A program made the position numbers and the translations under genes. The notes under the pieces were generated by a model. The model saw only the letters and a program-made list of their open reading frames with translations. It was not told the DNA's origin and searched no databases. A DNA stretch of 64,000 nucleotides, from the IMG/VR virus record IMGVR_UViG_3300049459_000229, positions 23,831 to 87,830 of that record; one strand, written 5' to 3'. Shown here in pieces: positions 1-64,000 of the stretch (the first letter of the stretch is position 1; the number at the start of each line of letters is the position of its first letter). Origin of the DNA: a virus.

Positions 1-46
1 GCAGGAGTTGGCATTCTGCTTCAATCAGCCCAAGGAGCCCTCATGA
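1..46 (+). CDS. 3' end of an upstream gene (partial)
   Basis: The frame that ends with the TGA at 44-46 is open to the left edge and would encode a C-terminus QELAFCFNQPKEPS. Its stop overlaps the next start as ATGA, the same junction used by most genes downstream, which supports it being the tail of a real gene. Nothing can be said about function. Confidence 0.45.
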   Translation, partial: QELAFCFNQPKEPS

Positions 47-351
47 AGCTCGCCTACCTCGACCTCTCCAACGGCCACCTGACCGAGGCGACCTTCGCAC
101 TGCTGGGCAAGCATTTCCAGTACACCAGCAATCCGATCGAAGTCGGTCTGGACTGGCCGGCTATGACCGTTGTGACGCACGGCTACGGCGTCTTCATGAC
201 CGTGCCCTACGACTACTCACTGCAGCAGGGTGAGGCCGTGCCGGAAGACCTTGCGCGCGTGCTGGCTGCCGCTCGGCTGCGTGACGCCACCCTGATCCGC
301 TTCGATGTCGACGGCGACGTCGATTCCACCCTCCCTTACTACGAATGGTGA
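43..351 (+). CDS. hypothetical phage protein, 102 aa
   Basis: Unrecognised small soluble protein. It has no signal peptide, membrane segment or cysteine cluster; an aromatic, mixed alpha/beta composition suggests a folded domain. The start is supported by AAGGAG at 32-37, five bases before the ATG, and by the ATGA overlap with the preceding frame. It is the first complete member of a tightly packed plus-strand run of small genes. A role in host takeover is possible only by analogy with similar phage gene blocks. Confidence 0.75.
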   Translation: MKLAYLDLSNGHLTEATFALLGKHFQYTSNPIEVGLDWPAMTVVTHGYGVFMTVPYDYSLQQGEAVPEDLARVLAAARLRDATLIRFDVDGDVDSTLPYYEW

Positions 352-354
352 CCC

Positions 355-675
355 ATGCAAGACATCGACATCAAATCCCTCAAGCCTGGCGATATCCTCG
401 AATTCGAAGGCGTCTTCCAGGTTTCGCCCTATGGTTGGACCAGTATTAACAGTGGCGCTGGTATCCCCGACTACGTGACCATCGCGCCGGTCAAGATCTC
501 CGTCACCGTGCCGGACGGCTTCAACGGCATCACGGCCATGGTGCAGGTGCTGGACGATAAGGCTGAGGCGGTCCGCAAGGAAGCCGACGGCAAGATCCTG
601 GTGCTCACGAAGCAGAAGAACGACCTGCTGCAGCTGAGCTACGGCGGCCAGGAGATTCTCGATGCGGAGGCCTGA
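355..675 (+). CDS. hypothetical phage protein, 106 aa
   Basis: Unrecognised. The protein opens with acidic and beta-prone stretches (MQDIDIKSLKPGDILEFEG), and KPGDILEFEG resembles the entry strand of small beta-barrel folds; that is only a structural impression. The C-terminal third is helical and charged. It starts three bases after the previous stop and ends just before the next start, so translation is probably coupled. No catalytic motif is visible. Confidence 0.75.
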   Translation: MQDIDIKSLKPGDILEFEGVFQVSPYGWTSINSGAGIPDYVTIAPVKISVTVPDGFNGITAMVQVLDDKAEAVRKEADGKILVLTKQKNDLLQLSYGGQEILDAEA

Positions 676-676
676 C

Positions 677-865
677 ATGCAACTCGAAATCAAAACCGTC
701 ATCGACTTTGGCGAGGACGGCCCGCCGCCCGGCGACTACAACGACATTCTGCGCTTCGCCGTCGAGCGCCTGAACGAGCATGTCCTGACGCCACTGTGCA
801 ATACCTACGGCGCCCAGGCCTCCACCAACACCGGCTGGACCAGCTCGGGAGACGACGAAGAATGA
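677..865 (+). CDS. hypothetical phage protein, 62 aa
   Basis: Small acidic protein of unknown function. An in-frame ATG at 662 also exists, but the ATG at 677 is preferred: GGAGG at 665-669 sits at good spacing before it and it follows the preceding TGA by one base. The C-terminus is rich in Ser, Thr, Asp and Glu and looks flexible. The stop overlaps the next start as ATGA. Confidence 0.7.
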   Translation: MQLEIKTVIDFGEDGPPPGDYNDILRFAVERLNEHVLTPLCNTYGAQASTNTGWTSSGDDEE

Positions 866-1101
866 ACCGCGCACACCTCGCCGCCGTCGTCGCGGCTGGC
901 CAAGACCTTGCCAGCGCGGCCGCCGGCCTGCTGCAGGCTCACGCCCACCGCCAGGGCCTCGAATCCTTGCGCCTGCGGATGATTCCTGAAGCCTGGCCGC
1001 CGGTGGGCGAGCAGGCTGACCGCCGCGTGCGCGAAGCGCAGTGGCGCTACGATAACGCGGCCGCCGCGGTGCGGCGCCTGACAACGAAGGAGGCGGCATG
1101 A
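862..1101 (+). CDS. hypothetical alanine-rich helical protein, 79 aa
   Basis: Ala- and Arg-rich sequence predicted to be almost entirely helical, possibly a helical hairpin. The frame is open from further upstream, but the ATG at 862 forms an ATGA overlap with the preceding stop and is the natural start. No motif is recognised. It ends with another ATGA overlap (1098-1101), so it is translationally chained to both neighbours. Confidence 0.7.
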   Translation: MNRAHLAAVVAAGQDLASAAAGLLQAHAHRQGLESLRLRMIPEAWPPVGEQADRRVREAQWRYDNAAAAVRRLTTKEAA

Positions 1102-1304
1102 ATCTCCAGCGCATGTGGATCAATCAGCCTTCCACGCTGCAGCATGGCCACAGCCTGCACGGCCGGCTGGTGCTGGCGTACCGTGAGGTCGGTGAGACCT
1201 GGCGTATCTACTTCCTCACCGGCCCTGTCGTCAGCCAGCAAATCGACGGCGCGGCGCTGTCGCCGGGCTGGCCCGAACACCTGCAAACCAAGGAGCCCAC
1301 ATGA
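1098..1304 (+). CDS. hypothetical phage protein, 68 aa
   Basis: Unrecognised. A GRLVLAYREVGETWRIYFLTG strand-turn-strand stretch in the middle suggests a small beta-rich domain. Start and stop both lie in ATGA overlaps with the neighbours, and GGAGG at 1089-1093 provides a ribosome site. No signal peptide, membrane segment or metal site is visible. Confidence 0.7.
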   Translation: MNLQRMWINQPSTLQHGHSLHGRLVLAYREVGETWRIYFLTGPVVSQQIDGAALSPGWPEHLQTKEPT

Positions 1305-1516
1305 AAGGCATCACCACCCGCGACATCGAGCACTACAACCCGCGCTGCAACGCCCGCGGCACGATCAAGGCCGGCACCGAGGTGGTCCTGATCAAGAAAG
1401 AAGGCTGGTCTGGCTGGGTCGTGAAGCATCGCGGCGACGCCGGCTTCATGTCAAAGTTCGACTGGGACCATAGCTACGTTGACGTGCCGGCTGACGCCGT
1501 GAAGGGGCTGCTATGA
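1301..1516 (+). CDS. hypothetical small basic beta-rich protein, 71 aa
   Basis: Unrecognised. The pattern KAGTEVVLIKKEGWSGWVVK followed by a GDAGFM turn looks like an SH3-like or OB-like beta barrel, which often binds nucleic acid or peptides; this is inference from strand pattern only. It follows AAGGAG (1290-1295) and overlaps the next gene by four bases. Confidence 0.7.
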   Translation: MKGITTRDIEHYNPRCNARGTIKAGTEVVLIKKEGWSGWVVKHRGDAGFMSKFDWDHSYVDVPADAVKGLL

Positions 1517-1602
1517 ATTTCTGGATATGTAAGTGTGGGCACCACAACCCCTGGGCCAATAAGGCTTGTGGCCGCTGCTATCTCGCGAGGGTGTCGCCAT
1601 GA
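1513..1602 (+). CDS. zinc-ribbon-like microprotein, 29 aa
   Basis: A 29-residue frame with two cysteine pairs: CKCGHH near residues 6-11 and CGRC near residues 19-22. This spacing suggests a minimal zinc ribbon or treble-clef-like knuckle. Both ends lie in ATGA overlaps (1513-1516 and 1599-1602), so the frame fills the gap between its neighbours exactly; that is the main evidence that it is translated. Zinc binding is inferred and the partner is unknown. Confidence 0.6.
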   Translation: MNFWICKCGHHNPWANKACGRCYLARVSP

Positions 1603-1812
1603 ACATCGGTGACCGCGTCGACACCCACTCCCACGGCCTGGGCCAGATCGTGAACGAGGAGCGTGCCAACGCAGGCTGGCCCGACCGCCCGAACATGGTC
1701 CTCACCGGCACGCTACGGCGTGCTGCTGGACGACGCCGACCAGTACCCATGGTTCACCGGCGGCATCGCCTACTTCCAGCCGCACGAACTCACCCTGAAG
1801 GAGTCGAAATGA
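1599..1812 (+). CDS. hypothetical protein with an internal +1 frame change
   Basis: The ATG at 1599 begins a protein (MNIGDRVDTHSHGLGQIVNE) that runs in frame until about 1706. From about 1711 the coherent sequence continues in the +1 frame as RYGVLLDDADQYPWFTGG and ends at a TGA (1810-1812) that overlaps the next ATG as ATGA. The two halves together look like one beta-rich domain of about 71 residues of the 'IGDRV...YGVLLDD' type. Read without the shift, the first frame fuses into the next gene. The cause may be a base-call error, a real inactivating indel or programmed frameshifting; the sequence does not decide. Confidence 0.55.
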
Positions 1813-2147
1813 CCTACCAACGCGTCATCCCACGCGACCTCTTCAACGAGGCCAGCCTCCTGAAGTGCTACGGCCAGCTGTACCTACAGCTGGAATTCCA
1901 CAACTTCCCAGGCGTCGAGCTGGTGCACATCCGGAATGCTTTCGACGTGCGTCAGGATCAGCGCAGCGGGGCGATCTACATCGACAACATCCGGCTGTCC
2001 GCCCGCGGCGTGCTGTATGGTTTCTGGCGCCCGCGCAACAGCCGTGCACCGTATCCCCTTTATCTCAACGCCGGTGATGACGACATTGCCGTCTTCAACG
2101 ACGACGGCACCTTCACCGCTGAGATGCTCGACTTCCTGCGAGGCTGA
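1809..2147 (+). CDS. hypothetical phage protein, 112 aa
   Basis: Unrecognised alpha/beta protein. The start at ATG 1809 follows GGAG at 1799-1802. The same frame is open upstream through the frame-shifted neighbour, but MTYQRVIPRDLF is the plausible N-terminus because of the ATGA overlap. The sequence has strand-rich stretches (AIYIDNIRLSARGVLYGFW) and no cysteine cluster or membrane segment. Confidence 0.7.
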   Translation: MTYQRVIPRDLFNEASLLKCYGQLYLQLEFHNFPGVELVHIRNAFDVRQDQRSGAIYIDNIRLSARGVLYGFWRPRNSRAPYPLYLNAGDDDIAVFNDDGTFTAEMLDFLRG

Positions 2148-2148
2148 C

Positions 2149-2238
2149 ATGCGCAAGCTCTGGATCCTTGCAGCCGTGGCCTTCGTGCTGGCCGTTTACA
2201 TCACCAACCATGGCCCTTTTGTGGCCGGAATAGGGTAA
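2149..2238 (+). CDS. single-span membrane microprotein, 29 aa
   Basis: Starts MRKLWILAAVAFVLAVYI: two basic residues followed by an uninterrupted hydrophobic helix, then a short polar tail. This is a typical one-pass inner-membrane micropeptide or an uncleaved signal. It sits one base after the previous stop and two bases before the next start. Function is unknown; small phage membrane peptides can alter host envelope processes, but nothing here shows that. Confidence 0.55.
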   Translation: MRKLWILAAVAFVLAVYITNHGPFVAGIG

Positions 2239-2240
2239 TT

Positions 2241-2438
2241 ATGAACTTCACACCGCACGACCCCGACACCGACCTGATGACGGCCGCTGAATTCCAGGTC
2301 AATGTCAAAGCCGGCGGCTTCATCCGCACCGATGGCGATGGCTACTGGGCCACCATCGACGGTCACGACATGAACGCCAGCGTCTGGTCCATTCCGCAAC
2401 CCGCCTGGGCCACCCATGTGGCATGGCTCAATAAGTAG
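2241..2438 (+). CDS. hypothetical phage protein, 65 aa
   Basis: Small protein rich in Asp and Trp with no recognised motif. It begins two bases after the membrane microprotein; the upstream sequence GGAATAGGGTAATT gives only a weak ribosome site. The C-terminal half (DGYWATIDGHDM) looks beta-rich. Confidence 0.65.
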   Translation: MNFTPHDPDTDLMTAAEFQVNVKAGGFIRTDGDGYWATIDGHDMNASVWSIPQPAWATHVAWLNK

Positions 2439-2446
2439 GTGCTAAA

Positions 2447-2785
2447 ATGTTGTCTCTTATCAACAACACTGAAAGCCTCGACATGCACCTCGCCTATGCA
2501 GCCCTGAATCCAGCCCAGGACATCAACCAGATCAACGCCTGGAAGCTCGTGCTGTTCCAGTTCAACATGGCTCTGCCGCCGACCACCGGCCTGTCGCCGA
2601 TCGACAACGCGCTGATTTTCGCGCAGTCGCACGACATGAACCAGCTGTCGACCACGCCCGAGTTCAACACCGCCGCCAACGAGTATTTCGGCGACTACTA
2701 CGCCGAGCTCAACGGCGTGCCGGCGCCGGACATCGGCCCGTGTATCGACCTGGCCTGGGGCTCGCAAAACGGGCGCACCGCATAA
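2447..2785 (+). CDS. hypothetical phage protein, 112 aa
   Basis: Acidic protein with a helical N-terminal half and a Pro- and Asn-rich middle; the family is not recognised. It is the last gene before a clear terminator hairpin at 2809, so it closes the first transcription unit of the window. The ribosome site is weak (TAGGTG at 2437-2442). A second in-frame ATG (codon 13) follows closely, so the start is uncertain. Confidence 0.65.
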   Translation: MLSLINNTESLDMHLAYAALNPAQDINQINAWKLVLFQFNMALPPTTGLSPIDNALIFAQSHDMNQLSTTPEFNTAANEYFGDYYAELNGVPAPDIGPCIDLAWGSQNGRTA

Positions 2786-2808
2786 GCCGAGCCTGCTTTA
2801 ATCTGCAA

Positions 2809-2836
2809 CCGCCACCTTGCGTGGCGGTTTTCTTTT
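2809..2836 (+). terminator. Rho-independent terminator
   Basis: Stem CCGCCAC (2809-2815), five-base loop, stem GTGGCGG (2821-2827), then TTTTCTTTT. It lies 23 bases after the stop at 2785 and is the only strong terminator seen in the first 15 kb. Confidence 0.8.
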
Positions 2837-2872
2837 GGCGGGCACGCCGCCACCTAGCCTGAAAGGATCCCT

Positions 2873-3238
2873 ATGTACTGCCCCGACTACACCATCAAGT
2901 TCGTCATCAAATCCTCCGAAAGCGTCGATACGCTGGTCAGTGCTCTGCAGGCCGTCTACGACAATAACGGCCCATCCGGCAACTTCACCATCGAAGCTAT
3001 TAACCTCAAGTCGGACTGGCGCTACTTCACCTTCACCCGCAGCCTGGAACTGGATGCCGAGGACATCGTCGAGCGCATGGCCAAGTCCTACTTCAACCTC
3101 ACGGCGCGTGAAGCTGCCTGTCAGCTGCTTAGCGAGGAGCTGTCGAGTGCCGGCGCCGACAGTGCTCTGGTGAAGGAGCTTGTATCGGAGTTGCGCGCCG
3201 CCGGAGTAGCCTTCCCGCAGCCCGAGGAACAGCCATGA
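2873..3238 (+). CDS. hypothetical phage protein, 121 aa
   Basis: First gene after the terminator at 2809. AAAGGA at 2861-2866 precedes the ATG. The N-terminal 60 residues look like a strand-helix-strand domain (DYTIKFVIKSSESVDTLVSA), and the C-terminal half is helical and ends in a Pro/Glu tail. Unrecognised. No promoter matching the shared phage motif is visible between the terminator and this gene, so it is transcribed either by readthrough or from a promoter I cannot see. Confidence 0.72.
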   Translation: MYCPDYTIKFVIKSSESVDTLVSALQAVYDNNGPSGNFTIEAINLKSDWRYFTFTRSLELDAEDIVERMAKSYFNLTAREAACQLLSEELSSAGADSALVKELVSELRAAGVAFPQPEEQP

Positions 3239-3504
3239 CCATCCCCGCCAACCTCACCCACGCCGAAGTCGGCGCCTTCCTCATGGCCGTCGGCCAGCAC
3301 ATGATCGACCACGATGTGTGCGCCGAGGCTGTGGTGCAGCCGGAAGACGTGCGCGACAACCTGCCCTACGCCGAGAATCTGGCGCACAGCATGATCGACG
3401 CCTACATCTACCTGCCGATGCACCCGGGCCGCGCCCTCGAGATCTTGCAAAGCCTCACGCTAGAGGAGGCGATCGCCTTCGTCCAGTTGCCGAAAGGACT
3501 CTGA
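3235..3504 (+). CDS. hypothetical phage protein, 89 aa
   Basis: Mostly helical, acidic protein of unknown function, opening MTIPANLTHAEVGAFLMAV. It overlaps the previous stop by four bases and shares one base with the next start (TGATG). It has an Ile/Leu-rich C-terminus and no membrane segment or metal motif. Confidence 0.7.
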   Translation: MTIPANLTHAEVGAFLMAVGQHMIDHDVCAEAVVQPEDVRDNLPYAENLAHSMIDAYIYLPMHPGRALEILQSLTLEEAIAFVQLPKGL

Positions 3505-3716
3505 TGACCACCACCCTCTACTACCTGACCCGCACCGCCAGCAGCCTGGTCGAGCTGCGCCAGCAGCGCTACCGCGCGCAACTCGAGGCCGGCCGCGAGC
3601 ACCCGCACGACGTGTGCGCCGTTGCCCGGAGCAAGACCGAGATGCGCGCCATGCTGGCGCGCTTTCGCTTCGGCCCGGTCGAATGGGACTCGATCGAGGA
3701 AGACTGCCATGCATAA
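3504..3716 (+). CDS. hypothetical phage protein, 70 aa
   Basis: Small basic, helical protein (MTTTLYYLTRTASSLVELRQ). The frame is open further upstream, but the ATG at 3504 is coupled to the previous TGA (TGATG) and follows AAAGGA at 3493-3498. It overlaps the start of the next gene by eight bases. Unrecognised. Confidence 0.68.
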   Translation: MTTTLYYLTRTASSLVELRQQRYRAQLEAGREHPHDVCAVARSKTEMRAMLARFRFGPVEWDSIEEDCHA

Positions 3717-4098
3717 TTACGTCCTCACCGTCAAGCACGACCGCGGCATCGTGCATATCCACACCACGGCCGACAGCGCTGACGGCGCGCGCCAGATCGT
3801 CATGGCTGCCGAGCGCTGCCCTGAGCGGGCTATCCGCCGCGTGCGTGCCTACGATGCCGACGGCTTCGAGCTCGACGCGCGCGGCCAGCGCAAGACCATC
3901 GCCGGCGCTACCGTGAACATGCACGAAAGCTTTTCGAAGAATGGCCAGAGCCGGCCTGACAAGGTGCCCACGCGCTGGGAGATCCAGCTGCCCGGCGACG
4001 TGCGCTGGCGCCGCGTCTACAGCACCCGGCACTCCGGGCTGCGTTACATCACCCTCGACGGCCTGAAGGTCGTCGTTTCACTTCCGGAGGCACTATGA
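3709..4098 (+). CDS. hypothetical phage protein, 129 aa
   Basis: Unrecognised alpha/beta protein. The N-terminus (MHNYVLTVKHDRGIVHIHTT) forms two probable strands followed by a helix with AAERCPERAIRRVRA. The C-terminal half has a second strand-rich segment with several Arg and Trp. The ATG at 3709 overlaps the preceding frame's last codons; an in-frame upstream ATG at 3622 is less likely because it would overlap the neighbour by almost 100 bases. Confidence 0.7.
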   Translation: MHNYVLTVKHDRGIVHIHTTADSADGARQIVMAAERCPERAIRRVRAYDADGFELDARGQRKTIAGATVNMHESFSKNGQSRPDKVPTRWEIQLPGDVRWRRVYSTRHSGLRYITLDGLKVVVSLPEAL

Positions 4099-4310
4099 AC
4101 GAAGCACATCTCGAAGCGGCGCGCGCTGCGGCCGCAGAATTCATCGCAGCCAGCAGAACCCTGCAGCTCTGGCAGGCCGAGGCCCGGCAGGTCGCGGCCG
4201 GCACTTCAGCTGCGCCGTATGACGTGGTACTGGAGCGGATCGCCAGCAACGAGTCGATCGTCGTCGGCAGGGCCGAGGTCCTGCGACTTGCGCTGGGAGC
4301 GCTGGAATGA
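4095..4310 (+). CDS. hypothetical helical protein, 71 aa
   Basis: Ala/Glu-rich, predicted all-helical miniprotein that may form a helical hairpin. GGAGG at 4085-4089 and ATGA overlaps at both ends support the start and stop. Unrecognised. Confidence 0.68.
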   Translation: MNEAHLEAARAAAAEFIAASRTLQLWQAEARQVAAGTSAAPYDVVLERIASNESIVVGRAEVLRLALGALE

Positions 4311-4555
4311 TCACCTATCTGATCGCGCCGGCTCTGACCGACCAGGCCGGCCAGTGCCGCATCGTCGCGCGCCACCACGGCCCGCACTTCAAGCCCGACC
4401 TCGCCAACTATCGGCAGGCGCCCACCGCCTGGTCCGAGGCCGGCATCATGGACAGCCGCGGTAAGCTGGTCTGCCTGTCCAACTCTGAGCACTTCAAAGA
4501 CATGCAGGCCTGTGAGCCGCTGGCTGCTGGCACCACCTTCACCTATGAGGACTGA
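4307..4555 (+). CDS. hypothetical phage protein, 82 aa
   Basis: Unrecognised mixed alpha/beta protein. It begins with a short hydrophobic strand (MITYLIAPALT) too short for a membrane anchor and carries scattered His and Cys that do not form a standard metal site. It overlaps the previous gene by four bases and ends one base before the next start. Confidence 0.68.
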   Translation: MITYLIAPALTDQAGQCRIVARHHGPHFKPDLANYRQAPTAWSEAGIMDSRGKLVCLSNSEHFKDMQACEPLAAGTTFTYED

Positions 4556-4556
4556 C

Positions 4557-4709
4557 ATGACCAATCAGGATCGCAGCGAATTTCAGGACTACCTGCAGGC
4601 CTGCACCGATGATCAGGTGTGGGGTGTGTACGAAAAAGAGCGCGCCGCCGGCCGCTACGACTATGCTGAGCTGGCGCATGCCGAGCTGGTGCGGAGGCGG
4701 CTCGAATGA
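4557..4709 (+). CDS. hypothetical acidic helical protein, 50 aa
   Basis: A 50-residue protein rich in Glu, Asp, Arg and Tyr (MTNQDRSEFQDYLQACTDDQ), predicted helical. The start at 4557 is chosen over the upstream in-frame ATG at 4512 because it follows GAGG at 4547-4550 and the previous stop. Function unknown. Confidence 0.62.
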   Translation: MTNQDRSEFQDYLQACTDDQVWGVYEKERAAGRYDYAELAHAELVRRRLE

Positions 4710-4747
4710 GCCGCCTCGCCGGCACTGACGCCATTTTCATTCTGTGA
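4706..4747 (+). CDS. possible 13-codon peptide
   Basis: ATG at 4706 overlaps the preceding stop as ATGA and encodes MSRLAGTDAIFIL before a TGA. CGGAGGCGG at 4692-4700 would serve as ribosome site. It may simply keep ribosomes moving to the next gene at 4758. The overlap pattern is the only evidence that it is translated. Confidence 0.25.
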   Translation: MSRLAGTDAIFIL

Positions 4748-4757
4748 AAGGGCAGCC

Positions 4758-4964
4758 ATGAAACCCATCGAAGAACGCACCGTCTTCGTCACTGACGACG
4801 GTCAGCAGCACGCCACGCGGCAGGCTGCGGAGAGTCACAACTACTACCAGGACCTTGTCGACCGGCTGAGGCAGGATGTAGACCTTGCCGGCGCCGACTT
4901 CACCAGCCACGAGGAGATCGTCCTGTGGTTCACTACTCGCTTTAAATTGGAACCGAAACCATGA
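4758..4964 (+). CDS. hypothetical phage protein, 68 aa
   Basis: Small acidic protein with a short N-terminal beta stretch (ERTVFVTDDGQQ) followed by helices. The pattern 'FVTDDGQQHATRQAAESHN' recurs in small phage proteins that couple a strand pair to a helix, but no function is known to me. Overlaps the next gene by four bases. Confidence 0.7.
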   Translation: MKPIEERTVFVTDDGQQHATRQAAESHNYYQDLVDRLRQDVDLAGADFTSHEEIVLWFTTRFKLEPKP

Positions 4965-5410
4965 AATCTATCACCCCTAGCATGCTGCAGGCTGCTGCCC
5001 AAATTAACGACCTCGACGAGGCCCTGCGCAGCGTGATGGATGTTGTCGGCATCGACGACGGCGGCGTGGCCGCTCTGGTGTTTTCTGGCGATGACTGGAA
5101 CGCGCGCTGGCCGGACGAGCACCATAATAGTCGAATGGCCATGCTCAGAAAGTGGGCTGACGCTGAAGAGTCCTACGCTGGCCCGGGCGGCCCAGCCCTG
5201 CCACCTGACCCCGACGAACTGAACGACAAGCGTGCTGAATGGGCCGACCGTGCCATCGTCGAATTTCAGGATGCCACCGGCACCGACCGCGAAGACGCGC
5301 TGGCTGACCTGCTGTGCAATCTGATGCACTGGTGTGACCGCAACGGCTTCGGCTTCGACGAAGAGCTCGAGCACGGCCGCGGCATGTACCAGGACGAGGT
5401 GCGGCCGTGA
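4961..5410 (+). CDS. hypothetical acidic phage protein, 149 aa
   Basis: Strongly acidic protein that may have two segments: an N-terminal helical part containing the VGIDDGGVAALVFSGDDW stretch and a C-terminal part (EDALADLLCNLMHWCDRN) typical of small phage proteins of unknown role. High Asp/Glu content could reflect DNA mimicry, but nothing specific shows it. Overlaps both neighbours by four bases. Confidence 0.7.
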   Translation: MKSITPSMLQAAAQINDLDEALRSVMDVVGIDDGGVAALVFSGDDWNARWPDEHHNSRMAMLRKWADAEESYAGPGGPALPPDPDELNDKRAEWADRAIVEFQDATGTDREDALADLLCNLMHWCDRNGFGFDEELEHGRGMYQDEVRP

Positions 5411-5598
5411 ACGGCCGCTACACGATCGAGACCTGGGAACTTGCCAAGTCCCGGTTCTATGGCGTCGTGGCTCCGCTGCGGGAGCGCCTGCCCAAGCTTC
5501 TGGAGGACCCGGACATCGCTGCCGCGGTGTCTGCCATTCGTAACGCCGAGCGCGCAATCGAAGCGCGTGTGCAGGAACTTCTCAAGGACCCAACATGA
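5407..5598 (+). CDS. hypothetical helical protein, 63 aa (GTG start)
   Basis: Starts with GTG in a GTGA overlap with the previous stop. Predicted all-helical with alternating charge (ERLPKLLEDPDIAAAVSAIR), possibly a coiled coil. No family recognised. Confidence 0.65.
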   Translation: MNGRYTIETWELAKSRFYGVVAPLRERLPKLLEDPDIAAAVSAIRNAERAIEARVQELLKDPT

Positions 5599-5990
5599 TC
5601 ATCTCCCAACCCAACGACGGCCGCGGCCTGCTCTACCACATCGTCAACCTGCTTGGCCAGACCGTGCACGCCTACCGCGACCTCGATGCGGTGATCCTCT
5701 CGCGCGAGGGTGACCAGCGCATCTGCATCCAGATCGAGGCCAGTGGCCGCTGGCTGACCGACGTGCCGGCGCCGCTCGTGCCAGTCAACGGTGGACCATA
5801 CCGCGCTGACCTGGCGCGCGCCGACCGCCTGCTCTCCGCCGACGAGCTGCGCGATAAGTACACCACTGCCAAGGACTGCGGCGAGCACCCGCAGTACCGG
5901 CGTTTCGATTGGCGCCACGAGGTAAATTCCGACAGCACCGTGCGCGGCTACTGGGACTGGGTCGCAGCGCAGCTGGAGGAAGAAGAGTGA
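5595..5990 (+). CDS. hypothetical phage protein, 131 aa
   Basis: Unrecognised alpha/beta protein with a strand-rich N-terminus (GLLYHIVNLLGQTVHAYRD) and a very acidic C-terminus ending in Glu repeats. Four-base overlaps join it to both neighbours. No membrane segment, signal peptide or metal site is visible. Confidence 0.7.
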   Translation: MIISQPNDGRGLLYHIVNLLGQTVHAYRDLDAVILSREGDQRICIQIEASGRWLTDVPAPLVPVNGGPYRADLARADRLLSADELRDKYTTAKDCGEHPQYRRFDWRHEVNSDSTVRGYWDWVAAQLEEEE

Positions 5991-6274
5991 CCCCACCCAT
6001 CACCCGCGAGCAGTTCGAGCCGCTGCGCCCGATGCTGGAGAACCTCCACAAGAAGACCCGGCCGCGCATGCACGACCTGTACGACGTCGTCTGCGCTATC
6101 CTGGCGCGCGAACAGCATGGCCTGACCTGGCGCACGCTGCCGGCCGGCTCGCCGCCGTGGCGCACCGTGCACGAATATCACGCCCAGTGGACGATGCCCG
6201 GCCGCGACGGCGCCGAGCCTGTCATGTCCCATATCTACCGGACGCTGCAAGGCGTCTGGCCGCCCAAGGAGTAA
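5987..6274 (+). CDS. DUF4096-like protein (IS5-type transposase N-terminal domain only)
   Basis: Residues about 4-65 (ITREQFEPLRPMLENL ... LTWRTLPAGSPPWRTVHEYHAQW) match the pattern of the DUF4096 domain found at the N-terminus of IS5/IS402-family transposases: a helix-turn-helix-like region with the R-x-LP and PW-T-V signatures. At 95 residues the protein stops before any DDE catalytic domain, and no inverted repeats flank it. It is therefore probably a domesticated DNA-binding module rather than a live insertion sequence. It starts with GTG in a GTGA overlap, fully embedded in the phage gene array. Confidence 0.65.
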   Translation: MTPPITREQFEPLRPMLENLHKKTRPRMHDLYDVVCAILAREQHGLTWRTLPAGSPPWRTVHEYHAQWTMPGRDGAEPVMSHIYRTLQGVWPPKE

Positions 6275-6277
6275 ATC

Positions 6278-6619
6278 ATGCCCTACCAGGAAATGCACGT
6301 CGATCCCGACCTGTACATCATGCAAGCCGGTGTTGCGATCTACCACGCCTACAAGGACGACGATTACAGCGGCGGCCCGCTGAAGTACCACTTCACGACC
6401 AACGCCAGCGACGACAGCGCCGAATTTAAGTTCGACGTGCGCGACCTCGACTCGGTGCACCTGCTGGGCCAGCACCCGCCCTTCATCACCAGCGCCAACA
6501 ACACGCCGGAGCTGAAAGAGGCCTGGTGCCGCTGGCACGATGTCGAAGAGCCGGATCACATCCGCGCCATCATCATGGCGTCGATCGACGCCGGCCTACT
6601 CACCAATCCCAAGGACTGA
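6278..6619 (+). CDS. hypothetical phage protein, 113 aa
   Basis: Acidic protein rich in His, Tyr and Asp. AAGGAG at 6267-6272 precedes the ATG, and a short spacer separates it from each neighbour. The C-terminal helix carries HIRAIIMASIDAGLL. No recognised domain; histidines are scattered rather than clustered. Confidence 0.7.
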   Translation: MPYQEMHVDPDLYIMQAGVAIYHAYKDDDYSGGPLKYHFTTNASDDSAEFKFDVRDLDSVHLLGQHPPFITSANNTPELKEAWCRWHDVEEPDHIRAIIMASIDAGLLTNPKD

Positions 6620-6622
6620 CCA

Positions 6623-7045
6623 ATGAAGCCTTCCCTCTACGCCCTCACCGACGCCGAACATGCCACCGTGCTGGCCGCGCTGCGTGACTATCAGGACTAC
6701 CTGACGGTCCATGGCGCACCTCGTGCTGACCTGCACGATATCGCCACCAACGGTGGTGCCATTGCGCCGCTCGATGACGACCAGGTTGACCGGCTGTGCG
6801 AAAGCCTGAACCACGAAGGCCTGACGTTTGGCGAGGTCGTCAATCTGCTGGGCGACGACGAGCAAGCCCCGCACGCAGCTGGCGCGAACAAGCACCGGCT
6901 CGTGCAGGAGGGCACGCTTGAAGTAGACCCGGTGACCGTCGTTTCGCGTAGCGCCGACGGCGGCGCTTATGTCATGTGCTGGCTGTGGGTTTCCGACGAG
7001 CTGGCCGGCGTTGAACCGGAGCCTACTGGTATGCAGGAGGGCTGA
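6623..7045 (+). CDS. hypothetical phage protein, 140 aa
   Basis: Unrecognised. The N-terminal half is helical and acidic (LTDAEHATVLAALRDYQDYL). The C-terminal half (VTVVSRSADGGAYVMCWLWV) is beta-prone. No motif or membrane segment is visible. The next ATG follows one base after the stop, with GGAGG at 7036-7040 as its ribosome site. Confidence 0.7.
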   Translation: MKPSLYALTDAEHATVLAALRDYQDYLTVHGAPRADLHDIATNGGAIAPLDDDQVDRLCESLNHEGLTFGEVVNLLGDDEQAPHAAGANKHRLVQEGTLEVDPVTVVSRSADGGAYVMCWLWVSDELAGVEPEPTGMQEG

Positions 7046-7046
7046 C

Positions 7047-7310
7047 ATGCGCTTCAACTCGTCCGAAGAAGTCCTCGCGTGGGCTGAGAAGGTGGCGCGC
7101 GAAGACATCGCCCGCCACCGTGAGCACAACATCGACCTCAACCCGTTCTGCACCCAAGGTGCCCGCAACGACTGGCAGCGCGGCTTCGACAACGCCGGGC
7201 CGCGCAGCTACGAAGGGCCGCGCGACTTTGACACCATCTACCAGCGCGGCCGCGCCGTGGCGCGCCTGCTGGAGCAGGAAGCTGCCGCCAACAAGGAGAA
7301 CGACAAATGA
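7047..7310 (+). CDS. small basic protein with an Rmf-like sequence pattern, 87 aa
   Basis: The central NPFCTQGARNDWQRGFDNA and the later IYQRGRAVARLLEQE resemble the Asn-Pro, Trp-x-x-Gly and Gly-Arg features of ribosome-modulation-factor-like small proteins that are common in phages and proteobacteria. This similarity is by eye and weak. Such proteins bind ribosomes or DNA, but no role can be assigned. The start at 7047 uses GGAGG at 7036-7040. Confidence 0.65.
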   Translation: MRFNSSEEVLAWAEKVAREDIARHREHNIDLNPFCTQGARNDWQRGFDNAGPRSYEGPRDFDTIYQRGRAVARLLEQEAAANKENDK

Positions 7311-7492
7311 CTCACCGCCTTACCCTGCGCCTGACGCTCGACATCACCTACGACGTCGGCGATGCCGACTCGCGCGACCTCGAAGACAACCTGCTGGGTC
7401 TGGCGACGCGCGGCTGCCGCGAAGGCCTGTTTACCGGCAGCCTGGATGCGACCGTGGTGGTCGCCAACCCTTCCGTGGAGATTCTCGAATGA
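7307..7492 (+). CDS. hypothetical phage protein, 61 aa
   Basis: Opens with a regular beta strand (MTHRLTLRLTLDITYDV) followed by a helix and a second strand pair, a small sandwich-like pattern. Four-base overlaps join it to both neighbours. The next protein starts with a similar strand (FTLTVGTDAT), a faint hint of common design but not clear paralogy. Confidence 0.67.
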   Translation: MTHRLTLRLTLDITYDVGDADSRDLEDNLLGLATRGCREGLFTGSLDATVVVANPSVEILE

Positions 7493-7950
7493 AGCACCAA
7501 TTCACCCTCACCGTTGGCACCGACGCCACGCTGCAGCAGGACCAGGTTTGCCAGTTGGTGCAAGACACGCTGGAAGTTGGGCAGTCCCGTGCTGAGACCT
7601 ACGCCAAGACTGGCGCAGGCGCCGGCATGGCATTTGCTCAGGCCGACGCCATCCGCAAGATGGAATTCACCCTCGTCCCGGTGCCGGCGCCGACCACGCA
7701 GCTGGCGGCCGAGGCGCGCCTGTTCGTCATGGCACTGGACGAGATGGGCTTTGGCGCCGACGACCCGATCAACGGTGGCGACTGCGTCGAATTCATCGAC
7801 CAGCACCAGGCGCTGCTGCGGCGTCTGCCGGCGCTGGCCGAACTTGCGGGCGCGGTCGATACCTTCCTCGCGGCCCGCGTGCCGAAAGACGGCAGCTACA
7901 GCCAGATCATCGTGCCGCTGATCGCCGCCCACATGAGGGTGAAATCATGA
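7489..7950 (+). CDS. hypothetical phage protein, 153 aa
   Basis: The N-terminal half is strand-helix (MKHQFTLTVGTDATLQQDQV) and the C-terminal half is helical (LAAEARLFVMALDEMGFGAD). The ATG at 7489 is in an ATGA overlap; the same frame is open far upstream, but only as antisense-like filler over other genes. No recognised domain. Confidence 0.7.
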   Translation: MKHQFTLTVGTDATLQQDQVCQLVQDTLEVGQSRAETYAKTGAGAGMAFAQADAIRKMEFTLVPVPAPTTQLAAEARLFVMALDEMGFGADDPINGGDCVEFIDQHQALLRRLPALAELAGAVDTFLAARVPKDGSYSQIIVPLIAAHMRVKS

Positions 7951-8204
7951 ACTCGCCCAGCAATCGCATGCTGCAGGCGTTACAGCTCGCCGTGGCTGCG
8001 CAGCGCGCGGTCCACGAGACGCTGAACGATCTAGAGGACGCGATCACGTCCAATGGCCTGAACGAGGCCCAGCAGGAGCTGCTGGCCGAGGAGGTAACCG
8101 ACCTTGCGCTGGGCGACCCACTGATCGACGGGCTGATCGACCGGCCTGTTAGCAGAGAGGATCTGGAGTCGATCCTGCGTGCACTCGCAGCGGAGGCGCC
8201 GTGA
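7947..8204 (+). CDS. hypothetical helical acidic protein, 85 aa
   Basis: Predicted all-helical with many Glu, Asp and Leu (NEAQQELLAEEVTDLALGD). It may be a small oligomerising or inhibitor-like protein; nothing identifies a partner. Four-base overlaps on both sides. Confidence 0.68.
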   Translation: MNSPSNRMLQALQLAVAAQRAVHETLNDLEDAITSNGLNEAQQELLAEEVTDLALGDPLIDGLIDRPVSREDLESILRALAAEAP

Positions 8205-8398
8205 AGGAATCCGACATCGTCTACGAGGTCGACCGTTTCTGGGTGCTTCGTGACCTCAAGCGCCATGGCTACACGGTGTTCGAGTCCGGCATCACCCACT
8301 CCACCAGCGATAGCACCTACCCGCTTGACGATGCTGGCCTGAGTCTGGCCAAGGCGCGCGTCGACTACCTCGCTAAACACAGAAAGGAACTGACATGA
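8201..8398 (+). CDS. hypothetical phage protein, 65 aa (GTG start)
   Basis: GTG start in a GTGA overlap, preceded by GGAGG at 8192-8196. Mixed alpha/beta, containing DRFWVLRDLKRHGYTVFESG, a pattern like the strand-helix edges of small nucleotide-binding or HTH folds, but without a motif to name it. Function unknown. Confidence 0.65.
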   Translation: MKESDIVYEVDRFWVLRDLKRHGYTVFESGITHSTSDSTYPLDDAGLSLAKARVDYLAKHRKELT

Positions 8399-8709
8399 AA
8401 GATCAACCCGTATCCGAGCGCATCGCTGCGCTCGACGACACCAGCAAGACACCTGAACGCAAGGCGTACGAACTGCAGGCGGACTACACGATGCGCGGCC
8501 TGCTCGCTGCGCGCCGCGAGCTCCTCGGCCTGATCGTGGGCGCCGAGGAGCGCGGCATCGTCCTGACGATCGACCTGCAGTCGCTGCAGCCGCCGGCGAT
8601 GGGCAGGACGCAGATGATCGGCGACGTGCGCATCTCCCGCGAGCGCCAGCGCGAGCTGGAAGAGCTGCGCAAGGCGGCCGAGAAGTCGGAGGAGGTGCGC
8701 GATGCGTGA
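8395..8709 (+). CDS. hypothetical helical protein, 104 aa
   Basis: Charged helical protein. The C-terminal 30 residues (ISRERQRELEELRKAAEKSE) are a strong coiled-coil candidate. The central part includes LLGLIVGAEERGIVLTIDLQ. It overlaps the next start by eight bases. Unrecognised. Confidence 0.68.
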   Translation: MKDQPVSERIAALDDTSKTPERKAYELQADYTMRGLLAARRELLGLIVGAEERGIVLTIDLQSLQPPAMGRTQMIGDVRISRERQRELEELRKAAEKSEEVRDA

Positions 8710-8935
8710 TTTCTATATCGTCGAGGGCGGCGCCGACCATCCGCAGGGTGTCAACTGGAGGCAGGTGAGCAGTGGTCGCGATGTGATTAACTACGCCATC
8801 TACCATCGCACGGATCTGGAGCCTACCGCCGTCCTGGCTGGCATCGTCGGCGCGCTGCTGGAGCGCGCGGCGGTCAGCAACCGCGACATGATGGACCTGT
8901 GCGGCCTGCAGCAGTTTCGGATCGAGGGGTACTGA
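8702..8935 (+). CDS. hypothetical phage protein, 77 aa
   Basis: Small protein with a likely N-terminal strand (MRDFYIVEGG) and two helices. It follows GGAGG at 8690-8694 and overlaps the previous gene by eight bases. No motif is visible. Confidence 0.66.
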   Translation: MRDFYIVEGGADHPQGVNWRQVSSGRDVINYAIYHRTDLEPTAVLAGIVGALLERAAVSNRDMMDLCGLQQFRIEGY

Positions 8936-8936
8936 T

Positions 8937-9215
8937 ATGCAAGTTACCGTCTACCGCCGCCCTCATGGGCGCTACACCGTCATCGACTGCCAGAATGTCT
9001 ACCCCGAAGACAAGGCCTGGTTCGAAGCCCACAACGTCAAGGTCAGCATGGAGGAGGACGGCATGCCAGGCAACCCCAACTACATCTTCTATGCCGACAT
9101 CGGCCGCAAGGACGAGGACGGCGAGCCGGATGAGGTCATCGAGCTCTCGCAGGGCCGCGCCTGCGACGAGACCCTTGCCGCGTTGCGGCGCCAGTGTGAG
9201 GAGGCGCTGACATGA
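8937..9215 (+). CDS. hypothetical phage protein, 92 aa
   Basis: Beta-rich N-terminal half (MQVTVYRRPHGRYTVIDCQN) followed by an acidic C-terminal helix containing ACDETLAALRRQCEEAL. Two Cys residues lie in the helix but are not spaced as a metal site. Begins one base after the previous stop and overlaps the next gene by four. Confidence 0.67.
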   Translation: MQVTVYRRPHGRYTVIDCQNVYPEDKAWFEAHNVKVSMEEDGMPGNPNYIFYADIGRKDEDGEPDEVIELSQGRACDETLAALRRQCEEALT

Positions 9216-9457
9216 GCCTGACCAACGGCCACGTATGGGCCGGCTACAGCGATCCGGAAACTCGCGTGCCAGCTTATCCACTGAAGGTCGGCTCGAGTCG
9301 CGCCGGCGAGACCGGTACCGCGGTCTGGGATTCAGCTGGTGCCTGGATGGCCACCTTCCGCAACTCCGAAGACGCCCAGATGTATATCGAGAATGGTGTA
9401 CGCCGCGCTGCCCAGATTAAGAAATGCCAGCCTAAATTTTTGAAAGGAAAAGCATGA
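9212..9457 (+). CDS. hypothetical phage protein, 81 aa
   Basis: Beta-rich protein with Gly and Ser and a basic C-terminal tail (KKCQPKFLKGKA). The segment VWDSAGAWMATFRNSEDAQM looks like a strand-turn-helix. GAGGAG at 9198-9203 precedes the start. Unrecognised. Confidence 0.67.
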   Translation: MSLTNGHVWAGYSDPETRVPAYPLKVGSSRAGETGTAVWDSAGAWMATFRNSEDAQMYIENGVRRAAQIKKCQPKFLKGKA

Positions 9458-9972
9458 CCAAGAAATATTACAAGACCAGTGCACCGGCGGTGCTGACTGC
9501 GCTCGCCGAGCGCAACGAAAAACTGACGGCGCTGCGCCTGCGTGGCGAAGCATTCCAGAAGCACTTCGGCGCCAAGAATCTGGTCGTCAGCAGCAGCACA
9601 GAAGGCTATCGCATCCGCGGCCTGCAGTTCGATCCGCCGAAGGACCGTCGTCTGTGGACGGTACCGGATCACGAGCATCTGGACATGCAGCGGCCGCGCC
9701 AGTCGATTACGAAGGCGACGCCTGACGAGAAGGCCGAACTGGCGCGCCTGAAGGCGGAATGGAAGGAGCACTTCCCGACCGGCGATGTGCCGTTCGAGCC
9801 GGTGCTGACAGCGATGGGAACGACCTGGGTCGCTCTGATCTTCGGCGCTGGCTTCCACATGCATGAGCGCGATGGTGCGGTCTACGTGGCGACAGCAGCC
9901 AAGTTGAACGATCTGATGGTCGAGATCCTGGCCAGCGAGTACGAGGCCGCAACAGCGAAGGAGACGGCATGA
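9454..9972 (+). CDS. hypothetical phage protein, 172 aa
   Basis: Basic protein of unknown function and one of the larger genes in this block. The N-terminal helix (VLTALAERNEKLTALRLRGE) is followed by a strand-rich core (NLVVSSSTEGYRIRGLQFD), a charged linker and a C-terminal helical part. AAAGGAAAA at 9443-9451 is the ribosome site. No motif that would define an enzyme is seen. Confidence 0.7.
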   Translation: MTKKYYKTSAPAVLTALAERNEKLTALRLRGEAFQKHFGAKNLVVSSSTEGYRIRGLQFDPPKDRRLWTVPDHEHLDMQRPRQSITKATPDEKAELARLKAEWKEHFPTGDVPFEPVLTAMGTTWVALIFGAGFHMHERDGAVYVATAAKLNDLMVEILASEYEAATAKETA

Positions 9973-10283
9973 AAATCACACGCGGCTTTGTCGCCGTCCA
10001 GCCGGACGGCCAGTTCCTGTACATCAGCGCGACGCAGACCCATGTCGGTCACCGCGTGCACATCTCGCCGGTTTCCGATATCGATGACGCCACGGTGCGC
10101 ATGCACCCCGGGCCGCGCGGCGGCGACCGCAAGGAGGCGGCCGCGCTGGCCGAGCTGAAGGTCACCTGGGTGCCGGTCGAAGTGCATCGCAATGTGGTCC
10201 TGCAGGGCTACGGCGTGGCGGACGAGCGCAAGGTCGGCATGAACCCTGCCCTCGCGGCGCCGTACGGCAGCAGCCATGAATAA
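9969..10283 (+). CDS. hypothetical basic phage protein, 104 aa
   Basis: Beta-rich with abundant His, Arg and Val. The segment GFVAVQPDGQFLYISA begins it and VTWVPVEVHRNVVLQGYG lies near the end. Unrecognised. It overlaps the next gene by eight bases. Confidence 0.67.
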   Translation: MKITRGFVAVQPDGQFLYISATQTHVGHRVHISPVSDIDDATVRMHPGPRGGDRKEAAALAELKVTWVPVEVHRNVVLQGYGVADERKVGMNPALAAPYGSSHE

Positions 10284-10509
10284 GCCTCGCACCCGCCCGG
10301 TCGGCGCCATGGCCATCGCGACTGTCACCGTCGAGATCAGCGGCCTCGGCAGCTGGGGCACCAGCTGCAGCGTCGAGCAGGTGCACCGGCAGGCCAGCGA
10401 GGAAGCTGTCGGCTTCCTGCGTAACCTTGTGGCCGGCAATCGCGGCGAGCACCGGCTGCGCATCATCGGCCAACCTGAAGTCAAAACTATCACCACGGAG
10501 AGAAAATGA
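10276..10509 (+). CDS. hypothetical phage protein, 77 aa
   Basis: Contains IATVTVEISGLGSWGTSCSV followed by a helix with QVHRQASEEAVGFLRNL, an arrangement I associate with small phage proteins of unknown function (strand, GSWG turn, helix, strand). No enzymatic residues are evident. Ends in an ATGA overlap, with GGAG at 10498-10501 before the next start. Confidence 0.68.
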   Translation: MNKPRTRPVGAMAIATVTVEISGLGSWGTSCSVEQVHRQASEEAVGFLRNLVAGNRGEHRLRIIGQPEVKTITTERK

Positions 10510-10736
10510 CCCTTCCCGAACTGCTCGAGCGCGTGGGCGTCGACAACATTAATTTCCAGCTGCTGAACGCGTCGATGACGAATATCACGGCAACCAAACG
10601 TGACAGCAAAATCACCTTCCTGACCGACGCCCTGACGCCGAACAACGTCGCCACCGGCACCGGCCCGGTCGGCCTGATCGTCTGGTGCGATCGTGCCGCA
10701 TGGGAGGCAGCCCTCTCGGAAGGAGATGCATCGTGA
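10506..10736 (+). CDS. hypothetical phage protein, 76 aa
   Basis: Small protein with an Asn- and Thr-rich centre (NINFQLLNASMTNITATKRD) and a C-terminal Trp pair. Unrecognised. It is linked by four-base overlaps to both neighbours; the next gene uses a GTG start. Confidence 0.67.
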   Translation: MTLPELLERVGVDNINFQLLNASMTNITATKRDSKITFLTDALTPNNVATGTGPVGLIVWCDRAAWEAALSEGDAS

Positions 10737-11119
10737 GCACCTACAAGAACGGCCCCGGCAATGTGCCGCGGCTGCCCGACCGCGTGGTCGACACCCTGAT
10801 CGACGCCGCTGGTGTGCCTCGCCAGATTTTCAGTGTCAACGGCCACCGAAGCGATAAACTCGACAAGACCGCCAATGTCGAGCGTCTGGTCCACGACACC
10901 TGCGAAGAGCTGCTGGCGCGCCTGCCGGCGCCGGACGAAGACGGCGAACGATTCCGCTTCATGTTGGCTGCTGCCGGCGACCGGAACAGCCGCGCCGCGC
11001 AAGCCATGGACCGCTTCAGCAACGAGCTTGACGACGACGATCCGCGGCCGCACACCGAGCAACTGGTCGAGATTATTGACAAGGGGCGGGCCTGGGTCGC
11101 GGCAGGAGGCCAGGCATGA
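10733..11119 (+). CDS. hypothetical phage protein, 128 aa (GTG start)
   Basis: Charged helical protein. GTG at 10733 follows GGAGATG at 10722-10728 and lies in a GTGA overlap. The sequence includes RVVDTLIDAAGVPRQIFSVN and a long acidic C-terminal half (FSNELDDDDPRPHTEQLVEI). No motif is recognised. Confidence 0.68.
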   Translation: MSTYKNGPGNVPRLPDRVVDTLIDAAGVPRQIFSVNGHRSDKLDKTANVERLVHDTCEELLARLPAPDEDGERFRFMLAAAGDRNSRAAQAMDRFSNELDDDDPRPHTEQLVEIIDKGRAWVAAGGQA

Positions 11120-11340
11120 GCCTCCTGAAAGAACACCTTGCCTACATGGCCAGGGTCCGTGCGCACGGCGGCCGAATCCTCGCCTATCGACCACCGTGCT
11201 GCAACACCGAGACGGAGACGAAGGCGCCAGTCGACGACGACGATGTCTGGGATTCGCTGACCACCTGTCCGCACTGCGGTGCGCTCGGCATGAAGATCGT
11301 GACCCGCAACACTGTCGAAATTCGCTTACTGGAGGCTTGA
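11116..11340 (+). CDS. zinc-ribbon-like small protein, 74 aa
   Basis: Two cysteine pairs, a Cys-Cys pair near residues 28-29 (PPCCNTE) and CPHC near residues 51-54 (TTCPHCGALG), separated by an acidic loop, form a plausible zinc-ribbon. The C-terminal strand (MKIVTRNTVEIRLLEA) fits the ribbon fold. Zinc binding is inferred. Such phage proteins often bind nucleic acid or RNA polymerase, but there is no direct evidence here. Confidence 0.68.
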   Translation: MSLLKEHLAYMARVRAHGGRILAYRPPCCNTETETKAPVDDDDVWDSLTTCPHCGALGMKIVTRNTVEIRLLEA

Positions 11341-11341
11341 A

Positions 11342-11989
11342 ATGAAAACCCAAACCCACTCCCGCACCACCTACACCATCCCCGGCACCGACATCGAGGT
11401 CGAGCTGCCGGTCACGCCCGACAGCATCATGGACTTCAAGGCGCCGCTGGTCCGGATCACCGATGACCAGATCATCCTCGGCTACCTGGCGCACGACGAT
11501 GACTGTGAGAATCCGCTGGAAGACGATGAGTACGCCGGCTACATCTACGAGGCGCGCCGCCGCGGCAAGACCCTGCGCGACTACGAGCGCGCGCTCGCCC
11601 TAGGCGATTTCGAGGACGACGAGCGTGACCCCTACGCCGTGCTGCTGGACGTCTATGAGCATGGCGGCATCTCCTATAGCCTGGCCGGCGCCGGTATGCA
11701 GTCCCAGTTCGATACGGCGCGCGGCGGCGCCGTCTGGGTGCCGGGTGACCTGCTGCGCAAGGACATCGAGGCGCATGCCGACCCGATGGCTCGGGCGCGC
11801 GAGTGCGCCAAGATCGACGCTGAGCAGTACACCGACTGGTGCAACGGCAACTGCTATTCGATTGTGGTCGTCACCTATGACAAGAAGGGTCAGCAGATCG
11901 ACTGGAACACCTGCAGCGGCTATGTTGGCGACGATAACGCCTACGAGGCGCTGCAGGGGGCGATGCCGCGGGAGGTGGCCCATGGCTAA
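11342..11989 (+). CDS. conserved phage protein of unknown function, 215 aa
   Basis: Acidic protein in two parts. The N-terminal 75 residues are beta-rich (TDIEVELPVTPDSIMDF). The C-terminal part contains GGAVWVPGDLLRKDIEAH, then EQYTDWCNGNCYSIVVVTYD and a CSGYVGDD stretch. The 'WVPDD..R...A...C.EYT.WCNGD' pattern is familiar to me from phage proteins of unknown role. High acidity and the conserved WCNG segment make it a candidate host-interaction protein, but no activity is known. SD GGAGG at 11331-11335. Confidence 0.7.
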   Translation: MKTQTHSRTTYTIPGTDIEVELPVTPDSIMDFKAPLVRITDDQIILGYLAHDDDCENPLEDDEYAGYIYEARRRGKTLRDYERALALGDFEDDERDPYAVLLDVYEHGGISYSLAGAGMQSQFDTARGGAVWVPGDLLRKDIEAHADPMARARECAKIDAEQYTDWCNGNCYSIVVVTYDKKGQQIDWNTCSGYVGDDNAYEALQGAMPREVAHG

Positions 11990-12200
11990 GCTGACGAGCG
12001 CGATGGTGCGCGAGCTGAACAGTATCAAGCAGGCTGCCGCAGAGGGTCTGCCGGCTCAGTTGAGAGACTTCGCCTGGCTGGCGGCGGACTCGTTCCTTGC
12101 TTGGCGGCCGGTCTATCTGGGCGAATTCACCCGCAAGCAGCTGCAGTCCCACATCGACACCTTGAAATACCTAATCACCCTGGGAGTGCATGACCGATGA
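11982..12200 (+). CDS. hypothetical helical protein, 72 aa
   Basis: Helical protein with a Trp- and Phe-rich middle (DFAWLAADSFLAWRPVYLGE). The start at 11982 follows GGGAGG at 11970-11975 and overlaps the previous gene by eight bases. No motif is visible. Confidence 0.67.
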   Translation: MAKLTSAMVRELNSIKQAAAEGLPAQLRDFAWLAADSFLAWRPVYLGEFTRKQLQSHIDTLKYLITLGVHDR

Positions 12201-12688
12201 GCACCCGTCGACGCAACGCCCCTGACGGCGACTTCGCCTTTTCCCTGCTCGACGAGATCCGCGCCTCGCCCGAGCATCCGATGCCGGATGGCGAGCGTCA
12301 GGTAAACGTGCAGGCCGCGCGCCAACACCTTGGCCAGCTGGCCTATGGCGCCGCGCCGTCGCGCCTGAACTGGAAGGTGCTGTCCACGATCGGTAATTTC
12401 TTCCAGACCATGCTGACCCTCGGCATGATCCAGGACGAGGACGGCCTGCTGGACCATGCCAAGGCCGTGCTCTTCACGGCCAGCAAGCACGCTGTCGAAC
12501 ATGGCACCATGCTGCGCCTGGTCGGCGCCGAGGTGGCCATCATGGAGAACATGCTGGAAGCCTACGACGAAGTACTTGCGGCGCTGCCGCACCGCGACGC
12601 TATTCGAGTGTTTCGTGAGACTGACAAGCGGATGCGTGTGCGACGTCCGGGCGACTACGACGCCAATCCTGAGAAAGGAAAATCATGA
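12197..12688 (+). CDS. hypothetical helical phage protein, 163 aa
   Basis: All-helical protein with a basic N-terminus and basic C-terminus. The central part (NWKVLSTIGNFFQTMLTLGM) and the repeated Leu/Ala helices look like a four-helix-type fold. Similar sized helical proteins are widespread in phages without assigned function. Four-base overlaps join it to both neighbours. Confidence 0.68.
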   Translation: MSTRRRNAPDGDFAFSLLDEIRASPEHPMPDGERQVNVQAARQHLGQLAYGAAPSRLNWKVLSTIGNFFQTMLTLGMIQDEDGLLDHAKAVLFTASKHAVEHGTMLRLVGAEVAIMENMLEAYDEVLAALPHRDAIRVFRETDKRMRVRRPGDYDANPEKGKS

Positions 12689-13029
12689 CCACCCTCGACG
12701 ACAAGGTGAAAGCCAAGGTCGCCTTGGGCGACCTGGTTGAACTGTGCAAAGAGGCGCCAGGGCGCCGCTGGCGTCAGCCGCTTGAGTTCCTGATGGGCTT
12801 CATCAAGGATGTGCCGGTGGCGCCGCCGGCACCGGTCTATACGTGCGAAGGCAGGGGTGGTGAGTACGAGCTGATTGCCCGTGCATTCAGCGCGGGCGAG
12901 TTGAAGCGCGCCATGCAGCGAAGTCCGGACACCGCGGTCGACTTGGTGATCTATCGTGACCTGGCCAGCGGCACGGTCTATGTGCGCGATCGCACCGACT
13001 TCGAAGAACGCATGCGCCGCATCCGATGA
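12685..13029 (+). CDS. DUF1653-like protein, 114 aa
   Basis: The C-terminal half matches the pattern of DUF1653 proteins: YTCEGRGGEYELIARAF, then VDLVIYRDLASGTVYVRDR and a final DFEERM helix. In DUF1653 the segments 'GGEYE', 'VVYR' and a final Phe-containing helix recur. The N-terminal 45 residues are a helical extension with RRWRQPLEFLMGF. The biochemical role of the family is unknown to me. AGAAAGGA at 12672-12679 is the ribosome site. Confidence 0.65.
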   Translation: MTTLDDKVKAKVALGDLVELCKEAPGRRWRQPLEFLMGFIKDVPVAPPAPVYTCEGRGGEYELIARAFSAGELKRAMQRSPDTAVDLVIYRDLASGTVYVRDRTDFEERMRRIR

Positions 13030-13379
13030 AGCCGCCGCTCGAGGTGCCGGTGTTCCTGCAGCAGCCAGCGCCCGAGCTGGAAAAGCCGGACGAATCGGCG
13101 ATCCCGGCCGCCATCGTCTCCACTCTGAAGACCGACGAGAGCGTGGCCGCCGAGCTGGCGGTCATCGCCCAACACCTTGCCCATCAGCGCCGGCTACGCC
13201 ACACGCTCGAGGTCGAGTCGTTCGAGGAGGAGCTGCGGCACATGAACGCGATGCAGGATCTTGCCGTGCGCGCCCAGCAGATCGAGGACAACATCGAACG
13301 GCTGAAGCACCTGCGCAGCGATCTTCGTAACCACCAGCAGCGCCTCAAGCGCACGCTGGAGAAACTCAAGGAGAAGTGA
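13026..13379 (+). CDS. coiled-coil protein, 117 aa
   Basis: After a Pro-rich N-terminus of about 30 residues the rest is helical with heptad-like spacing (RAQQIEDNIERLKHLRSDLR and the following QQRLKRTLEKLKEK), a strong coiled-coil candidate. Function unknown; it may oligomerise or bind another phage protein. It ends in a TGATG junction with the next gene. Confidence 0.68.
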   Translation: MKPPLEVPVFLQQPAPELEKPDESAIPAAIVSTLKTDESVAAELAVIAQHLAHQRRLRHTLEVESFEEELRHMNAMQDLAVRAQQIEDNIERLKHLRSDLRNHQQRLKRTLEKLKEK

Positions 13380-13696
13380 TGTTCCATCCCTATACCCTCA
13401 AGCTCGACGGTGGCAAGTACACCGTCATCAACGACAACGGCCAGATGACCTTCTTGCGCCATGGCGAGCCGTGGCCGGCGGCCGACGACCTGAAGCATGC
13501 CGGTGTGGTGCTGGCCATGGCCCAGCGCATCGAGGAGCTGGAGGTCGCGATCGGTGAGGTGCTGAATGGCTCATTAGACGAGCAGGGCACGCGTGCTGCC
13601 GATGGGATCACTTCGATCCTGAGCGGCGTGATTGCTGTGCGCGGTACTTTCTGCAACTGGGAAGACACCCTGCGCCGCGCGCTGGAGCAGAAATAA
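13379..13696 (+). CDS. hypothetical phage protein, 105 aa
   Basis: Starts MFHPYTLKLDGGKYTVINDN, a strand-turn-strand pattern, then a helical C-terminal half. A GTG directly before the ATG gives an alternative start one codon earlier; the ATG fits the TGATG coupling and AAGGAG at 13368-13373. Unrecognised; resembles small phage proteins with 'YTVINDNG'-type hairpins. Confidence 0.68.
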   Translation: MFHPYTLKLDGGKYTVINDNGQMTFLRHGEPWPAADDLKHAGVVLAMAQRIEELEVAIGEVLNGSLDEQGTRAADGITSILSGVIAVRGTFCNWEDTLRRALEQK

Positions 13697-14514
13697 TGCC
13701 CACACTCACCCTCACCCGACAGCAGTTCGAAGGTGTGCGCGAGAGGGCCTTCAAGGCCTTTCTCGAGGCGCGCGGCGCCGAGCTGCTCGAACCCACCAAC
13801 CAGTGGGAGTTGCTGCGCTTTCGTACCGAGGAAGGCACGTCGATCATCTACACCGACAAGCGCGGCAAGCTGACCTGGACCAACCAGGCAGCCGAGGCCT
13901 ATCTTGCCTGCATAGGCAACAAGGCCTGGCGCGCGGTGCCGAAGACGCAGCGCCGCAAGAAGTCCAGCGTCGTCTGCCAGGCGCTGCGCGAGCGTGACGG
14001 CCACGCCTGCTTCTTCTGTCACCTCGATGTGCCGGTCGAGGAAGAGTCGGCCGAGCATCTGGTGCCTGTCACGGCCGGCGGCCCGGATCATATCGCCAAC
14101 ATGGCGCTGGCGCATCAGCTCTGCAATCAGCAGGCCGGCCACGCGTCGCTGATGGTGAAGATCGCCATCCGCGAGTCAAACTGGCGACGGCCGCACACGC
14201 CCGGCACGCTGCCACATCTGCTGTTGCCGCCTGACGCGGCTGAAGCTGTCAAGGCGATTGCCGTAGCTGCGGCCGAGGACGAGGCGATCGATGATCTGTT
14301 TGACCGCGGCGAATGGCCGGCGGTGATCATCTCCACGCCAACCATCACTGGCGTTGTGCAGCTGGACCGACTTGAGATGCTTGACGCCAAGCTGGGGGAC
14401 TATGTCTGGCTTGAAGGCCGGTACGGCGATCTGGAAATTCCGAAAACCCGAGGCCAAGTCATCGCAGCGGACGAGCAGTCTGTGACAGTGAGCCTCCCAC
14501 CCTGGAGCGAATAA
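13696..14514 (+). CDS. HNH endonuclease domain protein, 272 aa
   Basis: The domain lies at residues about 95-150. It has Cys105 and Cys108 (CFFC), the EHLVP motif with His121, DHIANM with His132 and Asn, and HQLCN with His140, Cys143 and Asn144. These are the CxxC, H, N and H/C ligands of an HNH nuclease with a structural zinc. The N-terminal 90 residues are basic and may bind DNA. The C-terminal 110 residues (VIISTPTITGVVQLDRLEML) form an additional beta-rich domain absent from minimal HNH enzymes. It may be a free-standing homing-type or packaging-associated nuclease; the position among accessory genes favours the former. Coupled to both neighbours by one-base overlaps. Confidence 0.85.
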   Translation: MPTLTLTRQQFEGVRERAFKAFLEARGAELLEPTNQWELLRFRTEEGTSIIYTDKRGKLTWTNQAAEAYLACIGNKAWRAVPKTQRRKKSSVVCQALRERDGHACFFCHLDVPVEEESAEHLVPVTAGGPDHIANMALAHQLCNQQAGHASLMVKIAIRESNWRRPHTPGTLPHLLLPPDAAEAVKAIAVAAAEDEAIDDLFDRGEWPAVIISTPTITGVVQLDRLEMLDAKLGDYVWLEGRYGDLEIPKTRGQVIAADEQSVTVSLPPWSE

Positions 14515-14774
14515 TGCCCAAACCTACAACCCACGAAGCTCTCGGCCTGATCCGAGAGCACTACGGCCTGACGATGGCCGAGGCCCAGAACCTGATGAAA
14601 GCGCCGCTGCACCCGCGCACCGTGCGCGACGAGTTTGCTGGCCAGGCTCTGACGGCGGCGCTCATGAATCGGCAGCTTGCCGAGTTATCTTACGGCGAGC
14701 GCGCGGAATTCTGCTACAGGCAGGCCGACGCCATGCTTGGTGCCCGCATACCCAAGGAGCCTGACGATGCCTGA
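14514..14774 (+). CDS. hypothetical phage protein, 86 aa
   Basis: Helical protein whose C-terminus (SYGERAEFCYRQADAMLGAR) resembles a motif common in small phage proteins that end in 'YxxADAML'. The function of those proteins is not known to me. One-base overlap with the HNH gene and eight-base overlap with the next gene. Confidence 0.68.
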   Translation: MPKPTTHEALGLIREHYGLTMAEAQNLMKAPLHPRTVRDEFAGQALTAALMNRQLAELSYGERAEFCYRQADAMLGARIPKEPDDA

Positions 14775-14961
14775 ACAGATTTCCCTCTGGACTGTCGTGA
14801 TCGTGTTCACCGATGGTCGCTACCAGTCCGATGTCTGGTCGTTCAGTGCCGGCGGCGCCCTGCAGCTAGGCCTGACCGATGCGCGTGGCATCGAGACCAT
14901 GCCGATCTTTTCTGGCGAGGTCCGTGAGGTCGCCATTACCTGGAAGGAGGCTCAAAAGTGA
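14767..14961 (+). CDS. hypothetical phage protein, 64 aa
   Basis: Beta-rich miniprotein (SLWTVVIVFTDGRYQSDVWS) with no motif. The start at 14767 follows AAGGAG at 14755-14760. Unrecognised. Confidence 0.66.
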   Translation: MPEQISLWTVVIVFTDGRYQSDVWSFSAGGALQLGLTDARGIETMPIFSGEVREVAITWKEAQK

Positions 14962-15227
14962 TGACCCTCTACGGTATGCGCATCCACGTGTCACCATTGA
15001 TTGTCGACCCGCCCAGGTTTGAGCTCAGCCCGCGGCTGCAGGAGATCCTCAACTACGGCGCCACGCCCGGCTACGTCCAAGGCTTCAACGACTGGTCGCG
15101 CAAATTCTTTGGCACCAACTATGAGGTCATCAAGGCTGGCGACGACCTCTTCATGTCCGAGGCCGGCTACCACGCGCTGCGCCTCAAACTTGAGAAGGAG
15201 GGCAAATGGCTCCCGCCATCCACCTGA
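14961..15227 (+). CDS. hypothetical phage protein, 88 aa
   Basis: Mixed alpha/beta protein with MTLYGMRIHVSPLIVDPPRF at the start and a basic helical C-terminus. GTG at 14958 is an alternative start one codon upstream; ATG at 14961 shares a base with the previous TGA. GGAAGGAGG at 14942-14950 is a strong ribosome site. Overlaps the next gene by 22 bases. Confidence 0.67.
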   Translation: MTLYGMRIHVSPLIVDPPRFELSPRLQEILNYGATPGYVQGFNDWSRKFFGTNYEVIKAGDDLFMSEAGYHALRLKLEKEGKWLPPST

Positions 15228-15889
15228 CCCGCGCATCCGCCAACGCCAAAACCGGCCCCATCCCCGTCTCCACTTCCTCCCGCGCTACCTGTCCCAGCAC
15301 CTGCTCCTTCAAGGGCGCCGGCTGCTATGCTGAGAACTTCCCGCTGTCTACCCACTGGAATGCCGTCACGGCTGGCCGCGGCCTGCCCTGGGCGGACTTC
15401 GTCGACGAGATCTCGCGGCTGAAGAAGGGCCAGCTGTGGCGCCACAACCAGGCAGGCGATCTTGCCGGCCAAGACGACGTCATCGACGTGGCAGCGTTGC
15501 GCCAGCTGACGCGTGCGAACCGCGGCAAGAAGGGCTTCACCTACACCCACTACCCGCCGACGCCGGCAAACCTGAAGGCGATCCGCGCCGCGGTGAAGGG
15601 CGGCTTTGCAGTCAACCTGTCGGCCGATTCGCTGCTTGACGCAGACCGGCTGGCTGTCCACGGCCTGCCGCTCGTGGTCGTGGTGCCGCCGGGCTGGCGG
15701 GAAGGGAAGACGCCGGCCGGTCACAAGGTCACGCTGTGCCCGGCCCAAACGATGGAGTACATGACCTGCGCGGTCTGCAAGTTGTGTGCAAACACCGAAC
15801 GCCATGCGATCGTGGCGTTCGAAGCGCACGGCGCGCGCCGGCGCACCGTGATTAAAATTATCGAGGAGAAGGCTACGGCCGAATCTTGA
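15206..15889 (+). CDS. two-cysteine-cluster phage protein (DUF7227-type), 227 aa
   Basis: The N-terminal cluster (SRATCPSTCSFKGAGCYAE, residues about 26-43) and the C-terminal cluster (CPAQTMEYMTCAVCKLCAN, residues about 175-195) hold at least seven cysteines spaced for metal or Fe-S binding. The order of conserved elements agrees with a family of phage proteins of unknown function that begins 'PVS.SSR.TCP..CP' and ends with a 'TCA.C.LCA' cluster followed by a small strand. A TIM-barrel-like, radical-SAM-like fold has been suggested for distant relatives (Gp37/Gp68-type), but the CxxxCxxC radical SAM motif is not clearly present. Its last 17 bases overlap the end of the convergent gene. Confidence 0.7.
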   Translation: MAPAIHLTRASANAKTGPIPVSTSSRATCPSTCSFKGAGCYAENFPLSTHWNAVTAGRGLPWADFVDEISRLKKGQLWRHNQAGDLAGQDDVIDVAALRQLTRANRGKKGFTYTHYPPTPANLKAIRAAVKGGFAVNLSADSLLDADRLAVHGLPLVVVVPPGWREGKTPAGHKVTLCPAQTMEYMTCAVCKLCANTERHAIVAFEAHGARRRTVIKIIEEKATAES

Positions 15890-16028
15890 TGAAGGCCTGC
15901 GGCGCCGCCGGCGGCTTTGCAGCCTCCAGTCGGGCGGCTTCGGCGGCGGCGACGGCGGCAGCTTCGGCGGCCGCCGTCTCCTCCAGCTTCTGGTTGGTCG
16001 CTTCCGCGAGTTTTTGCGCGTCGATCAT
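15873..16028 (-). CDS. Ala/Glu-rich small protein at end of tail-fibre operon, 51 aa
   Basis: Frame MIDAQKLAEATNQKLEETAA followed by an Ala/Glu helix and a Pro-containing tail. The start shares a base with the stop of the upstream tail gene (TGATG on the minus strand) and the stop lies inside the 3' end of the convergent plus-strand gene. Predicted single helix, perhaps an oligomerising peptide or a fibre chaperone; this is inference from position. Confidence 0.5.
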   Translation of the reverse strand: MIDAQKLAEATNQKLEETAAAEAAAVAAAEAARLEAAKPPAAPQAFIKIRP

Positions 16029-17266
16029 CAGTTGTCCGTTGCGGTGAAGTAGATGGTCCGGAATACCTGCTCGCCGGTGGCGAACGTCAGCGGCAGGGTA
16101 CAGGTGTTCGCGCCGGCGATATCGAGGCTGCCCAGCTTGACGATGCCGCTACCACCTTGCGTGATCGGCGCGGCCAGCGAGGTGACGCCGACCGGTGTCG
16201 GCGCCTGGACGGAAGCCAGCGTCGTGCTGCTGTACTCCAGGTCGCTCGAGACATCGATCGCGTAGAAGCGCTGATCGTCCGGATCCTTGGCGAAACTCCA
16301 CGACCTGTCATCGGCCAGCGCGAAGTGAATCGTGCGGTCGATCTGCTCGCCGTTGTTGAGCAGGATGCGCAGTGTGCAGTAGTTGTCGAAGCCGGTGGTC
16401 AGGTTCAGGCCGCCGATCTTTACCACGATCAGACCACCCTGTGGCGACGGGCCTTCCAGCAGCGTCACGCCGTTGGTCAAGGCGGTCACCGATTTGATCG
16501 TGGTGCCGCTGTCGGCAAGGTCGCGGGTCACATCGCCGATGTAGTAGAGCTTGTCGGCCGGGACCTTGTTGATGGTCCACTTCTTGTTCTTCAGGTAGGG
16601 ACCATTCGGCAGCAGCTTGGGCGAACTCTCGGTCCCGAACAAGACGACGCGCGAGCCGCCGGCGAAGACCGCGGTGCGGCTGGCCGGCACGACCACGCTG
16701 TTCGGGATCGAGCCGCTGGAGGCGGCGCCCGGCGAGAAGGCGCCTGCGCTGACCAGGGTTGCGCCTGGTGCGTTTGCGTTGACTGGTGCTGCGCCGCCGG
16801 TTGCGCCGCCGGCCGTGAATACCGGGCTGCTGGCCAAGGTCGCGCCTGGCGCGCTGGAGGACGCCGATGCTGCGCCGCGCGTCAACACCGACACGCTGGT
16901 CAGGGTCGCACCCGGCGCGCTGCCGGCGGCTGCACCGACTGTCATCACGATCGGTGCTGGCTCCGACAGGAACAGACCGGCGGCCGGACTGTACTTCTTG
17001 ACCTGCATGGTCGCGTTGTAGACACCGTCCGGCGCGCCGACAAAGCTGAGCGAGCCGTCCTCATAAACAGTCATCGTGCCCTGGCTTGGCCAGGCGGTCA
17101 TCGTGCCGCAGTAGCGCGTGCCGACCGGGTCGCCGGCCTCGACGTCGTTGTTCAGCGAGCCTGCCAGCGGGAAGCCTGTCGGCAGCTCCGACGCCAGCAT
17201 GCCGACGTATGGAATGCCGAGGACGACCTGTCCGCTGGCGGTTTTCTGGTTCAGGTTGCGCAGCAT
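16028..17266 (-). CDS. tail fibre or tail-tip protein with tandem repeats, 412 aa
   Basis: The N-terminal 100 residues are beta-rich. A low-complexity Ala/Gly/Ser stretch follows, with three near-copies of an APGATL-containing unit (residues about 115-185). Then come two tandem copies of a roughly 90-residue beta domain: the first runs from KKWTINKVPADKLYYIGDV and the second from RSWSFAKDPDDQRFYAIDVS, each ending in a strand with R-T-I-H/Y-F. The pattern fits an elongated virion appendage, likely a fibre or decoration protein. It is co-transcribed with the fibre genes upstream and its first base overlaps their stop. No enzyme motif is seen. Confidence 0.65.
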   Translation of the reverse strand: MLRNLNQKTASGQVVLGIPYVGMLASELPTGFPLAGSLNNDVEAGDPVGTRYCGTMTAWPSQGTMTVYEDGSLSFVGAPDGVYNATMQVKKYSPAAGLFLSEPAPIVMTVGAAAGSAPGATLTSVSVLTRGAASASSSAPGATLASSPVFTAGGATGGAAPVNANAPGATLVSAGAFSPGAASSGSIPNSVVVPASRTAVFAGGSRVVLFGTESSPKLLPNGPYLKNKKWTINKVPADKLYYIGDVTRDLADSGTTIKSVTALTNGVTLLEGPSPQGGLIVVKIGGLNLTTGFDNYCTLRILLNNGEQIDRTIHFALADDRSWSFAKDPDDQRFYAIDVSSDLEYSSTTLASVQAPTPVGVTSLAAPITQGGSGIVKLGSLDIAGANTCTLPLTFATGEQVFRTIYFTATDN

Positions 17267-19296
17267 TATGCAGACGTCCCAGGTTGGTAGGCGACGATGT
17301 CGGAAGCCCAGTCGGCGCCCAGCACGGCAGCGGTGCCGGCGCCAGCTCCCAGTGGGATGTTCGTCAGGTCGACGGTGCTGTCAGAATTTGCCAGCGAACT
17401 GCCAGGTGTGACAGTACCGACCGTCCCGATTCGGCTCTGGCGCCACTCCCACACGATCGTCGTGCCGGCCGCGACAAGCTGCCCAGCATTGTTGACCAGC
17501 GGCCCCATTTTGAAGCTGCCGGTGGCGGCCGTAATCGTCAGCGTGAACGCGTTCGAGTCGACGGTCTGGCCGGCGGTGTCGGTGGCGCGCACTTTCAGGC
17601 CTGACGTCGTCGCTATCGTCGACACGGTGCCGCTGATGACGCCGGTGCCGCTGTTGACGACAAGGCCACTCGGCCAGGCGACGCCAAGCGGACTTGCGCT
17701 GTAGGTCAGGGTGTCGGTGTCGCTGAACTGGCTGGCCACACTCACCGGTGTCAGGGCGACACCACTCTTGCCACTGATGTTGGCGATCGCACCCGGGAAG
17801 GTCGGCGCGGCGTTGCTTGCCGAGATCGTGATCGAGAAACTGTTCGAGTCCGCGGTGGCGCTGTTGGCATCCGTCGCCCGGATCACGATGCCAGTTTTTG
17901 TTTCGACCGTGGTCGGCGTGCCGCTGATGGCGCCAGTCGAGGTGTTCAGACTCAAGCCGGCCGGCAGCGTGCCTGCTTGCAGCGAGTAGGTGAACGGCGT
18001 GGCCGATCCGGTAAAGAACGTCGAGTTCGTGAAGCTGGCGGCGCTGCCGACGGCACCGGTGCGGTTCGGGATGGTGCCGCTGAAGGCGACAGGCGAGGCT
18101 GCGGGTGGCAGATACTCGTAGGGGCCGATATCCCAAGCGGCGCCGGCTGGCCGCGCGCGGCCATACGCGTCGTTTGCCGTGTAGGTCAGCTCTGCGCCGG
18201 TCAGAGTCTGGCCGACATCCTTGAGCGGCGAGGCGGCCGTCAGGCGGAAGTCGTGCGTGCCGTCGGACGCCACCTTGGCGTACACCGTATTGTCGTAAGC
18301 GATCGTGGTCCAGCCCGACTGGACACCGTCGGTGTACCCCTTGACGACGACGTGCGACAGCGCGTCCGTACTGACGGCCGAGCAGCCCATGACCGCCACG
18401 TTCTTGAAGGTGCTGCCCACGTAGGTGCACTGCAGGCCATTGGCCAGCTTCGTGCCGCCGGTGGCGGCGAACGTGGTGTTGTAGACTTTTACGGCGCTGT
18501 CGATGCGGGCGATGATCGCAGCCGAGTCGCCCTGGCTTGTGTTTTCGACCAGCGAGTTGGTCAGCGTGCCGCCTGCCATGTAGAGCACACCGCGCAGGCC
18601 CGAGTTGTTGCAGGTGCCTTCGAAGATGGCGCGATCCACCGAGTTGTTGGCCACCGAGCCCACCGCGGACTTGAACAGCGCGATGCCTGCTGTCGCGGAT
18701 CCGGAGTATTTCATCTGGATCTTTGAAAAGCGGAAGTAGTCGACTTGGACGTCGATCCCCAGGGTGGCTCCGCTGGTGATGTCGATGTACGCGTAGCTCG
18801 TGTCGAGACGGAGCGGGGTCGCATCAGGGGTGGTGCTGTCGAAGATGGACGCATTAGGCGCCGTGGTCAGCTCGTAGTAGCACGTCGCACTGGTGGTCTT
18901 GCCGCTGATGGTGTTGGTCGTGCTGCGAGGTACTCGCGTCTTCAGCATTTGACCCTGCCAGATCACTTGGCCGATGTTGACAGCGGCGCCGGATGCCGGG
19001 GCGCTGCTGAATGCCGCCGCGCTGCCATTCAGCGATCCGACAGTTGCCGTCTTGGTGGTGGCGTTGTAGGCGGTGATCAAGCGGGTCTCGCTCCCGATGG
19101 TCATCGTGTTGCCGACATAGGCGCCAGTCGTCGCCGAGGCCGTGCTGTCGAGCGGGATGACCGACGTGGTAGCGCCCGACAGTGCCGTCAGGTTGAGGTT
19201 GACGGTACAGTCCTTCGGGCCGGCCGCCGCCCACGCGATGTCGTCGGTGTAGTCGGCGCTGGTCGGGGCGATTGTTTTTACGACGGTCGTAACCAT
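17266..19296 (-). CDS. tail fibre protein with Ig-like (He_PIG-type) domains, 676 aa
   Basis: The N-terminal half is rich in Asn, Ser, Thr and Gly with short repeated strands (residues about 150-350), suggesting a beta-helix-like region. Two consecutive domains of the cadherin-like/He_PIG type follow (residues about 425-600): each contains 'TYS...LP.GL..N..TG.ISGTP' and ends in 'DSN.F.ITI'. These adhesion domains are common in phage fibres and bacterial surface proteins. The C-terminal 70 residues resemble the end of phage tail structural proteins. Its role in receptor binding is inferred from domain content and its place between an esterase-like gene and another fibre gene. Confidence 0.7.
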   Translation of the reverse strand: MVTTVVKTIAPTSADYTDDIAWAAAGPKDCTVNLNLTALSGATTSVIPLDSTASATTGAYVGNTMTIGSETRLITAYNATTKTATVGSLNGSAAAFSSAPASGAAVNIGQVIWQGQMLKTRVPRSTTNTISGKTTSATCYYELTTAPNASIFDSTTPDATPLRLDTSYAYIDITSGATLGIDVQVDYFRFSKIQMKYSGSATAGIALFKSAVGSVANNSVDRAIFEGTCNNSGLRGVLYMAGGTLTNSLVENTSQGDSAAIIARIDSAVKVYNTTFAATGGTKLANGLQCTYVGSTFKNVAVMGCSAVSTDALSHVVVKGYTDGVQSGWTTIAYDNTVYAKVASDGTHDFRLTAASPLKDVGQTLTGAELTYTANDAYGRARPAGAAWDIGPYEYLPPAASPVAFSGTIPNRTGAVGSAASFTNSTFFTGSATPFTYSLQAGTLPAGLSLNTSTGAISGTPTTVETKTGIVIRATDANSATADSNSFSITISASNAAPTFPGAIANISGKSGVALTPVSVASQFSDTDTLTYSASPLGVAWPSGLVVNSGTGVISGTVSTIATTSGLKVRATDTAGQTVDSNAFTLTITAATGSFKMGPLVNNAGQLVAAGTTIVWEWRQSRIGTVGTVTPGSSLANSDSTVDLTNIPLGAGAGTAAVLGADWASDIVAYQPGTSA

Positions 19297-19305
19297 GTCT
19301 GGCCT

Positions 19306-20829
19306 TTATGGGAACTGAACCGGAACCCAGGTGTTCGAGTTCGGGATGGTGATTGTTTTCGGGGTCTTGCTGCCGGTGTAGATTTCGCTGACCGGTGCGA
19401 CTGTGACCGTGCACGCGGCATCCTGCGGCCGGCGCGTCAAGGTGTACGCGGTGCCAGGCGCCGGCGCCGTCGAGAACGGCGCATCAACCGTCACCCGCTT
19501 GTACGAGCCTGCTGCTGTAGTGGCGCCTGCAGCGGACATGACCGTCTCCGCATCGTAGGTGGTGATAGTGCGGGTTTCACCGTTGATCGTGAGCGTGCTG
19601 CCGACGTAGATACCGTTGATCTCGCTTTCACCCTCTCCGGCGTTTCCGTAGGGGAAGGCGATGACCGTGGTGGTCGACAGGCCCGTGTAATTTCCTTGCG
19701 CGTCCTTCTTGCTGTTCGTGTACCCGACGTAGGTCCACGGCGTGACGCAGGTGACTTCGCACGACCAGCCGGTAGGCGTCTCCTGCACGTTGCGGAAGGT
19801 CAGGTCGATGTTGATGCCGCCCGCCTTGTGGACAGCCGGATCCTGGTCACGGCTGAAATTGCTGAAGCACGGCCAGCCAGTGCCGATCCGGAAGGTGCCG
19901 AACGGATAGCCGCGCAGGATTTCGACCAGGCGCGCTTCGCCGTGCTGGCCGTCATTCCAGTAATACGCAAATGCGCGCCCCGATTGGCGCAGGGCGGCGA
20001 TCATGGCGTCGCTCTCTGCCATGGTCGCGAAGTTGTCGTTGCGGCCCAGGCACCAGCCGATCCAACGAACCTTGTTGGCCTGGTTGGACACATAGGCAAT
20101 CGCGTTCAGGTAGTCCCACGACGAGCCACCGCCGTCTTCCGGCGCAAGCTGTGGGGCCGTAGCCTGGGTAAATGTCTGGTCGGTGCCATTCCACATGGCC
20201 AGGCCGATAGTCGACTTGCCGCCATTCCAGCGCGGGCGGTCCGGATACAGCGCGGCGAACAAGTCATAGAGGCGCAGGCCGAACGAAGCCGTGCCCCAAC
20301 CACCCATCGAGCCACCAGTCAGGCAGACGCCGAGCTTGTCGGCGATCGGCAGCGTATCGAGCGCGTACTTGTACATCGCTCTGTACCGCCGCTCCTCGAA
20401 CAGGTGCAGTTTCCCGTCGGGCATGACGAAGCCCATGTGGAAAGCCTCCTTCTTCGCGCTGGCATCGTTGTACCACTCATCGTTTGGCCGCAAGTTGATG
20501 CGGCTGTGGTCGTATGCGATGCAAGCACTAAAGCCGAAGACCTTGCGGTTGTCGTAGTCCCGGCCGCCGAAGGTCGGCGAGGTGCCGCCCATGGTCATGA
20601 AGCCGTCGACCGGTACGCGGAATTGGCGCCCGGTGGTGTAGTTGGGACCACCGGACCCATGCAACTCGACGACGAACGGCTTGGTGTTCCATTCGGTCGT
20701 GGTTGGGTAGCCGCCGGTGTCCGAAAACACCGTAACCTTGGTCGGATCGAAATAGATCGACGGGCCGGCGCGCCCCGCATAAATCGGCTGGCCGCTGGCG
20801 ACCGTATAGCTGTCAACTGGGCGCGTCAT
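19306..20829 (-). CDS. putative alpha/beta-hydrolase tail protein (esterase or depolymerase), 507 aa
   Basis: Residues about 90-330 have alpha/beta-hydrolase features. The oxyanion-region strand with an HGSGG loop comes early (VVELHGSGGPNY, near residue 55). The nucleophile elbow G-G-S-M-G-G-W-G has Ser near residue 173; Asp lies in GRNDNF near 263; His lies in NDGQHGEA near 295. The S-D-H order is that of the family. The C-terminal 150 residues are beta-rich and fibre-like. An esterase in a fibre operon is likely to trim host surface polysaccharide, for example by deacetylation, but the substrate is unknown. It is followed by a fibre gene after nine bases. Confidence 0.65.
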   Translation of the reverse strand: MTRPVDSYTVASGQPIYAGRAGPSIYFDPTKVTVFSDTGGYPTTTEWNTKPFVVELHGSGGPNYTTGRQFRVPVDGFMTMGGTSPTFGGRDYDNRKVFGFSACIAYDHSRINLRPNDEWYNDASAKKEAFHMGFVMPDGKLHLFEERRYRAMYKYALDTLPIADKLGVCLTGGSMGGWGTASFGLRLYDLFAALYPDRPRWNGGKSTIGLAMWNGTDQTFTQATAPQLAPEDGGGSSWDYLNAIAYVSNQANKVRWIGWCLGRNDNFATMAESDAMIAALRQSGRAFAYYWNDGQHGEARLVEILRGYPFGTFRIGTGWPCFSNFSRDQDPAVHKAGGINIDLTFRNVQETPTGWSCEVTCVTPWTYVGYTNSKKDAQGNYTGLSTTTVIAFPYGNAGEGESEINGIYVGSTLTINGETRTITTYDAETVMSAAGATTAAGSYKRVTVDAPFSTAPAPGTAYTLTRRPQDAACTVTVAPVSEIYTGSKTPKTITIPNSNTWVPVQFP

Positions 20830-20832
20830 GCT

Positions 20833-21255
20833 TTATGCCGGCGTCGGGAACGCGATCGAGCTGGCGGCCAGCGTGAAGGTGCCGGCGGTCGTGCTCACGT
20901 TAGAGCCGAAATCGTCGACGGCGATCAGCTCGTCGGTCGAGGACGCGCCGCCGCGCCGTTTGTAGTAGACGGCCTGGCGCGCGGTGATCGTGCTGTTCGG
21001 CCAGGTGACGGCGCCGAAGTTGATCGTGTTTTTGTGGTTGGTCGTGTCCTTGGCGAGGGTCACGGCGACCGGGATGCCGCCTGCGGCGTAACCGGTGCCT
21101 GATACTTCGCCGGTCACGCTCGAGCGGAAAGCATGGGTGCCTGCGTTCGGCGTGTAGGTGGCGTCGACCAGCATCACGTAGAAGGTGTCGGTATCGAGGT
21201 CGATGTTGCCGCGAAATACCTGATCGAGAAAGCTGTCGTAACCGGTCGAGGCCAT
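20833..21255 (-). CDS. putative tail or virion structural protein, 140 aa
   Basis: Start at ATG 21255 (MASTGYDSFLDQVFRGNIDL), chosen over further upstream in-frame starts because AGGAC precedes it (21259-21263) and the N-terminus resembles small phage head or tail proteins beginning 'MASTAYNSF..DL..GNIDL'. Later segments DTDTFYVMLVDATYTPNAG and TWPNSTITARQAVYYKR are also of that type. This is a common phage protein of uncertain role, sometimes in fibre operons. It is the first gene of the leftward fibre operon. Confidence 0.68.
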   Translation of the reverse strand: MASTGYDSFLDQVFRGNIDLDTDTFYVMLVDATYTPNAGTHAFRSSVTGEVSGTGYAAGGIPVAVTLAKDTTNHKNTINFGAVTWPNSTITARQAVYYKRRGGASSTDELIAVDDFGSNVSTTAGTFTLAASSIAFPTPA

Positions 21256-21275
21256 GGTAGGTCCTAAAAATGAGA

Positions 21276-21299
21276 TGCCAGAATGCAAGAATTCTGGCA
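21276..21299. repeat. 9-bp inverted repeat in divergent control region
   Basis: TGCCAGAAT (21276-21284) is repeated inverted as ATTCTGGCA (21291-21299) around a six-base loop. There is no adjacent T-tract close enough for a standard terminator in either direction, so an operator or an RNA hairpin in the leader of the fibre operon is more likely. Confidence 0.55.
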
Positions 21300-21355
21300 C
21301 GCTTCTTGCTGGATGTAAAGTAACGACAGGAGGTTGTTGACTAGAGAAAATTGTT

Positions 21356-21384
21356 TTGACACAAGACAGAAGTTTGCTTACCCT
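21356..21384 (+). promoter_or_regulatory. phage promoter P1 for the replication operon
   Basis: -35 TTGACA (21356-21361), 17-base spacer, -10 TACCCT (21379-21384). The -35 extends as TTGACACAAG, which it shares with sites at 29440, 42292 and 63436 (minus). The -10 is weak against the housekeeping consensus, so a second factor may help. The rdgC-like ATG is at 21419. Confidence 0.6.
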
Positions 21385-21418
21385 AATAATCCCTTTCCCA
21401 AGAGAATTCACCTACCCT

Positions 21419-22273
21419 ATGTGGCTCAAAAACGCAACCATCTTCGGCATCAGCCCGAAGGCGCAATTCCCTGTCGAGCAGCTTGAGGCTGCTCGTTTCG
21501 TTCCCGCTGGCGACCTGCAGCTGACCTCCAGCGGCTTCGTGCCGATTCAGGGCGAGCTGGCCTACAAGCAGGGCAAGCACACCTTGCTGCGCTTCATGAT
21601 GGAAAAGAAACACCTGCCGGGCTCGGCCGTGGCGGTGAAGCTGGAGGAGCGCTGCGCCGAGTTGGAAGATCAGCAGGGCTTTCGGCCGGGCAAGAAGGCG
21701 ATGAAGGAGCTCAAGGAGCAGGTCATCGACGAGCTGTTGCCGCGCGCGCTGTCGTCGCGCCGTTCGACCCTGGTCTGGATCGATCAGGACCAGCACCGCA
21801 TCGTGATCGATTCGACGTCGAATGCCGTGATCGATGAGGTCCTGCGCGTGCTGCGTAAGACTTATGAAGGCATCGACCTGGGTATCTGCGATGTCAGCTG
21901 GCCGCGCGCCAAGGTGCTGACCGAGTGGGCGATCGACAACGAGCCGGCTGACTTCACGGTCGACGACACGGCGGTGTTGGCCTACCCAGGTGAACGCGGC
22001 AAGGTTGTGAAGTTCGAACGCGCTGATCTGAGCCAGAAGGATGTGCAGCAGCATTTTGCCGCCGGCGCCATCGTGCAGTCGGTCGCCATGACCTTCGGCA
22101 GCCGCCTCTCGTTCGTCATGACCGACAACAACCAGATTCGCAAGATTAAGCCGCTAGACGTGCTGCAGGAAGGCCGCGACGCCGAGAAGGACGTCGACCG
22201 CTTCGCCGGCGACGTCGAGCTGATGACGCGCGAGCTGGGCGTGCTGTTCGATCGCCTGGTGCGGGAAGCATGA
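21419..22273 (+). CDS. rdgC: RdgC-like recombination-associated protein, 284 aa
   Basis: The start MWLKNATIFGIS matches the RdgC N-terminus ('MWFKNL.IYRL'), and the length (284 aa against about 300 for Escherichia coli RdgC), the basic helical centre and the VLFDRLVREA C-terminus fit the family. RdgC is a ring-forming double-stranded-DNA-binding protein that affects RecA loading and recombination. In a phage it could protect genome ends or favour recombination-dependent replication. It is the first gene after promoter P1, suggesting early expression. There is no clear ribosome site before the ATG. In-frame upstream ATGs would fall on the promoter -35. Confidence 0.75.
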   Translation: MWLKNATIFGISPKAQFPVEQLEAARFVPAGDLQLTSSGFVPIQGELAYKQGKHTLLRFMMEKKHLPGSAVAVKLEERCAELEDQQGFRPGKKAMKELKEQVIDELLPRALSSRRSTLVWIDQDQHRIVIDSTSNAVIDEVLRVLRKTYEGIDLGICDVSWPRAKVLTEWAIDNEPADFTVDDTAVLAYPGERGKVVKFERADLSQKDVQQHFAAGAIVQSVAMTFGSRLSFVMTDNNQIRKIKPLDVLQEGRDAEKDVDRFAGDVELMTRELGVLFDRLVREA

Positions 22274-23385
22274 GCACAGCCTATTACAACGAGTTTGATC
22301 CCGGCGCCGCGGCGTGGCTCCGGGAGCTCATCAAAGAAAAACTGATCGCGCCGGGCGTGGTCGACGAAAGGAGCATCGCAGATGTCACACCCGGAGACCT
22401 TGCCGGATTTACCCAGTGCCACTTCTTCGCCGGCATCGGCGGCTGGTCCTACGCTCTCCGACTTGCAGGCGTCCCTGACAGCCGTCGAGTGTGGACGGGC
22501 AGCGCTCCTTGCCAGCCTTTCTCCTCGGCAGGCGAAGGCGCAGGGTTTGATGACGAGCGGCACCTATGGCCCGCCCTCCACCACCATGCCCGCGTCGGAC
22601 GTCCTGCAGAAATCCTTGGAGAGCAGGTTGCAAGCAGCCTCGTCGACCCATGGATCGACCTTGTACAAGCTGACCTGGAAGCCTTGGGTTACGCCGTCGG
22701 GTCGGTCGCGTTCCCGTCTGCGGGCATCGGTGCTCCGCACATCCGCGACCGCTGCTACTGGGCAGGCCGGCTGGGTGACGCCGACCTCCCGCGACTGGAA
22801 GGACTCGGGAGCCGATATCAAGCCGCGCTCGGACAATGGCAAGGAGCGGCTGGATCAGCTGCCCAGGCAAGCGAACTTGTGCGGCTGGCCCACGCCGACG
22901 CTTTGCGACAGCGGCCGGGTGCCGGCGCCGGACTTCACCACCAAGAACCTCACGCTGAACCATGGCGCGGTGCTGACGGGCTGGCCCACGCCGCGCGCGG
23001 CGGACGGCTCGAAGGGCGTGGACCCGACAGCGGACACGCTGCGCGGGACGGATCTGCCGACCACGGCCAGCTGGGCGGCTGGGATCGCCGTGCCGGGCCC
23101 GGCCCGACTAACGGCTACTGGGAAGCTGCTGACTGGCTTGCATGCCGAGACAGCCGATGGCGGCCTGTTGAGCCCGGCACACAGCCGCTGGCTCATGGGC
23201 TACCACGCAGCCTGGGATCGTGCGGCGCCGGGGTGGCAGGACTGGCACGCGTGGCAGGCCTTGATGCAGCAAGCCTTGGTCGAGCAAAGAGCTATCGCGT
23301 GACGGCGCTGCGCGGCTATGGCAATGCGATCAACGTCTACGCCGCGAAAGCATTTATTGAAGCGTTTTACGGAGTATCTGAATGA
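22270..23385 (+). CDS. DNA cytosine-C5 methyltransferase, 371 aa
   Basis: Transfers a methyl group from S-adenosylmethionine to carbon 5 of cytosine in DNA. Motif I is HFFAGIGGWSYALRLAG (residues 51-67). Motif IV is GSAPCQPFSSAGEG with catalytic Cys81. The motif VI equivalent is GEQVA (residues about 117-121), a variant of ENV seen in this phage subfamily. The C-terminal end (RVTALRGYGNAINVYAAKAF) matches the conserved motif X helix 'LRGYGNAI'. The centre from about residue 165 to 300 is Gly-, Ala- and His-rich and less conserved; it overlaps a second conserved frame (22382-23302). It probably protects phage DNA from restriction or marks host DNA. It overlaps rdgC by four bases. Confidence 0.85.
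   Translation: MSTAYYNEFDPGAAAWLRELIKEKLIAPGVVDERSIADVTPGDLAGFTQCHFFAGIGGWSYALRLAGVPDSRRVWTGSAPCQPFSSAGEGAGFDDERHLWPALHHHARVGRPAEILGEQVASSLVDPWIDLVQADLEALGYAVGSVAFPSAGIGAPHIRDRCYWAGRLGDADLPRLEGLGSRYQAALGQWQGAAGSAAQASELVRLAHADALRQRPGAGAGLHHQEPHAEPWRGADGLAHAARGGRLEGRGPDSGHAARDGSADHGQLGGWDRRAGPGPTNGYWEAADWLACRDSRWRPVEPGTQPLAHGLPRSLGSCGAGVAGLARVAGLDAASLGRAKSYRVTALRGYGNAINVYAAKAFIEAFYGVSE
22382..23302 (+). CDS. overprinted frame conserved with phage 'WPTP' proteins, 306 aa
   Basis: In the +1 frame of the methyltransferase gene, starting 112 bases in, an ATG preceded by AAAGGAG (22367-22373, spacing 8) opens 306 codons. The product carries segments I recognise from a widespread phage/prophage protein group: SLESRLQAASSTHGSTLYKL, LTWKPWVTPSG followed by SRLRASVLRTS, repeated GWPTP and GWVTP motifs, and a C-terminal SRWLMGYHAAWDR. 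The group's motif positions coincide with the methyltransferase motifs, so both frames appear constrained. A function is unknown. The strong internal ribosome site and family resemblance argue for translation; it could still be a database-propagated shadow frame. Confidence 0.55.
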   Translation: MSHPETLPDLPSATSSPASAAGPTLSDLQASLTAVECGRAALLASLSPRQAKAQGLMTSGTYGPPSTTMPASDVLQKSLESRLQAASSTHGSTLYKLTWKPWVTPSGRSRSRLRASVLRTSATAATGQAGWVTPTSRDWKDSGADIKPRSDNGKERLDQLPRQANLCGWPTPTLCDSGRVPAPDFTTKNLTLNHGAVLTGWPTPRAADGSKGVDPTADTLRGTDLPTTASWAAGIAVPGPARLTATGKLLTGLHAETADGGLLSPAHSRWLMGYHAAWDRAAPGWQDWHAWQALMQQALVEQRAIA

Positions 23386-23717
23386 CCGCTGGAACCCTAG
23401 GCCCCTGTGCCAAGCTGGAGGTGCGCTGCACCATCATCACGCCTGACGGCAGCCGCTTCGTCGGCGAGAACTGGTGCGCGCACCCTCAGCCGGTCTGCCC
23501 GCGCGCGCCCGGCGAAGGGTATGAGAAGTGCCAGACCATCTGCGGTCAGATCGGCCACGCCGAAGAAGTTGCCGTGATGCTGGCCGGTGATGCCGCGCGC
23601 GGCAGCCATGCCTATGTCGAAAACCACACCCATGCCTGCCGCAATTGCCAGGAAGTTCTGTTCGGCCAGGCAGGGGTCAAAGCGCTGACCATCGGCGCGC
23701 CACCGGAGAAAGTATGA
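23382..23717 (+). CDS. zinc-dependent deaminase-like protein, 111 aa
   Basis: Contains GHAEEVAV (His and Glu near residues 59-61) and, 30 residues later, HACRNCQEVLF with Cys-x-x-Cys. These are the HAE and PCxxC zinc and proton-shuttle elements of the cytidine/deoxycytidylate deaminase superfamily, although the Pro before the first Cys is replaced by Ala. The N-terminal half has three more cysteines (NWCAHPQPVCPRAPGEGYEK) that may form an extra site. A substrate is not evident: free nucleotides or DNA are both possible. It is translationally coupled to the cytosine methyltransferase (four-base overlap). Confidence 0.6.
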   Translation: MTAGTLGPCAKLEVRCTIITPDGSRFVGENWCAHPQPVCPRAPGEGYEKCQTICGQIGHAEEVAVMLAGDAARGSHAYVENHTHACRNCQEVLFGQAGVKALTIGAPPEKV

Positions 23718-23890
23718 CGGACAAGACCTATATGGATGACGTGCTCTGCCCAAGGAAGCACCAGTTCCGACTTGCTCGTCGCGTCGATACGGCCGGGAGG
23801 AGTGTGAGGACGTTCTGCCCTTTTTGTCAGCGGAGCTATCAAATTACCGCCGGCTCTTTGCCGGCTAAACGCCTGAAAGGTAACGAATGA
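23714..23890 (+). CDS. zinc-ribbon-like small protein, 58 aa
   Basis: Cysteines at residue 12 (LCPRKH) and at CPFC (residues about 35-38), plus a nearby His, suggest a zinc ribbon or knuckle. The start at 23714 is in an ATGA overlap with the deaminase-like gene. Basic composition suggests nucleic-acid binding. Function unknown. Confidence 0.65.
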   Translation: MTDKTYMDDVLCPRKHQFRLARRVDTAGRSVRTFCPFCQRSYQITAGSLPAKRLKGNE

Positions 23891-24093
23891 AAAACTGCAC
23901 CAAGGACGACCTGCCCTTCGAATACATCAAGCCGGCGCCGCTGAATCAGCGCGTCATCCTGCTCGAGCGCGACGGCTCGATCGACGTCGGGCCGTGGAAA
24001 GGCCCGACGGTCGGCAGCAACGCGCGCTACATCGGCTGGCATCCGGTGCCGGCGCGTGACCTGGACCTCGAGCGAAAGCTCGAGCTGGCGTGA
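23887..24093 (+). CDS. hypothetical phage protein, 68 aa
   Basis: Short protein with KPAPLNQRVILLERDGSIDV then GWHPVPARD, a pattern reminiscent of the small DUF551-type 'GWxPLPxP' proteins found in phages. The likeness is by eye only. AAAGGTAACG at 23877-23886 precedes the ATG. Confidence 0.65.
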   Translation: MKNCTKDDLPFEYIKPAPLNQRVILLERDGSIDVGPWKGPTVGSNARYIGWHPVPARDLDLERKLELA

Positions 24094-24527
24094 TGGTGAT
24101 GCCTTACCAGCACTATCCGGATCCGGACCTGACCAAGGTCCAGGCGCTGGTCCGGCGCGTCTCCAGCCCGTTCTGGATGCACCGGCCTGAAGCCTGGATC
24201 TGGCAGCGCCCGGACGGCTACCCGCAAGGGTTTGTGGGGCTGATGGACAGCCCCGGGCTGTGCAACTTGCTGTGGTTGTCGATGGCATTTGATCGGCCGC
24301 CGCAGGTCTACGACGCCAACCAGAACGGCCTTTTCCTGCGGCTACTTAGTGGCGCGCGCGATGCGAAGCTGGGCGGTGAGCCGCTGACCGACTGGGCCGG
24401 CCTGCTAACCCTGCAGGAGTTCATCGACCAGCTGCCGCAAGAGGCGGGTCCAGCCGGCACAATCGCGAGCACCTACCCGCTGCTGCGGCTACTCGGCGAA
24501 AGGAGGCTTGGCCATGCTGACGCTTGA
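24093..24527 (+). CDS. hypothetical phage protein, 144 aa
   Basis: Unrecognised protein rich in Trp, Leu and Pro (PFWMHRPEAWIWQRPDGYPQ). Start candidates are GTG 24090, ATG 24093 (shares a base with the previous TGA) and ATG 24099; 24093 is preferred. The final codons overlap the start region of the helicase gene by 14 bases. No catalytic motif is visible. Confidence 0.65.
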   Translation: MVMPYQHYPDPDLTKVQALVRRVSSPFWMHRPEAWIWQRPDGYPQGFVGLMDSPGLCNLLWLSMAFDRPPQVYDANQNGLFLRLLSGARDAKLGGEPLTDWAGLLTLQEFIDQLPQEAGPAGTIASTYPLLRLLGERRLGHADA

Positions 24528-25956
24528 GCAGGTGATCGAGCGCTACCCCTTCCCGCATCCGCTGGGAGGGGTGATGACGCTCGAGCAGATGCAGAAGGAG
24601 GACATCGTCAAGGCGGCATTCTGGCGCCGCGCGCTGCTCGATTTGCCGGTCGGCTATGGCAAGACGGTGATCGGCACCTGCATCGCCCTGATGCTGCAGC
24701 CGCAGCTGACTGTCATCCTGGTGCCGCCGGTCCTGATCGCACAGTGGGTGGCCTGGCTCAACAGCATCCCCGGCGCCGGGTTGGCGCTGGCGTATGACGC
24801 GGCGCCGAAGAAGCGCCGCGCGCTGCCGCTGGAAACCGCCGACTGGCTGATCATGAGCTACCAGGTTTTCAACAACGACATCGATTTTCTTTCCGATCTG
24901 TGCCGCGACGCTGATGTGTTGCTGGAAGTCGACGAGGCGCAGAACCTGAAAGGTCGTGGCGTACTGTTCAAGAACGTGCGAAACTTCTCGTCCGGCCGCG
25001 ACCTGATCACGATGTCGGGCACGATCGCCAGCAAGCCTGGCGATTACTACAGCTACATTAAGCTCAACACGCCGGACGTCTACACCAGCTACACCGCTTT
25101 TGAAAACATCCACGTGCTCGAACGCGACATCTTCAAGCAGCCGAAGGAGTGGCACAACCTCGACCTGCTGCAGACGAACTTGAACATGCGCCGTATTCAC
25201 CGCACGAAAGAGGAGGTGCACTCAAAGCTGCCCAAGGCGAACATCATCCCGATCTACTACGACCTGTCGAAAGAGCACATGGCGCTGTACCGGCGCCTGA
25301 TGGATGAGCAGCTGCTGCTTCTGGAGGACGGCGGCAAGATCGATGCCACTACCGCCACGAAGCTGTATCACGCCGCCCAGCAGATCGTGCTGGATTTCGG
25401 CACCTTCGCCGGCGACCCGGAGAAGCGCTCGGCAATCTTCGACCTGGTCGACGGCATCGCCGATGAAATCAACCTCGGCGGCGAGATTCTGATGGACGGG
25501 AAGGTGCAGCCAGCCAGCAAGCTGATCCTCTGGACCACGCACAGGAGCGTGTCGCGGTTGCTTGGTGAGCACATGGACGCTCACCTTGCACCGCTCGGCA
25601 AGAAGGGTGTAATGGCTTTCTCCGAGGTCGACTCGAAGGCGAATATCCAGCAATTCATGCACGACCCGAATACGGTCAATCTGACTGCACAGCCGAGCAG
25701 CGCTGGCGCCGGCCTGAACCCGCAGTACATGTGCTGGGAGTGCGCATATATCCAGATACCGACTACCACGATTCCCTTCATCCAGTCGTCAGGCCGGATC
25801 GATCGCAAGGGTCAGCGCTACAACCCGAACATCCGGCTCCTGATTGCGCGCGGCACGATCCAGGAGCAGCTGCTGCAGAACCTATTCAAAAATGATGAAC
25901 TTGTCAATAGAGCAGCAGGTTCGATAAGCTCCATCAGAAATTTGATTTTCCCGTAG
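24514..25956 (+). CDS. SNF2-type DNA helicase/translocase, 480 aa
   Basis: ATP-driven double-stranded-DNA translocase. Motif I (Walker A) LDLPVGYGKTV is near residue 42-52, motif II is DEAQ near 140, motif III SGT is near 167, and motif VI is IQSSGRIDRKGQR near 420-433. The Gln-rich 'GR.DRKGQ' form of motif VI is typical of the SNF2/SWI family rather than simple unwinding helicases. It forms part of a phage replication module with the primase-helicase downstream. AGGAGG (24501-24506) precedes the ATG at 24514. Likely roles are replication initiation, fork remodelling or displacement of host proteins; none is proven. Confidence 0.85.
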   Translation: MLTLEQVIERYPFPHPLGGVMTLEQMQKEDIVKAAFWRRALLDLPVGYGKTVIGTCIALMLQPQLTVILVPPVLIAQWVAWLNSIPGAGLALAYDAAPKKRRALPLETADWLIMSYQVFNNDIDFLSDLCRDADVLLEVDEAQNLKGRGVLFKNVRNFSSGRDLITMSGTIASKPGDYYSYIKLNTPDVYTSYTAFENIHVLERDIFKQPKEWHNLDLLQTNLNMRRIHRTKEEVHSKLPKANIIPIYYDLSKEHMALYRRLMDEQLLLLEDGGKIDATTATKLYHAAQQIVLDFGTFAGDPEKRSAIFDLVDGIADEINLGGEILMDGKVQPASKLILWTTHRSVSRLLGEHMDAHLAPLGKKGVMAFSEVDSKANIQQFMHDPNTVNLTAQPSSAGAGLNPQYMCWECAYIQIPTTTIPFIQSSGRIDRKGQRYNPNIRLLIARGTIQEQLLQNLFKNDELVNRAAGSISSIRNLIFP

Positions 25957-25966
25957 GAAATAGCTG

Positions 25967-25972
25967 TAGAAT
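25967..25972 (+). promoter_or_regulatory. possible -10 element before gene 26014
   Basis: TAGAAT at 25967-25972 resembles a -10 hexamer. The only -35-like sequences upstream are TTGATT (spacer 19) and a TTGTCA at 25901 paired with ATAAGC (25924). None matches the shared phage motif well, so this is tentative. Confidence 0.3.
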
Positions 25973-26013
25973 CCGCAGTTCAATAAGCAGTTCAACCGTA
26001 CAAGGAAGGCAAC

Positions 26014-26493
26014 ATGGCAGACTACCGCCCGCTGAACAGAGCTGAAAGACTCAGCCTGCAGTCGCAGTGGCTCAATCACCGCATGGCCGACAGCCCCGCC
26101 TGGAAGGCGGCAGCGCCGCAGCCGCGGCTCCTCTCCGTGAGCGAGAACAAGGCCTTCGTGGCGTGGCTGCCTGGGGCCGACGGCCAGCCCCAGGTTATCG
26201 ACCTGTTGCGCGCGACCGACATCCAGATATCATTCACGACCGGCATCACCGTCACCCTCACCGGCCGTGCCAGCAGCAACGGCTACCACATCAGTACCCA
26301 TCCGCGCGAGATCCTGCCGGGCGTCTTTGCCTGGGTCCCGCCGTTCTGCGAAGTGCGCTTCTGCCCTTATCAGTTCAGCGACCCGGCCAGCGTGTGGCGC
26401 ACCACCCTGCCGATCATCGTTCGGATACCTGGTCAGATCGTCTTCTCGACGCTCAAGGAGTTCCGCGACCAGTGGCCTGGCGTGAACGTGTGA
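26014..26493 (+). CDS. hypothetical phage protein, 159 aa
   Basis: Unrecognised. It has a basic helical N-terminus (MADYRPLNRAERLSLQSQWL) followed by a beta-rich core with IQISFTTGITVTLTGRASSN and a Cys/Pro segment (PPFCEVRFCPYQFSD). AAGGAAGG at 26002-26009 gives a strong ribosome site. Its place between the SNF2 helicase and the primase-helicase suggests a replication accessory role, by position only. Confidence 0.68.
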   Translation: MADYRPLNRAERLSLQSQWLNHRMADSPAWKAAAPQPRLLSVSENKAFVAWLPGADGQPQVIDLLRATDIQISFTTGITVTLTGRASSNGYHISTHPREILPGVFAWVPPFCEVRFCPYQFSDPASVWRTTLPIIVRIPGQIVFSTLKEFRDQWPGVNV

Positions 26494-26500
26494 GGGCACC

Positions 26501-29443
26501 ATGAGCGCATTCCACTACTACCAGATCAAGGGTGGCGAGGAGGGTTGGCAGCCAGTGCCGGTATCGCACCGTGACCAGACCATTGCCGATATCCACCCGA
26601 TGTTCATGACCGTGCTGGCGGTGTCCAAGCTGGTCGACAACCTCACCTACGAGGAAAAGCTGAAGCTGGCCTACATGGGGCCGTTCTACTCGGACTTCGA
26701 CTCGGAAGACGGGACCCTGGTCATCGAGAAGACCAACGAGTACCTCGACAAGCTCGAGGCCCTGGGCGTCAACCTTGCCATGTGCCGGCTGTTCACCACC
26801 GGCGGCCGCGGCTACCACGTCGAGGTGCCAGTCGAGCTTTTCATGGACAAGGTGCCGAAGAATGGCGTGGTCGGTCTGCCCTCGATCTACCGCGAGATGG
26901 CGCTGTCGCTGGCCGTCGATACGCTTGATCTGAAGATATACTCGACCGGGCGCGGCCGCATGTGGCGTCAGCCCAATGTCGAGCGTGACAACGGCCGCTA
27001 CAAGGTGCCGATCACGGTTGACGAGATGCGGAGCATGACGCCGGAGGTCGCGGTGGCGCTGTCATCGCAGCCGCGCGACCCGGTCCCGGTACTGCCGCCA
27101 GCGTTCTGTGTCAAGCTCTCGATCGAGTATTCCGCGGCCATGCAGAAGGTCGAGGACCTGCTGAAAAAGCGCGCCAAGTTCAAGCCGGATCCGCATGTGC
27201 GCGAGAAGGCCGGCTGCGCTTCCATCCAGTACATGATGGCAGGCCTCGGCATCAAGCATGGCGTCGGTTTCCAGGAGATCGCCACCCAGCTGGCGATCGC
27301 CGCGGTGGCGGCCGGCCTGTCGGAGGAGCGCTTCGTTGTCGAGTGCTCGGGCCTGATCGAGAATCACCAGGGCGACGGCAGCCGCTACGGCTCGCCGGCG
27401 AAGCGCACCGAAGAGCTGCGCCGCATGCACCGCTACATGGACGGCAACGCCTGCTATGAGTTCTCGGTCGGTGCCATCAAGACGCTGCTGAACCATCCGG
27501 CGCCGGACCTTGACGGCATCACGACCACGAAGGAGGAGGTCAAGGCCGAGATCGAGCTTGCCGCCACCCAGCTGGACGACCCGGAGCTACAGCAGGATGA
27601 ATATGCGGACGTGGCCAAGGGCGTCACGCTGTCGCGCTACGGCGTGTATGTCGACGGCGAGTTCGGCAAGAAGCGGGTCTGCGCGGTGTCGTTCGACGCC
27701 GCGGCGATCCTCATGTCAAAAGACAGCGACCAGATCATCGGCTACGACGCCGTGGTGCTGGTCAACGGCAAATCGGTAGGCGCCATCACGCTGGAGAGCG
27801 ACATGTTCTCCGGCCTGGTTCCTTTCAACCGGTTCGTGTCGAAATACGGGCACGCCTTTCAGGGCACCGATGCCCAGGTAAGGACGGTAATGATGCGATT
27901 CGTAGAGCAGGCAAAAAGGAAGGGCAATATCAGCTATGTCGTGGAGCGTGAGGGCCTCGACATGATCACCATCCCCCAGCACGAAAACCCACGGCTGCGT
28001 GAGCCCTTCATGATCTGGTCCGATGCGCACGGTGTGCGCCTTGAGCCGGAGATCGAGGAGACGGGCTTGAAGATCAAGTTCGCCGGCTACCCGGATCCGC
28101 GTGGCGTGTTCAAGACCGACATCTCGAATGCGCCGGCGCTGGCCAGTTGGCTGGAGGAGCCGAACAACAAGGAGCTGCTGACCGAGACGCTCGAGCATCT
28201 GTTCAAGTGCCAAAAGCCCGAGGTGCTGGGCAAGATGCTGGGCTGGTATGTGGCCTGCTTCTGGAAGCAGCTGTTTCAGAAGCACTACGGCAAGTTTCCG
28301 CTGCTGCATATCAACGGTCCGGCCGGCCTCGGCAAGACCGAGAGTCAGCTTGGCCTGGCGTCGATGTTCTTCTGGCGCGGCGAGGCGCGGCCGCTCTCGC
28401 CCGGCTCGACCAACTTCGCGCTGCTGCAGCACCTGATGGCGTCGTCCTCGATCCCGCTGATCCTTGATGAATACAAACCGCACGTGATGCAGAAGACGCG
28501 TCTGGACCAGCTCAAGGGTCTGCTGCGCGACGTCTACAACCAACGTGACCAGGCGCGCGGCGGCGGCTCGCGCGAGAGCGATGATTACCGCGTGCTGCAG
28601 TTCTCGCAGATGGCCGCGCCCATGGTGTTTATCGCCGAGGCGGCCGAGGAGGAGGCCGCGGTGATGGAGCGCGTGGTGCTGGTGACGCTGTCCCGCCCAC
28701 ATCAGAGCGAAGGCCTGCGCCGGCATGCGCACTGGCAAGCCTACTGGCGCAATCGCCACCTGCTGGGAATCCTCGGCCAGTACCTTGCGATGACCCTGGT
28801 GGAGGGCGGCGCCGGCGAGCGCTTTGTCGAGGAGTTCGACGAGCTGTATGCGGACGCGAAGCGCCAGTTCATGTTGTCCGAGGAAGACCTGAAGGGCGGC
28901 CTGGAGCCGGAGCAGCTCAAGGAAAAGCAGAACACCAAGGAGCGTCCGGTCTACAACCACACGGTGGCACGCTTCGGCATGCGTCAGTTGCGCAACCTGG
29001 TGAACGATGCGATTGGCCCGAAGTTCGACGGCATCATGGCCGAGATGGAGCAAGGTGTCTTCGCCCGCCTGCACGACCTGCATGCGGCAACGACGCCGGA
29101 GTATATCAAGGTGCTGTCCGAGATTTCCAGCATGAGCCACCACATCGAGGCCGACCGCCAGGATGCGATCCGCAAGAACTACGAGTACGCCTTCGTCGAA
29201 GCAGGCGGGCGCGCGCTCATCGAGATCGCGATCCGGCCGGCCTATCAGCGCTACCGCATGCACTGCCGGGCGACCGGGCTGGAGGCGCTGTTTGGCGGCT
29301 TCGAGAGCTTCGCGCACTCGGTGCAGGACTGCAGCGCGTTCGTCAAGCGTGGTACTGGCGAGAAGCTGCAGGCGCCGGGCGTATTCACGTTTGACGCGGA
29401 TGAACTTGCACGCCTTGGCGTCGACGTATTTAAAAGCAATTGA
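26501..29443 (+). CDS. bifunctional primase-helicase, 980 aa
   Basis: Likely makes primers and unwinds DNA at the phage fork. The N-terminal part (residues about 50-170) has archaeo-eukaryotic-primase features: YSDFDSEDGT with a DxD-type acidic pair near 64-69, GGRGYHVEVP near 100-109, and STGRGRMWRQPN near 148-159. The C-terminal part has a P-loop, INGPAGLGKTESQ (Walker A near 604-617), an LILDEYKPH segment (Walker B-like, near 650) and conserved Arg further on, as in SF3/AAA+ phage helicases. A middle region of about 300 residues links them. The arrangement is that of primase-polymerase/helicase fusions in phages and plasmids. The next gene starts 93 bases on, after promoter P2. Confidence 0.8.
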   Translation: MSAFHYYQIKGGEEGWQPVPVSHRDQTIADIHPMFMTVLAVSKLVDNLTYEEKLKLAYMGPFYSDFDSEDGTLVIEKTNEYLDKLEALGVNLAMCRLFTTGGRGYHVEVPVELFMDKVPKNGVVGLPSIYREMALSLAVDTLDLKIYSTGRGRMWRQPNVERDNGRYKVPITVDEMRSMTPEVAVALSSQPRDPVPVLPPAFCVKLSIEYSAAMQKVEDLLKKRAKFKPDPHVREKAGCASIQYMMAGLGIKHGVGFQEIATQLAIAAVAAGLSEERFVVECSGLIENHQGDGSRYGSPAKRTEELRRMHRYMDGNACYEFSVGAIKTLLNHPAPDLDGITTTKEEVKAEIELAATQLDDPELQQDEYADVAKGVTLSRYGVYVDGEFGKKRVCAVSFDAAAILMSKDSDQIIGYDAVVLVNGKSVGAITLESDMFSGLVPFNRFVSKYGHAFQGTDAQVRTVMMRFVEQAKRKGNISYVVEREGLDMITIPQHENPRLREPFMIWSDAHGVRLEPEIEETGLKIKFAGYPDPRGVFKTDISNAPALASWLEEPNNKELLTETLEHLFKCQKPEVLGKMLGWYVACFWKQLFQKHYGKFPLLHINGPAGLGKTESQLGLASMFFWRGEARPLSPGSTNFALLQHLMASSSIPLILDEYKPHVMQKTRLDQLKGLLRDVYNQRDQARGGGSRESDDYRVLQFSQMAAPMVFIAEAAEEEAAVMERVVLVTLSRPHQSEGLRRHAHWQAYWRNRHLLGILGQYLAMTLVEGGAGERFVEEFDELYADAKRQFMLSEEDLKGGLEPEQLKEKQNTKERPVYNHTVARFGMRQLRNLVNDAIGPKFDGIMAEMEQGVFARLHDLHAATTPEYIKVLSEISSMSHHIEADRQDAIRKNYEYAFVEAGGRALIEIAIRPAYQRYRMHCRATGLEALFGGFESFAHSVQDCSAFVKRGTGEKLQAPGVFTFDADELARLGVDVFKSN

Positions 29444-29468
29444 CACGAGTCAATAAGTTTGCCATACT
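29440..29468 (+). promoter_or_regulatory. phage promoter P2
   Basis: -35 TTGACA (29440-29445), 17-base spacer, -10 CATACT (29463-29468). It aligns with P1 over most of its length: both have TTGACAC-AG and AAGTTTGC just before the -10. It overlaps the stop codon of the primase-helicase and drives the gene at 29537. Confidence 0.65.
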
Positions 29469-29483
29469 GAATTTTCACCCACA

Positions 29484-29510
29484 TGCCGGGCGTGGGATCC
29501 TGACCCGGCA
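29484..29510 (+). promoter_or_regulatory. leader hairpin of the 29537 gene
   Basis: TGCCGGG (29484-29490) pairs with CCCGGCA (29504-29510) around a 13-base loop, inside the untranslated leader that begins near 29476. It has no T-tract, so it is more likely an RNA-stabilising or regulatory hairpin than a terminator. Confidence 0.45.
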
Positions 29511-29536
29511 AGACGATAACCTTAAAGGTAACGAAA

Positions 29537-30352
29537 ATGGCACTGACCCCGAAAACCGCAGCAAACACCCAAACCGCGCAATTCGAAGCTCCGGATGACG
29601 GCAACGTCATCGAGAACGGCGCAACCGACACCCGCAGCGCAGCGCAAGCTCGTCTGGCTGAAGCGGCCGCCCAGCACGCTGCTGCCAAGCCGGCTGAAGA
29701 AGCTAAGCCGTCCGAGAGCCGCGCTGTTGCGGCGCCGGCCCAGACTGGCGGCCAGGTGGCCAAGGCCAAGCCGATGGTCAACCCGCTGGAAACCCTGAAG
29801 AACGCGTTCCCGCTCGAGTTCGACACGCTGCGTCAGCTGGTGATCACCAACGGCAACATCACGGACAAGGCCACCGGCCGCGTGCTGGGCACCAACATGG
29901 GCGCCGAGATCCTGACCTTCCAGGACCAGTGGGTGGTCTCGCCGGGCGTCGACGGCGACGAGGGCAAGGAAGCTGTTCGCTATTCGGATGACGGCATCAC
30001 CACTACCAAGGGCGAAGACGTTCAGGCTTACCTGAACCAGCTGAAGACCTCCGGCTATCCCAAGGCCAACGTTTCCGAGCGCGTGGTGCTGGGCCTGGCG
30101 ATCGTGGAGCTGAGCGCCAAGGGCAAGAAGGAGATGCCGGATCTCGAAGGTACGCTGGCGCAGGTCAGCCTGCCGCCGACTTCGAAAGCTACCTTCAAGC
30201 GCTATCAGATGGACCAGGCCTTCAAGATCGGCAAGGGCTTCATCGATGCAGAGGGTGCCCAGACCGTGCGTATCGACTGTGACGTCACCAAGCGCGGCGA
30301 CATGAGCTGGACGGTCGCTGACTTCAAGCGCTACGAAGGCAACCTCGCGTAA
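29537..30352 (+). CDS. abundant-type phage protein, candidate ssDNA-binding protein, 271 aa
   Basis: The first 80 residues are Ala-, Thr- and Gln-rich and disordered-looking (TAANTQTAQFEAPDDG). The remaining 190 residues form a compact alpha/beta region with no motif I recognise. It has its own promoter (29440), leader hairpin, AAAGGT ribosome site and a strong terminator (30374), so it is set up as a separate, highly expressed unit between the primase-helicase and the exonuclease. Phages with this gene order usually encode a single-stranded-DNA-binding protein here. That role is inferred from position only; the fold cannot be confirmed by eye. Confidence 0.6.
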   Translation: MALTPKTAANTQTAQFEAPDDGNVIENGATDTRSAAQARLAEAAAQHAAAKPAEEAKPSESRAVAAPAQTGGQVAKAKPMVNPLETLKNAFPLEFDTLRQLVITNGNITDKATGRVLGTNMGAEILTFQDQWVVSPGVDGDEGKEAVRYSDDGITTTKGEDVQAYLNQLKTSGYPKANVSERVVLGLAIVELSAKGKKEMPDLEGTLAQVSLPPTSKATFKRYQMDQAFKIGKGFIDAEGAQTVRIDCDVTKRGDMSWTVADFKRYEGNLA

Positions 30353-30373
30353 CAGCCACTCACCACCACCCTC

Positions 30374-30400
30374 AAGGGACCTCTTCGGAGGTCCCTTTTC
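30374..30400 (+). terminator. Rho-independent terminator with UUCG loop
   Basis: AAGGGACCTC (30374-30383), TTCG loop, GAGGTCCCTT (30388-30397), then TTC. This ten-bp perfect stem ends the unit containing the gene at 29537. Expression of the following exonuclease needs readthrough or an unseen promoter. Confidence 0.85.
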
Positions 30401-30415
30401 TACAGGAGAAATCCC

Positions 30416-31123
30416 TTGGACATGCAAGAACAAGAGTCGCGCCCGCTCGCCTTCGTCATCGCTGATACCGAGACCACCGGCTTGACCGGCCCGGCCTGCG
30501 AGGTGGCCTTCCGCGAGATCTGCCCGGATACGCTGGAAACGATCCGCGAGATTCAGTCCCTGATCGACCCGGAATGCGAAATCGAGCCGAAGGCGATGGA
30601 AATCCACGGCATCACGCAGGAGATGGTAGCAAGCGCGCCGACGATGGCCGAATTCATTTCGACGCCTGGCTACCTCGACGGTGCTTTCGATGGCCGCAAC
30701 ATTGTGATCATCGCCCACAACGCCGCGTTCGACGTCAAGCGCCTGCACGCCGTCGGTGACATCGTCTCCTCTATCTGTACGGTGTTCCACAGCCGCCAGC
30801 TGATCGGGACCGAAGTCCCCAACCACCAGCTGCAGACCCTGCGCGAGCACTTCGGCTTCCCGGTCAACGAGGCGCACCGCGCCATGGCTGACGTGGCGAC
30901 CACGCACCGCCTGCTGCGCGAGCTGATGGGCCGCGCCGGCCGCCGAACCTTGCGCGATTTCTACGAGACGCAGGAGACGACCGTGCACCGCTGGCCGTTC
31001 GGCAAGCACCGCGGCCAGCTGCTGCTGGAAACGCCCAAGGAATACCTGCTGTGGTTCAAGAAACAGGATTGCGATGCGAACCTGAAGAAGAGCATCGAGA
31101 AGGTGCTGAAGGCGATGAAATGA
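30416..31123 (+). CDS. DnaQ-like 3'-5' exonuclease with DUF3820-type tail, 235 aa
   Basis: DEDDh exonuclease. ExoI is IADTETTGL (Asp17 and Glu19), ExoII is HNAAFDVKRL near residue 100, and ExoIII is EAHRAMADV near residues 160-168 with the catalytic His and Asp. The C-terminal 60 residues carry WPFGKHRGQLLLETPKEYLL, the pattern of the DUF3820 module that follows exonuclease domains in ExoX-like proteins. It may proofread or process DNA ends; the phage polymerase also has its own 3'-5' domain. A TTG start at 30416 fits the spacing from AGGAGA (30404-30409); ATG 30422 is the alternative. Confidence 0.82.
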   Translation: MDMQEQESRPLAFVIADTETTGLTGPACEVAFREICPDTLETIREIQSLIDPECEIEPKAMEIHGITQEMVASAPTMAEFISTPGYLDGAFDGRNIVIIAHNAAFDVKRLHAVGDIVSSICTVFHSRQLIGTEVPNHQLQTLREHFGFPVNEAHRAMADVATTHRLLRELMGRAGRRTLRDFYETQETTVHRWPFGKHRGQLLLETPKEYLLWFKKQDCDANLKKSIEKVLKAMK

Positions 31124-31623
31124 CCCGCAAAATCGTCCCTCTTAAAATGACCTACGCCAGCACCTATGTGGCGCCGGGTGTGGTCCTGCGCGTGTTCGAC
31201 ACCAATGCCGCTGGCGAGCTGCTGCCGGTCGCGTTCCGCCGCAATCCGATCGACGCTGTCGAGGTCCAGCCGGTCGACGCGCCTCACGGCCAGCTGTGGG
31301 CCGAGATCGCCCTGGATTACTACAAGGGCGCCTATATGACGGACCGCATGGTCGACAAGCAGGTCATGATCGACGCGCTGCAGGCGCGCCAGAAGCTCGA
31401 GGCGCCGCTGGAGTCGGAGGAGGCCTGCTTTCACCTGGACGCCGCGTCGCAGTTCGGCTTCGAGATGGTCCAGGACGAGCCTGAGCTCTGGCAATGCACC
31501 CGAGACCAACTGGTCACACTTGCTAACGCCTTCGTGGCTGGTGGCCACTTCCAGTACGCGCGCCGCGCCGGCCATAGCACCGACCAAGCTCTCGAAATTC
31601 TCAACCGCCCTCTTCAAAAATAA
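31120..31623 (+). CDS. hypothetical phage protein, 167 aa
   Basis: Starts in an ATGA overlap with the exonuclease gene. The N-terminal 60 residues are beta-rich (VPLKMTYASTYVAPGVVLRV); the C-terminal half is helical and ends in EILNRPLQK. The family is not recognised. Coupled to the exonuclease, so perhaps a DNA-metabolism accessory protein. Confidence 0.68.
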   Translation: MTRKIVPLKMTYASTYVAPGVVLRVFDTNAAGELLPVAFRRNPIDAVEVQPVDAPHGQLWAEIALDYYKGAYMTDRMVDKQVMIDALQARQKLEAPLESEEACFHLDAASQFGFEMVQDEPELWQCTRDQLVTLANAFVAGGHFQYARRAGHSTDQALEILNRPLQK

Positions 31624-31633
31624 AGGATCCACC

Positions 31634-32086
31634 ATGAGTCAGTTTTCCGAAGCGATCGTCGCTTTCAACAACATGTACCGCCTGCCGGTGGCCGACGCCC
31701 CCAACATCATTTCGGCACAGCGCCTGCGTGACCTGAAGAAGATCCTGCTGGACGAGGTCAACGAGATCGATGAAGTCATCGGTCTGGTCGAGAATGCTGA
31801 GCAACTGTACAACTCGTCCGATGCTCGCCTCGACGCCCTGACTGCGCTGGCTGACCTGATGGGCGACTTGCAGGTGTACTGCGCCAGCGAGATGGCCAAG
31901 TGGGGCCTGCCGCTCAACGCTGTTCTCGCCACGATCATGGACTCGAATATGAGCAAGCTTGGTGCCGATGGCCTGCCGATCTACGACGAGACCGGCAAGG
32001 TTCTGAAAGGTCCAGGCTACTGGAAGCCGGAGCCGAAGATCCGCGCACTGCTGGCCGATCTCAGCTTTGGTGTCGCAGGAACCTGA
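31634..32086 (+). CDS. MazG-like/PRA-PH-type NTP pyrophosphohydrolase, 150 aa
   Basis: All-helical. It has ILLDEVNEIDEVIGLVEN (an E-x-x-E-type metal pair) and DALTALADLMGDLQVYCASE followed by MAKWGLPLNAVLATIMDSN; the D-A-x-x-D-x-x-x-D ladder and the Met-Asp-Ser-Asn turn are the metal-binding elements of phage MazG-like proteins. The C-terminal segment GLPIYDETGKVLKGPGY is typical of phage relatives. It hydrolyses nucleoside triphosphates to monophosphates and may lower alarmones or alter the nucleotide pool. Starts ten bases after the previous stop, after AAAGGA. Confidence 0.75.
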   Translation: MSQFSEAIVAFNNMYRLPVADAPNIISAQRLRDLKKILLDEVNEIDEVIGLVENAEQLYNSSDARLDALTALADLMGDLQVYCASEMAKWGLPLNAVLATIMDSNMSKLGADGLPIYDETGKVLKGPGYWKPEPKIRALLADLSFGVAGT

Positions 32087-32088
32087 CC

Positions 32089-33147
32089 ATGTCGACCCAC
32101 CTGATCAGCGCTCCGTCGCAGATCCGGTCCCTCTCGAAGGCGGTCTCGGCCGCTTTTCTCGCGTCCCCTCTCTCCGAAGAGGAGCGCAACCCGGGACGGA
32201 TCGAACTGACCGACCTGCCGTGGGTGGCGCCGCCGATCGCCTGTCGCGAGACGATCGGGCAGGTGCCGCTGTCCGACTACCTGAGCGTGCCGATGCCGAT
32301 TGAGCAGGGGGCGCTGCGTCGCTTCTGGATCAAGACGCTGGACGATCTCTGGAACCGGCCTAGCGCTACGATCCGGCGCGGCGCCTTCGCCAACTGTGGC
32401 TGGGCCTTCCCCAAGCTCAAGGTCGGCCAGCGCGCCTTCCTGTTTTCCACGCCGCTGGGCTTTCCGTCGCAGCTGGAGCCGACGACGGGCGTCATGTTCT
32501 CGATCGAGGTGGCGGCCGCTGCCGCAGCGTCGCTGCCGGTGCTGGATATCGTCAGCGACGACGACAACTACTATGCGGTCATGGCCGACGGCGAGATCTT
32601 CGGCGTGAAGAATGGTCGGCCGGCGTGCGAGTCGCCCTGGACCGAGAGCATGGCCGGCATGATCCACGAGCTGGTCACCGGCAGCCGCGGCGAAGCCGAT
32701 TACAGCTGCCGCTTCGACCAGCTTGCCATGCTGCGTTCGGTGCTGCATGTGCATCGCCGGCGATTCGAGGAGTTCCAGGGCCTGGACTACGCCTTGCAGG
32801 CGCTGCGCATCCTGTCGCTGGGTGGGCACTGCCCGGACCTGATCTCGCAGCTGCGTCTGCTGCCGCAGGACATGGGCCAGCTGCGCCGGCATGAACAGGT
32901 GCTGCGCGACTGCATCGACATCATCGACGACATGCAGATGTCGGACCGCAGCAAGCTGGAGATATGGCACAACCTGCTGGTGCCGGAGGTTCTCACGCCC
33001 GGCAAGTTCCGCCAGCACGTGTTCTCTGGCGGCCAGTTCCCGTTCGCGCTGGCGCAGGCCAAGCTCGAGTCGATCCGCACCTGGATGGAAGCGCAGTACC
33101 GCGCGCTGCCGGCCAGCGTCCAGAAGGAGGGCGTATGCAAAGCGTAA
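32089..33147 (+). CDS. hypothetical phage protein, 352 aa
   Basis: A large unrecognised protein. The first 110 residues are mixed (LISAPSQIRSLSKAVSAAFL), the middle is hydrophobic and Ala-rich but lacks a clear membrane helix (SIEVAAAAAASLPVLDIVSD), and the C-terminal 180 residues are helical with many Arg and Leu. No catalytic motif is seen. Its place between a MazG-like gene and a dNMP kinase suggests replication or nucleotide metabolism. Overlaps the next gene by 13 bases. Confidence 0.65.
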   Translation: MSTHLISAPSQIRSLSKAVSAAFLASPLSEEERNPGRIELTDLPWVAPPIACRETIGQVPLSDYLSVPMPIEQGALRRFWIKTLDDLWNRPSATIRRGAFANCGWAFPKLKVGQRAFLFSTPLGFPSQLEPTTGVMFSIEVAAAAAASLPVLDIVSDDDNYYAVMADGEIFGVKNGRPACESPWTESMAGMIHELVTGSRGEADYSCRFDQLAMLRSVLHVHRRRFEEFQGLDYALQALRILSLGGHCPDLISQLRLLPQDMGQLRRHEQVLRDCIDIIDDMQMSDRSKLEIWHNLLVPEVLTPGKFRQHVFSGGQFPFALAQAKLESIRTWMEAQYRALPASVQKEGVCKA

Positions 33148-33359
33148 GGCAGTCCCTCATCGAGACGGCGTGCAGCACGGCTTTTGGGTTCGTCCTGAGC
33201 CTGCTGTGGCAGCACTATGGCGTCAACCCGCTCTGGCGGCTGCACGCATCGCCATTCGACAGTATCGGAATCACCATTTCGTTCACCGTGCTGTCATTGG
33301 TGCGACAGTTTTACACTCGCCGGTTCTTCAACTGGCTCCACAACAGGAATAAAAAATGA
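33135..33359 (+). CDS. small membrane protein of the DUF7220 type, 74 aa
   Basis: Starts MQSVRQSLIETACSTAFGFV. Two hydrophobic helices (ACSTAFGFVLSLLWQHYGV and SIGITISFTVLSLVRQFYT) are followed by RRFFNWLHN, a pattern I associate with a widespread family of two-span phage membrane proteins: 'S..E......GY......Q...P', then 'IS..FT.VS..R.Y..RR.FN'. Function unknown. Confidence 0.68.
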   Translation: MQSVRQSLIETACSTAFGFVLSLLWQHYGVNPLWRLHASPFDSIGITISFTVLSLVRQFYTRRFFNWLHNRNKK

Positions 33360-33907
33360 TTTTGATAGGGATCACCGGCAAGGCCGGCGCCGGCAAGGAT
33401 ACGATTGCCGATTACCTCGTGCGTGAGCACGGCTTTCTGAAACTGTCGTTCGCCGGCCCGCTCAAGGCGATGCTGGCAGCCGCCGGCATGCCGGAGCCGG
33501 CCAGCCGCGAAGAGAAGGAGATGCCGGTCCCCGGATTTTCTTTCACCTGGCGCGAAGCCGCCCAGAAGCTGGGCACCGAGTGGGGCCGCTCGCTGGACCC
33601 GGACATCTGGACCAAGGTCGTCGAGCAGCACATTCGCTTCGGCGGTTCGCTTCATACGCCGCACCGTGAAGCGCGTTTTGTCCTGTCGGATGTCCGCTTC
33701 GAGAACGAAGCCGCGATGATCCGCCGCCTGGGCGGCAAGGTGCTGCACGTGACCGGCCGCGCCGCTGAGCTGGGCGCCAACGCCGGGCATGCGTCGGAAG
33801 CCGGTGTCCGGTTCGACGTCGTGAACGACGAGCGGATCGACAACAGCCGCAGCATGGAATCTCTGGCGCTGCAGATCCAGTACAAGCTGGTCGAGGGCTG
33901 GGTATGA
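33356..33907 (+). CDS. deoxynucleoside monophosphate kinase, 183 aa
   Basis: P-loop kinase that phosphorylates dNMPs, including dTMP. Walker A is GITGKAGAGKDT (Gly8 to Thr16). An LSFAGPLKAML segment follows, as in phage dNMP kinases, and RFVLSDVRFENEAAMIRRLG carries the Asp/Arg-Phe-Glu region characteristic of the family. With ThyX at 40937 it forms a dTMP to dTDP supply route. Overlaps the membrane gene by four bases. Confidence 0.78.
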   Translation: MILIGITGKAGAGKDTIADYLVREHGFLKLSFAGPLKAMLAAAGMPEPASREEKEMPVPGFSFTWREAAQKLGTEWGRSLDPDIWTKVVEQHIRFGGSLHTPHREARFVLSDVRFENEAAMIRRLGGKVLHVTGRAAELGANAGHASEAGVRFDVVNDERIDNSRSMESLALQIQYKLVEGWV

Positions 33908-34143
33908 CCGAGCGCACCGCAGACGAACTGGAAGCCGCGGAAGAGATTCGCGAGCAGGGTGTGGTCGACGGCGTGGCCTGTGCGCGGGCCGAGCTGGTGC
34001 AGACTCACAAGGACTTCGACGGCGTGCACTGCATCGGCTGCGGCGAAGAGCTGCCGCTGGTGCGCATCGCCTACAAGCGCATCCGCTGCACGACTTGCCA
34101 ATGCGAGATCGAGCGGAAGGAAAAGATGCGGAGGCGGGCATGA
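33904..34143 (+). CDS. DksA/TraR-type zinc finger protein, 79 aa
   Basis: Short protein with a helical N-terminal half and a C-terminal four-Cys finger: HCIGCGEELP and, 20 residues later, RCTTCQCEIER. This is the C4 finger of DksA/TraR-like proteins, which insert into the RNA polymerase secondary channel and alter promoter choice. At 79 residues it is of TraR size. It may shift host transcription, but a nonfunctional relative is possible. Overlaps the dNMP kinase gene. Confidence 0.75.
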   Translation: MTERTADELEAAEEIREQGVVDGVACARAELVQTHKDFDGVHCIGCGEELPLVRIAYKRIRCTTCQCEIERKEKMRRRA

Positions 34144-34316
34144 CGATCATGGGTATGACGATCACGGGCTTTGGGTACTGCGCGGGCGGTGTAGTCGTCC
34201 ATGCTTTTTTGTCACTGTGGCATCACGGCGCTGGCCGGTTTGAGAAGTCGGAGAAGCGTGATCTTCGGCTGACGGTTTGGCTGGCAGCCGCCATCGTTAT
34301 CGGGAGCCTGCAATGA
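34140..34316 (+). CDS. small membrane protein, 58 aa
   Basis: Two hydrophobic segments (FGYCAGGVVVHAFLSLW and LTVWLAAAIVIGSL) flank a charged loop. An ATGA overlap joins it to the zinc finger gene upstream and to the next membrane gene downstream. Possibly acts with its neighbour as a pair; function unknown. Confidence 0.62.
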   Translation: MTIMGMTITGFGYCAGGVVVHAFLSLWHHGAGRFEKSEKRDLRLTVWLAAAIVIGSLQ

Positions 34317-34474
34317 AATGGGTGATCTTCGCAGCCGTGATGGCGGTTGCGGGCTTTCACTTCTGGGCCGCGCGTCGTGCAGCCAGGCTGCGGGACTGGG
34401 AATGGAATCGGCACTTCACGGTGCTTGGCCACATTGTGCTGGTGATGGCCGTGGTCATAGGGAGCTATAAATGA
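34313..34474 (+). CDS. small membrane protein, 53 aa
   Basis: MKWVIFAAVMAVAGFHFW is a probable N-terminal helix, followed by a basic RRAARLRDWEW segment and a second helix (VLGHIVLVMAVVIGSY). Two-pass or one reentrant loop. Adjacent to another small membrane protein and overlapping the polymerase gene by four bases. Confidence 0.62.
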   Translation: MKWVIFAAVMAVAGFHFWAARRAARLRDWEWNRHFTVLGHIVLVMAVVIGSYK

Positions 34475-37400
34475 AAAAATACCGCCGTGGCGCCTTCGAC
34501 ATGTCGTCCTTCATGTGGACGATGATGTCGTGGCGTAAGGACAAAGAGAACGGCTACGAAGTCGAGCACGAAGGCAAGAAGGTCTACATCAACAGCGCCG
34601 TGTACGGCTTTGATAATACGCTAGGCCGCATGCTCGACTGCATGAAGGCCTATAAGCTCAACCCGATCGACGTGATCCTGGTATTTGAAGGCCAGAACAG
34701 CAAGGGCAAGCGTCTGCTGATCGACAACCAGTACAAGGGCGGCGGCGAGAGCAGCCGCCCGCCGCAGGCCTACGAGGAGTTTCACAAGCTGCGCGAGATG
34801 CTCAAGCAGACCTTCCTCGAGTTGGGCGCCCAGGCCATGTGGCAGGACTTCGCCGAGGGTGACGACACGCTCGCTTGGCTGGCCCAGAACACCGAGGACG
34901 ACCTGATCGTCTTCACGTTCGACAACGACCTGACGGCGTTGAATATGCACCCGAACGAGCACGGCGCGCGCGTCTCGACGTGGATTAACGAGATGTTCGA
35001 GTACAACAAATATGGCCTGTTCGACTACCACCTGGTCACCACCTACAAGGCGCTGGTCGGCGACAAGTCGGACAACATCAAGGGTTGTCCGGACTTTGGC
35101 GCCGGCAAGCCGGGCAGCGCGTGGGAGCGCCTTGTCGATAAGTACGGTTTCGATGGTGTGCAGCAGATTCACGACATGCTGGTCAAAAGCGACCTGTCGC
35201 CGCTGGGCGACTTCATCGGGCCGGACGACAAGCTCCTGCAGATGATCCTTGACAACGCACCACAGGTGATCCGCTGTTTCGACCTTGCCCGCCTGCGTCC
35301 GGAGTGGGTCAACACCATGCGCCAGCCGCTGTGCTGGGAAGCTGGCATGGTGCGCCAGCTGGCGCCTACTGACCATGACCCGCGCCTGAAGCCCTGGTAC
35401 GGCCGCACGCGACTCGTCACCGGTGGCACGTTCGAGCAGGCCATTGCCTGGGCCATGCCGCATATCCTCGCCTCGCGCGAGATCTCGCTCGATATCGAGA
35501 CTGCGACGCCCGATGAATCGGACGAGTGGCTGGCTGCACTGGGTGACCCGGACGGCGTCGACGTGTTCGGCTCGTTCCTGGTGGGTCTGGCTCTGACCTT
35601 CGGCCCGAACAACCAGTACAGCCTGTATTTCTCGGTGCGCCACGCCGAGACCGGCAACGTCGACAGCGAAGCCTTGCGCCAGTTCATCGCCTCGATCCCG
35701 CAGGACAAAGAGCTGATCATCCAGAACGTCTCGTTCGAGCTGGCGGTGCTCTTCAACGAGTGGGGCGCGCGCCAGATGGACAACGGCTACCACGGCTTCC
35801 TGCCCAATGTGCTGGACACGAAGTTCGAGGCGAACTATGTCAACGAGAACATCCCGGTCGGCCTGAAGGAGCGCTCGCACGGCACCTTGGGCTACCGTCA
35901 GCAGACCTACAAGGAGACGTGCGAGATCACGGCACCAGTGGACCAGCTGTTCCCGGGCGGGCGCCTGGTGCGCGAGGACTACGTCTACGAGACGATCGGC
36001 ACCGGCAAATTTGAGCCACTGACCGATGAGGAGGTAGCCGCTGGCGTGGTGCCGGCCGAGATTATGAAGACGCAGCTGGTCGAGGTCGACGGCGAGCCGG
36101 TCGTGGCGACGCAGACGCGCCGCTACAAGATGAGCGAGCTGCCGGCGGCGCACGTGCTTGGCTATGGCGTCGACGACACGATCTGCACGATCGCCCTGCA
36201 CAACTACTACAAGCTGTTCATGCAGCTGGAGCACTCGTACCAGACCTACCTGCAGGTGGAGATTCGCGCAGCCTATCAGCACGCGAAGAACTTCATCGAC
36301 GGTACCGAGGTCTCGATCGCGCGCTGCAAGGAGCTCGAGCGCGAGGACGACGCTACCTACGACGCTGCCTGGGCGACGGTGCGCGAGTATCTGATCGAGC
36401 AGGGCTGGGCCGGCACCACGCCGCCGACCTACACGGTCGACATCACGCCGGCGCAGATCAAGGAGGCGTACACCATCGTGACCGGCGAGACGCTGGACAC
36501 GATGATGCGCACGCCTTCGAAGATCGTGACCTTCATCCGTACCGAGACCGAGCACCTGCAGTTTGCCGAGATGCTCGATCGCCTAGTGCAGGCGAAAGCC
36601 TACGCCGACGGCAACGCGCATACCCTGCCAGCCGGCTCGGTGGTGGCTGAGATCGAGAAGGACTTCACCGCCTATGTTCGCAGCTACTTCAAGGGTGAGC
36701 CGCAGTTTAACAAGGGTTCGCCGATCCAGATGCAGCGCCTGATGTACGAGGTGATGGGCCTGCCGATCAAGGTGCGCAACATGCCGACCGAGGCCATGAA
36801 GAAGGCCGGCATCCGCGAAGGTTCGCCCAAGACCGATCTGCTGGCGGTGGCCTACGGCTTGCAGGACTGCACACCGGAGCAGAAGCCAGTGCTCGAAGCC
36901 CTGAAGCTGATGGGCATGGTCACCACGCGCCGCTCGCTCTACTACTCGAAGTATCCATACTTCACGCACTGGAAGGACGGCCGCGTACGTTCGCAGCACA
37001 ACCAGTGCTCGACCGTGACGCGCCGCGCCAGCGAGTCGAAGCCCAACAAGCAGCAGCTGCCCAAGCACCAGAAGATCGAGGGGCAGGAGGCCAAGTTCCG
37101 CGAGGTCATCGTGCCGCACCGGCCGGGTGCCGTCATCGTCTCCATGGACTTCGACTCGCAGGAGATGGTGCTGATCGCCTACCAGTCGCAGGATCCGAAC
37201 GCGCTGTCTTGCTTCCAGGGTGAGAAGCGCAAGTCGCCACACACGATCACCGGCCTGGGTATCATCCGCGAGGAGGAGGGCCTGGACTGGACGTACGAGG
37301 ACTTCGAGGCAGCGCTGGCCAGTGGCGACAAGGTGCTGGCCAAGCACGTCAAGGATATTCGCAACCTGGGCAAGAAGGTGAACTTCACAGCCGAATACGG

Positions 37401-38028
37401 CGCCATGGCCGAGAAGGTCGCCGCTACCCTGATGATCCCGGTCGAACGCGCGCAGCTGTTCCTCGATGCGCGCGAGGCGATGTATCCGGTTGCCCAGCAG
37501 TGGAAGGAAGACATCAAGGCCGAGGTCAAAGAGTTCGGCGTGGTGCGTACCCTCGGCGGCGGTGTGCGCCACCTGGGCGACCAGCTGCTGAACGGCACCA
37601 ACTTCGAGAAATCGAAAGCAGAGCGCCAGGCGGTCAACTTCAAGGTGCAGGGTCCGGCCGGCGAGCAGACCAAGCTTGCGGAAGGCCGGATGTGGGACGA
37701 CAACCTGTTCTACGACTTCGACGCGGTTTGCTACGGGCCGATTCACGACGAGGTGGTGGCCTCGGTGATGATCGAGGACCTGCCGGCCTTCCTGCCGCGC
37801 ATGCACCGCTGCATGACGGCGCCGTTCGCCACGATGGATCTGGAAGTGGTGTCGACCATCTCGTTTGGCCCGAACTTCTACCGCCAGACCGAAATCGGCG
37901 CCTACCCGACGCTGGAGGCTATCCGTGACGGGCTGCTGGAGATGCACCTCGGGATGATTGCACGCGGCGAGACCACGTGGGAGCAGTCGTGGATTGAGAA
38001 TGAAGTAAAACTTTTGGAGGCAGCATGA
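34471..38028 (+). CDS. polA: family A DNA polymerase with 5'-3' (FEN) and 3'-5' exonuclease domains, 1185 aa
   Basis: Replicative polymerase in the Pol I layout. Residues about 1-310 form a FEN-type domain: ILVFEGQNSKGKR early, EGDDTLAW with acidic metal ligands, and a helix-3-turn region ALVGDKSDNIKGCPDFG. Residues about 330-600 are the 3'-5' exonuclease: SLDIETATPD (ExoI), an NVSFELAVL ExoII-like segment where Glu replaces the usual Asp, and YGVDDT. The polymerase domain ends with motif A MDFDSQEMVLIA near 890, motif B with KKVNFTAEYGAMAEK near 970 and motif C GPIHDEVVASV near 1090. A 70-residue insertion with YVYETIGTGKFEPL lies in the exonuclease region. Long for the family (E. coli Pol I is 928). 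Confidence 0.85.
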   Translation: MKKYRRGAFDMSSFMWTMMSWRKDKENGYEVEHEGKKVYINSAVYGFDNTLGRMLDCMKAYKLNPIDVILVFEGQNSKGKRLLIDNQYKGGGESSRPPQAYEEFHKLREMLKQTFLELGAQAMWQDFAEGDDTLAWLAQNTEDDLIVFTFDNDLTALNMHPNEHGARVSTWINEMFEYNKYGLFDYHLVTTYKALVGDKSDNIKGCPDFGAGKPGSAWERLVDKYGFDGVQQIHDMLVKSDLSPLGDFIGPDDKLLQMILDNAPQVIRCFDLARLRPEWVNTMRQPLCWEAGMVRQLAPTDHDPRLKPWYGRTRLVTGGTFEQAIAWAMPHILASREISLDIETATPDESDEWLAALGDPDGVDVFGSFLVGLALTFGPNNQYSLYFSVRHAETGNVDSEALRQFIASIPQDKELIIQNVSFELAVLFNEWGARQMDNGYHGFLPNVLDTKFEANYVNENIPVGLKERSHGTLGYRQQTYKETCEITAPVDQLFPGGRLVREDYVYETIGTGKFEPLTDEEVAAGVVPAEIMKTQLVEVDGEPVVATQTRRYKMSELPAAHVLGYGVDDTICTIALHNYYKLFMQLEHSYQTYLQVEIRAAYQHAKNFIDGTEVSIARCKELEREDDATYDAAWATVREYLIEQGWAGTTPPTYTVDITPAQIKEAYTIVTGETLDTMMRTPSKIVTFIRTETEHLQFAEMLDRLVQAKAYADGNAHTLPAGSVVAEIEKDFTAYVRSYFKGEPQFNKGSPIQMQRLMYEVMGLPIKVRNMPTEAMKKAGIREGSPKTDLLAVAYGLQDCTPEQKPVLEALKLMGMVTTRRSLYYSKYPYFTHWKDGRVRSQHNQCSTVTRRASESKPNKQQLPKHQKIEGQEAKFREVIVPHRPGAVIVSMDFDSQEMVLIAYQSQDPNALSCFQGEKRKSPHTITGLGIIREEEGLDWTYEDFEAALASGDKVLAKHVKDIRNLGKKVNFTAEYGAMAEKVAATLMIPVERAQLFLDAREAMYPVAQQWKEDIKAEVKEFGVVRTLGGGVRHLGDQLLNGTNFEKSKAERQAVNFKVQGPAGEQTKLAEGRMWDDNLFYDFDAVCYGPIHDEVVASVMIEDLPAFLPRMHRCMTAPFATMDLEVVSTISFGPNFYRQTEIGAYPTLEAIRDGLLEMHLGMIARGETTWEQSWIENEVKLLEAA

Positions 38029-38318
38029 GAGTTCAAGTAGCGAAGGAGGAGGTGTTCACCCTGACCATCGGCGACGTCCAGTTCAAGGACATGCGCATTG
38101 AATCCCGCTGGGAAGGTCTGACCAAGCTGGCGAACAGTCGCGGTGATGCGCTGGTCGTGTCGGGTCTGGGCGATGGCCAGAGTTTCGGCACCGCCTTCGA
38201 TACGCTGTTCGGTGACATCTTCAGGACCGGAAAGATGACCGATGAGGCAGGCGTGTTGATTGTGATGGGCACACCTTGCCTGATAACGCAGATTCTGCCG
38301 CTGAGAGGGAAGGTATGA
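38025..38318 (+). CDS. hypothetical phage protein, 97 aa
   Basis: Beta-rich N-terminal half (EEVFTLTIGDVQFKDMRIES) and a helical C-terminus. Follows the polymerase gene with a four-base overlap; GGAGG at 38014-38018 is the ribosome site. Position suggests a polymerase accessory protein; no motif supports that. Confidence 0.66.
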   Translation: MRVQVAKEEVFTLTIGDVQFKDMRIESRWEGLTKLANSRGDALVVSGLGDGQSFGTAFDTLFGDIFRTGKMTDEAGVLIVMGTPCLITQILPLRGKV

Positions 38319-38668
38319 AGGACACCGTCGCCGCCGCGATCGCCCGCATCCTGGGCGTCTCGTCGAAGCTGATCTCAGGGTGGTCACTGGAGGCGCGACA
38401 GGACGGCCGCCGAGGCACGCCAGGCATGCTGACCACGCATCTGCAAGTCAAGGTCGAGGCTGACCGCGACACCCTGTACCGGCTGCAGACGGGCCAGCAC
38501 CGCGGCAGCTGGGCGCTGAACAACGTCTATGCTGACTCGGCGCACCTGTTTGACGTCGCAGCACGCCTCGATGTGGCCCTTCTCTATGGCAAGGAGACGC
38601 AGCACATCTTCAAGGCGTTGGCCCAGATGACGGTCTATCGCAAAAATCAGAAAGGAAAGAGGAAATGA
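38315..38668 (+). CDS. hypothetical basic phage protein, 117 aa
   Basis: Basic protein with helical N-terminus (AAAIARILGVSSKLISGWSL), a C-terminal helical region and a highly basic tail (YRKNQKGKRK). The N-terminal helices could be a DNA-binding helix-turn-helix-like hairpin; the likeness is weak. Overlaps both neighbours by four bases. Confidence 0.66.
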   Translation: MKDTVAAAIARILGVSSKLISGWSLEARQDGRRGTPGMLTTHLQVKVEADRDTLYRLQTGQHRGSWALNNVYADSAHLFDVAARLDVALLYGKETQHIFKALAQMTVYRKNQKGKRK

Positions 38669-39024
38669 ATGACGCCCTGAGACAGACCGGCCGCACCACG
38701 CGGCTGATCGAGAAGGCAGTGCAGCTGGCGCACGAAGGCCGGGCTGTCTACATCCATACGCCGGAGCGATGCGTGCGCCGCACGCAGAAGCAGGTCGATG
38801 AGACCTGGGAAAAGCTGTGGCCGGGCCGGCCACACGGCATCAAGGTCGAAGCGCCGCACCCGCACGCGCAGTTCAATTGGTGGGAGATGCGCGTGCTGGG
38901 TGCCCACCCGAACAGCGTCTGGCTGGTCGACCACTACCTTGTCGAGCGCCGGATCCAGCTCCTGCAAGACCAGATGGCCGAACTTGCGAAAGAGATCGGC
39001 CGCATCTACCCACTTACCGTATAA
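38665..39024 (+). CDS. degenerate P-loop-like phage protein, 119 aa
   Basis: Starts MNDALRQTGRTTRLIEKAVQ. The TGRTTRLI element is a common phage signature ('GRTTRM'), a P-loop in which the usual GK is replaced by GR. It is followed by a helix and a short strand (AVYIHTPE). A core lacking a Walker B motif makes nucleotide hydrolysis doubtful. GGAAAGAGG at 38655-38663 is the ribosome site. Confidence 0.66.
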   Translation: MNDALRQTGRTTRLIEKAVQLAHEGRAVYIHTPERCVRRTQKQVDETWEKLWPGRPHGIKVEAPHPHAQFNWWEMRVLGAHPNSVWLVDHYLVERRIQLLQDQMAELAKEIGRIYPLTV

Positions 39025-39031
39025 CCCACCC

Positions 39032-39047
39032 GCCCGGCGCGCCGGGC
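39032..39047 (+). other. intergenic palindromic hairpin
   Basis: GCCCGG (39032-39037), CGCG, CCGGGC (39042-39047) form a perfect palindrome in the 44-base gap before the MazG-like gene. There is no T-tract. It resembles the element at 39486. Confidence 0.5.
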
Positions 39048-39068
39048 ACAACCCCCTAGGAGAATGCA

Positions 39069-39479
39069 ATGTCCATGACTTTTGAAGCACTCAGGCAGGC
39101 CAACCTGATGCGCCTGCCACAGTTCAAGAATTCGCGCGGCGAGTATGCGCACAGCGAGATGGACGGCTCCGACTGGAGCCCTTCGGATTGGTTCGAGGCG
39201 ATGGCTGGTGAAGTCGGCGAATTCGCAAATTGGCACAAGAAATTCCGTCGGGGCGACATCTCGTTCGAGGAGTTCCAGCAGCACGCAGCCAAGGAGCTGG
39301 CCGATGTCCAGATTTACCTCGACATCCTCGCGCTGCGCTGCCTCGACCTGCCAGGCAGGCCGCACCCGACTGGCATCGACCTCGGCCAGGCCACTCGCTT
39401 GAAGTTCAACGAGGTGTCTGAGCGCGTTGGCGCCAACGTTTTTATCGATACGCAGGGCCTCGTCTACCAGGAAATTTAG
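39069..39479 (+). CDS. second MazG-like NTP pyrophosphohydrolase, 136 aa
   Basis: All-helical; contains WFEAMAGEVGEFANWHKKFR (E-x-x-E-type metal ligands) and KELADVQIYLDILALRC (E-x-x-D). These match the MazG-like fold seen in phage nucleotide-pool proteins. It is distinct in sequence from the MazG-like protein at 31634, so the phage has two. AGGAGA precedes the start after a short hairpin; no overlap with neighbours. Confidence 0.75.
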   Translation: MSMTFEALRQANLMRLPQFKNSRGEYAHSEMDGSDWSPSDWFEAMAGEVGEFANWHKKFRRGDISFEEFQQHAAKELADVQIYLDILALRCLDLPGRPHPTGIDLGQATRLKFNEVSERVGANVFIDTQGLVYQEI

Positions 39480-39485
39480 TCCGCC

Positions 39486-39507
39486 GCCCGGCTACCCCCC
39501 GCCGGGC
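39486..39507 (+). other. intergenic hairpin
   Basis: GCCCGGC (39486-39492) pairs with GCCGGGC (39501-39507) around an eight-base loop. The stem is the same sequence type as the hairpin at 39032, so the MazG-like gene is framed by two similar GC hairpins. No T-tract. Confidence 0.5.
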
Positions 39508-39529
39508 ATCAACCTAGAGAAAGAAGAAA

Positions 39530-39742
39530 ATGAGCAAACCCCAAATTACAGTCACCATCAGCGGGCCGGCTGGCGCCGGCAAGTCCACGCTGGCCGAGCA
39601 TATTGCCAGCGACCTAGCCATACGTTATGGCGTCAAGGTGCAACTGATCGATGACGGCTGGAATCAGCTGTTGCCCACCTCGGCCCGCCACCTGCCTGGC
39701 CACTTCGACGCTGACGTCGCTATCCTTGTGGAGCAAAAATAA
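39530..39742 (+). CDS. P-loop miniprotein (kinase fragment?), 70 aa
   Basis: ITVTISGPAGAGKSTLAEHI is a clear Walker A (Gly-x-x-Gly-x-Gly-Lys-Ser/Thr) at residues about 6-25, followed by VQLIDDG, an acidic strand end. The protein stops after 70 residues, too short for a complete kinase. Kinase fragments next to a ligase gene could be remnants of a polynucleotide-kinase-like protein. The frame shows no visible frameshift to a longer partner. ATG at 39530 follows GAAAGAAGAAA. The stop overlaps the ligase ATG by one base. Confidence 0.65.
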   Translation: MSKPQITVTISGPAGAGKSTLAEHIASDLAIRYGVKVQLIDDGWNQLLPTSARHLPGHFDADVAILVEQK

Positions 39743-40737
39743 TGACCACCAAAACCCTCCCCCAACTCGCGATCGATGTGAAATCCGACTTCGCCGGCAT
39801 GCGCTTCCCCGTCTGGGGCTTCATCAAGGTTGACGGCGTGCGCGGCTGCCACGTGACCGGCAAATTCACCGGCCGCTCGCTGGAAGACATGAAGAACACG
39901 GCGCTGGCCGAGAAGTTCAGCGGCCCGGAGTACGCCGGCTTCGATGGCGAGCTCACGATTGATGGCTACCTGACCAACCGCGCGCTGCCGGCCGACTTGC
40001 GCCCCGAGGGCAACGAGACGCTGTGCAGCCTGACGACCGGCATCACCAACCGCGCGAAGATTAAGAAGGGCGAGATGGCGCTGCCGACGAACGTGGTCTG
40101 GAACCTGTTCGACTATCTGGCGCCGGACCTCGTGGACCAACCATACGAGATCCGCTACGCCGCTCTGAAACGGGCGGTGCGCCAGAACTCCGGGTCTGCG
40201 TTCCCAGTTGCTCATGTGCGTGTCCTCGACTACACCCTGATCGAGAACGCCGAGCAGGCGCAGGCATTCATCGACGAATGCCTGGCCGAAGGCTACGAAG
40301 GCGCCGTCTTCCGCGACCCGAAGGCGAAGCACAAGCACGGCCGCGCCACCGCGAAGCTGAACGACTTCTGGCGCTTCAAGCCGGCCTCGGTCAAGGACTG
40401 CATCATCACTGGCTTCGAAGAGGCGATGGAGAACCAGAACGAGGCGACCACCAACGCCTTGGGCCGCACCGAGCGCAGCTCCCACAAGGAGAACAAGGTC
40501 GGCAAGGGTATGATCGGCACCTTCCTCGCCACCGACGTCGCTACCGGCCAGCCGATCCGCCTTGGGCCCGGCAGCGCCACCCACGAACAGCGCACCCACT
40601 GGTTCAACAACCCGACCGAGATCTGCGGCTGGCCGGCCGAATACGTCTCGCTCGACACTGGCGTGAAGGACGCGCCGCGCCAGGCGCGCTTCCTGCGCCG
40701 CCGCGAGAAGTACGACTTGGCTGTGGAGGCAGCATGA
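39742..40737 (+). CDS. ATP-dependent DNA ligase, 331 aa
   Basis: Seals nicks using ATP. Motif I is IKVDGVRG with the AMP-accepting Lys29 (KxDGxR), motif III is AGFDGELT near residues 66-73, motif IV is EGYEGAVFRDP near 190-200, and motif V is DFWRFKPASVKDC near 212-224. A compact phage ligase: no N-terminal DNA-binding domain and a short OB fold (FLATDVATGQPIRLGPG). It joins Okazaki fragments with the polymerase and exonucleases in the same operon. Confidence 0.85.
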   Translation: MTTKTLPQLAIDVKSDFAGMRFPVWGFIKVDGVRGCHVTGKFTGRSLEDMKNTALAEKFSGPEYAGFDGELTIDGYLTNRALPADLRPEGNETLCSLTTGITNRAKIKKGEMALPTNVVWNLFDYLAPDLVDQPYEIRYAALKRAVRQNSGSAFPVAHVRVLDYTLIENAEQAQAFIDECLAEGYEGAVFRDPKAKHKHGRATAKLNDFWRFKPASVKDCIITGFEEAMENQNEATTNALGRTERSSHKENKVGKGMIGTFLATDVATGQPIRLGPGSATHEQRTHWFNNPTEICGWPAEYVSLDTGVKDAPRQARFLRRREKYDLAVEAA

Positions 40738-40940
40738 AGATCGTCGAAGGCAAGCCACAGCCGGCGCCGCTAGACCAGGTCGAGCTGTCGCCGGCAGAGG
40801 TGTTCACGGCACTACACAATTACGTAGTCACGCATACCGGCCGCACGCCGCGCGAGATCGTCGGATTCGACCAGATCTACTCGCTGGGCGTGAAGGATCC
40901 AGCCCTCCAGATTACCCTCACCCTGAAACCGAAAGAATGA
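40734..40940 (+). CDS. hypothetical phage protein, 68 aa
   Basis: Small protein with a charged helical start and beta-rich end (KDPALQITLTLKPKE), lying between the ligase and thyX. GGAGG at 40725-40729 is its ribosome site. Unrecognised. Confidence 0.66.
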   Translation: MKIVEGKPQPAPLDQVELSPAEVFTALHNYVVTHTGRTPREIVGFDQIYSLGVKDPALQITLTLKPKE

Positions 40941-41620
40941 AGATGCAAAATCAAGAAATCAAATTGCTGGACCACGGCCACATCCGCCTAGTCGACCACA
41001 TGGGCAGCGACCTGTCTATCGTGCGCTCGGCGCGCGTCTCCTACGATGCTGACTGGCGCGCTGGCGAAGACGAGGGCAAGGACGTGAAGCTCATCAACTA
41101 CCTGATGAAGAATCGCCATACGTCGCCGTTCGAGTCGGTCACTTTCACGTTCGAGGTGAAGGCGCCGATCTTCGTGTTCCGCCAGTGGCACCGCCATCGC
41201 ACCTGGTCCTTCAACGAGATCAGCGCGCGCTACGCCGAGCTGCCGGAAGAGTTCTACGTGCCGGCCGTCGACAAGATCACGACCCAGTCGGTGAACAACA
41301 AGCAGCAGCGCACAGATGAACAGCACGCTGACGCTGCTTATATGCGCGAATTAATCCAGCAGTCTGGCCAGGCGGCTTTCGACCGCTACCGCATACTGCT
41401 TGAGCGCGGCTGCCCGCGTGAACTGGCGCGCGGCGTGCTGCCGGTGAACACCTACAGCAAGATGTTCGCCACGATCGACCTGCACAACCTGCTGGGCTTC
41501 ATCCGGCTGCGTGATCACGCGCATGCCCAGTATGAGATCCAGGTCTACGCTCAGGCGATGCTCGAGCTAATTCGCCCGATCGTGCCGGTGGCGGTCGCCG
41601 CTTTCGAGGCGACGCAATGA
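40937..41620 (+). CDS. thyX: flavin-dependent thymidylate synthase, 227 aa
   Basis: Makes dTMP from dUMP using methylene-tetrahydrofolate and reduced FAD. The signature RHRTWSFNEISAR lies at residues 86-98, matching RHRxxSxNExSxR of ThyX, and the upstream MKNRHTSPFESVTFTFEVKA forms the active-site His/Pro region. The C-terminal RDHAHAQYEIQVYAQAMLE is also typical. With the dNMP kinase it lets the phage synthesise thymidine nucleotides independently of host ThyA. Confidence 0.88.
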   Translation: MKMQNQEIKLLDHGHIRLVDHMGSDLSIVRSARVSYDADWRAGEDEGKDVKLINYLMKNRHTSPFESVTFTFEVKAPIFVFRQWHRHRTWSFNEISARYAELPEEFYVPAVDKITTQSVNNKQQRTDEQHADAAYMRELIQQSGQAAFDRYRILLERGCPRELARGVLPVNTYSKMFATIDLHNLLGFIRLRDHAHAQYEIQVYAQAMLELIRPIVPVAVAAFEATQ

Positions 41621-41841
41621 ACGCCGCACCGGGAGCACCGCGCCGCATCGCCGAGCTGTGCGACGAAGCGGTCGGCGAGCTGAAGGTAGCGCAACGTCTG
41701 CTGGCTGAGCTGCAGCGGCCGTATGCCCCGGCAACCTGGGGTGCAGGCACGCTGACGACAGTCGACGTCGAACAGCTGTGGCATCGGCTCGAGTCGATCG
41801 ACGACCGCATCCACAACGCCCTCGGCAAACTGGGAGACTGA
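41617..41841 (+). CDS. hypothetical helical protein, 74 aa
   Basis: Helical acidic protein (PRRIAELCDEAVGELKVAQR) with one central Pro/Thr-rich turn. ATGA overlap with thyX. Unrecognised. Confidence 0.66.
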   Translation: MNAAPGAPRRIAELCDEAVGELKVAQRLLAELQRPYAPATWGAGTLTTVDVEQLWHRLESIDDRIHNALGKLGD

Positions 41842-41842
41842 C

Positions 41843-42295
41843 ATGGCGACACCTGGAACACGTGGCAAGTGGGCCGAAGGCAGGGTCCGTGACTGGATGA
41901 AACAGCGCGAGGTGGATGACGCCGGTTTCGCTTTCCTGCGCTACCCCGACGCCCGGGCTGGCAGCGCGCAACCGGCGCCGTCCGATTTCGAAGCGGGGCA
42001 CCGCGGCACCAACTTCAAGATCGAGGTGAAGGAGGTCAAGATTACCACAGTCGCCAGCCGGCGCCTGCCGGCGGCGAACTTCGCGGCCGACAAGGTCGGG
42101 CGCATGCGGAAGTGGCACCTTGCCGGTTCGTCCTGCTGGGTGATCGTCTGCCACTTGACCAAGGGGCGCGGCGGCGTGCGCGAGTGGCGGTTGGTGCCAG
42201 CCACCCACTTCTTCGAGCGCGCCGCATCCTGGGATCTGACGCACATCACGGACTACCCCAGGGTCGAAGATGTGATGGCGCAACTCTTTCCTTGA
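41843..42295 (+). CDS. PD-(D/E)XK endonuclease, possible resolvase, 150 aa
   Basis: Basic N-terminus with KWAEGRVRDWMKQREVDD, a helix containing an acidic residue (E of the E-helix), then PSDFEAGHRGTNFKIEVKEVK, where Asp (S-D-F) and E-x-K form the D-(D/E)xK active site. This order (Glu helix, Asp, E-x-K) and size resemble phage Holliday-junction resolvases and RecU-like nucleases, and also phage endonucleases with 'R.PD...G.....SDF'. Adjacent replication genes support a role in recombination or branch resolution. Its final codons contain the -35 of promoter P4. Confidence 0.7.
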   Translation: MATPGTRGKWAEGRVRDWMKQREVDDAGFAFLRYPDARAGSAQPAPSDFEAGHRGTNFKIEVKEVKITTVASRRLPAANFAADKVGRMRKWHLAGSSCWVIVCHLTKGRGGVREWRLVPATHFFERAASWDLTHITDYPRVEDVMAQLFP

Positions 42296-42320
42296 CGCTA
42301 GGCAAACATTCCCTGAAAAT
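42292..42320 (+). promoter_or_regulatory. phage promoter P4 for the sbcD/sbcC-like operon
   Basis: -35 TTGACG (42292-42297), 17-base spacer, -10 GAAAAT (42315-42320). It shares TTGAC-C-AGGCAA with P3. A hairpin begins at 42326, right about where transcription would start. Confidence 0.55.
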
Positions 42321-42325
42321 GACAG

Positions 42326-42348
42326 AGAGGCCCTCCGAGGCCTCTTTC
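42326..42348 (+). terminator. terminator or attenuator hairpin after P4
   Basis: AGAGGCC (42326-42332), CTCCGA loop, GGCCTCT (42339-42345), then TTCC. The T-tract is short. It ends upstream transcription, or, because it sits just after P4, may act as a leader hairpin for the next gene. Confidence 0.6.
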
Positions 42349-42371
42349 CACACCCACTTAGGAAAATAACA

Positions 42372-43406
42372 ATGACCCTCACAGTAGTGAACGACTGGCA
42401 CCTCGGTGCCGTGCGCAGCGCCGGCACCACACCGGCGACGGCGTACCAACTGCGGCAGGACCTGCTGCGCGCCGCCGGAGAGATCCTCGCACAGGTCAGC
42501 GGCGATCTGCTGGTGAACGGCGACCTGTTCGACGGCCCGGACATCCCGCGCGCGGATCTGCTGGCCGCGGTCCGCATGTTCAGTGCGTGGCTGTTCAACA
42601 CCAAGGGTCGCCTCGCACTGGCCAATGGCAACCACGACCTGGACAAGAACTCGACGCGGCTGTCGTCCTTTCAGTTCTTTGCTCAGCTGCTGCGCAGCAT
42701 GTTTCCGGATCAGGTGGTGCATATCGAGGAAGGTACATACGATAAGCAGCACGACGCCTACGTGATCCCGCACGTCGCCAATCAGGATCTGTTCAACATG
42801 GAACTGGCCAACGTCCCGCCCTGCCGCTTCCTGTTCGTGCACGCCAACTACGACAACCAGTTCGCGGTCGAAGCCGACCACTCGCTGAACCTGTCGAAGG
42901 AGCAGGCCGAGCAGCTGCCGGTCGAGTACATCGTGTTCGGTCACGAGCACCAGGCGCGTACCGAGCTGGGTGGCAAGGTCGTGATCGTCGGGAACCAGTT
43001 CCCCAGCTCGATCAGCGACTGCCTGGGCAACACGGACAAACAGTGCCTAGTCGTGCGTGACGACGGCAGCTATTACATGGCCACCACGTGGCAGGCCGAT
43101 GGCGACTATGCTGAGCAGGACTGGCACGAGCTGAACGACGTTGGCCGCTTCATCCGCGTGACCGGCACCGCTACGGCCGCCGAGGCCAGCAAGATGATGG
43201 CGACCCTGGGTCGCTTCCGGCGCGAAGCCAAGGCGCTGGTCATCACCAACGCGGTGAAAGTCGAGGGCGTCGACGACGGCGCCGAGATGACCTTGTCGCA
43301 TGAAGACGTCACGAGCTTCAACGTGATGGAGGCGCTGCGCGAATACCTGGGGCCGGAGGACGCGGCCGAGATCGACAAAATCATGGGAGAGACCGATGCT
43401 GCTTAA
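42372..43406 (+). CDS. SbcD/Mre11-like (gp47-type) nuclease, 344 aa
   Basis: Metallophosphoesterase of the phage gp47/SbcD type. The metal motifs run in order: VVNDWHLG (D-x-H, residues about 6-12), NGDLFDGPD (near 49), ANGNHDLD (near 84), FVHANYDNQ (near 157) and VFGHEHQA (near 188). The C-terminal 120 residues form the capping or partner-binding part. It forms a nuclease complex with the SbcC-like ATPase two genes on, processing DNA ends and hairpins during recombination-dependent replication. AGGAAAAT precedes the ATG, after the hairpin at 42326. Confidence 0.82.
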   Translation: MTLTVVNDWHLGAVRSAGTTPATAYQLRQDLLRAAGEILAQVSGDLLVNGDLFDGPDIPRADLLAAVRMFSAWLFNTKGRLALANGNHDLDKNSTRLSSFQFFAQLLRSMFPDQVVHIEEGTYDKQHDAYVIPHVANQDLFNMELANVPPCRFLFVHANYDNQFAVEADHSLNLSKEQAEQLPVEYIVFGHEHQARTELGGKVVIVGNQFPSSISDCLGNTDKQCLVVRDDGSYYMATTWQADGDYAEQDWHELNDVGRFIRVTGTATAAEASKMMATLGRFRREAKALVITNAVKVEGVDDGAEMTLSHEDVTSFNVMEALREYLGPEDAAEIDKIMGETDAA

Positions 43407-43587
43407 TCTACTCAAGGCCGCCACCGCGGTCGCCGTCTCACCTGTTGCCGCCGTGGTCGACGCCGTGATGATCATCCCTGCTGCTTGCTCCCACAACAAG
43501 AAGCGCGACGTCCCGTTCAGCCGCACTGGCGCCCTGCTCAAGGCCGCCGGCGAAGCCGTCACCGAAGCCGTCAAACCGGAAAAATAA
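43396..43587 (+). CDS. small amphipathic protein between sbcD- and sbcC-like genes, 63 aa
   Basis: N-terminus MLLNLLKAATAVAVSPVAAV is hydrophobic/Ala-rich and the second half is basic. It could be a membrane-associated helix. It overlaps the sbcD-like gene by 11 bases and ends one base before the sbcC-like start. Its insertion within the SbcDC pair is unusual. Similar 'VASPVVAVADAVMTLPASA' proteins occur in phages and prophages as small proteins of unknown role. Confidence 0.62.
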   Translation: MLLNLLKAATAVAVSPVAAVVDAVMIIPAACSHNKKRDVPFSRTGALLKAAGEAVTEAVKPEK

Positions 43588-43588
43588 C

Positions 43589-45781
43589 ATGCTCAAGTCC
43601 ATAAAACTGCAGTGCTTCCGCCAGCACCTCGACCGCGCTTTCGAATTCGGCCCGGGCCTGAACGCCATCCGCGGCGAGAACGAGGCCGGCAAGACCACGG
43701 TGCTCGAGGCCTTCTTCTACTTCTGCTTCGGCGCGCGCGCCCTGCGCGAGTCGATCGACGACATCGTCACCTATCACCAGCCGGTGTCGCGCCTGCGCGT
43801 CGACTGCGAGATCGAGCACCTGGGCGTCGTCTATAGCGGCTACCGCGGCAAGTCCGGCGCCGAGCTCAACTTCGGCCGCGAGAAGATCACCGGCCAGAAC
43901 GAGGTGACCGCCTTCTTCGAGAAGCTGTTCGGCGCTGACGCCAAGCTGGCCGGCAAGCTGATGTTCGCCTCCCAGAAATCCTTGGCCGAGTCGCTCAAGG
44001 AGGGGCCGACGGCCGCCGGCAAAATGATCGAGGAGCTGGCCAACTTCGATCTGATCGACCGGGTGGCCGAGACGATCGCTGCGCGGCGCCAGACCGGCAA
44101 GACCGATGGCGTCGAGGCGCGCATCGCCCAGCTGAAAGAGCAGGAGGCCCAGGGCCAGATGTTCGAGGACCTTGCGCCGCTGCGCGCCGAGGTCGAGACA
44201 GCTGGTGAGATGGTGATCGGTGCAGGCATGGAGCTCGACGTCCTGCAGCAGCGCCGCGCCGAGCAGGACGTCGACCTGGCGCGCCAGATCATCGCCAGCG
44301 AGGCGGCGCTCGCGCGCTCGATCGAGAAGACCACCTTCGACATCGACGCCATCGACCGTGAGCTGGGCCGGCCGGCCGTGCTGGCGCCGCCGGAGGGCAG
44401 CATCGAAAAGGCGCGCGCGGCGGTGGAAGCCGGCAAGCAGCAGGCGCGCGCGGCGAAGCTGTCGTCCGAGCTGCTGGGTATCGAAACCATCGGGCTGTGG
44501 GACCAGGATATGGCCTCGCTGGAAGCCGAGGTCGCCCTGACACAATCCAAGGTGCAGGTCGAGACGAAGGTGCATGCCAACATCTCTCAGGCCATGGCCA
44601 CGCTCGAGCGTGAGCATGCCGAGGGCGTGCGCGCCAGTGACGTCAGGGTCGCCCAGCTGGAAGGCCGGCTGATCAAGGAAACCACGTGTGCGCTGTGCCA
44701 GAAGGACCTGTCGGACGTGCCGGAGGTGGCGCGCACGAACAGTGACCTGCAGCGTCAGATCGATGAGGTGAAGCTGGCTGCCGTCCAGGCTGGTAACGAG
44801 ATGCGCATTAGGCACACGCAGCTCGGCGCAGAGCTTGATGCTGCGCAGCTCGAGCTCGACACCCAGCTCGAATACCTCGCTCAGCTGAACGACGTGATCC
44901 GGACCAACGGCCAGGTCGAGCAGCTGTACGCGCGCGCTGCCGACTTCATCGAGGTCGATCGCAGCGTGGTGCCGGGCCAGTGGAAGTGGATCGGGCCTGA
45001 GCTGGCCCACGTGCCGGCTGATCTGGCTAACCAACTTGCTCATCTTGAAACGCTGCAGCGCGAGGCAGATGCTGACGTCGCGCGCCGGCAGGAGAAGGAA
45101 GCCCAGCGCAACAAGCTGGTGCTGGAGCGCCGCGACGCGATCGCCGCGCGCGGCGAGCTGCAGCTGAAGGACGCGCAGGAAACGCTGGAGCAGGCCGGCC
45201 AGCTGGACCAGCAGGTCAAGGACAAGTGTCTCGAGCTGGGCGACTACCGGGCCAAGCTGCAGCGGCTGCAATCGACCCTCACCACCAAGGAAGCGCTGGC
45301 CGCCCAGCAGCAGCGCCAGCTGGAGTTGACGCGCACGCAGCTGGCCGCCGCCGAGGCCGAACTGGCCCAGATGCAGAAGTACAACCTGCTGATCAAGAAG
45401 GTGCGCGCGGCGCGGCCGGTCATCACGAACAAGCTGTGGAATATCGTGCTGGGCGGCGTCTCGAAACACTTCAGCGAGGTGCGCGGGCAGGAGTCGCGCA
45501 TCACCCGCGCCGATGGCACCTTCAAGTGCAATGGCTGGCCGGTCTCAGGCCTGTCCGGCTCGGCCGAGGACATGCTGGGCCTGGCGATGCGCATCACGCT
45601 CACCCGCACCTTCCTGCCGGGCATCGACATGCTGCAGCTGGACGAGCCGGCCGCGGCGTGCTCCGATGCGCGGGAGACTCGCATGTTGGGCATGCTCTCG
45701 ACCCTGGGCTTTGGCCAAACCATCGTCGTGTCGCACAGCGACCTCACCGACGCGGTCGCCGACCGCATCATCACTGTTTAA
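43589..45781 (+). CDS. SbcC/Rad50-like (gp46-type) ATPase, 730 aa
   Basis: SMC-like ATPase. Walker A is IRGENEAGKTT (Gly29 to Thr37). A long coiled coil holds the Zn-hook CALCQKDL near residue 368. The C-terminal part has the ABC signature GLSGSAEDMLGLAMRI near 653 and Walker B with IDMLQLDEPAAA near 685. The helices on each side of the hook are rich in Glu, Gln and Ala, as expected. It forms the partner of the SbcD-like protein, with ATP and zinc-hook driven tethering of DNA ends. The operon position supports this. Confidence 0.85.
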   Translation: MLKSIKLQCFRQHLDRAFEFGPGLNAIRGENEAGKTTVLEAFFYFCFGARALRESIDDIVTYHQPVSRLRVDCEIEHLGVVYSGYRGKSGAELNFGREKITGQNEVTAFFEKLFGADAKLAGKLMFASQKSLAESLKEGPTAAGKMIEELANFDLIDRVAETIAARRQTGKTDGVEARIAQLKEQEAQGQMFEDLAPLRAEVETAGEMVIGAGMELDVLQQRRAEQDVDLARQIIASEAALARSIEKTTFDIDAIDRELGRPAVLAPPEGSIEKARAAVEAGKQQARAAKLSSELLGIETIGLWDQDMASLEAEVALTQSKVQVETKVHANISQAMATLEREHAEGVRASDVRVAQLEGRLIKETTCALCQKDLSDVPEVARTNSDLQRQIDEVKLAAVQAGNEMRIRHTQLGAELDAAQLELDTQLEYLAQLNDVIRTNGQVEQLYARAADFIEVDRSVVPGQWKWIGPELAHVPADLANQLAHLETLQREADADVARRQEKEAQRNKLVLERRDAIAARGELQLKDAQETLEQAGQLDQQVKDKCLELGDYRAKLQRLQSTLTTKEALAAQQQRQLELTRTQLAAAEAELAQMQKYNLLIKKVRAARPVITNKLWNIVLGGVSKHFSEVRGQESRITRADGTFKCNGWPVSGLSGSAEDMLGLAMRITLTRTFLPGIDMLQLDEPAAACSDARETRMLGMLSTLGFGQTIVVSHSDLTDAVADRIITV

Positions 45782-45791
45782 GGAGAACCAC

Positions 45792-46049
45792 ATGGACATC
45801 GTCCGACACCCCAGAACCAATCACAATTTCGGCGCGCCGGCCGACATGCAGGACGGCAGCTGCGATAGCCTGCCAGTCGTCATCATCAAGGACAAGCATG
45901 GCACCTGGGCCTGCTCCTACTGGAAGCCCAGCGGCCAGGAGCTGGAAGCTTTGGCCGCCGGCGGCGCCATCCAGCTGGGCGTGCGCCTTGTCGATGACGG
46001 CGACGGCCATCCGGTCGTCTCGATGTGCGTCACCAAGGAGGTCCTGTGA
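45792..46049 (+). CDS. hypothetical phage protein, 85 aa
   Basis: Opens MDIVRHPRTNHNFGAPADMQ and continues with DSLPVVIIKDKHGTWACSYW; a small alpha/beta protein with alternating strand and turn. AGGAGA at 45781-45786 is its ribosome site. Known phages have similar 'N..FGAP.DMQDG.C..LPV' small proteins of unknown function. Confidence 0.68.
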   Translation: MDIVRHPRTNHNFGAPADMQDGSCDSLPVVIIKDKHGTWACSYWKPSGQELEALAAGGAIQLGVRLVDDGDGHPVVSMCVTKEVL

Positions 46050-46261
46050 GCGAACCCATCAACCGTGACGGCTGGATCGAGCTGGACGTTTTCTGCGACA
46101 GGTACGGCGAGCGCAAGAACACTGTGCACAAGCGGGTGACCGATGGCACCTGGCCGCGTGGCGAGTACTACTCGTCGCCGTCCGGCGGCACCGGCTTCGT
46201 GCACGAGGCGCGCGCGGTGGCGTGGCTGAAGGAGAACGGCAAGTTGCGGGTGGAGGCGTGA
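46046..46261 (+). CDS. excisionase-like DNA-binding protein, 71 aa (GTG start)
   Basis: Contains GWIELDVFCDRYGERKNTVH then KRVTDGTWPRGEYYSSPSGG: the helix-turn-helix-wing layout (residues about 8-50) of phage Xis/MerR-like excisionases and 'helix-turn-helix DNA-binding' miniproteins. With no integrase gene in the window it might instead regulate transcription at the end of this operon. The GTG at 46046 lies in a GTGA overlap after AAGGAGG (46035-46041). Confidence 0.6.
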   Translation: MSEPINRDGWIELDVFCDRYGERKNTVHKRVTDGTWPRGEYYSSPSGGTGFVHEARAVAWLKENGKLRVEA

Positions 46262-46449
46262 GCGTCTTCCTGGGCCTGTACATCTGGGTGATGACCGGTA
46301 CGCTGGCCATGCTCGTGGCCGACGGAAAGACGGACTTTCAGATGACGAAGGCACTGGAACCCTATTTCCCGAGCTGGCTCTGGCCACACTGGGCGCTGGT
46401 GGCCTTCTGGCCGGCAGGCCTGATCTGGTACTGGCGCCGCTGGCGCTGA
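46258..46449 (+). CDS. small membrane protein, 63 aa (GTG start)
   Basis: Two hydrophobic helices (VFLGLYIWVMTGTLAMLV and WLWPHWALVAFWPAGLIWYW) separated by a charged loop. The Trp-rich second helix ends in RRWR, suggesting a cytoplasmic C-terminus. Final gene of the rightward replication operon before the terminator at 46453. Function unknown. Confidence 0.62.
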   Translation: MSVFLGLYIWVMTGTLAMLVADGKTDFQMTKALEPYFPSWLWPHWALVAFWPAGLIWYWRRWR

Positions 46450-46452
46450 ACC

Positions 46453-46485
46453 ATACGCCGGCGATCAGCCGGCGTATCTCTTTTT
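46453..46485 (+). terminator. Rho-independent terminator of the replication operon
   Basis: ATACGCCGGC (46453-46462), loop GATCA, GCCGGCGTAT (46468-46477), then CTCTTTTT. The hairpin is a ten-bp perfect stem. It sits at a convergent junction: the minus-strand metallophosphoesterase gene ends inside it at 46465. Confidence 0.85.
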
Positions 46486-47229
46486 CACGTCGGCGAGCGG
46501 GATGAACTGCTCGTCGAAGCAGCCGTCCTTGACGTTGTTGAGCATGACCACACCATGCCAGTGCTGGTTGCCCTGCGGGCCAAGGTACCCTTCCTCGTGC
46601 TCGTAGGCGCTCCCTGCGATGATCGAGGTGATGCGTCGGCCATCGGCGCGGTAGGCAAAAGCGATCTGGCGCCCCTGCTGATGGCCGGCGACACAGCTCT
46701 GGTGCTTTTTGTTCAGCTGGGCCTGGGCGCTGGACGCCGGTCGGCCCATCACACCGGTCTGGAAATAGTGGCAGAACGCCACCCCCTCGATGACGACTAC
46801 CTCGAGAAACCTGTGCACCTCCCAGCCGTACTTCTCGTAAGCCAGATCCTCCAGCCCGATCGCGCCGGCCAGCATCGGCTCTTCGTTGATCGTGCGCAGG
46901 ATCCGCTCTTCGTGGTTGCCCATCGTGAGCACCATGCGCGGCCGGTAGATGCCGTGCTTGCTGGCGTGGCGCCGCAGGTTGTACTCGCGTAGCGGCCCAA
47001 GCAGGGCCTCCATGCCGGCGTGCGCGGCCTCGATGTCGGCGCGGTACCGGCGCCCTTCGAACGACTTCTTGCCCTTGTCGTAGGAGGAGAGCGATGGCAT
47101 GTCCGCGAAGTCGCCGATGTGCACGACGACGTCGGGCTTTTCGGCCACGATCATGCGGCCGATGCAGCGCAGGAATTCGAGGTCGTCACCGGGCCGGACC
47201 TGGCTGTCGGGTAGCATGAGGATGTTCAT
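46465..47229 (-). CDS. calcineurin-like metallophosphoesterase, 254 aa
   Basis: MNILMLPDSQVRPGDDLEFL begins with the first motif (D near residue 8, where a typical member has D-x-H; here Q replaces H). HIGDFADM (residues about 37-44) and TMGNHEER near 103-109 supply the other metal ligands, and SCVAGHQQGRQIAF near 179 supplies the late His motif, with Gln where the family has His (GHxH). A phosphodiesterase or protein phosphatase on an unknown substrate. AGGAA precedes the start. It is the last gene of the leftward tail and lysis operon. Confidence 0.7.
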   Translation of the reverse strand: MNILMLPDSQVRPGDDLEFLRCIGRMIVAEKPDVVVHIGDFADMPSLSSYDKGKKSFEGRRYRADIEAAHAGMEALLGPLREYNLRRHASKHGIYRPRMVLTMGNHEERILRTINEEPMLAGAIGLEDLAYEKYGWEVHRFLEVVVIEGVAFCHYFQTGVMGRPASSAQAQLNKKHQSCVAGHQQGRQIAFAYRADGRRITSIIAGSAYEHEEGYLGPQGNQHWHGVVMLNNVKDGCFDEQFIPLADVKKRYAG

Positions 47230-47347
47230 CGGGTTCCTGCTGATCAGGGAAGATGGCGCGTCCGTCGATCACGGAGCAGATGAGGACAGCGACGAAACTG
47301 AGTTCGCCGCTGTCGTTGATACGAGGTTCAAGGATGCTCAGCTCCAT
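47186..47347 (-). CDS. possible small protein overlapping metallophosphoesterase start, 53 aa
   Basis: MELSILEPRINDSGELSFVA is followed by VLICSVIDGRAIFPDQ, a coherent sequence rather than the Arg/Pro-rich text of shadow frames. It would overlap the Rz-like gene by 20 bases and the metallophosphoesterase by 44. There is no good ribosome site. Included because it fills the gap of about 98 bases between those two genes. Confidence 0.35.
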   Translation of the reverse strand: MELSILEPRINDSGELSFVAVLICSVIDGRAIFPDQQEPDEHPHATRQPGPAR

Positions 47348-47864
47348 CGCCGGGCTGGTACCAGTCGCCAGCGCGGCCGTTGAAGGTCACTTGCTGGCGG
47401 GCGTAGAAATCGCGCCAGCCGAGGGCTTGCTCGCGCCAGACGCGGCAGCTGGTGGCGTTGCTGATTTCGGCGGCGGCAAGTTCGGAAAACGGAACGGTGC
47501 TGGGTTCTGCGTCAGCGTCACTGGCGGGTCCAGCAGTGGCGCCGGACCAGCCGGCGGCGGCGAGGCGCAGGAAGCCAGCAGGAATAGCAAAGTGCTCATC
47601 CACAGCAGGTGGCACGACACTTGGGACGAGGGATTCAAGGTTTTTCTCCTGGACATAGATTTTCTGGACACGGTCCTTGTAGATCGTCTCGACTTTAGTC
47701 ACCGTCTGGACCTGGGTCCTGACCAGTGTGACGACCTTCTCGGCCACCTGGTCCTGCGCGCGGCGCGCCTCCTGCAGCCGGCCGCTGCCGTAGCAGGTCA
47801 GCGCCAGCGCGGCGATCGCGGTCCAGCGCGCCCAGGCCGGCACGATGATGGCGGTCAGGCTCAC
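47328..47864 (-). CDS. Rz: i-spanin (Rz-like), 178 aa (GTG start)
   Basis: Inner-membrane spanin subunit. After a short N-terminus (SLTAIIVPAW) comes a single membrane helix (ARWTAIAALALTCYGSG), then a periplasmic coiled-coil region (ARRAQDQVAEKVVTLVRTQV) and a C-terminal region ending in RVWREQALGWRDFYARQQ. The topology and size are those of Rz. It acts with the Rz1 lipoprotein to join the inner and outer membranes after endolysin cleavage. The GTG at 47864 overlaps the stop of the upstream gene as GTGA. Rz1 lies inside this gene in the +1 frame. Confidence 0.75.
   Translation of the reverse strand: MSLTAIIVPAWARWTAIAALALTCYGSGRLQEARRAQDQVAEKVVTLVRTQVQTVTKVETIYKDRVQKIYVQEKNLESLVPSVVPPAVDEHFAIPAGFLRLAAAGWSGATAGPASDADAEPSTVPFSELAAAEISNATSCRVWREQALGWRDFYARQQVTFNGRAGDWYQPGDGAEHP
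47387..47671 (-). CDS. Rz1: o-spanin (Rz1-like lipoprotein), nested inside Rz, 94 aa
   Basis: Encoded entirely within the Rz gene in another frame. A basic N-terminus is followed by a hydrophobic core (HLLWMSTLLFLLASC) that ends in a lipobox with Cys35 (Leu-Ala-Ser-Cys). The mature part begins ASPPPAGPAPLLDPP, the Pro-rich hallmark of Rz1. It would be exported and lipidated, anchored in the outer membrane, and would pair with the i-spanin. ATG 47671 is the longest start; ATG 47656 is an alternative. Confidence 0.7.
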   Translation of the reverse strand: MSRKSMSRRKTLNPSSQVSCHLLWMSTLLFLLASCASPPPAGPAPLLDPPVTLTQNPAPFRFPNLPPPKSATPPAAASGASKPSAGAISTPASK

Positions 47865-48118
47865 GGCGCGATCTCCCCGGTGATACGAATCGGCGACTCC
47901 AGCACCCTGCCCGCGGGCAGGAAACACTCAGCGATGTCGTACAGCGAGTCGGCGAATAGCGTCCAGATCCCCAAGGGCTTGAACTTGGGCGTGGCCATGA
48001 AGTTGCCCTCGTCGTTTTCGCCAGCGCCAGCAAACCAGGCCGGCACGCCGAACAGCGTGCCTTCGTGTGTCAGGCCGGCGGCCAGTGCGTCTTCCCTTGT
48101 GATATAGCCCAGCATCAA
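47861..48118 (-). CDS. hypothetical protein of the lysis operon, 85 aa
   Basis: MMLGYITREDALAAGLTHEG then FGVPAWFAGAGENDEG; a pattern I have seen in small proteins between endolysin and Rz in proteobacterial phages, of unknown role. The ATGA overlap with the endolysin gene and GTGA with Rz chain it into the lysis operon. No signal peptide is visible. Confidence 0.68.
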   Translation of the reverse strand: MMLGYITREDALAAGLTHEGTLFGVPAWFAGAGENDEGNFMATPKFKPLGIWTLFADSLYDIAECFLPAGRVLESPIRITGEIAP

Positions 48119-48738
48119 AGCACCTCCAGTAGCTTGTCAAGCAGCCGCTCGCAGTCGTCAAGGCCGATGCTGCCGCCGTTGACCGCGCAGCGCACGCCCG
48201 CAAGGTTGTTGCAGGCCGCGAACTTCTTGCAGCCGTGCGTGGTCCAGAACCAGCCGAAGGCAGCGGTACCGACCTGGATCGTTGCGACCTGGTCGGGCGA
48301 GGCGAGCAGACTCAGGCCCAGCGCGGCGCCGCACTTCTGATAATTCTCCTTGCCGGTCAGCTGGCCTGGGCCGCGGCCGCGAAAACGAAAACCGTCGCCG
48401 CTCTCGATCGAACCATTGCCCATCCGGTTGGCATAAGCGACGTTGGCGATCATCTGCTGGTTCGCCGGACGTGTGGGCGTGCGGCCGTACATCTCCGCAA
48501 GCTCTCGCGTGAAGCGCTTAGGCCAGATCAGCTGCAGGGCCTCGACCGAGTAGTTCAGGTTCTCGGTCATGCTCACGAAGCCCTTCGACTCGTGCAGGCA
48601 CTGCACAGCGAAGTGCGCCTGCTCGACGGTCGTGCTGATGTCGAAGCGGGCGCAGGCGGCGTTGATGGCGATGGCGGCGTCATGCGCGATCGCGATCGGC
48701 ATGGAGGGCACCGCGTGGCGCAGCTGACTAGGTGTCAT
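48115..48738 (-). CDS. endolysin, glycoside hydrolase family 19 type, 207 aa
   Basis: Cell-wall glycosidase. Residues about 40-135 match GH19 phage endolysins: AVQCLHESKGF with the catalytic-type His49 and Glu50, then SMTENLNYSVEALQLIWPKR with Glu near 59, and GDGFRFRGRGPGQLTGKENY near 115-133, the substrate-cleft segment. There is no signal peptide, so a holin is needed for release; a two-span membrane protein is encoded next door. Ends in the ATGA overlap with the next gene; it overlaps the holin-like gene by 11 bases. Confidence 0.85.
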   Translation of the reverse strand: MTPSQLRHAVPSMPIAIAHDAAIAINAACARFDISTTVEQAHFAVQCLHESKGFVSMTENLNYSVEALQLIWPKRFTRELAEMYGRTPTRPANQQMIANVAYANRMGNGSIESGDGFRFRGRGPGQLTGKENYQKCGAALGLSLLASPDQVATIQVGTAAFGWFWTTHGCKKFAACNNLAGVRCAVNGGSIGLDDCERLLDKLLEVL

Positions 48739-48982
48739 TTGCAGCTTTCACTGCCCGGAAGGAAATCGCCAGGCGCAGGATCATGCCGGCGACGACGACG
48801 GCGCCGCCCATGAATTTGTAGACGTTGTCAGGGAGGTAAGGCTGCAGGGCCGGCAGGCTGTTGGTCAGCTCGGACTGGATCTCCTTGGCCCAAGGCAGAG
48901 CGGCGAGCAGCACGATGCTGACGTAGGTGCGCCACTTCTTCAGCTCGGCCCAGGCAGCGGTCTTCAGGTTCTTGAGGCTCAT
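48728..48982 (-). CDS. holin-like membrane protein, 84 aa
   Basis: Two hydrophobic helices (TYVSIVLLAALPWAKEI and MGGAVVVAGMILRLAISF) with a polar loop and charged ends; a basic N-terminus (KNLKTAAWAELKKW). Size, topology and position directly before the endolysin gene on the same strand support a holin. The similarity to named holin families is by pattern only. Confidence 0.7.
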   Translation of the reverse strand: MSLKNLKTAAWAELKKWRTYVSIVLLAALPWAKEIQSELTNSLPALQPYLPDNVYKFMGGAVVVAGMILRLAISFRAVKAANDT

Positions 48983-49209
48983 TTCGAGTCCTTCCGTGCG
49001 CGCCAGCGCGCCAGCAGACCCTGAACGGTTTGCGTTTCGTACAGGCGAATGCAGGACCAGACGAAGGTGACCAACATGGTCAGGTGAGGGAGCAGACCAA
49101 AAAACGCTGTCACGGACAGGACAACTGCGGAGTTGTCGATCGTACGGTTATGCGGCTCGAGAACGGCGCGCAGATGGATCCAGTGAAGCTTGGCGTCGGC
49201 CAGGGTCAT
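48979..49209 (-). CDS. membrane protein of lysis operon, second holin or antiholin candidate, 76 aa
   Basis: The ATG at 49209 shares bases with the stop of the upstream microprotein (ATGA); an in-frame ATG at 49215 would add two residues. The central AVVLSVTAFFGLLPHLTMLV and neighbouring TFVWSCIRLYETQ form one or two membrane helices. Lysis cassettes often encode paired holin and antiholin; this and the previous gene could be such a pair. Confidence 0.62.
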   Translation of the reverse strand: MTLADAKLHWIHLRAVLEPHNRTIDNSAVVLSVTAFFGLLPHLTMLVTFVWSCIRLYETQTVQGLLARWRARKDSK

Positions 49210-49301
49210 TCGCATGCCTCGTAATCATTGTCGAACAGCTCGGTGACAAGGTCTCCGAGGAACACGAGGAGGAAACAGGCGACAGCGATGATGCGGTACA
49301 T
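49206..49301 (-). CDS. membrane microprotein heading the lysis operon, 31 aa
   Basis: MYRIIAVACFLLVFLGDLVT then an acidic tail ending DYEACE. One membrane helix. GGAGG lies seven bases before the ATG (minus strand, 49309-49313), and the TGA overlaps the next start as ATGA. It opens the lysis cassette, so it may modulate holin timing; function unproven. Confidence 0.6.
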   Translation of the reverse strand: MYRIIAVACFLLVFLGDLVTELFDNDYEACE

Positions 49302-49430
49302 GCTGAATCCTCCAAAGTTGATTAGAGGAATTCTAGATGTTGCTGTTCGGATAGTCCAGCAAATATTGTGCCATGTTGCAATAGTCCACAGGAAACTTCC
49401 TGTGGGCCAATGCCGCGCTATGCTGTAGGA
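49302..49430 (-). promoter_or_regulatory. leader region of the lysis operon
   Basis: Intergenic stretch of 129 bases between the tail-tip gene and the lysis genes. On the minus strand, TTGCAA (49381-49376) and a 17-base spacer lead to TGGACT, a weak -35/-10 pair resembling the shared phage promoter only partly. It also holds the inverted repeat at 49386-49405. No gene fits. Confidence 0.35.
49386..49405. repeat. 9-bp inverted repeat with 2-base centre
   Basis: CCACAGGAA (49386-49394), AC, TTCCTGTGG (49397-49405). Loop too short for an RNA hairpin with the full stem, so a dimeric-protein operator is likelier; it lies just upstream of the candidate lysis promoter on the minus strand. Confidence 0.55.
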
Positions 49431-50726
49431 CTAGATCGACTCAAGGTCGACGGTTGCGGATGCAAGGTTGAAGAAGGGCAGGGCCATCGTAGGCAGCGTG
49501 ACCAGCTTGCCGTAGACCTGGTGATCGCGCTCGAGCGCAAGGTCCGTATGCCCAGGAAACATGCTGGCAAACACCGGATAGCGGCTGCCGCCGGCACGCA
49601 GGATACTCCACAGGGTTGCGCGATCCGTCGGCGACAGCTTGGAGAAGGGCAGGCTGAGTTTCGTGCTGATCGTACCAGTGTCGCTGATCAGGTCGCCAGC
49701 GTCGCTGCGCTCGTTCTTGGTCGAATCAATCAGCTGGGCGCTCGCACCGTAATCGAAGTTGGTCGCGGCCTCCCAGTAGCTGCCCGCCAGCAGATGGCTG
49801 GCCTCAATGTAGCCCTGCAGGTTGTTCGTATCGGTGATGCTGACAGCCATCACGCTCCCTGTCAGCGCCGTTGTTAGCCACAGCCGGGCACAGCTGCCGC
49901 CGCCGAAGGCATAGGCACTTGCCGCTTGGGCCGCGGTAAATCCGCGCGGACTTACCGCTGGCGCCGGGCAGGCGAGCGTATTACTAGACGCGGTCAGGTA
50001 GCTGCTGAGGTATTGGATCTGCCACGTATCGAGGTATCCGACAGGTCGGATGCCTGGGTAATACGACGTGGGGAACCCTACGCTGTTGGTCTCTACCTGG
50101 GCGAATGCAATGTCGTAGGCTTCACCGGAGTTGATGATCTGGACTTCCAGCGGCGAGCTGGTAACCGTGCTGCTGTTGTTGCCGATCCTGTACCACACGC
50201 CCGGAACCAGTGACGCGTTCTTCCATGTTGCGTCGGAGGCATTTCGGATGCGCACATCGCCAAACCCCGCCCGGAGCTTGATGTAGATCGAGCCGACATA
50301 GGCAGCAGACGCGCCGCTGATCACCTGACGAATGCCGCCGTTGGCGGCTGAAGACGTCATGGTGGTGGCACTGTTGGTGCCATCTGGCCCGGCCACTCCT
50401 GGCGTCAGGGACACGCTGGTCTTGGTCCAGGCGGCGTTGGTGAAGTCGTTCGGCGCCGTCAGCAGGTTGGTGATCGCCGGCTCGTTGTACAGGGCCACCT
50501 TTATCAGCGCTGTGGGCGACAGGTTGGTGAAAGGCAACACGACGCCATTGATCGACTCCACCGTCGACCAGTTCGCGTAAAGGGTTGCGCTGGTGCCCAC
50601 CGAGCGCCAGACGTCCGACTTCCGGCCCAACTTTAGATTGGACACAGGGAAGCTGGTAGCGGCAGAGCTGGCGCTGAGAATCGCTCGCTCGATCGCGTTG
50701 TCGGAGATGACGCGGAGGTTGGGCAT
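49431..50726 (-). CDS. tail-tip or adhesion protein with CBM-like domain, 431 aa
   Basis: Starts MPNLRVISDNAIERAILSAS. Residues about 85-240 (ITNLLTAPNDFTNAAWTKTS ... SYYPGIRPVG) have the 'NLL....F.NAAW.K' start and alternating strands of carbohydrate-binding-module-like domains seen in phage tail proteins. The end (FFNLASATVDLESI) matches the C-terminus of phage structural proteins. Likely part of the tail tip or fibres. A TTG upstream (50768) would add 14 residues, but the ATG at 50726 is preferred. Last tail gene before the lysis operon. Confidence 0.65.
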   Translation of the reverse strand: MPNLRVISDNAIERAILSASSAATSFPVSNLKLGRKSDVWRSVGTSATLYANWSTVESINGVVLPFTNLSPTALIKVALYNEPAITNLLTAPNDFTNAAWTKTSVSLTPGVAGPDGTNSATTMTSSAANGGIRQVISGASAAYVGSIYIKLRAGFGDVRIRNASDATWKNASLVPGVWYRIGNNSSTVTSSPLEVQIINSGEAYDIAFAQVETNSVGFPTSYYPGIRPVGYLDTWQIQYLSSYLTASSNTLACPAPAVSPRGFTAAQAASAYAFGGGSCARLWLTTALTGSVMAVSITDTNNLQGYIEASHLLAGSYWEAATNFDYGASAQLIDSTKNERSDAGDLISDTGTISTKLSLPFSKLSPTDRATLWSILRAGGSRYPVFASMFPGHTDLALERDHQVYGKLVTLPTMALPFFNLASATVDLESI

Positions 50727-50782
50727 GGGAATTCCGAGAGGAAATAGTTCCTCCCGAAAATACCACAAGTTGGGCTGTTTGC

Positions 50783-51106
50783 CTACGCTGGCGCAGTCTC
50801 CGGAACATCACTGACTGCATTCGTCCCGACAAACATCGGGTGATGCTCGAGCAGGTAGCCGTAGAGCATCGCACGCGGATCCGGCAGCCCAAGCTCCTCC
50901 AGCTGCGCGATGTCGATCACTAGGCTGTGGGTGTACATCGGCAGGCCTGGCGCCTGTTCACGTGCAGCTGCATCGGCATAAAATCCCAGCAAAACAACCA
51001 GCCGAGGATTGGGGTCGCCTGGCGCGCAGTTGAGCTCGGCGCGCAGAATCCGATGGTAGCTGCCGTGAGCGAAGTTGGGTGCCGTCTGCCAGCCAAGAAT
51101 AGCCAT
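50783..51106 (-). CDS. hypothetical tail-operon protein, 107 aa
   Basis: Starts MAILGWQTAPNFAHGSYHRI. The frame is open much further upstream over the neighbour, but this ATG shares a base with the preceding stop (TAATG). A beta-rich middle (PRLVVLLGFYADAAAREQAP) is followed by a helical end. Its place between fibre-like genes suggests a tail structural or assembly role. Confidence 0.65.
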   Translation of the reverse strand: MAILGWQTAPNFAHGSYHRILRAELNCAPGDPNPRLVVLLGFYADAAAREQAPGLPMYTHSLVIDIAQLEELGLPDPRAMLYGYLLEHHPMFVGTNAVSDVPETAPA

Positions 51107-53319
51107 TATTGAATACCTGCGGTTAAGTGTACGCTGCCAGTCGACACGATGGCGCCTGACGATCTTAATCGAATGGACCAGTTGAACGCAATGGTCCTGT
51201 TCGTTCCAGTGGTAGAGGTGACGCTCCACGAGGCGCCACCAGCCAAGCTGTACCACACGCCGTAGCTGGAGCCAGAAGGGGCGACAGTGCCACCTGTCGA
51301 GCTGGTTGCCCGGATGTCGTAAAGCGACGCATCCCCGGTGCCGTTGGCCCATGGGCCGCTGTCGGTATATTTGTCGCTTGCTCCCCAGGAGAGTGTGCCG
51401 GCGCCGATGTCGTCATAGAGCCCATAGCTGTTGTAGCTTGGATAGGTGCTCGCGGCCGGGGCAGTCACCGTCAGGGTGGCCGAGCTGCTGTCCGTGTAGC
51501 TGGTGCCATTCCATGCCCGGCAAACGTAGATGAACGAACCTACCACGCTGGTATCGGCTGAGTGGCTGGAGCCGGATCCGACGCCGGTACCATTGCGATA
51601 CCACTGGTAGGAATCCGCTGGCGAGGCTGCCGCGGAAAACACCGCGCTGCCGTTCTGCACCACAGATTGGCTGGTTGGGTTGACCGAAAATACCGGGTAG
51701 GCCGGGGTGGGCGAGGAGACCGTCAGCGTGCGGTTCACCTCCTCCACCGTGTGAAAACTCCCGTCCGTATTCTCGGCGTGGAAGACGATGTTACCTCCAT
51801 TCATGTAAGAGGCAAGGGTCACCGTGGTCGAGCACGAGCCGTATCCGGAGGCCGAGATGCCTGGACCTGTGATCGTGCAGTACGGGGTCGGCGTCCCTGT
51901 GGCGGTCATGCTGAAGGTTGCTGAGTCACCCACATAGCCGCCAGCCGGGCCATTCGAGCTGGTGATGTGCACCGCCTCGACATTGTTCACGTAGAGGTAG
52001 GCGGTGGTGCTCTGCACCGTCCCCATGGCGTTGGACGCCACGCAATAGTAGCTGGTGCCATCGTTGCTGAGCGTGGCGCTGAAGGAGATCGACGTTCCTG
52101 TTGCGCCTGAGATGGCGACTCCGTTCTGGTACCACTGCAGAGCAGGTGTCGGATAGCCAGACACGGCCACCGAAAATGATACGGCATCACCCGGGTGCAC
52201 GCCCTTGCTGTTCGGCTGGGTCGTGAAGACCGGTGCCGAGCTGATCGGTGCAGGTATGCCTGTGATGTTTGAGGGCGACAGCTGGCTGACATCGGCCAGC
52301 ATGGTGTAGCGCCCAAGGCTGCCGCCTGCCACGTAAGTCGGCTTCGAGCTGGACGAGACCGACTTGCGATCGTCGAGCAGCACCCCAAGGGTTAGCTGAG
52401 TGCCGACGCGCTTGCCGACGCCGATATATACCGACTCGACATACAGCGCGCCGTTCACCGTGGTGGCCTGTTCGCGGTAAAACGGCACCGACATGCCCAA
52501 GGTGTAGCCTGCCGGCAGACTATAGGACGTGGTGTAGCCGTAGCCAGTATAAGACATCTGCAGCTCGCCCACCGTGCTCAGGCCCTCGATCGAGGCGTCG
52601 TAGGTGACCTGCTGGCTGGGGGTCAGCGCCTGTAGGGTGAACAGCGCGCCGGACGAGACCGGGTTATTGACCGCGTAGACGTGCAGCGAGGGCAGCTGGT
52701 AAGACGCAGCTTTCGTGTAGACCACCACTTCGACCAGGACGCTGCCCTCGCTGGCGAGGATGTACTCCCGGCGCAGCTGGTACCAGGTATCGCCGGTGCC
52801 GGAGTCCGGCAGGTTCATCAGGATCAGTTTGTCGGCGCCGGGGCGTAAGTTCACGGTGACCGAGTGCACGCTGGCGGTGTAGCCATCGGGCGTCATGTAG
52901 CTCAAGGTGGCGTTGGCGCCCAGCTGCACGGTGCCGGCGAACTGCGGCGCCGGGTACAGCGGATCTGCCAGCACATCGCCATTGTCGTTCGTCAGCTGGA
53001 GGCCGAACAGGTCGAGCGTGTCGATCTTCTTGCCGAAGACGTAGAGCACGGTGTCCTGCTGCCAGCCGCTGATCGACCAGGCCCATGAGATGGTCCCGTT
53101 GATGTCGCCGTTGGGTCCCACCTTGTCACCACCGCTGATCGTGTGCGCGCCGGCCCGGGCCGTGTAGATGCTCAGGTTCGCAGAGCGGGTGCTCGGATAA
53201 TACGCGGTGCCGCTCGAGCCGGCCGGGCAGACCAGCACGTCAAGCAGCACACCGCCTTTCGACAGCCCATTCGTCATGATCGAGCCGTTGGGGCGCATCA
53301 CCTCGTAGCCGAACGTCAT
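51106..53319 (-). CDS. tail protein with Ig-like domains, 737 aa
   Basis: The N-terminal 350 residues are beta-rich with DNNG-type loops and resemble phage tail-tip proteins. Then come three Ig-like domains at residues about 368-443 (PVFTTQPNSKGVHPGDAV ... YYCVASN), 450-530, and 540-615 (PVFSVNPTSQSVVQNGSA ... YVCRAWN); the first and third have the Cys/Trp arrangement of I-set or bacterial Ig domains. The C-terminal 110 residues are Gly/Ser-rich. Such Ig domains in phage virions mediate weak surface adhesion. First base overlaps the next gene's stop. Confidence 0.75.
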   Translation of the reverse strand: MTFGYEVMRPNGSIMTNGLSKGGVLLDVLVCPAGSSGTAYYPSTRSANLSIYTARAGAHTISGGDKVGPNGDINGTISWAWSISGWQQDTVLYVFGKKIDTLDLFGLQLTNDNGDVLADPLYPAPQFAGTVQLGANATLSYMTPDGYTASVHSVTVNLRPGADKLILMNLPDSGTGDTWYQLRREYILASEGSVLVEVVVYTKAASYQLPSLHVYAVNNPVSSGALFTLQALTPSQQVTYDASIEGLSTVGELQMSYTGYGYTTSYSLPAGYTLGMSVPFYREQATTVNGALYVESVYIGVGKRVGTQLTLGVLLDDRKSVSSSSKPTYVAGGSLGRYTMLADVSQLSPSNITGIPAPISSAPVFTTQPNSKGVHPGDAVSFSVAVSGYPTPALQWYQNGVAISGATGTSISFSATLSNDGTSYYCVASNAMGTVQSTTAYLYVNNVEAVHITSSNGPAGGYVGDSATFSMTATGTPTPYCTITGPGISASGYGSCSTTVTLASYMNGGNIVFHAENTDGSFHTVEEVNRTLTVSSPTPAYPVFSVNPTSQSVVQNGSAVFSAAASPADSYQWYRNGTGVGSGSSHSADTSVVGSFIYVCRAWNGTSYTDSSSATLTVTAPAASTYPSYNSYGLYDDIGAGTLSWGASDKYTDSGPWANGTGDASLYDIRATSSTGGTVAPSGSSYGVWYSLAGGASWSVTSTTGTNRTIAFNWSIRLRSSGAIVSTGSVHLTAGIQ

Positions 53320-54038
53320 AGCGACGAACTCCCGACGCGGATGATGGCACCACTGCTGGACACCACCTTGAGCCCGCCGTCGCTGAGCTCGGAGCGCGCA
53401 CCGGAAAGCCCGGTCCTGAACGTGCCGAGGTACGACGTCAGCTTTGCGACGCTGGAGACGGTGATCAGCGAGCTGACGTTGCTATCGCTGATCGATCCGC
53501 TGACGTTGGTGCTGAGGTTGGCGCCCACGGTACTGGCCAGCACCCAGCTGGCGCCGGACTTGTAGTACAGGGTCAGGTTGTCAGTGGCGAAATAGAAGTC
53601 GCCGCTGCTGCCGGCCGGCCGATTGGCCAGCAGACCCTGCGCCGTGTTGTTGCGGGTCGCGTCCAGCGCGCCCTGGTAGCCAAGGCTGCCGATGGTCACT
53701 TGCGAGATCACGCGGCTGTCGGTATAAGTCACGCCGTTCGCGGTGAAGGTGGCCGTCACCGTCACGCTGCTGCTTCCCATGTCGGAGAAGTTGAGCGTGG
53801 CAATCAGCCCGGTCTGATCGATCGTCAGCGGGACCTGCGGCGAGGTCGTGAAGACCACGGTGCCGACCAGACTCAAGGGCGTAGCCACCAGCGTGACGAC
53901 CGACGGCGTGCCAGCGCCGTTGGCGCCGACCATCACGACGTTCGACGTGGCCGACAGGATCACGCCGCCGCGCGCCGCGATGGTGCGCGGCGACTCAGCC
54001 TGCAGGCGAGTATCGAAATCGTTGACAGGCGCGACCAT
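53316..54038 (-). CDS. tail structural protein, 240 aa
   Basis: Starts MVAPVNDFDTRLQAESPRTI. A beta-rich middle with Thr/Val/Ser (SVTVTATFTANGVTYTDSRV) resembles Ig-like or BACON-type folds, and the end has Ser-rich repeats and ANLSTNVSGSISDSNVSSLI. The ATG shares a base with the preceding stop. Likely part of the tail tip, next to the baseplate-hub-like gene; no specific homolog is named. Confidence 0.62.
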   Translation of the reverse strand: MVAPVNDFDTRLQAESPRTIAARGGVILSATSNVVMVGANGAGTPSVVTLVATPLSLVGTVVFTTSPQVPLTIDQTGLIATLNFSDMGSSSVTVTATFTANGVTYTDSRVISQVTIGSLGYQGALDATRNNTAQGLLANRPAGSSGDFYFATDNLTLYYKSGASWVLASTVGANLSTNVSGSISDSNVSSLITVSSVAKLTSYLGTFRTGLSGARSELSDGGLKVVSSSGAIIRVGSSSL

Positions 54039-55534
54039 CAGACCATGACTCCCACGGATGTGCGACCGACAGCCCACTTCGTGGTCATCGAGACCACAAG
54101 ACCGGTGGCGCCGGCGCTGAGGTTGTAGCGCGGATGGAACAGGCGCACAGCCTGTCCCAGCTGCAGCTGGAATAGCGAGGTGAAGCCATCGAACTGGAAC
54201 GTCGTGCGCGGCACCTTGCGGATGCCAAGCCTGCGCTGCGCTTCCGCGGTGGCGTCCGCCCGGCGCAACAACACGGTGGCTTCCTTCGATGGCTCCGTGG
54301 TGAGCTTATACAGTGTCTTGGTGGAAAGGTCCACTGCTTCCGTGTCGAGATACTCCACCCGCATCAGGGACAGGGCTTCGGCCGGCAGGCTGGTCGTCAG
54401 GTTCGCCTGTTGGGTGTAGTTCGGGCAGTAGGTGAGCTTCACGGACGCCTGCACCAGCTCGCGCGCGGAGGGCCAGATGCTGTGCTCGACCATGTGCTGC
54501 GGCTTGATGTCGAAGGTCGGGGCCAGGCTCGCGAAATCGATTTGCTGCAGCTGCAGCTGGCCGGCGCGCGAACAGGTCAGCTGCGCGGCCAGCGCGCCGG
54601 CGGCCTGCTGGATCACGGAGATGGTGTTGGTCGAGCCGGTGACGCTGACGCCGATCGGCTGCGGATGTGCGGCATCGAATGCGTTGAAGTTGGCGGTGTC
54701 GATCTCGGCCAGCGTGAAGCGGCTCTCGATGTAGCCATAGTTCATGGCGACGCGCTTGATGACGCCGGCCACCGTGTTGACATAGCCGCCATTGGCATCG
54801 CCCTGCACCGATGCAGTGATGGTGCCGGCCGGCGGGCTGACCAGGCGGAACGTGCCGTGCGCGTTGTCGACGATCAGGGCGGCCCAGCCGATGGCGTCGT
54901 TGGCGAGCGGCACGCCGTTGTCGCGCACCTCGATCAAGCCGTTCATGGCGCCGTCGTGCACCTGGTACTGCAGCGTGGTCGGCCCGATCAGCAGCGGCGT
55001 GACATTGACCACCTCGCCGAATGCCAGCGGCACGAGCGCGCCCTGGTTGGCCGTGGTGCCGCCCAGCAGGTGCTCGGAGATTGCCACGTTCAGCCGCTCA
55101 AGTTTGTCGCGGATCTTCAGGTTGATGGAGCTGCGCGATTTGTTGCCGATGTCGGCCGAGACGCCACTGAAGATCGTCTGGAAGTCGCTGCGCGGCCAGC
55201 GCACATCGCCAAACAGGACGGTGACCGGACGATTGGTCCAGACGTAGCCCAGCCACGGATCGTAGATGCCGTCGTCATTGCTTACGCCGATCTCACCGAT
55301 CGTCATGGTGGCGCTACCGTCAAGGGTGAGCTGCTCGGTGGTCTGCAGATCGTCGGCAATCAGCACGGCCTTATAGGGCTGGCTGGCCGGCGTGTCGGCC
55401 GCGGTGCTGGTGTACGGCAGAGTCGACAGGTAGAACGTGGTGTCGACCCCACTCACGCTGGCGACCGCCTCCACCAGCACCACGCGAATGGCTGTCGGGT
55501 CATTCAGCCAGGCCAGATACTGAGCGTTTGTCAT
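54038..55534 (-). CDS. tail-tip/baseplate hub-like protein, 498 aa
   Basis: Starts MTNAQYLAWLNDPTAIRVVL. The segments LDGSATMTIGEIGVSNDDG and VLFGDVRWPRSDFQTIFSG occur at the N-terminus of tail proteins located directly after the tape measure gene in many siphophages, probably components of the tail tip or central hub. The C-terminal 150 residues include RVEYLDTEAVDLSTKTLYKL and FQFDGFTSLFQLQLGQAVRL, a late domain common to these proteins. A four-base overlap joins it to the tape measure gene. Confidence 0.72.
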   Translation of the reverse strand: MTNAQYLAWLNDPTAIRVVLVEAVASVSGVDTTFYLSTLPYTSTAADTPASQPYKAVLIADDLQTTEQLTLDGSATMTIGEIGVSNDDGIYDPWLGYVWTNRPVTVLFGDVRWPRSDFQTIFSGVSADIGNKSRSSINLKIRDKLERLNVAISEHLLGGTTANQGALVPLAFGEVVNVTPLLIGPTTLQYQVHDGAMNGLIEVRDNGVPLANDAIGWAALIVDNAHGTFRLVSPPAGTITASVQGDANGGYVNTVAGVIKRVAMNYGYIESRFTLAEIDTANFNAFDAAHPQPIGVSVTGSTNTISVIQQAAGALAAQLTCSRAGQLQLQQIDFASLAPTFDIKPQHMVEHSIWPSARELVQASVKLTYCPNYTQQANLTTSLPAEALSLMRVEYLDTEAVDLSTKTLYKLTTEPSKEATVLLRRADATAEAQRRLGIRKVPRTTFQFDGFTSLFQLQLGQAVRLFHPRYNLSAGATGLVVSMTTKWAVGRTSVGVMV

Positions 55535-58500
55535 CGGATAGCTACCTGGTTCGAGTTATTCCAGCTGGCCGCCTGGCTGGCGCTAGTGATGGCCTCGGCC
55601 ACGTCCTCACCGGTGTTGGCACCGGCCGTCATGACCGCTGCCACCTGCTGCTCAGCCTGCGTCTGCTGCTCCGTACGCAGGCCGATGATCTGGCCGTTCA
55701 AGCTCGTCAGCTGCGCGATCATTTGCGAATTCTGGGCAGCGATACCGACATACGGGTCAGACATGACCGTGGTTCGCGTCGAGGTATGGTCCGCGTACTC
55801 CGAGCTCTTCATCATGTCGCTGGCGACAGTCGATAGCGACGTGCCGTTCTGCATCGCCTGCAGCCAGAAGTTGAAGCCGGCGGCGTCCGGCGCGCGCCCC
55901 AGCACCTGCTGATACAGGTTGGTGAGCTGGTCGGCCATGCTAGTTGAGCTCGACGGAGTGGTGCCGTATTGCGTGCTTGGCGTCACGCTCGTCACCGGCG
56001 ATTGGCCCGAGGTGTGGCTGTAATACTCCGAGCTGTTCTTGAAGTTGTCGATGATCGTCGAGAACGGCGTACCGTTCTGCAGCGCCTGCATCCAGAAATC
56101 AAACCCGGCGGCGTCCGGCGTGCGGCCCAACAGCTCTTTGTAGAGCGAAATAAGCGCCGAGCTGTTGACCGAATCGTTCTTGCCGCCGGCCATGATGACC
56201 GCAAGGTTATTGATCGCCTCGACCACCGACAGAGTGGTGTTGTTGAGCGTGGTCAGCTGCTCGACCTGCTGGCGCAGCGCGGCAAGGTTTTGCTGCCCTT
56301 CGGTGACCTTGCCATCCGCCCAGTTCGCCATGGCGCTGGTCACAGCCAGCACGCGCTGGTAGTCGCTCTGGTAGGTGCTGTTCGACGCGTTCGCAGCCTT
56401 CGAGGCCTGCAGGAATGCCTGCGCCACCGACTGCAGGTTGCTCTGGGCGTCGGTGTCGCCAGCCTGCGCCTTGGCAAGCGTCGTGTTGAACTGCGACAGC
56501 GCAGCGCCATACTTGTCGGCCGGGTTCAGCGGCGACATGTCGCTCAGCTGGAGCGAATTGATGAAATTCTTCAGCGACAGGCTGAACGATTTCAGTTTGT
56601 CGATCGAGGACTGCAGGGCCGTGGCCTCGCCCTGGTAGGCGTTGGCCAGATCCTCGCGCGCGGTCGAGATCAGTTTCGCCTGCTGCAGCTGGTCGAACAG
56701 CAGCTGGTTGGCCGGGTCCAGCTGCGCGCGCGCGGCCGCATCCTTCTGGGCCTGCGTCATGAGCAGGTCGTCGATCTGGTCCTGCAGGTCCTTGGCCACG
56801 TCGGTGATAGCCTTGAACGCCGGCGCGATGCTCATCAGCTCCGTATAGGCCTCGGCACCGGCGGCGCCCATGGTGCCCATGGCAATGGTGACGTCAGCAA
56901 AATGCTTGACGGCGTCTGGGCCGATGGTCGACAGGCCGTATTTGACGAGAGTCGGATCGATCGCGGCGCGCGACGCTGCAGTCTGCTGGCCTTTCGTCAG
57001 GAAATTCTCAAAGAAGAAGCTGGCCTGCGAGGTGAACTTGTCGAGGCCGCCGGCCAGATCGATCAGGTGCTCGCGTGCGGCGATCGACTCCATGCCGACG
57101 CTGCTGAAGACGGTACCGAACGACTTGAACACGGCGTCCACCGCCTGATAGTCGGTAGCGACCCGGGCAAGTGTCTCGAGTGCTCCCTCGCCCGCCTTCG
57201 AGAACTGGGTGATGGTCGAGAACGCCGACTGCGCCATCTGGTCGCCCAGTTTCGAGAAGGCCGTCTGGATGGCAGCCTGCTGCTCAGAGCTGGACAGGTC
57301 CTTCAGGCTGATCTTGCCGAGGTCGATGACGAAGCCATTCAGCTTCGCGTCGAACTCGCTGCCCGACATGCCCAGCACCGCGCCGGCGGCCCGGATGGTG
57401 TCGCCGATGCTGGTGATCACCTGGGTGATGGCGCGGTTGGCCTCAGCCGCCAGCATGGTCGTCTTCGTGTCGTGGCTGTCCGAGCGGAACCAGCCACCAT
57501 CGGTGGTGACATCGGCGTAGGTCTGCGCGCTCGCGCCGCCAGCGGCGATCTGGCCCAATGTGGACTTTTGCAGCGTGAAGCCGGAATCGTCCAGCGTCTG
57601 CTTGCCGCCGAAGATGGCCGTCGAGATTTTGCCGATGATTGGCATCTTCGCCAGCGCGGCGCCCAACAGGCCACCGCCCAGCAGCCCGCCAGCGGTGGCC
57701 AGCGTCGTGGCAAAGCCGTTGTTGCTGTTCAGCTGGACTTCCGGGTTGGTGATGCTGGTGTTCTGCACCAGCAGGCCAGCAAAGTTCGAAAGGTTTGCCT
57801 CGATCGCCTGGAGCGACGCCAGCATGCCCATCGACACGTTCAAGTTGTTGTACGTGTTCTTGCTGACCAGCTCGAGAGACTTGGCGATCGAGTCGCTTTT
57901 AGCCTTCGGGTCGCCAGCGATGGTGCCGGTGCCGTTCTCTTCCTGCCGCTGCTGAGCATCGGTGGCGCCGCCACCGACGCCGCCCATGACGGCGAAGCCA
58001 AGGGACGCCATCGCCGCGGCCATGGCGGCCATGCGGATCCAAGCCGAGTACGGATCGCCCTGCGCCTGGGTGGCGACGGCTACAGCAGCCGCACTGGTGC
58101 CCTTGGCCATGTCGGCGGCAATCTGCGTCTCCGTGCCGGTCATCACTGCAGCGGATCGCGAAGCTTCACCACCCAGCACGGCAGCAGTCACACCGCCTTC
58201 CAGCGCGATCTTTTTGACTGCATTACCGACGGCCATGGCAAGCTCGTAGATCCGGAATGCCTGCTCGGCGGCGTGCAGGATCTTGTAGCCGTGGGAATTC
58301 GTGTCGAAGAATCCCTTGGCCGCCGTCGTCATCGAGCCATACGCCTTGACCTGAGCCGCAGCCATGTCCTCGGATGCCTGCTTCTGCGCTTCAGTGCCCC
58401 CATCGCTCTTTTCGAATTCTGCCTTGATATCCTGCACCTTGGCGCCGTATGCGGTCACGGAGGTCATCAGGCCGCCGATGGCGGCGCCGCCGCGGCCGAA

Positions 58501-61500
58501 GGCATCAGTCAGAGCCTGCGAAATAGTTTGTCCGATGCCGACCCACTCGTTGCGCAGATTGGCCGACATCTCCTGGATCTGCTTCAGGGCTTTCTGTGCA
58601 GCCTTTTGCTTGACCGGATCGTCGCCCGCGTCAGCTTGCATGACCAGCTGGTCTTCGGTCAGCTGCGGCAGCGCGTTGCGAATCGCGTCGCCCGCGCGCA
58701 GCTGGTTATTGACCACGGTCGACAGGCCGGTGCCTGGACCGTTCTGCAGCTTCAGATCGTTGAGTCTGGTCTTCAGCTTTTCGATGTCGGCGTTGAAATA
58801 GTTCTCGTCCATCTTGAAGATGGACGACTTCTCACCCTCCTCCTTCAGATTGAGCAGGAATTGCTTGTAGTTTTTCAGGCGCGCCTGATAAGACTTACCT
58901 TCAGCTGCCTCAATGTCGCTATCGAGATTTGCCAGCGTGCGGCCGTAGTCGGCCTCCCACTGCAGGTTGAATGCATCCTGCAGCTGGCCCTGCTCCGCAA
59001 GTGTCTTGGCCTGGTGGCTGAGCTTGGCACTATCCATGCGGTCGAGCGTATCCTCGAGCGCACGCTGGGCTGCACTGGTATCGCTGGCTTTCTGGGCCTC
59101 GGCAGAGTCGATCTTGCTCTGGAACTTCTGCTGCTGAGAAGGCTTGAGCGGGCCGGCGGCGGCGAGCTCCGCGCGCGCCACGTCCACAGCCTTCTGGTCG
59201 AGCGTCAGCTTCTTTTCCAGCTCGAGGTTGATCAGCTGGATGTCGCCCAGCTCGCCGCGCTTATTGGCCGACTTGGCGTTATCGATCTCCGTCTTCGTCA
59301 GCATCTGCTTCAGACGTAGCTCTTCCTGCAGCTGCTCGATGCGCACGCGTGCGCTGTCCTTGTCGCCGACGTCGACTTTGCTATTGCGCAGCGCGTTGCT
59401 CTGGTCCTGCAGCTGTTTCAGGTCGACGCGTATAGCGCTGATGCGATTCTGCTCGGCTTCCGGATCCGACAGGACTTTCGAGGTATCCAGCAGCTGCTTT
59501 TTCAGCGTCTCGGCCTGCGCGTGCACAGCACGGACGGCAGGGTTCTGCTGGTAGTATTCCTTTTGCGAGTTGGTCTGCATGCCGGCGTTGTAGAACTTAT
59601 CGAGTTCTTCACGCAGTTGCGCAGTAGCGTTGTGCACCCCCTGGACGGCCTTGGCCGGATTCAGAATCTTGTCGACTTGGTCCTGCTTGGCAAGCAGTCC
59701 GGCCAGATTCCGGTCCGCCTCGATGATCTGGGCCGACAGCTTCTGGTAGCCGGTGACCGAGCTGGTCATGATGCCCGGGCTGCCGGTCGGCAGCATCTGC
59801 GGATTGCGCAGATCGTTAGGATTCTTGCCCTTGGCCCTTGCTTCATTCTCAAGCTTGGTGACAGCTGCGCGCGCACTGTCGATATCCGACTGCGTCACCG
59901 TCTCTGGCGCGTTGTAGCGGCCTTCCCGGGCATTCCACAGAGCGTTGGATTTTTCCAGCTGCGCGATCTCGCGGTCCAGCGCCTCGCCGATCACATGCAA
60001 GGAGTTCGCGATCTTCTGGTTGGCCTGATCAGCCTGATCGGTGTTGTCGCGGAACAGCAGCCAGGCGGCGGCGGCCACGCCGGCAGCAATCGCGACGGCG
60101 CCCAGCACCGGCAGCAGTGCGGCTTCCCAGGCGACAGTGGCTGCGGTAGCGGCTTCGGTAGCGGCAGTCTGCGCGGCAACAGCGCCAGCTACCAACTCAG
60201 CGGAGGCACCGGCGCCAAGGTTCGCCGCGGTCACGGCGCCCAGCGCGGTCGTCTCGGCTACCGCGGCGGTGGTGTGTGCGGCGCTGGCCGTCACAGCGGC
60301 CATGACGAGCTCCGTAGTCGGGCCGAGTGCGCGCATGGCGACATAGCCGCCAGCGAGCAGCGTAACGACATCGAGATTTTCAACGAGCGCGCCGGTCAGG
60401 CGCGCGATGTTGGTCGAGAAATTCTGCAGGCCGGTCGAGGCGGAGCCGCCCGGCTTGAACATGTCGCCCAACGACAGGGCCACGCCTTGAATGAAGGGCG
60501 ACGCCTCCTGGAAGGAGCGGACAAAGCTGTTCTGCACTTCCACGCCAAGACGTTGGAAACCGCCGGTGGTGTCGTCCTCAAGCTTCTTGACCACGCCAGC
60601 CATGAAGCCGGTGGCAGTGGCTGCCTCCTCGGTTTTCTTTTTGAAGTCGTCGATGTTCTCCAGCGCCAACTGGGCTGACTTCACGCCGCGCACCGTGAAG
60701 ATGCTGCCCAGCAGATCAACCCGGGCACTATCGCTGTATTGCGATAGCGCGCCGCGCATCTCTTCCAGCAGCTGGGTCAGCGGCTTGAGCGCGCCCGAGG
60801 CCATCTGGGTCTCGACACCCAGCTCTTTCAGGGCCTTCTTGCCCTTCTCGGTCGGCTCATACAGACCGGTCAGCATGTTGGTCAGCGAGGTGCCAGCGGC
60901 GCCGCCCGTCACGTTGATCTTGGCCAGCAGGCCCAGCATCGCCGCGGTCTCCTCAATCGAGACCTTGAAGAGCGAAGCGACGGTCGAAGCCTGACGCATC
61001 GACTCGGTCATCGCCAGCACCGAGGTGTTCGAGTTCGCCGCGGTCACGGCGAAGATGTCGGCGATGCGACCGGCTTCGCTGTACGACAGGCCGAATGCGC
61101 TGGCGGCGCCGGTGGCGGCCAGCGCGGCCTGGCCGACCGTCATCTCACCGACGGTCGCAAGGTCGAGGATGCTCGGCAGTACCTGCAGCGACTGCGCCGC
61201 GTTTAGGCCGTTCTGGGCCAGCATGCGCATCGCGTTTGCGCCCTCGATCAGTGAGCGCAGCGAGCCGTCGGAGACGCTCAGGAACTGGTCGAGGTTGACG
61301 CTGCTCTTGGTCAGCGCCAGCACGTTGGTCAGCTGATGCTCGACCTCGGCGCCGACAGTGACCACACTCTTGAGGCTGGCGGCGATGGCCGCGCCGGCGG
61401 CCAGCGGGATGAGCGAGCCATAGGTCAGCCACAAGCCGCCGAGCGAGCCGGCAAGGCCTCGTGCCAGGCTGTGCGCTTCTTGCATCGCCTGGTTGTGGCT

Positions 61501-62562
61501 GGCCGTGGCGGCGGACGAGCGCGTGACGGCTGGTCCGAGGCCCTCATAGGCCGCGCGTAAGGCATTAATGTCAGCGCTGGCAGCGGCGCTGCCGAAGCGC
61601 TGGGCAGCGCCTTCAGGCGATGAGCCGGGCTGTTGCAGATAAGACTGCACACGACCAGCAGCGTTCAGCTGTGACAGCGGACTGGCGGACAGGAAGCTGG
61701 CGTTCAGGCCGCGGTTGCGCTCGGCAGCCTGCTCAACCTCGACGGCTTCGTGCAGCTGCGCGGCAATGCGGCGGCCGGCGGCCCGAACTTCAGTCTCACT
61801 CGGCAGGCCCAGCAGAGTCCTGACGTCGATCGTCGATGCCGAACGCGCGCGCAGGTTTTCAGCCGTAACCGACTCGCGCATCTGGGCTGCGATCTGCTGT
61901 CCGATCGTGCGCGACTCAGCCTCGCTCGGCAGGCCCAGCAGGGTTCGGGCGTCGATGTTCGATGCAGATTTCGTGCGCAGCGCGGCGTCGCGCGCAGCGT
62001 TCATGGCGCGCGCGCGATCGATCTCGGCTTCGGTGGCGCCGGCCATCGGCCGGTAGGAGGTCTCGTACAGAGACTTGGCGTTCGCCTGGAACTGCTTGAG
62101 CTTCTCCAGCTGGCCGTCCAGCGACTGGGCGGCGGCCGTGGCCATCTGGCCGTAGCGCGCGGTCACAGCTTCGACCGGGATCCCTTGCGCCAGCTGGTTG
62201 AAGGCGGCAGTGACGTTGCTGGCCGAGCCGCGCTGGACCTGCTCCCAGGTGCGCGCGTCGGCTGCCTTGATCTTCAGGCCGGCGGCCTCCAGCGCGGCGG
62301 CCGCCTTGTTGCCGTTCTCCTCGATGATCTGGGCCTGGCGGCCGCCGAGGGCTTGCAGCGTCTTCTCGGCGGTGGCCGCAAGGTTCGCGAAGCCGGTCAC
62401 CATGGTGGCCTGCATCAGCTGCATCTGCTCCGAGAGCTTGTTCAGCGCGGAGTTGTCGCCAAGCCGCGTCATCGATTCCGTGAGACGGTCAATAGCCGAC
62501 GTGAGGCGGTTGACGCCGTCGTCGCCGCTGGCACTGACTGGAATATCGATGTTGTCGCTCAT
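55531..62562 (-). CDS. tail tape measure protein, 2343 aa
   Basis: Sets tail length and holds DNA ejection activity. The N-terminal half is helical; residues about 430-600 (GAEVEHQLTNVLALTKSS ... SLTNMLTGLYEPTEKGKKAL) match the TP901-type tape measure domain. A hydrophobic Ala/Gly-rich stretch (AVAIAAGVAAAAWLLF) lies near 840. The C-terminus has two DUF4214-like units near 2135-2190 and 2205-2260 (LYKELLGRTPDAAGFDFWM and LYQQVLGRAPDAAGFNFWLQ). Start at ATG 62562; an in-frame ATG at 62622 would add 20 residues across a hairpin. A GGGGG at 62571-62575 (plus strand CCCCC) may be the ribosome site. The length fits a very long tail. Confidence 0.88.
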   Translation of the reverse strand: MSDNIDIPVSASGDDGVNRLTSAIDRLTESMTRLGDNSALNKLSEQMQLMQATMVTGFANLAATAEKTLQALGGRQAQIIEENGNKAAAALEAAGLKIKAADARTWEQVQRGSASNVTAAFNQLAQGIPVEAVTARYGQMATAAAQSLDGQLEKLKQFQANAKSLYETSYRPMAGATEAEIDRARAMNAARDAALRTKSASNIDARTLLGLPSEAESRTIGQQIAAQMRESVTAENLRARSASTIDVRTLLGLPSETEVRAAGRRIAAQLHEAVEVEQAAERNRGLNASFLSASPLSQLNAAGRVQSYLQQPGSSPEGAAQRFGSAAASADINALRAAYEGLGPAVTRSSAATASHNQAMQEAHSLARGLAGSLGGLWLTYGSLIPLAAGAAIAASLKSVVTVGAEVEHQLTNVLALTKSSVNLDQFLSVSDGSLRSLIEGANAMRMLAQNGLNAAQSLQVLPSILDLATVGEMTVGQAALAATGAASAFGLSYSEAGRIADIFAVTAANSNTSVLAMTESMRQASTVASLFKVSIEETAAMLGLLAKINVTGGAAGTSLTNMLTGLYEPTEKGKKALKELGVETQMASGALKPLTQLLEEMRGALSQYSDSARVDLLGSIFTVRGVKSAQLALENIDDFKKKTEEAATATGFMAGVVKKLEDDTTGGFQRLGVEVQNSFVRSFQEASPFIQGVALSLGDMFKPGGSASTGLQNFSTNIARLTGALVENLDVVTLLAGGYVAMRALGPTTELVMAAVTASAAHTTAAVAETTALGAVTAANLGAGASAELVAGAVAAQTAATEAATAATVAWEAALLPVLGAVAIAAGVAAAAWLLFRDNTDQADQANQKIANSLHVIGEALDREIAQLEKSNALWNAREGRYNAPETVTQSDIDSARAAVTKLENEARAKGKNPNDLRNPQMLPTGSPGIMTSSVTGYQKLSAQIIEADRNLAGLLAKQDQVDKILNPAKAVQGVHNATAQLREELDKFYNAGMQTNSQKEYYQQNPAVRAVHAQAETLKKQLLDTSKVLSDPEAEQNRISAIRVDLKQLQDQSNALRNSKVDVGDKDSARVRIEQLQEELRLKQMLTKTEIDNAKSANKRGELGDIQLINLELEKKLTLDQKAVDVARAELAAAGPLKPSQQQKFQSKIDSAEAQKASDTSAAQRALEDTLDRMDSAKLSHQAKTLAEQGQLQDAFNLQWEADYGRTLANLDSDIEAAEGKSYQARLKNYKQFLLNLKEEGEKSSIFKMDENYFNADIEKLKTRLNDLKLQNGPGTGLSTVVNNQLRAGDAIRNALPQLTEDQLVMQADAGDDPVKQKAAQKALKQIQEMSANLRNEWVGIGQTISQALTDAFGRGGAAIGGLMTSVTAYGAKVQDIKAEFEKSDGGTEAQKQASEDMAAAQVKAYGSMTTAAKGFFDTNSHGYKILHAAEQAFRIYELAMAVGNAVKKIALEGGVTAAVLGGEASRSAAVMTGTETQIAADMAKGTSAAAVAVATQAQGDPYSAWIRMAAMAAAMASLGFAVMGGVGGGATDAQQRQEENGTGTIAGDPKAKSDSIAKSLELVSKNTYNNLNVSMGMLASLQAIEANLSNFAGLLVQNTSITNPEVQLNSNNGFATTLATAGGLLGGGLLGAALAKMPIIGKISTAIFGGKQTLDDSGFTLQKSTLGQIAAGGASAQTYADVTTDGGWFRSDSHDTKTTMLAAEANRAITQVITSIGDTIRAAGAVLGMSGSEFDAKLNGFVIDLGKISLKDLSSSEQQAAIQTAFSKLGDQMAQSAFSTITQFSKAGEGALETLARVATDYQAVDAVFKSFGTVFSSVGMESIAAREHLIDLAGGLDKFTSQASFFFENFLTKGQQTAASRAAIDPTLVKYGLSTIGPDAVKHFADVTIAMGTMGAAGAEAYTELMSIAPAFKAITDVAKDLQDQIDDLLMTQAQKDAAARAQLDPANQLLFDQLQQAKLISTAREDLANAYQGEATALQSSIDKLKSFSLSLKNFINSLQLSDMSPLNPADKYGAALSQFNTTLAKAQAGDTDAQSNLQSVAQAFLQASKAANASNSTYQSDYQRVLAVTSAMANWADGKVTEGQQNLAALRQQVEQLTTLNNTTLSVVEAINNLAVIMAGGKNDSVNSSALISLYKELLGRTPDAAGFDFWMQALQNGTPFSTIIDNFKNSSEYYSHTSGQSPVTSVTPSTQYGTTPSSSTSMADQLTNLYQQVLGRAPDAAGFNFWLQAMQNGTSLSTVASDMMKSSEYADHTSTRTTVMSDPYVGIAAQNSQMIAQLTSLNGQIIGLRTEQQTQAEQQVAAVMTAGANTGEDVAEAITSASQAASWNNSNQVAIR

Positions 62563-62567
62563 ATGCA

Positions 62568-62604
62568 AAGCCCCCGTTAGATTGTCATTATCTAACGGGG
62601 GCTT
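62568..62604 (-). promoter_or_regulatory. 15-bp hairpin enclosing the tape-measure ribosome site
   Basis: AAGCCCCCGTTAGAT (62568-62582) pairs perfectly with ATCTAACGGGGGCTT (62590-62604) around a seven-base loop. On the minus-strand mRNA it lies directly before the start codon at 62562 and its 3' arm contains the G-run that would serve as the ribosome site. It also resembles a terminator with a weak T-tract (CTTTG). Confidence 0.65.
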
Positions 62605-62629
62605 CCGTGAAGCAAGTTCCATGAGGAAA

Positions 62630-62959
62630 TTACTTCGGCTTCTGCGCGGCTACATGCTCAAGGTATGCGCTGTCGAGCCGGTTCACGAATTTGAAGATAC
62701 GCTCGCGTTCTGTAAGGTTGTCTATTTGGAACAGGATGCAGTACGACAGAATTTCGGACACCGGAATTGGCAGCGGCCCTGACATGCTCACGTTTCGGCT
62801 GCGAGACACGCCCTGATAGGCGGTGTAATAGTGGTACTGGCGCACATCCAGTACCGGGCGGGCGGCAAGCGCCTTGGGGTTCTTGCCATCCGCCTTTTGC
62901 TCGAGCAGAAACTCAAGCTGCGGACCCCAGGTGAGATCCCACCTGAGGTACTCGATCAG
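62630..62959 (-). CDS. tail assembly chaperone GT extension (made by -1 frameshift), 109 codons
   Basis: This frame has no start codon of its own at its upstream end; it is entered by -1 slippage at A AAA AAC (62959-62965). The first residues after the shift are LIEYLRWDLTWGPQLEFLLE, and it ends YLEHVAAQKPK. Together with the chaperone gene upstream it would give a product of about 246 residues. The 'T' part of G-GT fusions binds the tape measure protein and recruits the tail tube protein. An internal ATG (62845) is an unlikely start. Confidence 0.72.
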   Translation of the reverse strand: MIEYLRWDLTWGPQLEFLLEQKADGKNPKALAARPVLDVRQYHYYTAYQGVSRSRNVSMSGPLPIPVSEILSYCILFQIDNLTERERIFKFVNRLDSAYLEHVAAQKPK

Positions 62960-63369
62960 TTTTTTGCGTCGGCCTCTTCGGTCTCGAAGCGGAAGTTGCG
63001 GAAGTCGGCAGCCTTGCGCGCCACTTCATTCTGGAATTCCTTCAGCATCAGCAGCTTCTGGGCATTCGCCGCGCTGTATTCCAGCTTCTCGCCCTTGAAG
63101 GTGACCGGACCGATCCAGCCCAGCAAGACGGTCTTGGCCAGCACCTCGGCCATGATCTGGGTCGACAGCTCCTCGGCCGCGGCGCGATCTTCGTCGGTGT
63201 CACGCTTGTCCAGCGCGTCCTTGTTCTTCTCGTACAGGCTGGCCAGCAGGCTGGTGTACTTCGGGTTGTTGGCGCGCGCGAGGGTCAGGGTAACGCCGCC
63301 GCCCCAGGGGAATTCCTTGCCTTCTTGTTCGGCTTTAGGGTCGGTTGCGTACGATTGCCAGAAATCCAT
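62956..63369 (-). CDS. tail assembly chaperone (G-like), 137 aa
   Basis: MDFWQSYATDPKAEQEGKEF then a helical domain (NPKYTSLLASLYEKNKDALD) and a C-terminus ending FRFETEEADAKN just before the TGA. It lies between the tail tube and tape measure genes and ends on a slippery heptamer, the classic position and form of lambda-like gene G. The 137-residue product and the frameshifted longer one are both expected. GGAGAACACCC lies before the start. Confidence 0.82.
   Translation of the reverse strand: MDFWQSYATDPKAEQEGKEFPWGGGVTLTLARANNPKYTSLLASLYEKNKDALDKRDTDEDRAAAEELSTQIMAEVLAKTVLLGWIGPVTFKGEKLEYSAANAQKLLMLKEFQNEVARKAADFRNFRFETEEADAKN
62959..62965 (-). other. -1 ribosomal frameshift site (A AAA AAC)
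   Basis: On the minus strand the 0-frame reads GCA AAA AAC TGA, so the heptamer A AAA AAC is in the register required for tandem slippage. About 11 bases downstream CTCAGGTG can pair with CACCTGGG (one G-U) as a stimulatory stem. The downstream frame stays open to 62630. Confidence 0.8.
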
Positions 63370-63407
63370 GGGTGTTCTCCAGTTGTGGTTTGGGTAGTGG
63401 AGGTGAC

Positions 63408-63436
63408 AGTTTGAATACTCCCTTGCCTCGTGTCAA
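63408..63436 (-). promoter_or_regulatory. phage promoter P3 for tail assembly operon (minus strand)
   Basis: On the minus strand: -35 TTGACA (63436-63431), 17-base spacer, -10 CAAACT (63413-63408). It begins TTGACACGAG, as P2 does. It stands between the tail tube terminator and the chaperone gene (start 63369), so the tail operon has its own promoter. Confidence 0.6.
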
Positions 63437-63448
63437 GATCCCGCAGGA

Positions 63449-63478
63449 AATAAAAAGGGCGCGACCGAAGTCGCGCCC
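63449..63478 (-). terminator. Rho-independent terminator after the tail tube gene
   Basis: On the minus strand: GGGCGCGAC (63478-63470), loop TTCG, GTCGCGCCC (63465-63457), then TTTTTATT (63456-63449). This is a nine-bp perfect stem followed by a strong T-tract. It separates the tail tube unit from the chaperone operon. Confidence 0.9.
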
Positions 63479-63502
63479 CACTCCCACTCCCACCCGTAAC
63501 TG

Positions 63503-64000
63503 TTACGGCGCTACAGCCGCGCCCACGCGGTCGATGAACATGGTCTTGCGCAGCGCCGGATTACTATTGCCCTTGTCCGAGTACGCAGTGTAGTCGAACT
63601 CGGCCATGATGTCGGTATCCTTGCTGCCAGCCACGATCTTGCCGCTGGTCAGCATCGCCTTCGGATAGGTGATCACGTAGCCGTTGCCGGCAGCGTCCTG
63701 GGTCGACACCGTGAACGAGGTGTAGGTGTCGGTCAGGAACTTGTTGTACAGCGCGCCGTCGGCGAAGTAGACGGTGATCTTGCCCTTGGCCATGAAGGTG
63801 CCGATGCCGACGCCCACCAGGCCCAGGGTGCCGGCCGCATCCTGCGCGCGCAGGCCGCTGTCGATGTCGAACGAAATCGACTTGATCGAGGTCGAGACCA
63901 GCGGCGCGCCGCCTTCCCACAGCTGGCCCACACCCTTGACACCGTTCTGGATGTCGTAGGTGTTCGAGGCTGCCACGGCGCCGGTCAGGCGAGTGGTGGT
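63503..64000 (-). CDS. major tail tube protein (partial, runs off right edge)
   Basis: The frame is open through the right edge of the window. Visible segments are LRAQDAAGTLGLVGVGIGTF, ITVYFADGALYNKFLTDTYT and GKIVAGSKDTDIMAEFDYTA; the 'GLR..D..GTLGL.GI..GTF' pattern and the 'DI...F.Y.A' end resemble phage tail tube proteins. Its place upstream of the chaperone genes and before a terminator fits a major virion protein. An in-frame GTG (63976) exists, but the reading frame upstream continues coherently (RLTGAV), so the real start is outside the window. Confidence 0.72.
   Translation of the reverse strand, partial: TTTRLTGAVAASNTYDIQNGVKGVGQLWEGGAPLVSTSIKSISFDIDSGLRAQDAAGTLGLVGVGIGTFMAKGKITVYFADGALYNKFLTDTYTSFTVSTQDAAGNGYVITYPKAMLTSGKIVAGSKDTDIMAEFDYTAYSDKGNSNPALRKTMFIDRVGAAVAP

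Follow-up and report, generated by a model that had tools for sequence, protein, structure and literature searches.

Many phages appear to build one cytosine methyltransferase from two proteins encoded on the same DNA

Can one segment of phage DNA encode two conserved proteins in different reading frames, or is the second frame a by-product of the first? The question is raised by a locus in the 64,000-nucleotide window analysed here, drawn from an IMG/VR virus record of 87.8 kb, where a plus-strand ORF of 371 aa (22270-23385; hereafter alpha) contains, nested in its +1 frame, an ORF of 306 aa that begins with ATG (22382-23302; hereafter beta, or the 'WPTP' ORF). A sequence-only reading had proposed that both encode functional proteins, belonging to two conserved families, and had named a shadow frame as the rival explanation. 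Both frames were open as claimed, and the peptides quoted from beta were present, with LEALGYAVG of alpha and TWKPWVTP of beta falling on the same bases. Alpha adjoins an upstream RdgC homologue (21356-22273, plus strand; PF04381, E=1.1e-71), whose stop codon overlaps the alpha start (ATGA), and an SNF2-related helicase (PF00176; 24508-25956, plus strand) is present downstream of the methyltransferase.

PHROG profile searches assigned alpha to phrog_363 (E=2.9e-74), and PF00145 matched it (E=4e-10) over model positions 66-165 of 324 only. As a cytosine-C5 DNA methyltransferase subunit, it contained motif I (FFAGIGG, 22423-22443), motif IV (PCQPFS with the catalytic Cys, 22507-22524, invariant in the alignment), motif VI, motif VIII (IRDRCYW, 22741-22761) and motif X (YGNAI, 23317-23331), the last located past the overlap and with YGNA invariant in the alignment. 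The earlier claim of complete methyltransferase motifs at both ends of frame 1 was correct for these five but not for motif IX, which was absent from alpha and was found at the end of beta instead. Beta was a member of phrog_1008 (E=8e-30) in the PHROG search; searches of Pfam, NCBIfam and PADLOC returned no match to it, and phmmer and profile searches against the PDB found no relative.

Loci for comparison were gathered with beta as the query and, to guard against bias, separately with alpha. Using tblastn, beta matches were found in 191 phage records, mostly within genes labelled cytosine methyltransferase, and beta lay at +1 of alpha in 168/168 viral and phage loci as well as in 80/80 loci from a scan of bacterial genomes. 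Amongst loci selected by alpha, the +1 frame was open over the tested span in 78 of 79, and the +2 frame was open in none. Non-redundant loci sharing <80 % alpha identity (n=106) were then compared with a null generated by shuffling the synonymous codons of alpha; IMG/VR contigs that had been fetched twice were removed as duplicates before the stop-count, regional dN/dS and module-pair statistics. Premature stops, which the sequence-only reading had singled out as a check, were rare: eight were seen in the +1 frame versus 331 expected, and 100 of the 106 loci were open versus 4.7 expected. The median pairwise similarity of the +1 frame was 199 bits, falling to 46 after the alpha-preserving shuffle. 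The synonymous-site check also went in favour of beta, with alpha sites nearly free before codon 83, frozen at many places within the overlap and free outside it (e.g. V120 was GTT in 99/99 sequences, A151 GCG in 97/97, P302 CCC in 95/95 and P306 CCG in 100/100).

A shadow frame would mean that only the methyltransferase is selected and that the +1 ORF is a by-product of its codons and of high GC content. This is a high-GC phage, a synonymous shuffle of frame 1 at the window locus alone left the +1 frame open in 1.2 % of trials, and WPTP does read through the alpha LA(H/D)A(D) motif. Set against these points, the deficit of stops, the excess similarity, the freezing of alpha synonymous sites only within the overlap and the neutrality of alpha where beta is conserved (see below) make the explanation extremely improbable, and we considered it refuted by the comparative tests of stops, similarity, synonymous sites and regional dN/dS. 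Because so few stops were seen relative to the number expected under methyltransferase-only selection, the +1 frame is, on this comparative evidence, a real gene and not a shadow.

Beta is also equipped with its own start signals. The strong ribosome site reported previously, AAAGGAG, was located at 22367-22373, 8 nt upstream of the inner ATG and within alpha codons 33-35, where synonymous codon choice favoured the site; a match to the anti-SD of at least five bases occurred at the beta start in 38 % of 101 relatives versus 4.5 % expected. The ATG itself (22382-22384) overlies alpha D38-V39 and was kept in 77/101 relatives. The D38 codon, which forms the beta ATG when it is GAT, was GAT in 84/101, compared with 29 % GAT in non-overlapping parts. 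These frequencies indicate that the beta start codon and ribosome site are themselves selected. In phage N15 (L003, about 2483-2570) a stop removes the usual beta start, and GGGAGG with an ATG near alpha codon 94 could be an alternative. The selected Shine-Dalgarno sequence and start codon are at odds with a programmed frameshift that fuses alpha and beta into one chain, as is the fact that nearly all loci have an alpha that stays in its own frame through to motif X. A single ORF in L305 does join motifs I-VI to beta, as a frameshift would, but may itself be a sequencing frameshift, and we regard this mechanism as very unlikely.

Regional dN/dS, for which 47 independent pairs were analysed by a purpose-written count similar to OLGenie, revealed that the two frames were not constrained in the same places. 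Over alpha codons 40-82, dN/dS was 0.13 for alpha and 0.91 [0.74-1.12] for beta, and constraint on beta was undetectable across its N-terminal ~45 residues (22382-22516). Purifying selection on beta extended across alpha codons 83-310, in line with the proposal of two functional proteins. Codons 83-165 displayed values of 0.29 for alpha and 0.43 for beta, and this part of the gene included a doubly constrained segment (22520-22768) in which alpha motifs IV-VIII lie over the beta sequence SPRQAKxxGLM, a helix and a STLYKLTWKxxxTPSGR hairpin. Over codons 171-278 alpha was effectively neutral at 0.92 [0.85-1.01] and beta was constrained at 0.32 [0.26-0.39], and over codons 279-310 the values were 0.44 and 0.57, respectively. 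An independent shuffle test of codons 171-278 gave alpha a similarity of 20.0 bits versus the 18.9 left by a beta-preserving shuffle, and beta 39.3 bits versus 15.4 for its own shadow. Because dN/dS and the shuffle test agree there, it is the methyltransferase frame, and not the WPTP frame, that behaves as a shadow by both measures between motifs VIII and IX. The AF2 model of alpha was confident in the catalytic part, with C5-methyltransferases including M.HhaI and M.HaeIII as the nearest PDB folds, and had pLDDT mostly <50 at residues 180-271, which are predicted to be disordered. AF2 modelled beta alone poorly (pLDDT 60.5, pTM 0.32), and a Foldseek search of that model against the PDB gave no fold match.

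The likely contribution of beta to the methyltransferase was indicated by its C-terminus, which has the consensus LxPxxxRWLMGxPxxW and in the window contains motif IX (LLSPAHSRWLMGYHAAW, 23165-23215). The same segment is present in frame in the single-chain methyltransferases L298 and that of Mycobacterium phage Chanagan. PF00145 covered positions 2-322 of 324 in L298, whose segment 283-326 matched the beta family at 1.6e-10, and the Chanagan chain matched phrog_1008 at 1.5e-31; direct profile comparisons of beta with the single chains were short, at 16-24 columns. A reverse search for distant relatives by the alpha motif V-A-H-G-V-P-x-R-V-D alone recovered beta motif IX in 79/80 loci, and alpha codons in this set were likewise fixed or nearly so (GTG 67/68, GCT 68/68, CAT 68/68, GGG 66/68). 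The exception, L348, had motif IX too, displaced by an HNH insertion. In that locus (offset 6400; 337-1650 and 575-1516) HNH-like sequence is inserted after beta motif IX and the EP.(V/I)GRVAHGVP stretch of alpha is duplicated, an arrangement that resembles a homing insertion in an overlapped gene.

Whether any WPTP protein occurs without an overlapping methyltransferase, a further check proposed by the earlier reading, was examined by searching viral contigs for WVEWLMG(F/Y)P, a variant of the beta motif. The 80 loci selected by this motif alone comprised 63 with a full overlapping alpha (motifs IV and X), 10 cut by a contig end and seven that were split, fused or single-chain, or missed by the simple motif search; no stand-alone WPTP gene was present amongst those inspected. 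A beta that is a separate protein (e.g. an anti-restriction protein, toxin or regulator) merely overprinted on a complete methyltransferase would fit with its lack of a Pfam or PDB match. It would not fit with a beta that ends in a C5-methyltransferase motif missing from alpha, with single-chain relatives that hold the motif IX segment in the enzyme itself, or with the constant company of the methyltransferase in the loci examined, and we judged it improbable. Most likely, alpha and beta are instead subunits of the same cytosine-C5 methyltransferase. The previously suggested pair of conserved families thus stands as two proteins, but these are most likely halves of one split enzyme rather than unrelated.

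Several loci departed from the usual arrangement. L298 (108-1160, minus strand) encodes a single chain with motif IX in frame, which could be a natural fusion or the product of sequencing errors, and its +1 frame (317-847, minus strand) retains GW.TP-like modules without motif IX. It was placed inside the overprinted group in a catalytic-domain tree with moderate support (91/80), and because the tree nests it amongst overprinted loci it looks like a later fusion. In L286 (542-2082, reverse strand) the N-terminal part of alpha is followed by beta and then by a separate motif X ORF in another frame, the gene being either interrupted or arranged in three pieces.

In C5-methyltransferases, the interval between motifs VIII and IX houses the target-recognition domains. 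Because alpha is neutral (0.92) and beta constrained (0.32) in this interval, target recognition is very probably the task of beta. The interval in the window contains three beta GW.TP modules (22769-23095, starting at 22769, 22883 and 22979), which we propose to be target-recognition cassettes. The middle of beta mostly carried one to four such units in the window's family and as many as seven in the distant set, at a spacing of ~37 residues. Similar modules in two betas were found at different positions in 1140 pairs versus 938 at the same position, and module 1 of the window was found again, in first or second position, in relatives whose alpha identity was as low as 30-45 %. Within single betas, similar module pairs numbered 0/338 versus 9.9 expected, and none of 2000 permutations was as low. 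Looser single-linkage clustering with a 50 % identity cut-off merged most modules into a chain and gave no repeat deficit; the claim of non-repetition is based on the pairwise test and not on this clustering. By the pairwise test, modules occur in shuffled order from phage to phage and no beta contains a repeated one, a feature shared with multispecific phage methyltransferases; non-redundant tandem modules are the pattern that a multispecific enzyme would show.

It might instead be that beta gives motif IX only and that the target-recognition domain resides in alpha, as PMC3404938 predicts for M.EcoHK31I. Alpha residues 279-310 (NGYWEAADWLACRDSRWRPVEPG) are conserved on their own account, consistent with such an arrangement, but residues 171-278 are neutral and predicted to be disordered, and the beta modules on the same bases are constrained. 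We assign this alternative a low but appreciable probability. A more far-reaching version of recognition by beta, which we consider evenly balanced between true and false, is that beta serves as an exchangeable subunit with multiple specificities, in which GW.TP modules of ~37 residues act as independent recognition cassettes shuffled by phages within the overlapping gene, and that the recognition region of alpha has decayed to a neutral linker kept open only so that alpha reaches motif X.

In sum, the explanation that we strongly favour is a single cytosine-C5 DNA methyltransferase produced as two polypeptides from overlapping frames, with beta providing recognition modules and motif IX in trans. 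Alpha, with motifs I-VIII and X, would bind AdoMet and provide the catalytic Cys. The small domain would come in trans from beta, whose translation begins independently within alpha, and would comprise the GW.TP target-recognition modules and, after them, motif IX. A change of beta modules would lead to methylation of different sites, and the hidden beta, with its exchangeable blocks, probably sets the choice of sites to be marked. The pair probably shields phage DNA from host restriction. Counting against this reading are the poor AF2 model of beta, to which no PDB fold could be matched and which leaves a target-recognition fold putative, the short span of the profile comparisons between beta and single chains, and the prediction of the M.EcoHK31I target-recognition domain in the large subunit (PMC3404938). 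From sequence we infer that alpha and beta assemble and methylate DNA, that the modules recognize DNA with one specificity each and that the enzyme has an anti-restriction role. If this is true, the label 'cytosine methyltransferase' in hundreds of phage annotations covers one half of an enzyme and overlooks the half responsible for specificity, and a recoded alpha gene, once cloned, would yield a dead or mis-specified protein. The locus would then be an instance of a long and very widespread same-strand overlap whose bases serve two parts of the same enzyme and where selection is divided region by region; comparing its module code with methylomes could allow prediction of the restriction sites that a phage protects.

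The overprinted arrangement was found in phages whose hosts are Proteobacteria, Firmicutes and Bacteroidota, with Paenibacillus, Lacticaseibacillus and Bacteroides among the host genera, and in many phages a single DNA-marking enzyme appears to be built in this way. Depositors had annotated both ORFs in K1ind2, Xanthomonas phage PhiXhv-28 and Paenibacillus phage Diva, the record of which names beta 'g49 internal gene'. In Salmonella phage SAP012 (L473, 1504-2299) alpha and beta are intact and neither is annotated. The 'Mte8-like' label given in K1ind phages offers no more than a lead on relatedness to M.EcoHK31I. Searches of open-licence literature returned no account of this overlap in phages. 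Phrog_363 and phrog_1008, of which alpha and beta are direct members, are both labelled 'DNA methyltransferase', and the PHROG library is silent on their sharing DNA or forming one enzyme.

By analogy, the closest known system is the two-polypeptide M.EcoHK31I, in which beta is likewise encoded inside alpha in another frame; here the small subunit is encoded within the large at +1 in 168/168 and 80/80 loci. M.EcoHK31I and M.EaeI are two-polypeptide C5-methyltransferases of type II restriction-modification systems (Lee, Kam & Shaw 1995, as cited in PMC3404938), and M.EcoHK31I has motifs I-VIII and X in its large subunit and motif IX in its small subunit (PMC3404938). The likeness to our pair is one of motif layout and nested coding. 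Unlike M.EcoHK31I, the window-type pair is phage- and prophage-borne across several bacterial phyla and has one to several shuffled modules in beta, and in contrast to the target-recognition domain predicted in the M.EcoHK31I large subunit (PMC3404938), the large subunit here is neutral in that region and beta is conserved. M.AquI, another two-subunit C5-methyltransferase, is similarly a natural split of the catalytic part from the small domain, but it splits within the variable region and has motifs IX and X in its small subunit, whereas motif X remains in alpha here and the two genes overlap almost fully. That such enzyme splits work is shown by M.EcoHK31I and M.AquI. The recognition modules of the multispecific enzymes of Bacillus subtilis phages are about 40 residues long, and the beta modules, putatively DNA-recognizing, resemble them as tandem units in a phage enzyme; those enzymes are single chains, whereas the modules here reside in a separate overprinted polypeptide. 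Phages SPR, phi3T and rho11 of B. subtilis encode such multispecific C5-methyltransferases (Behrens et al. 1987, as cited in PMC4081073). Relative to these systems, the new elements suggested by our comparisons are the breadth of phages involved, the evidence for target recognition in an overprinted frame and the modular cassettes.
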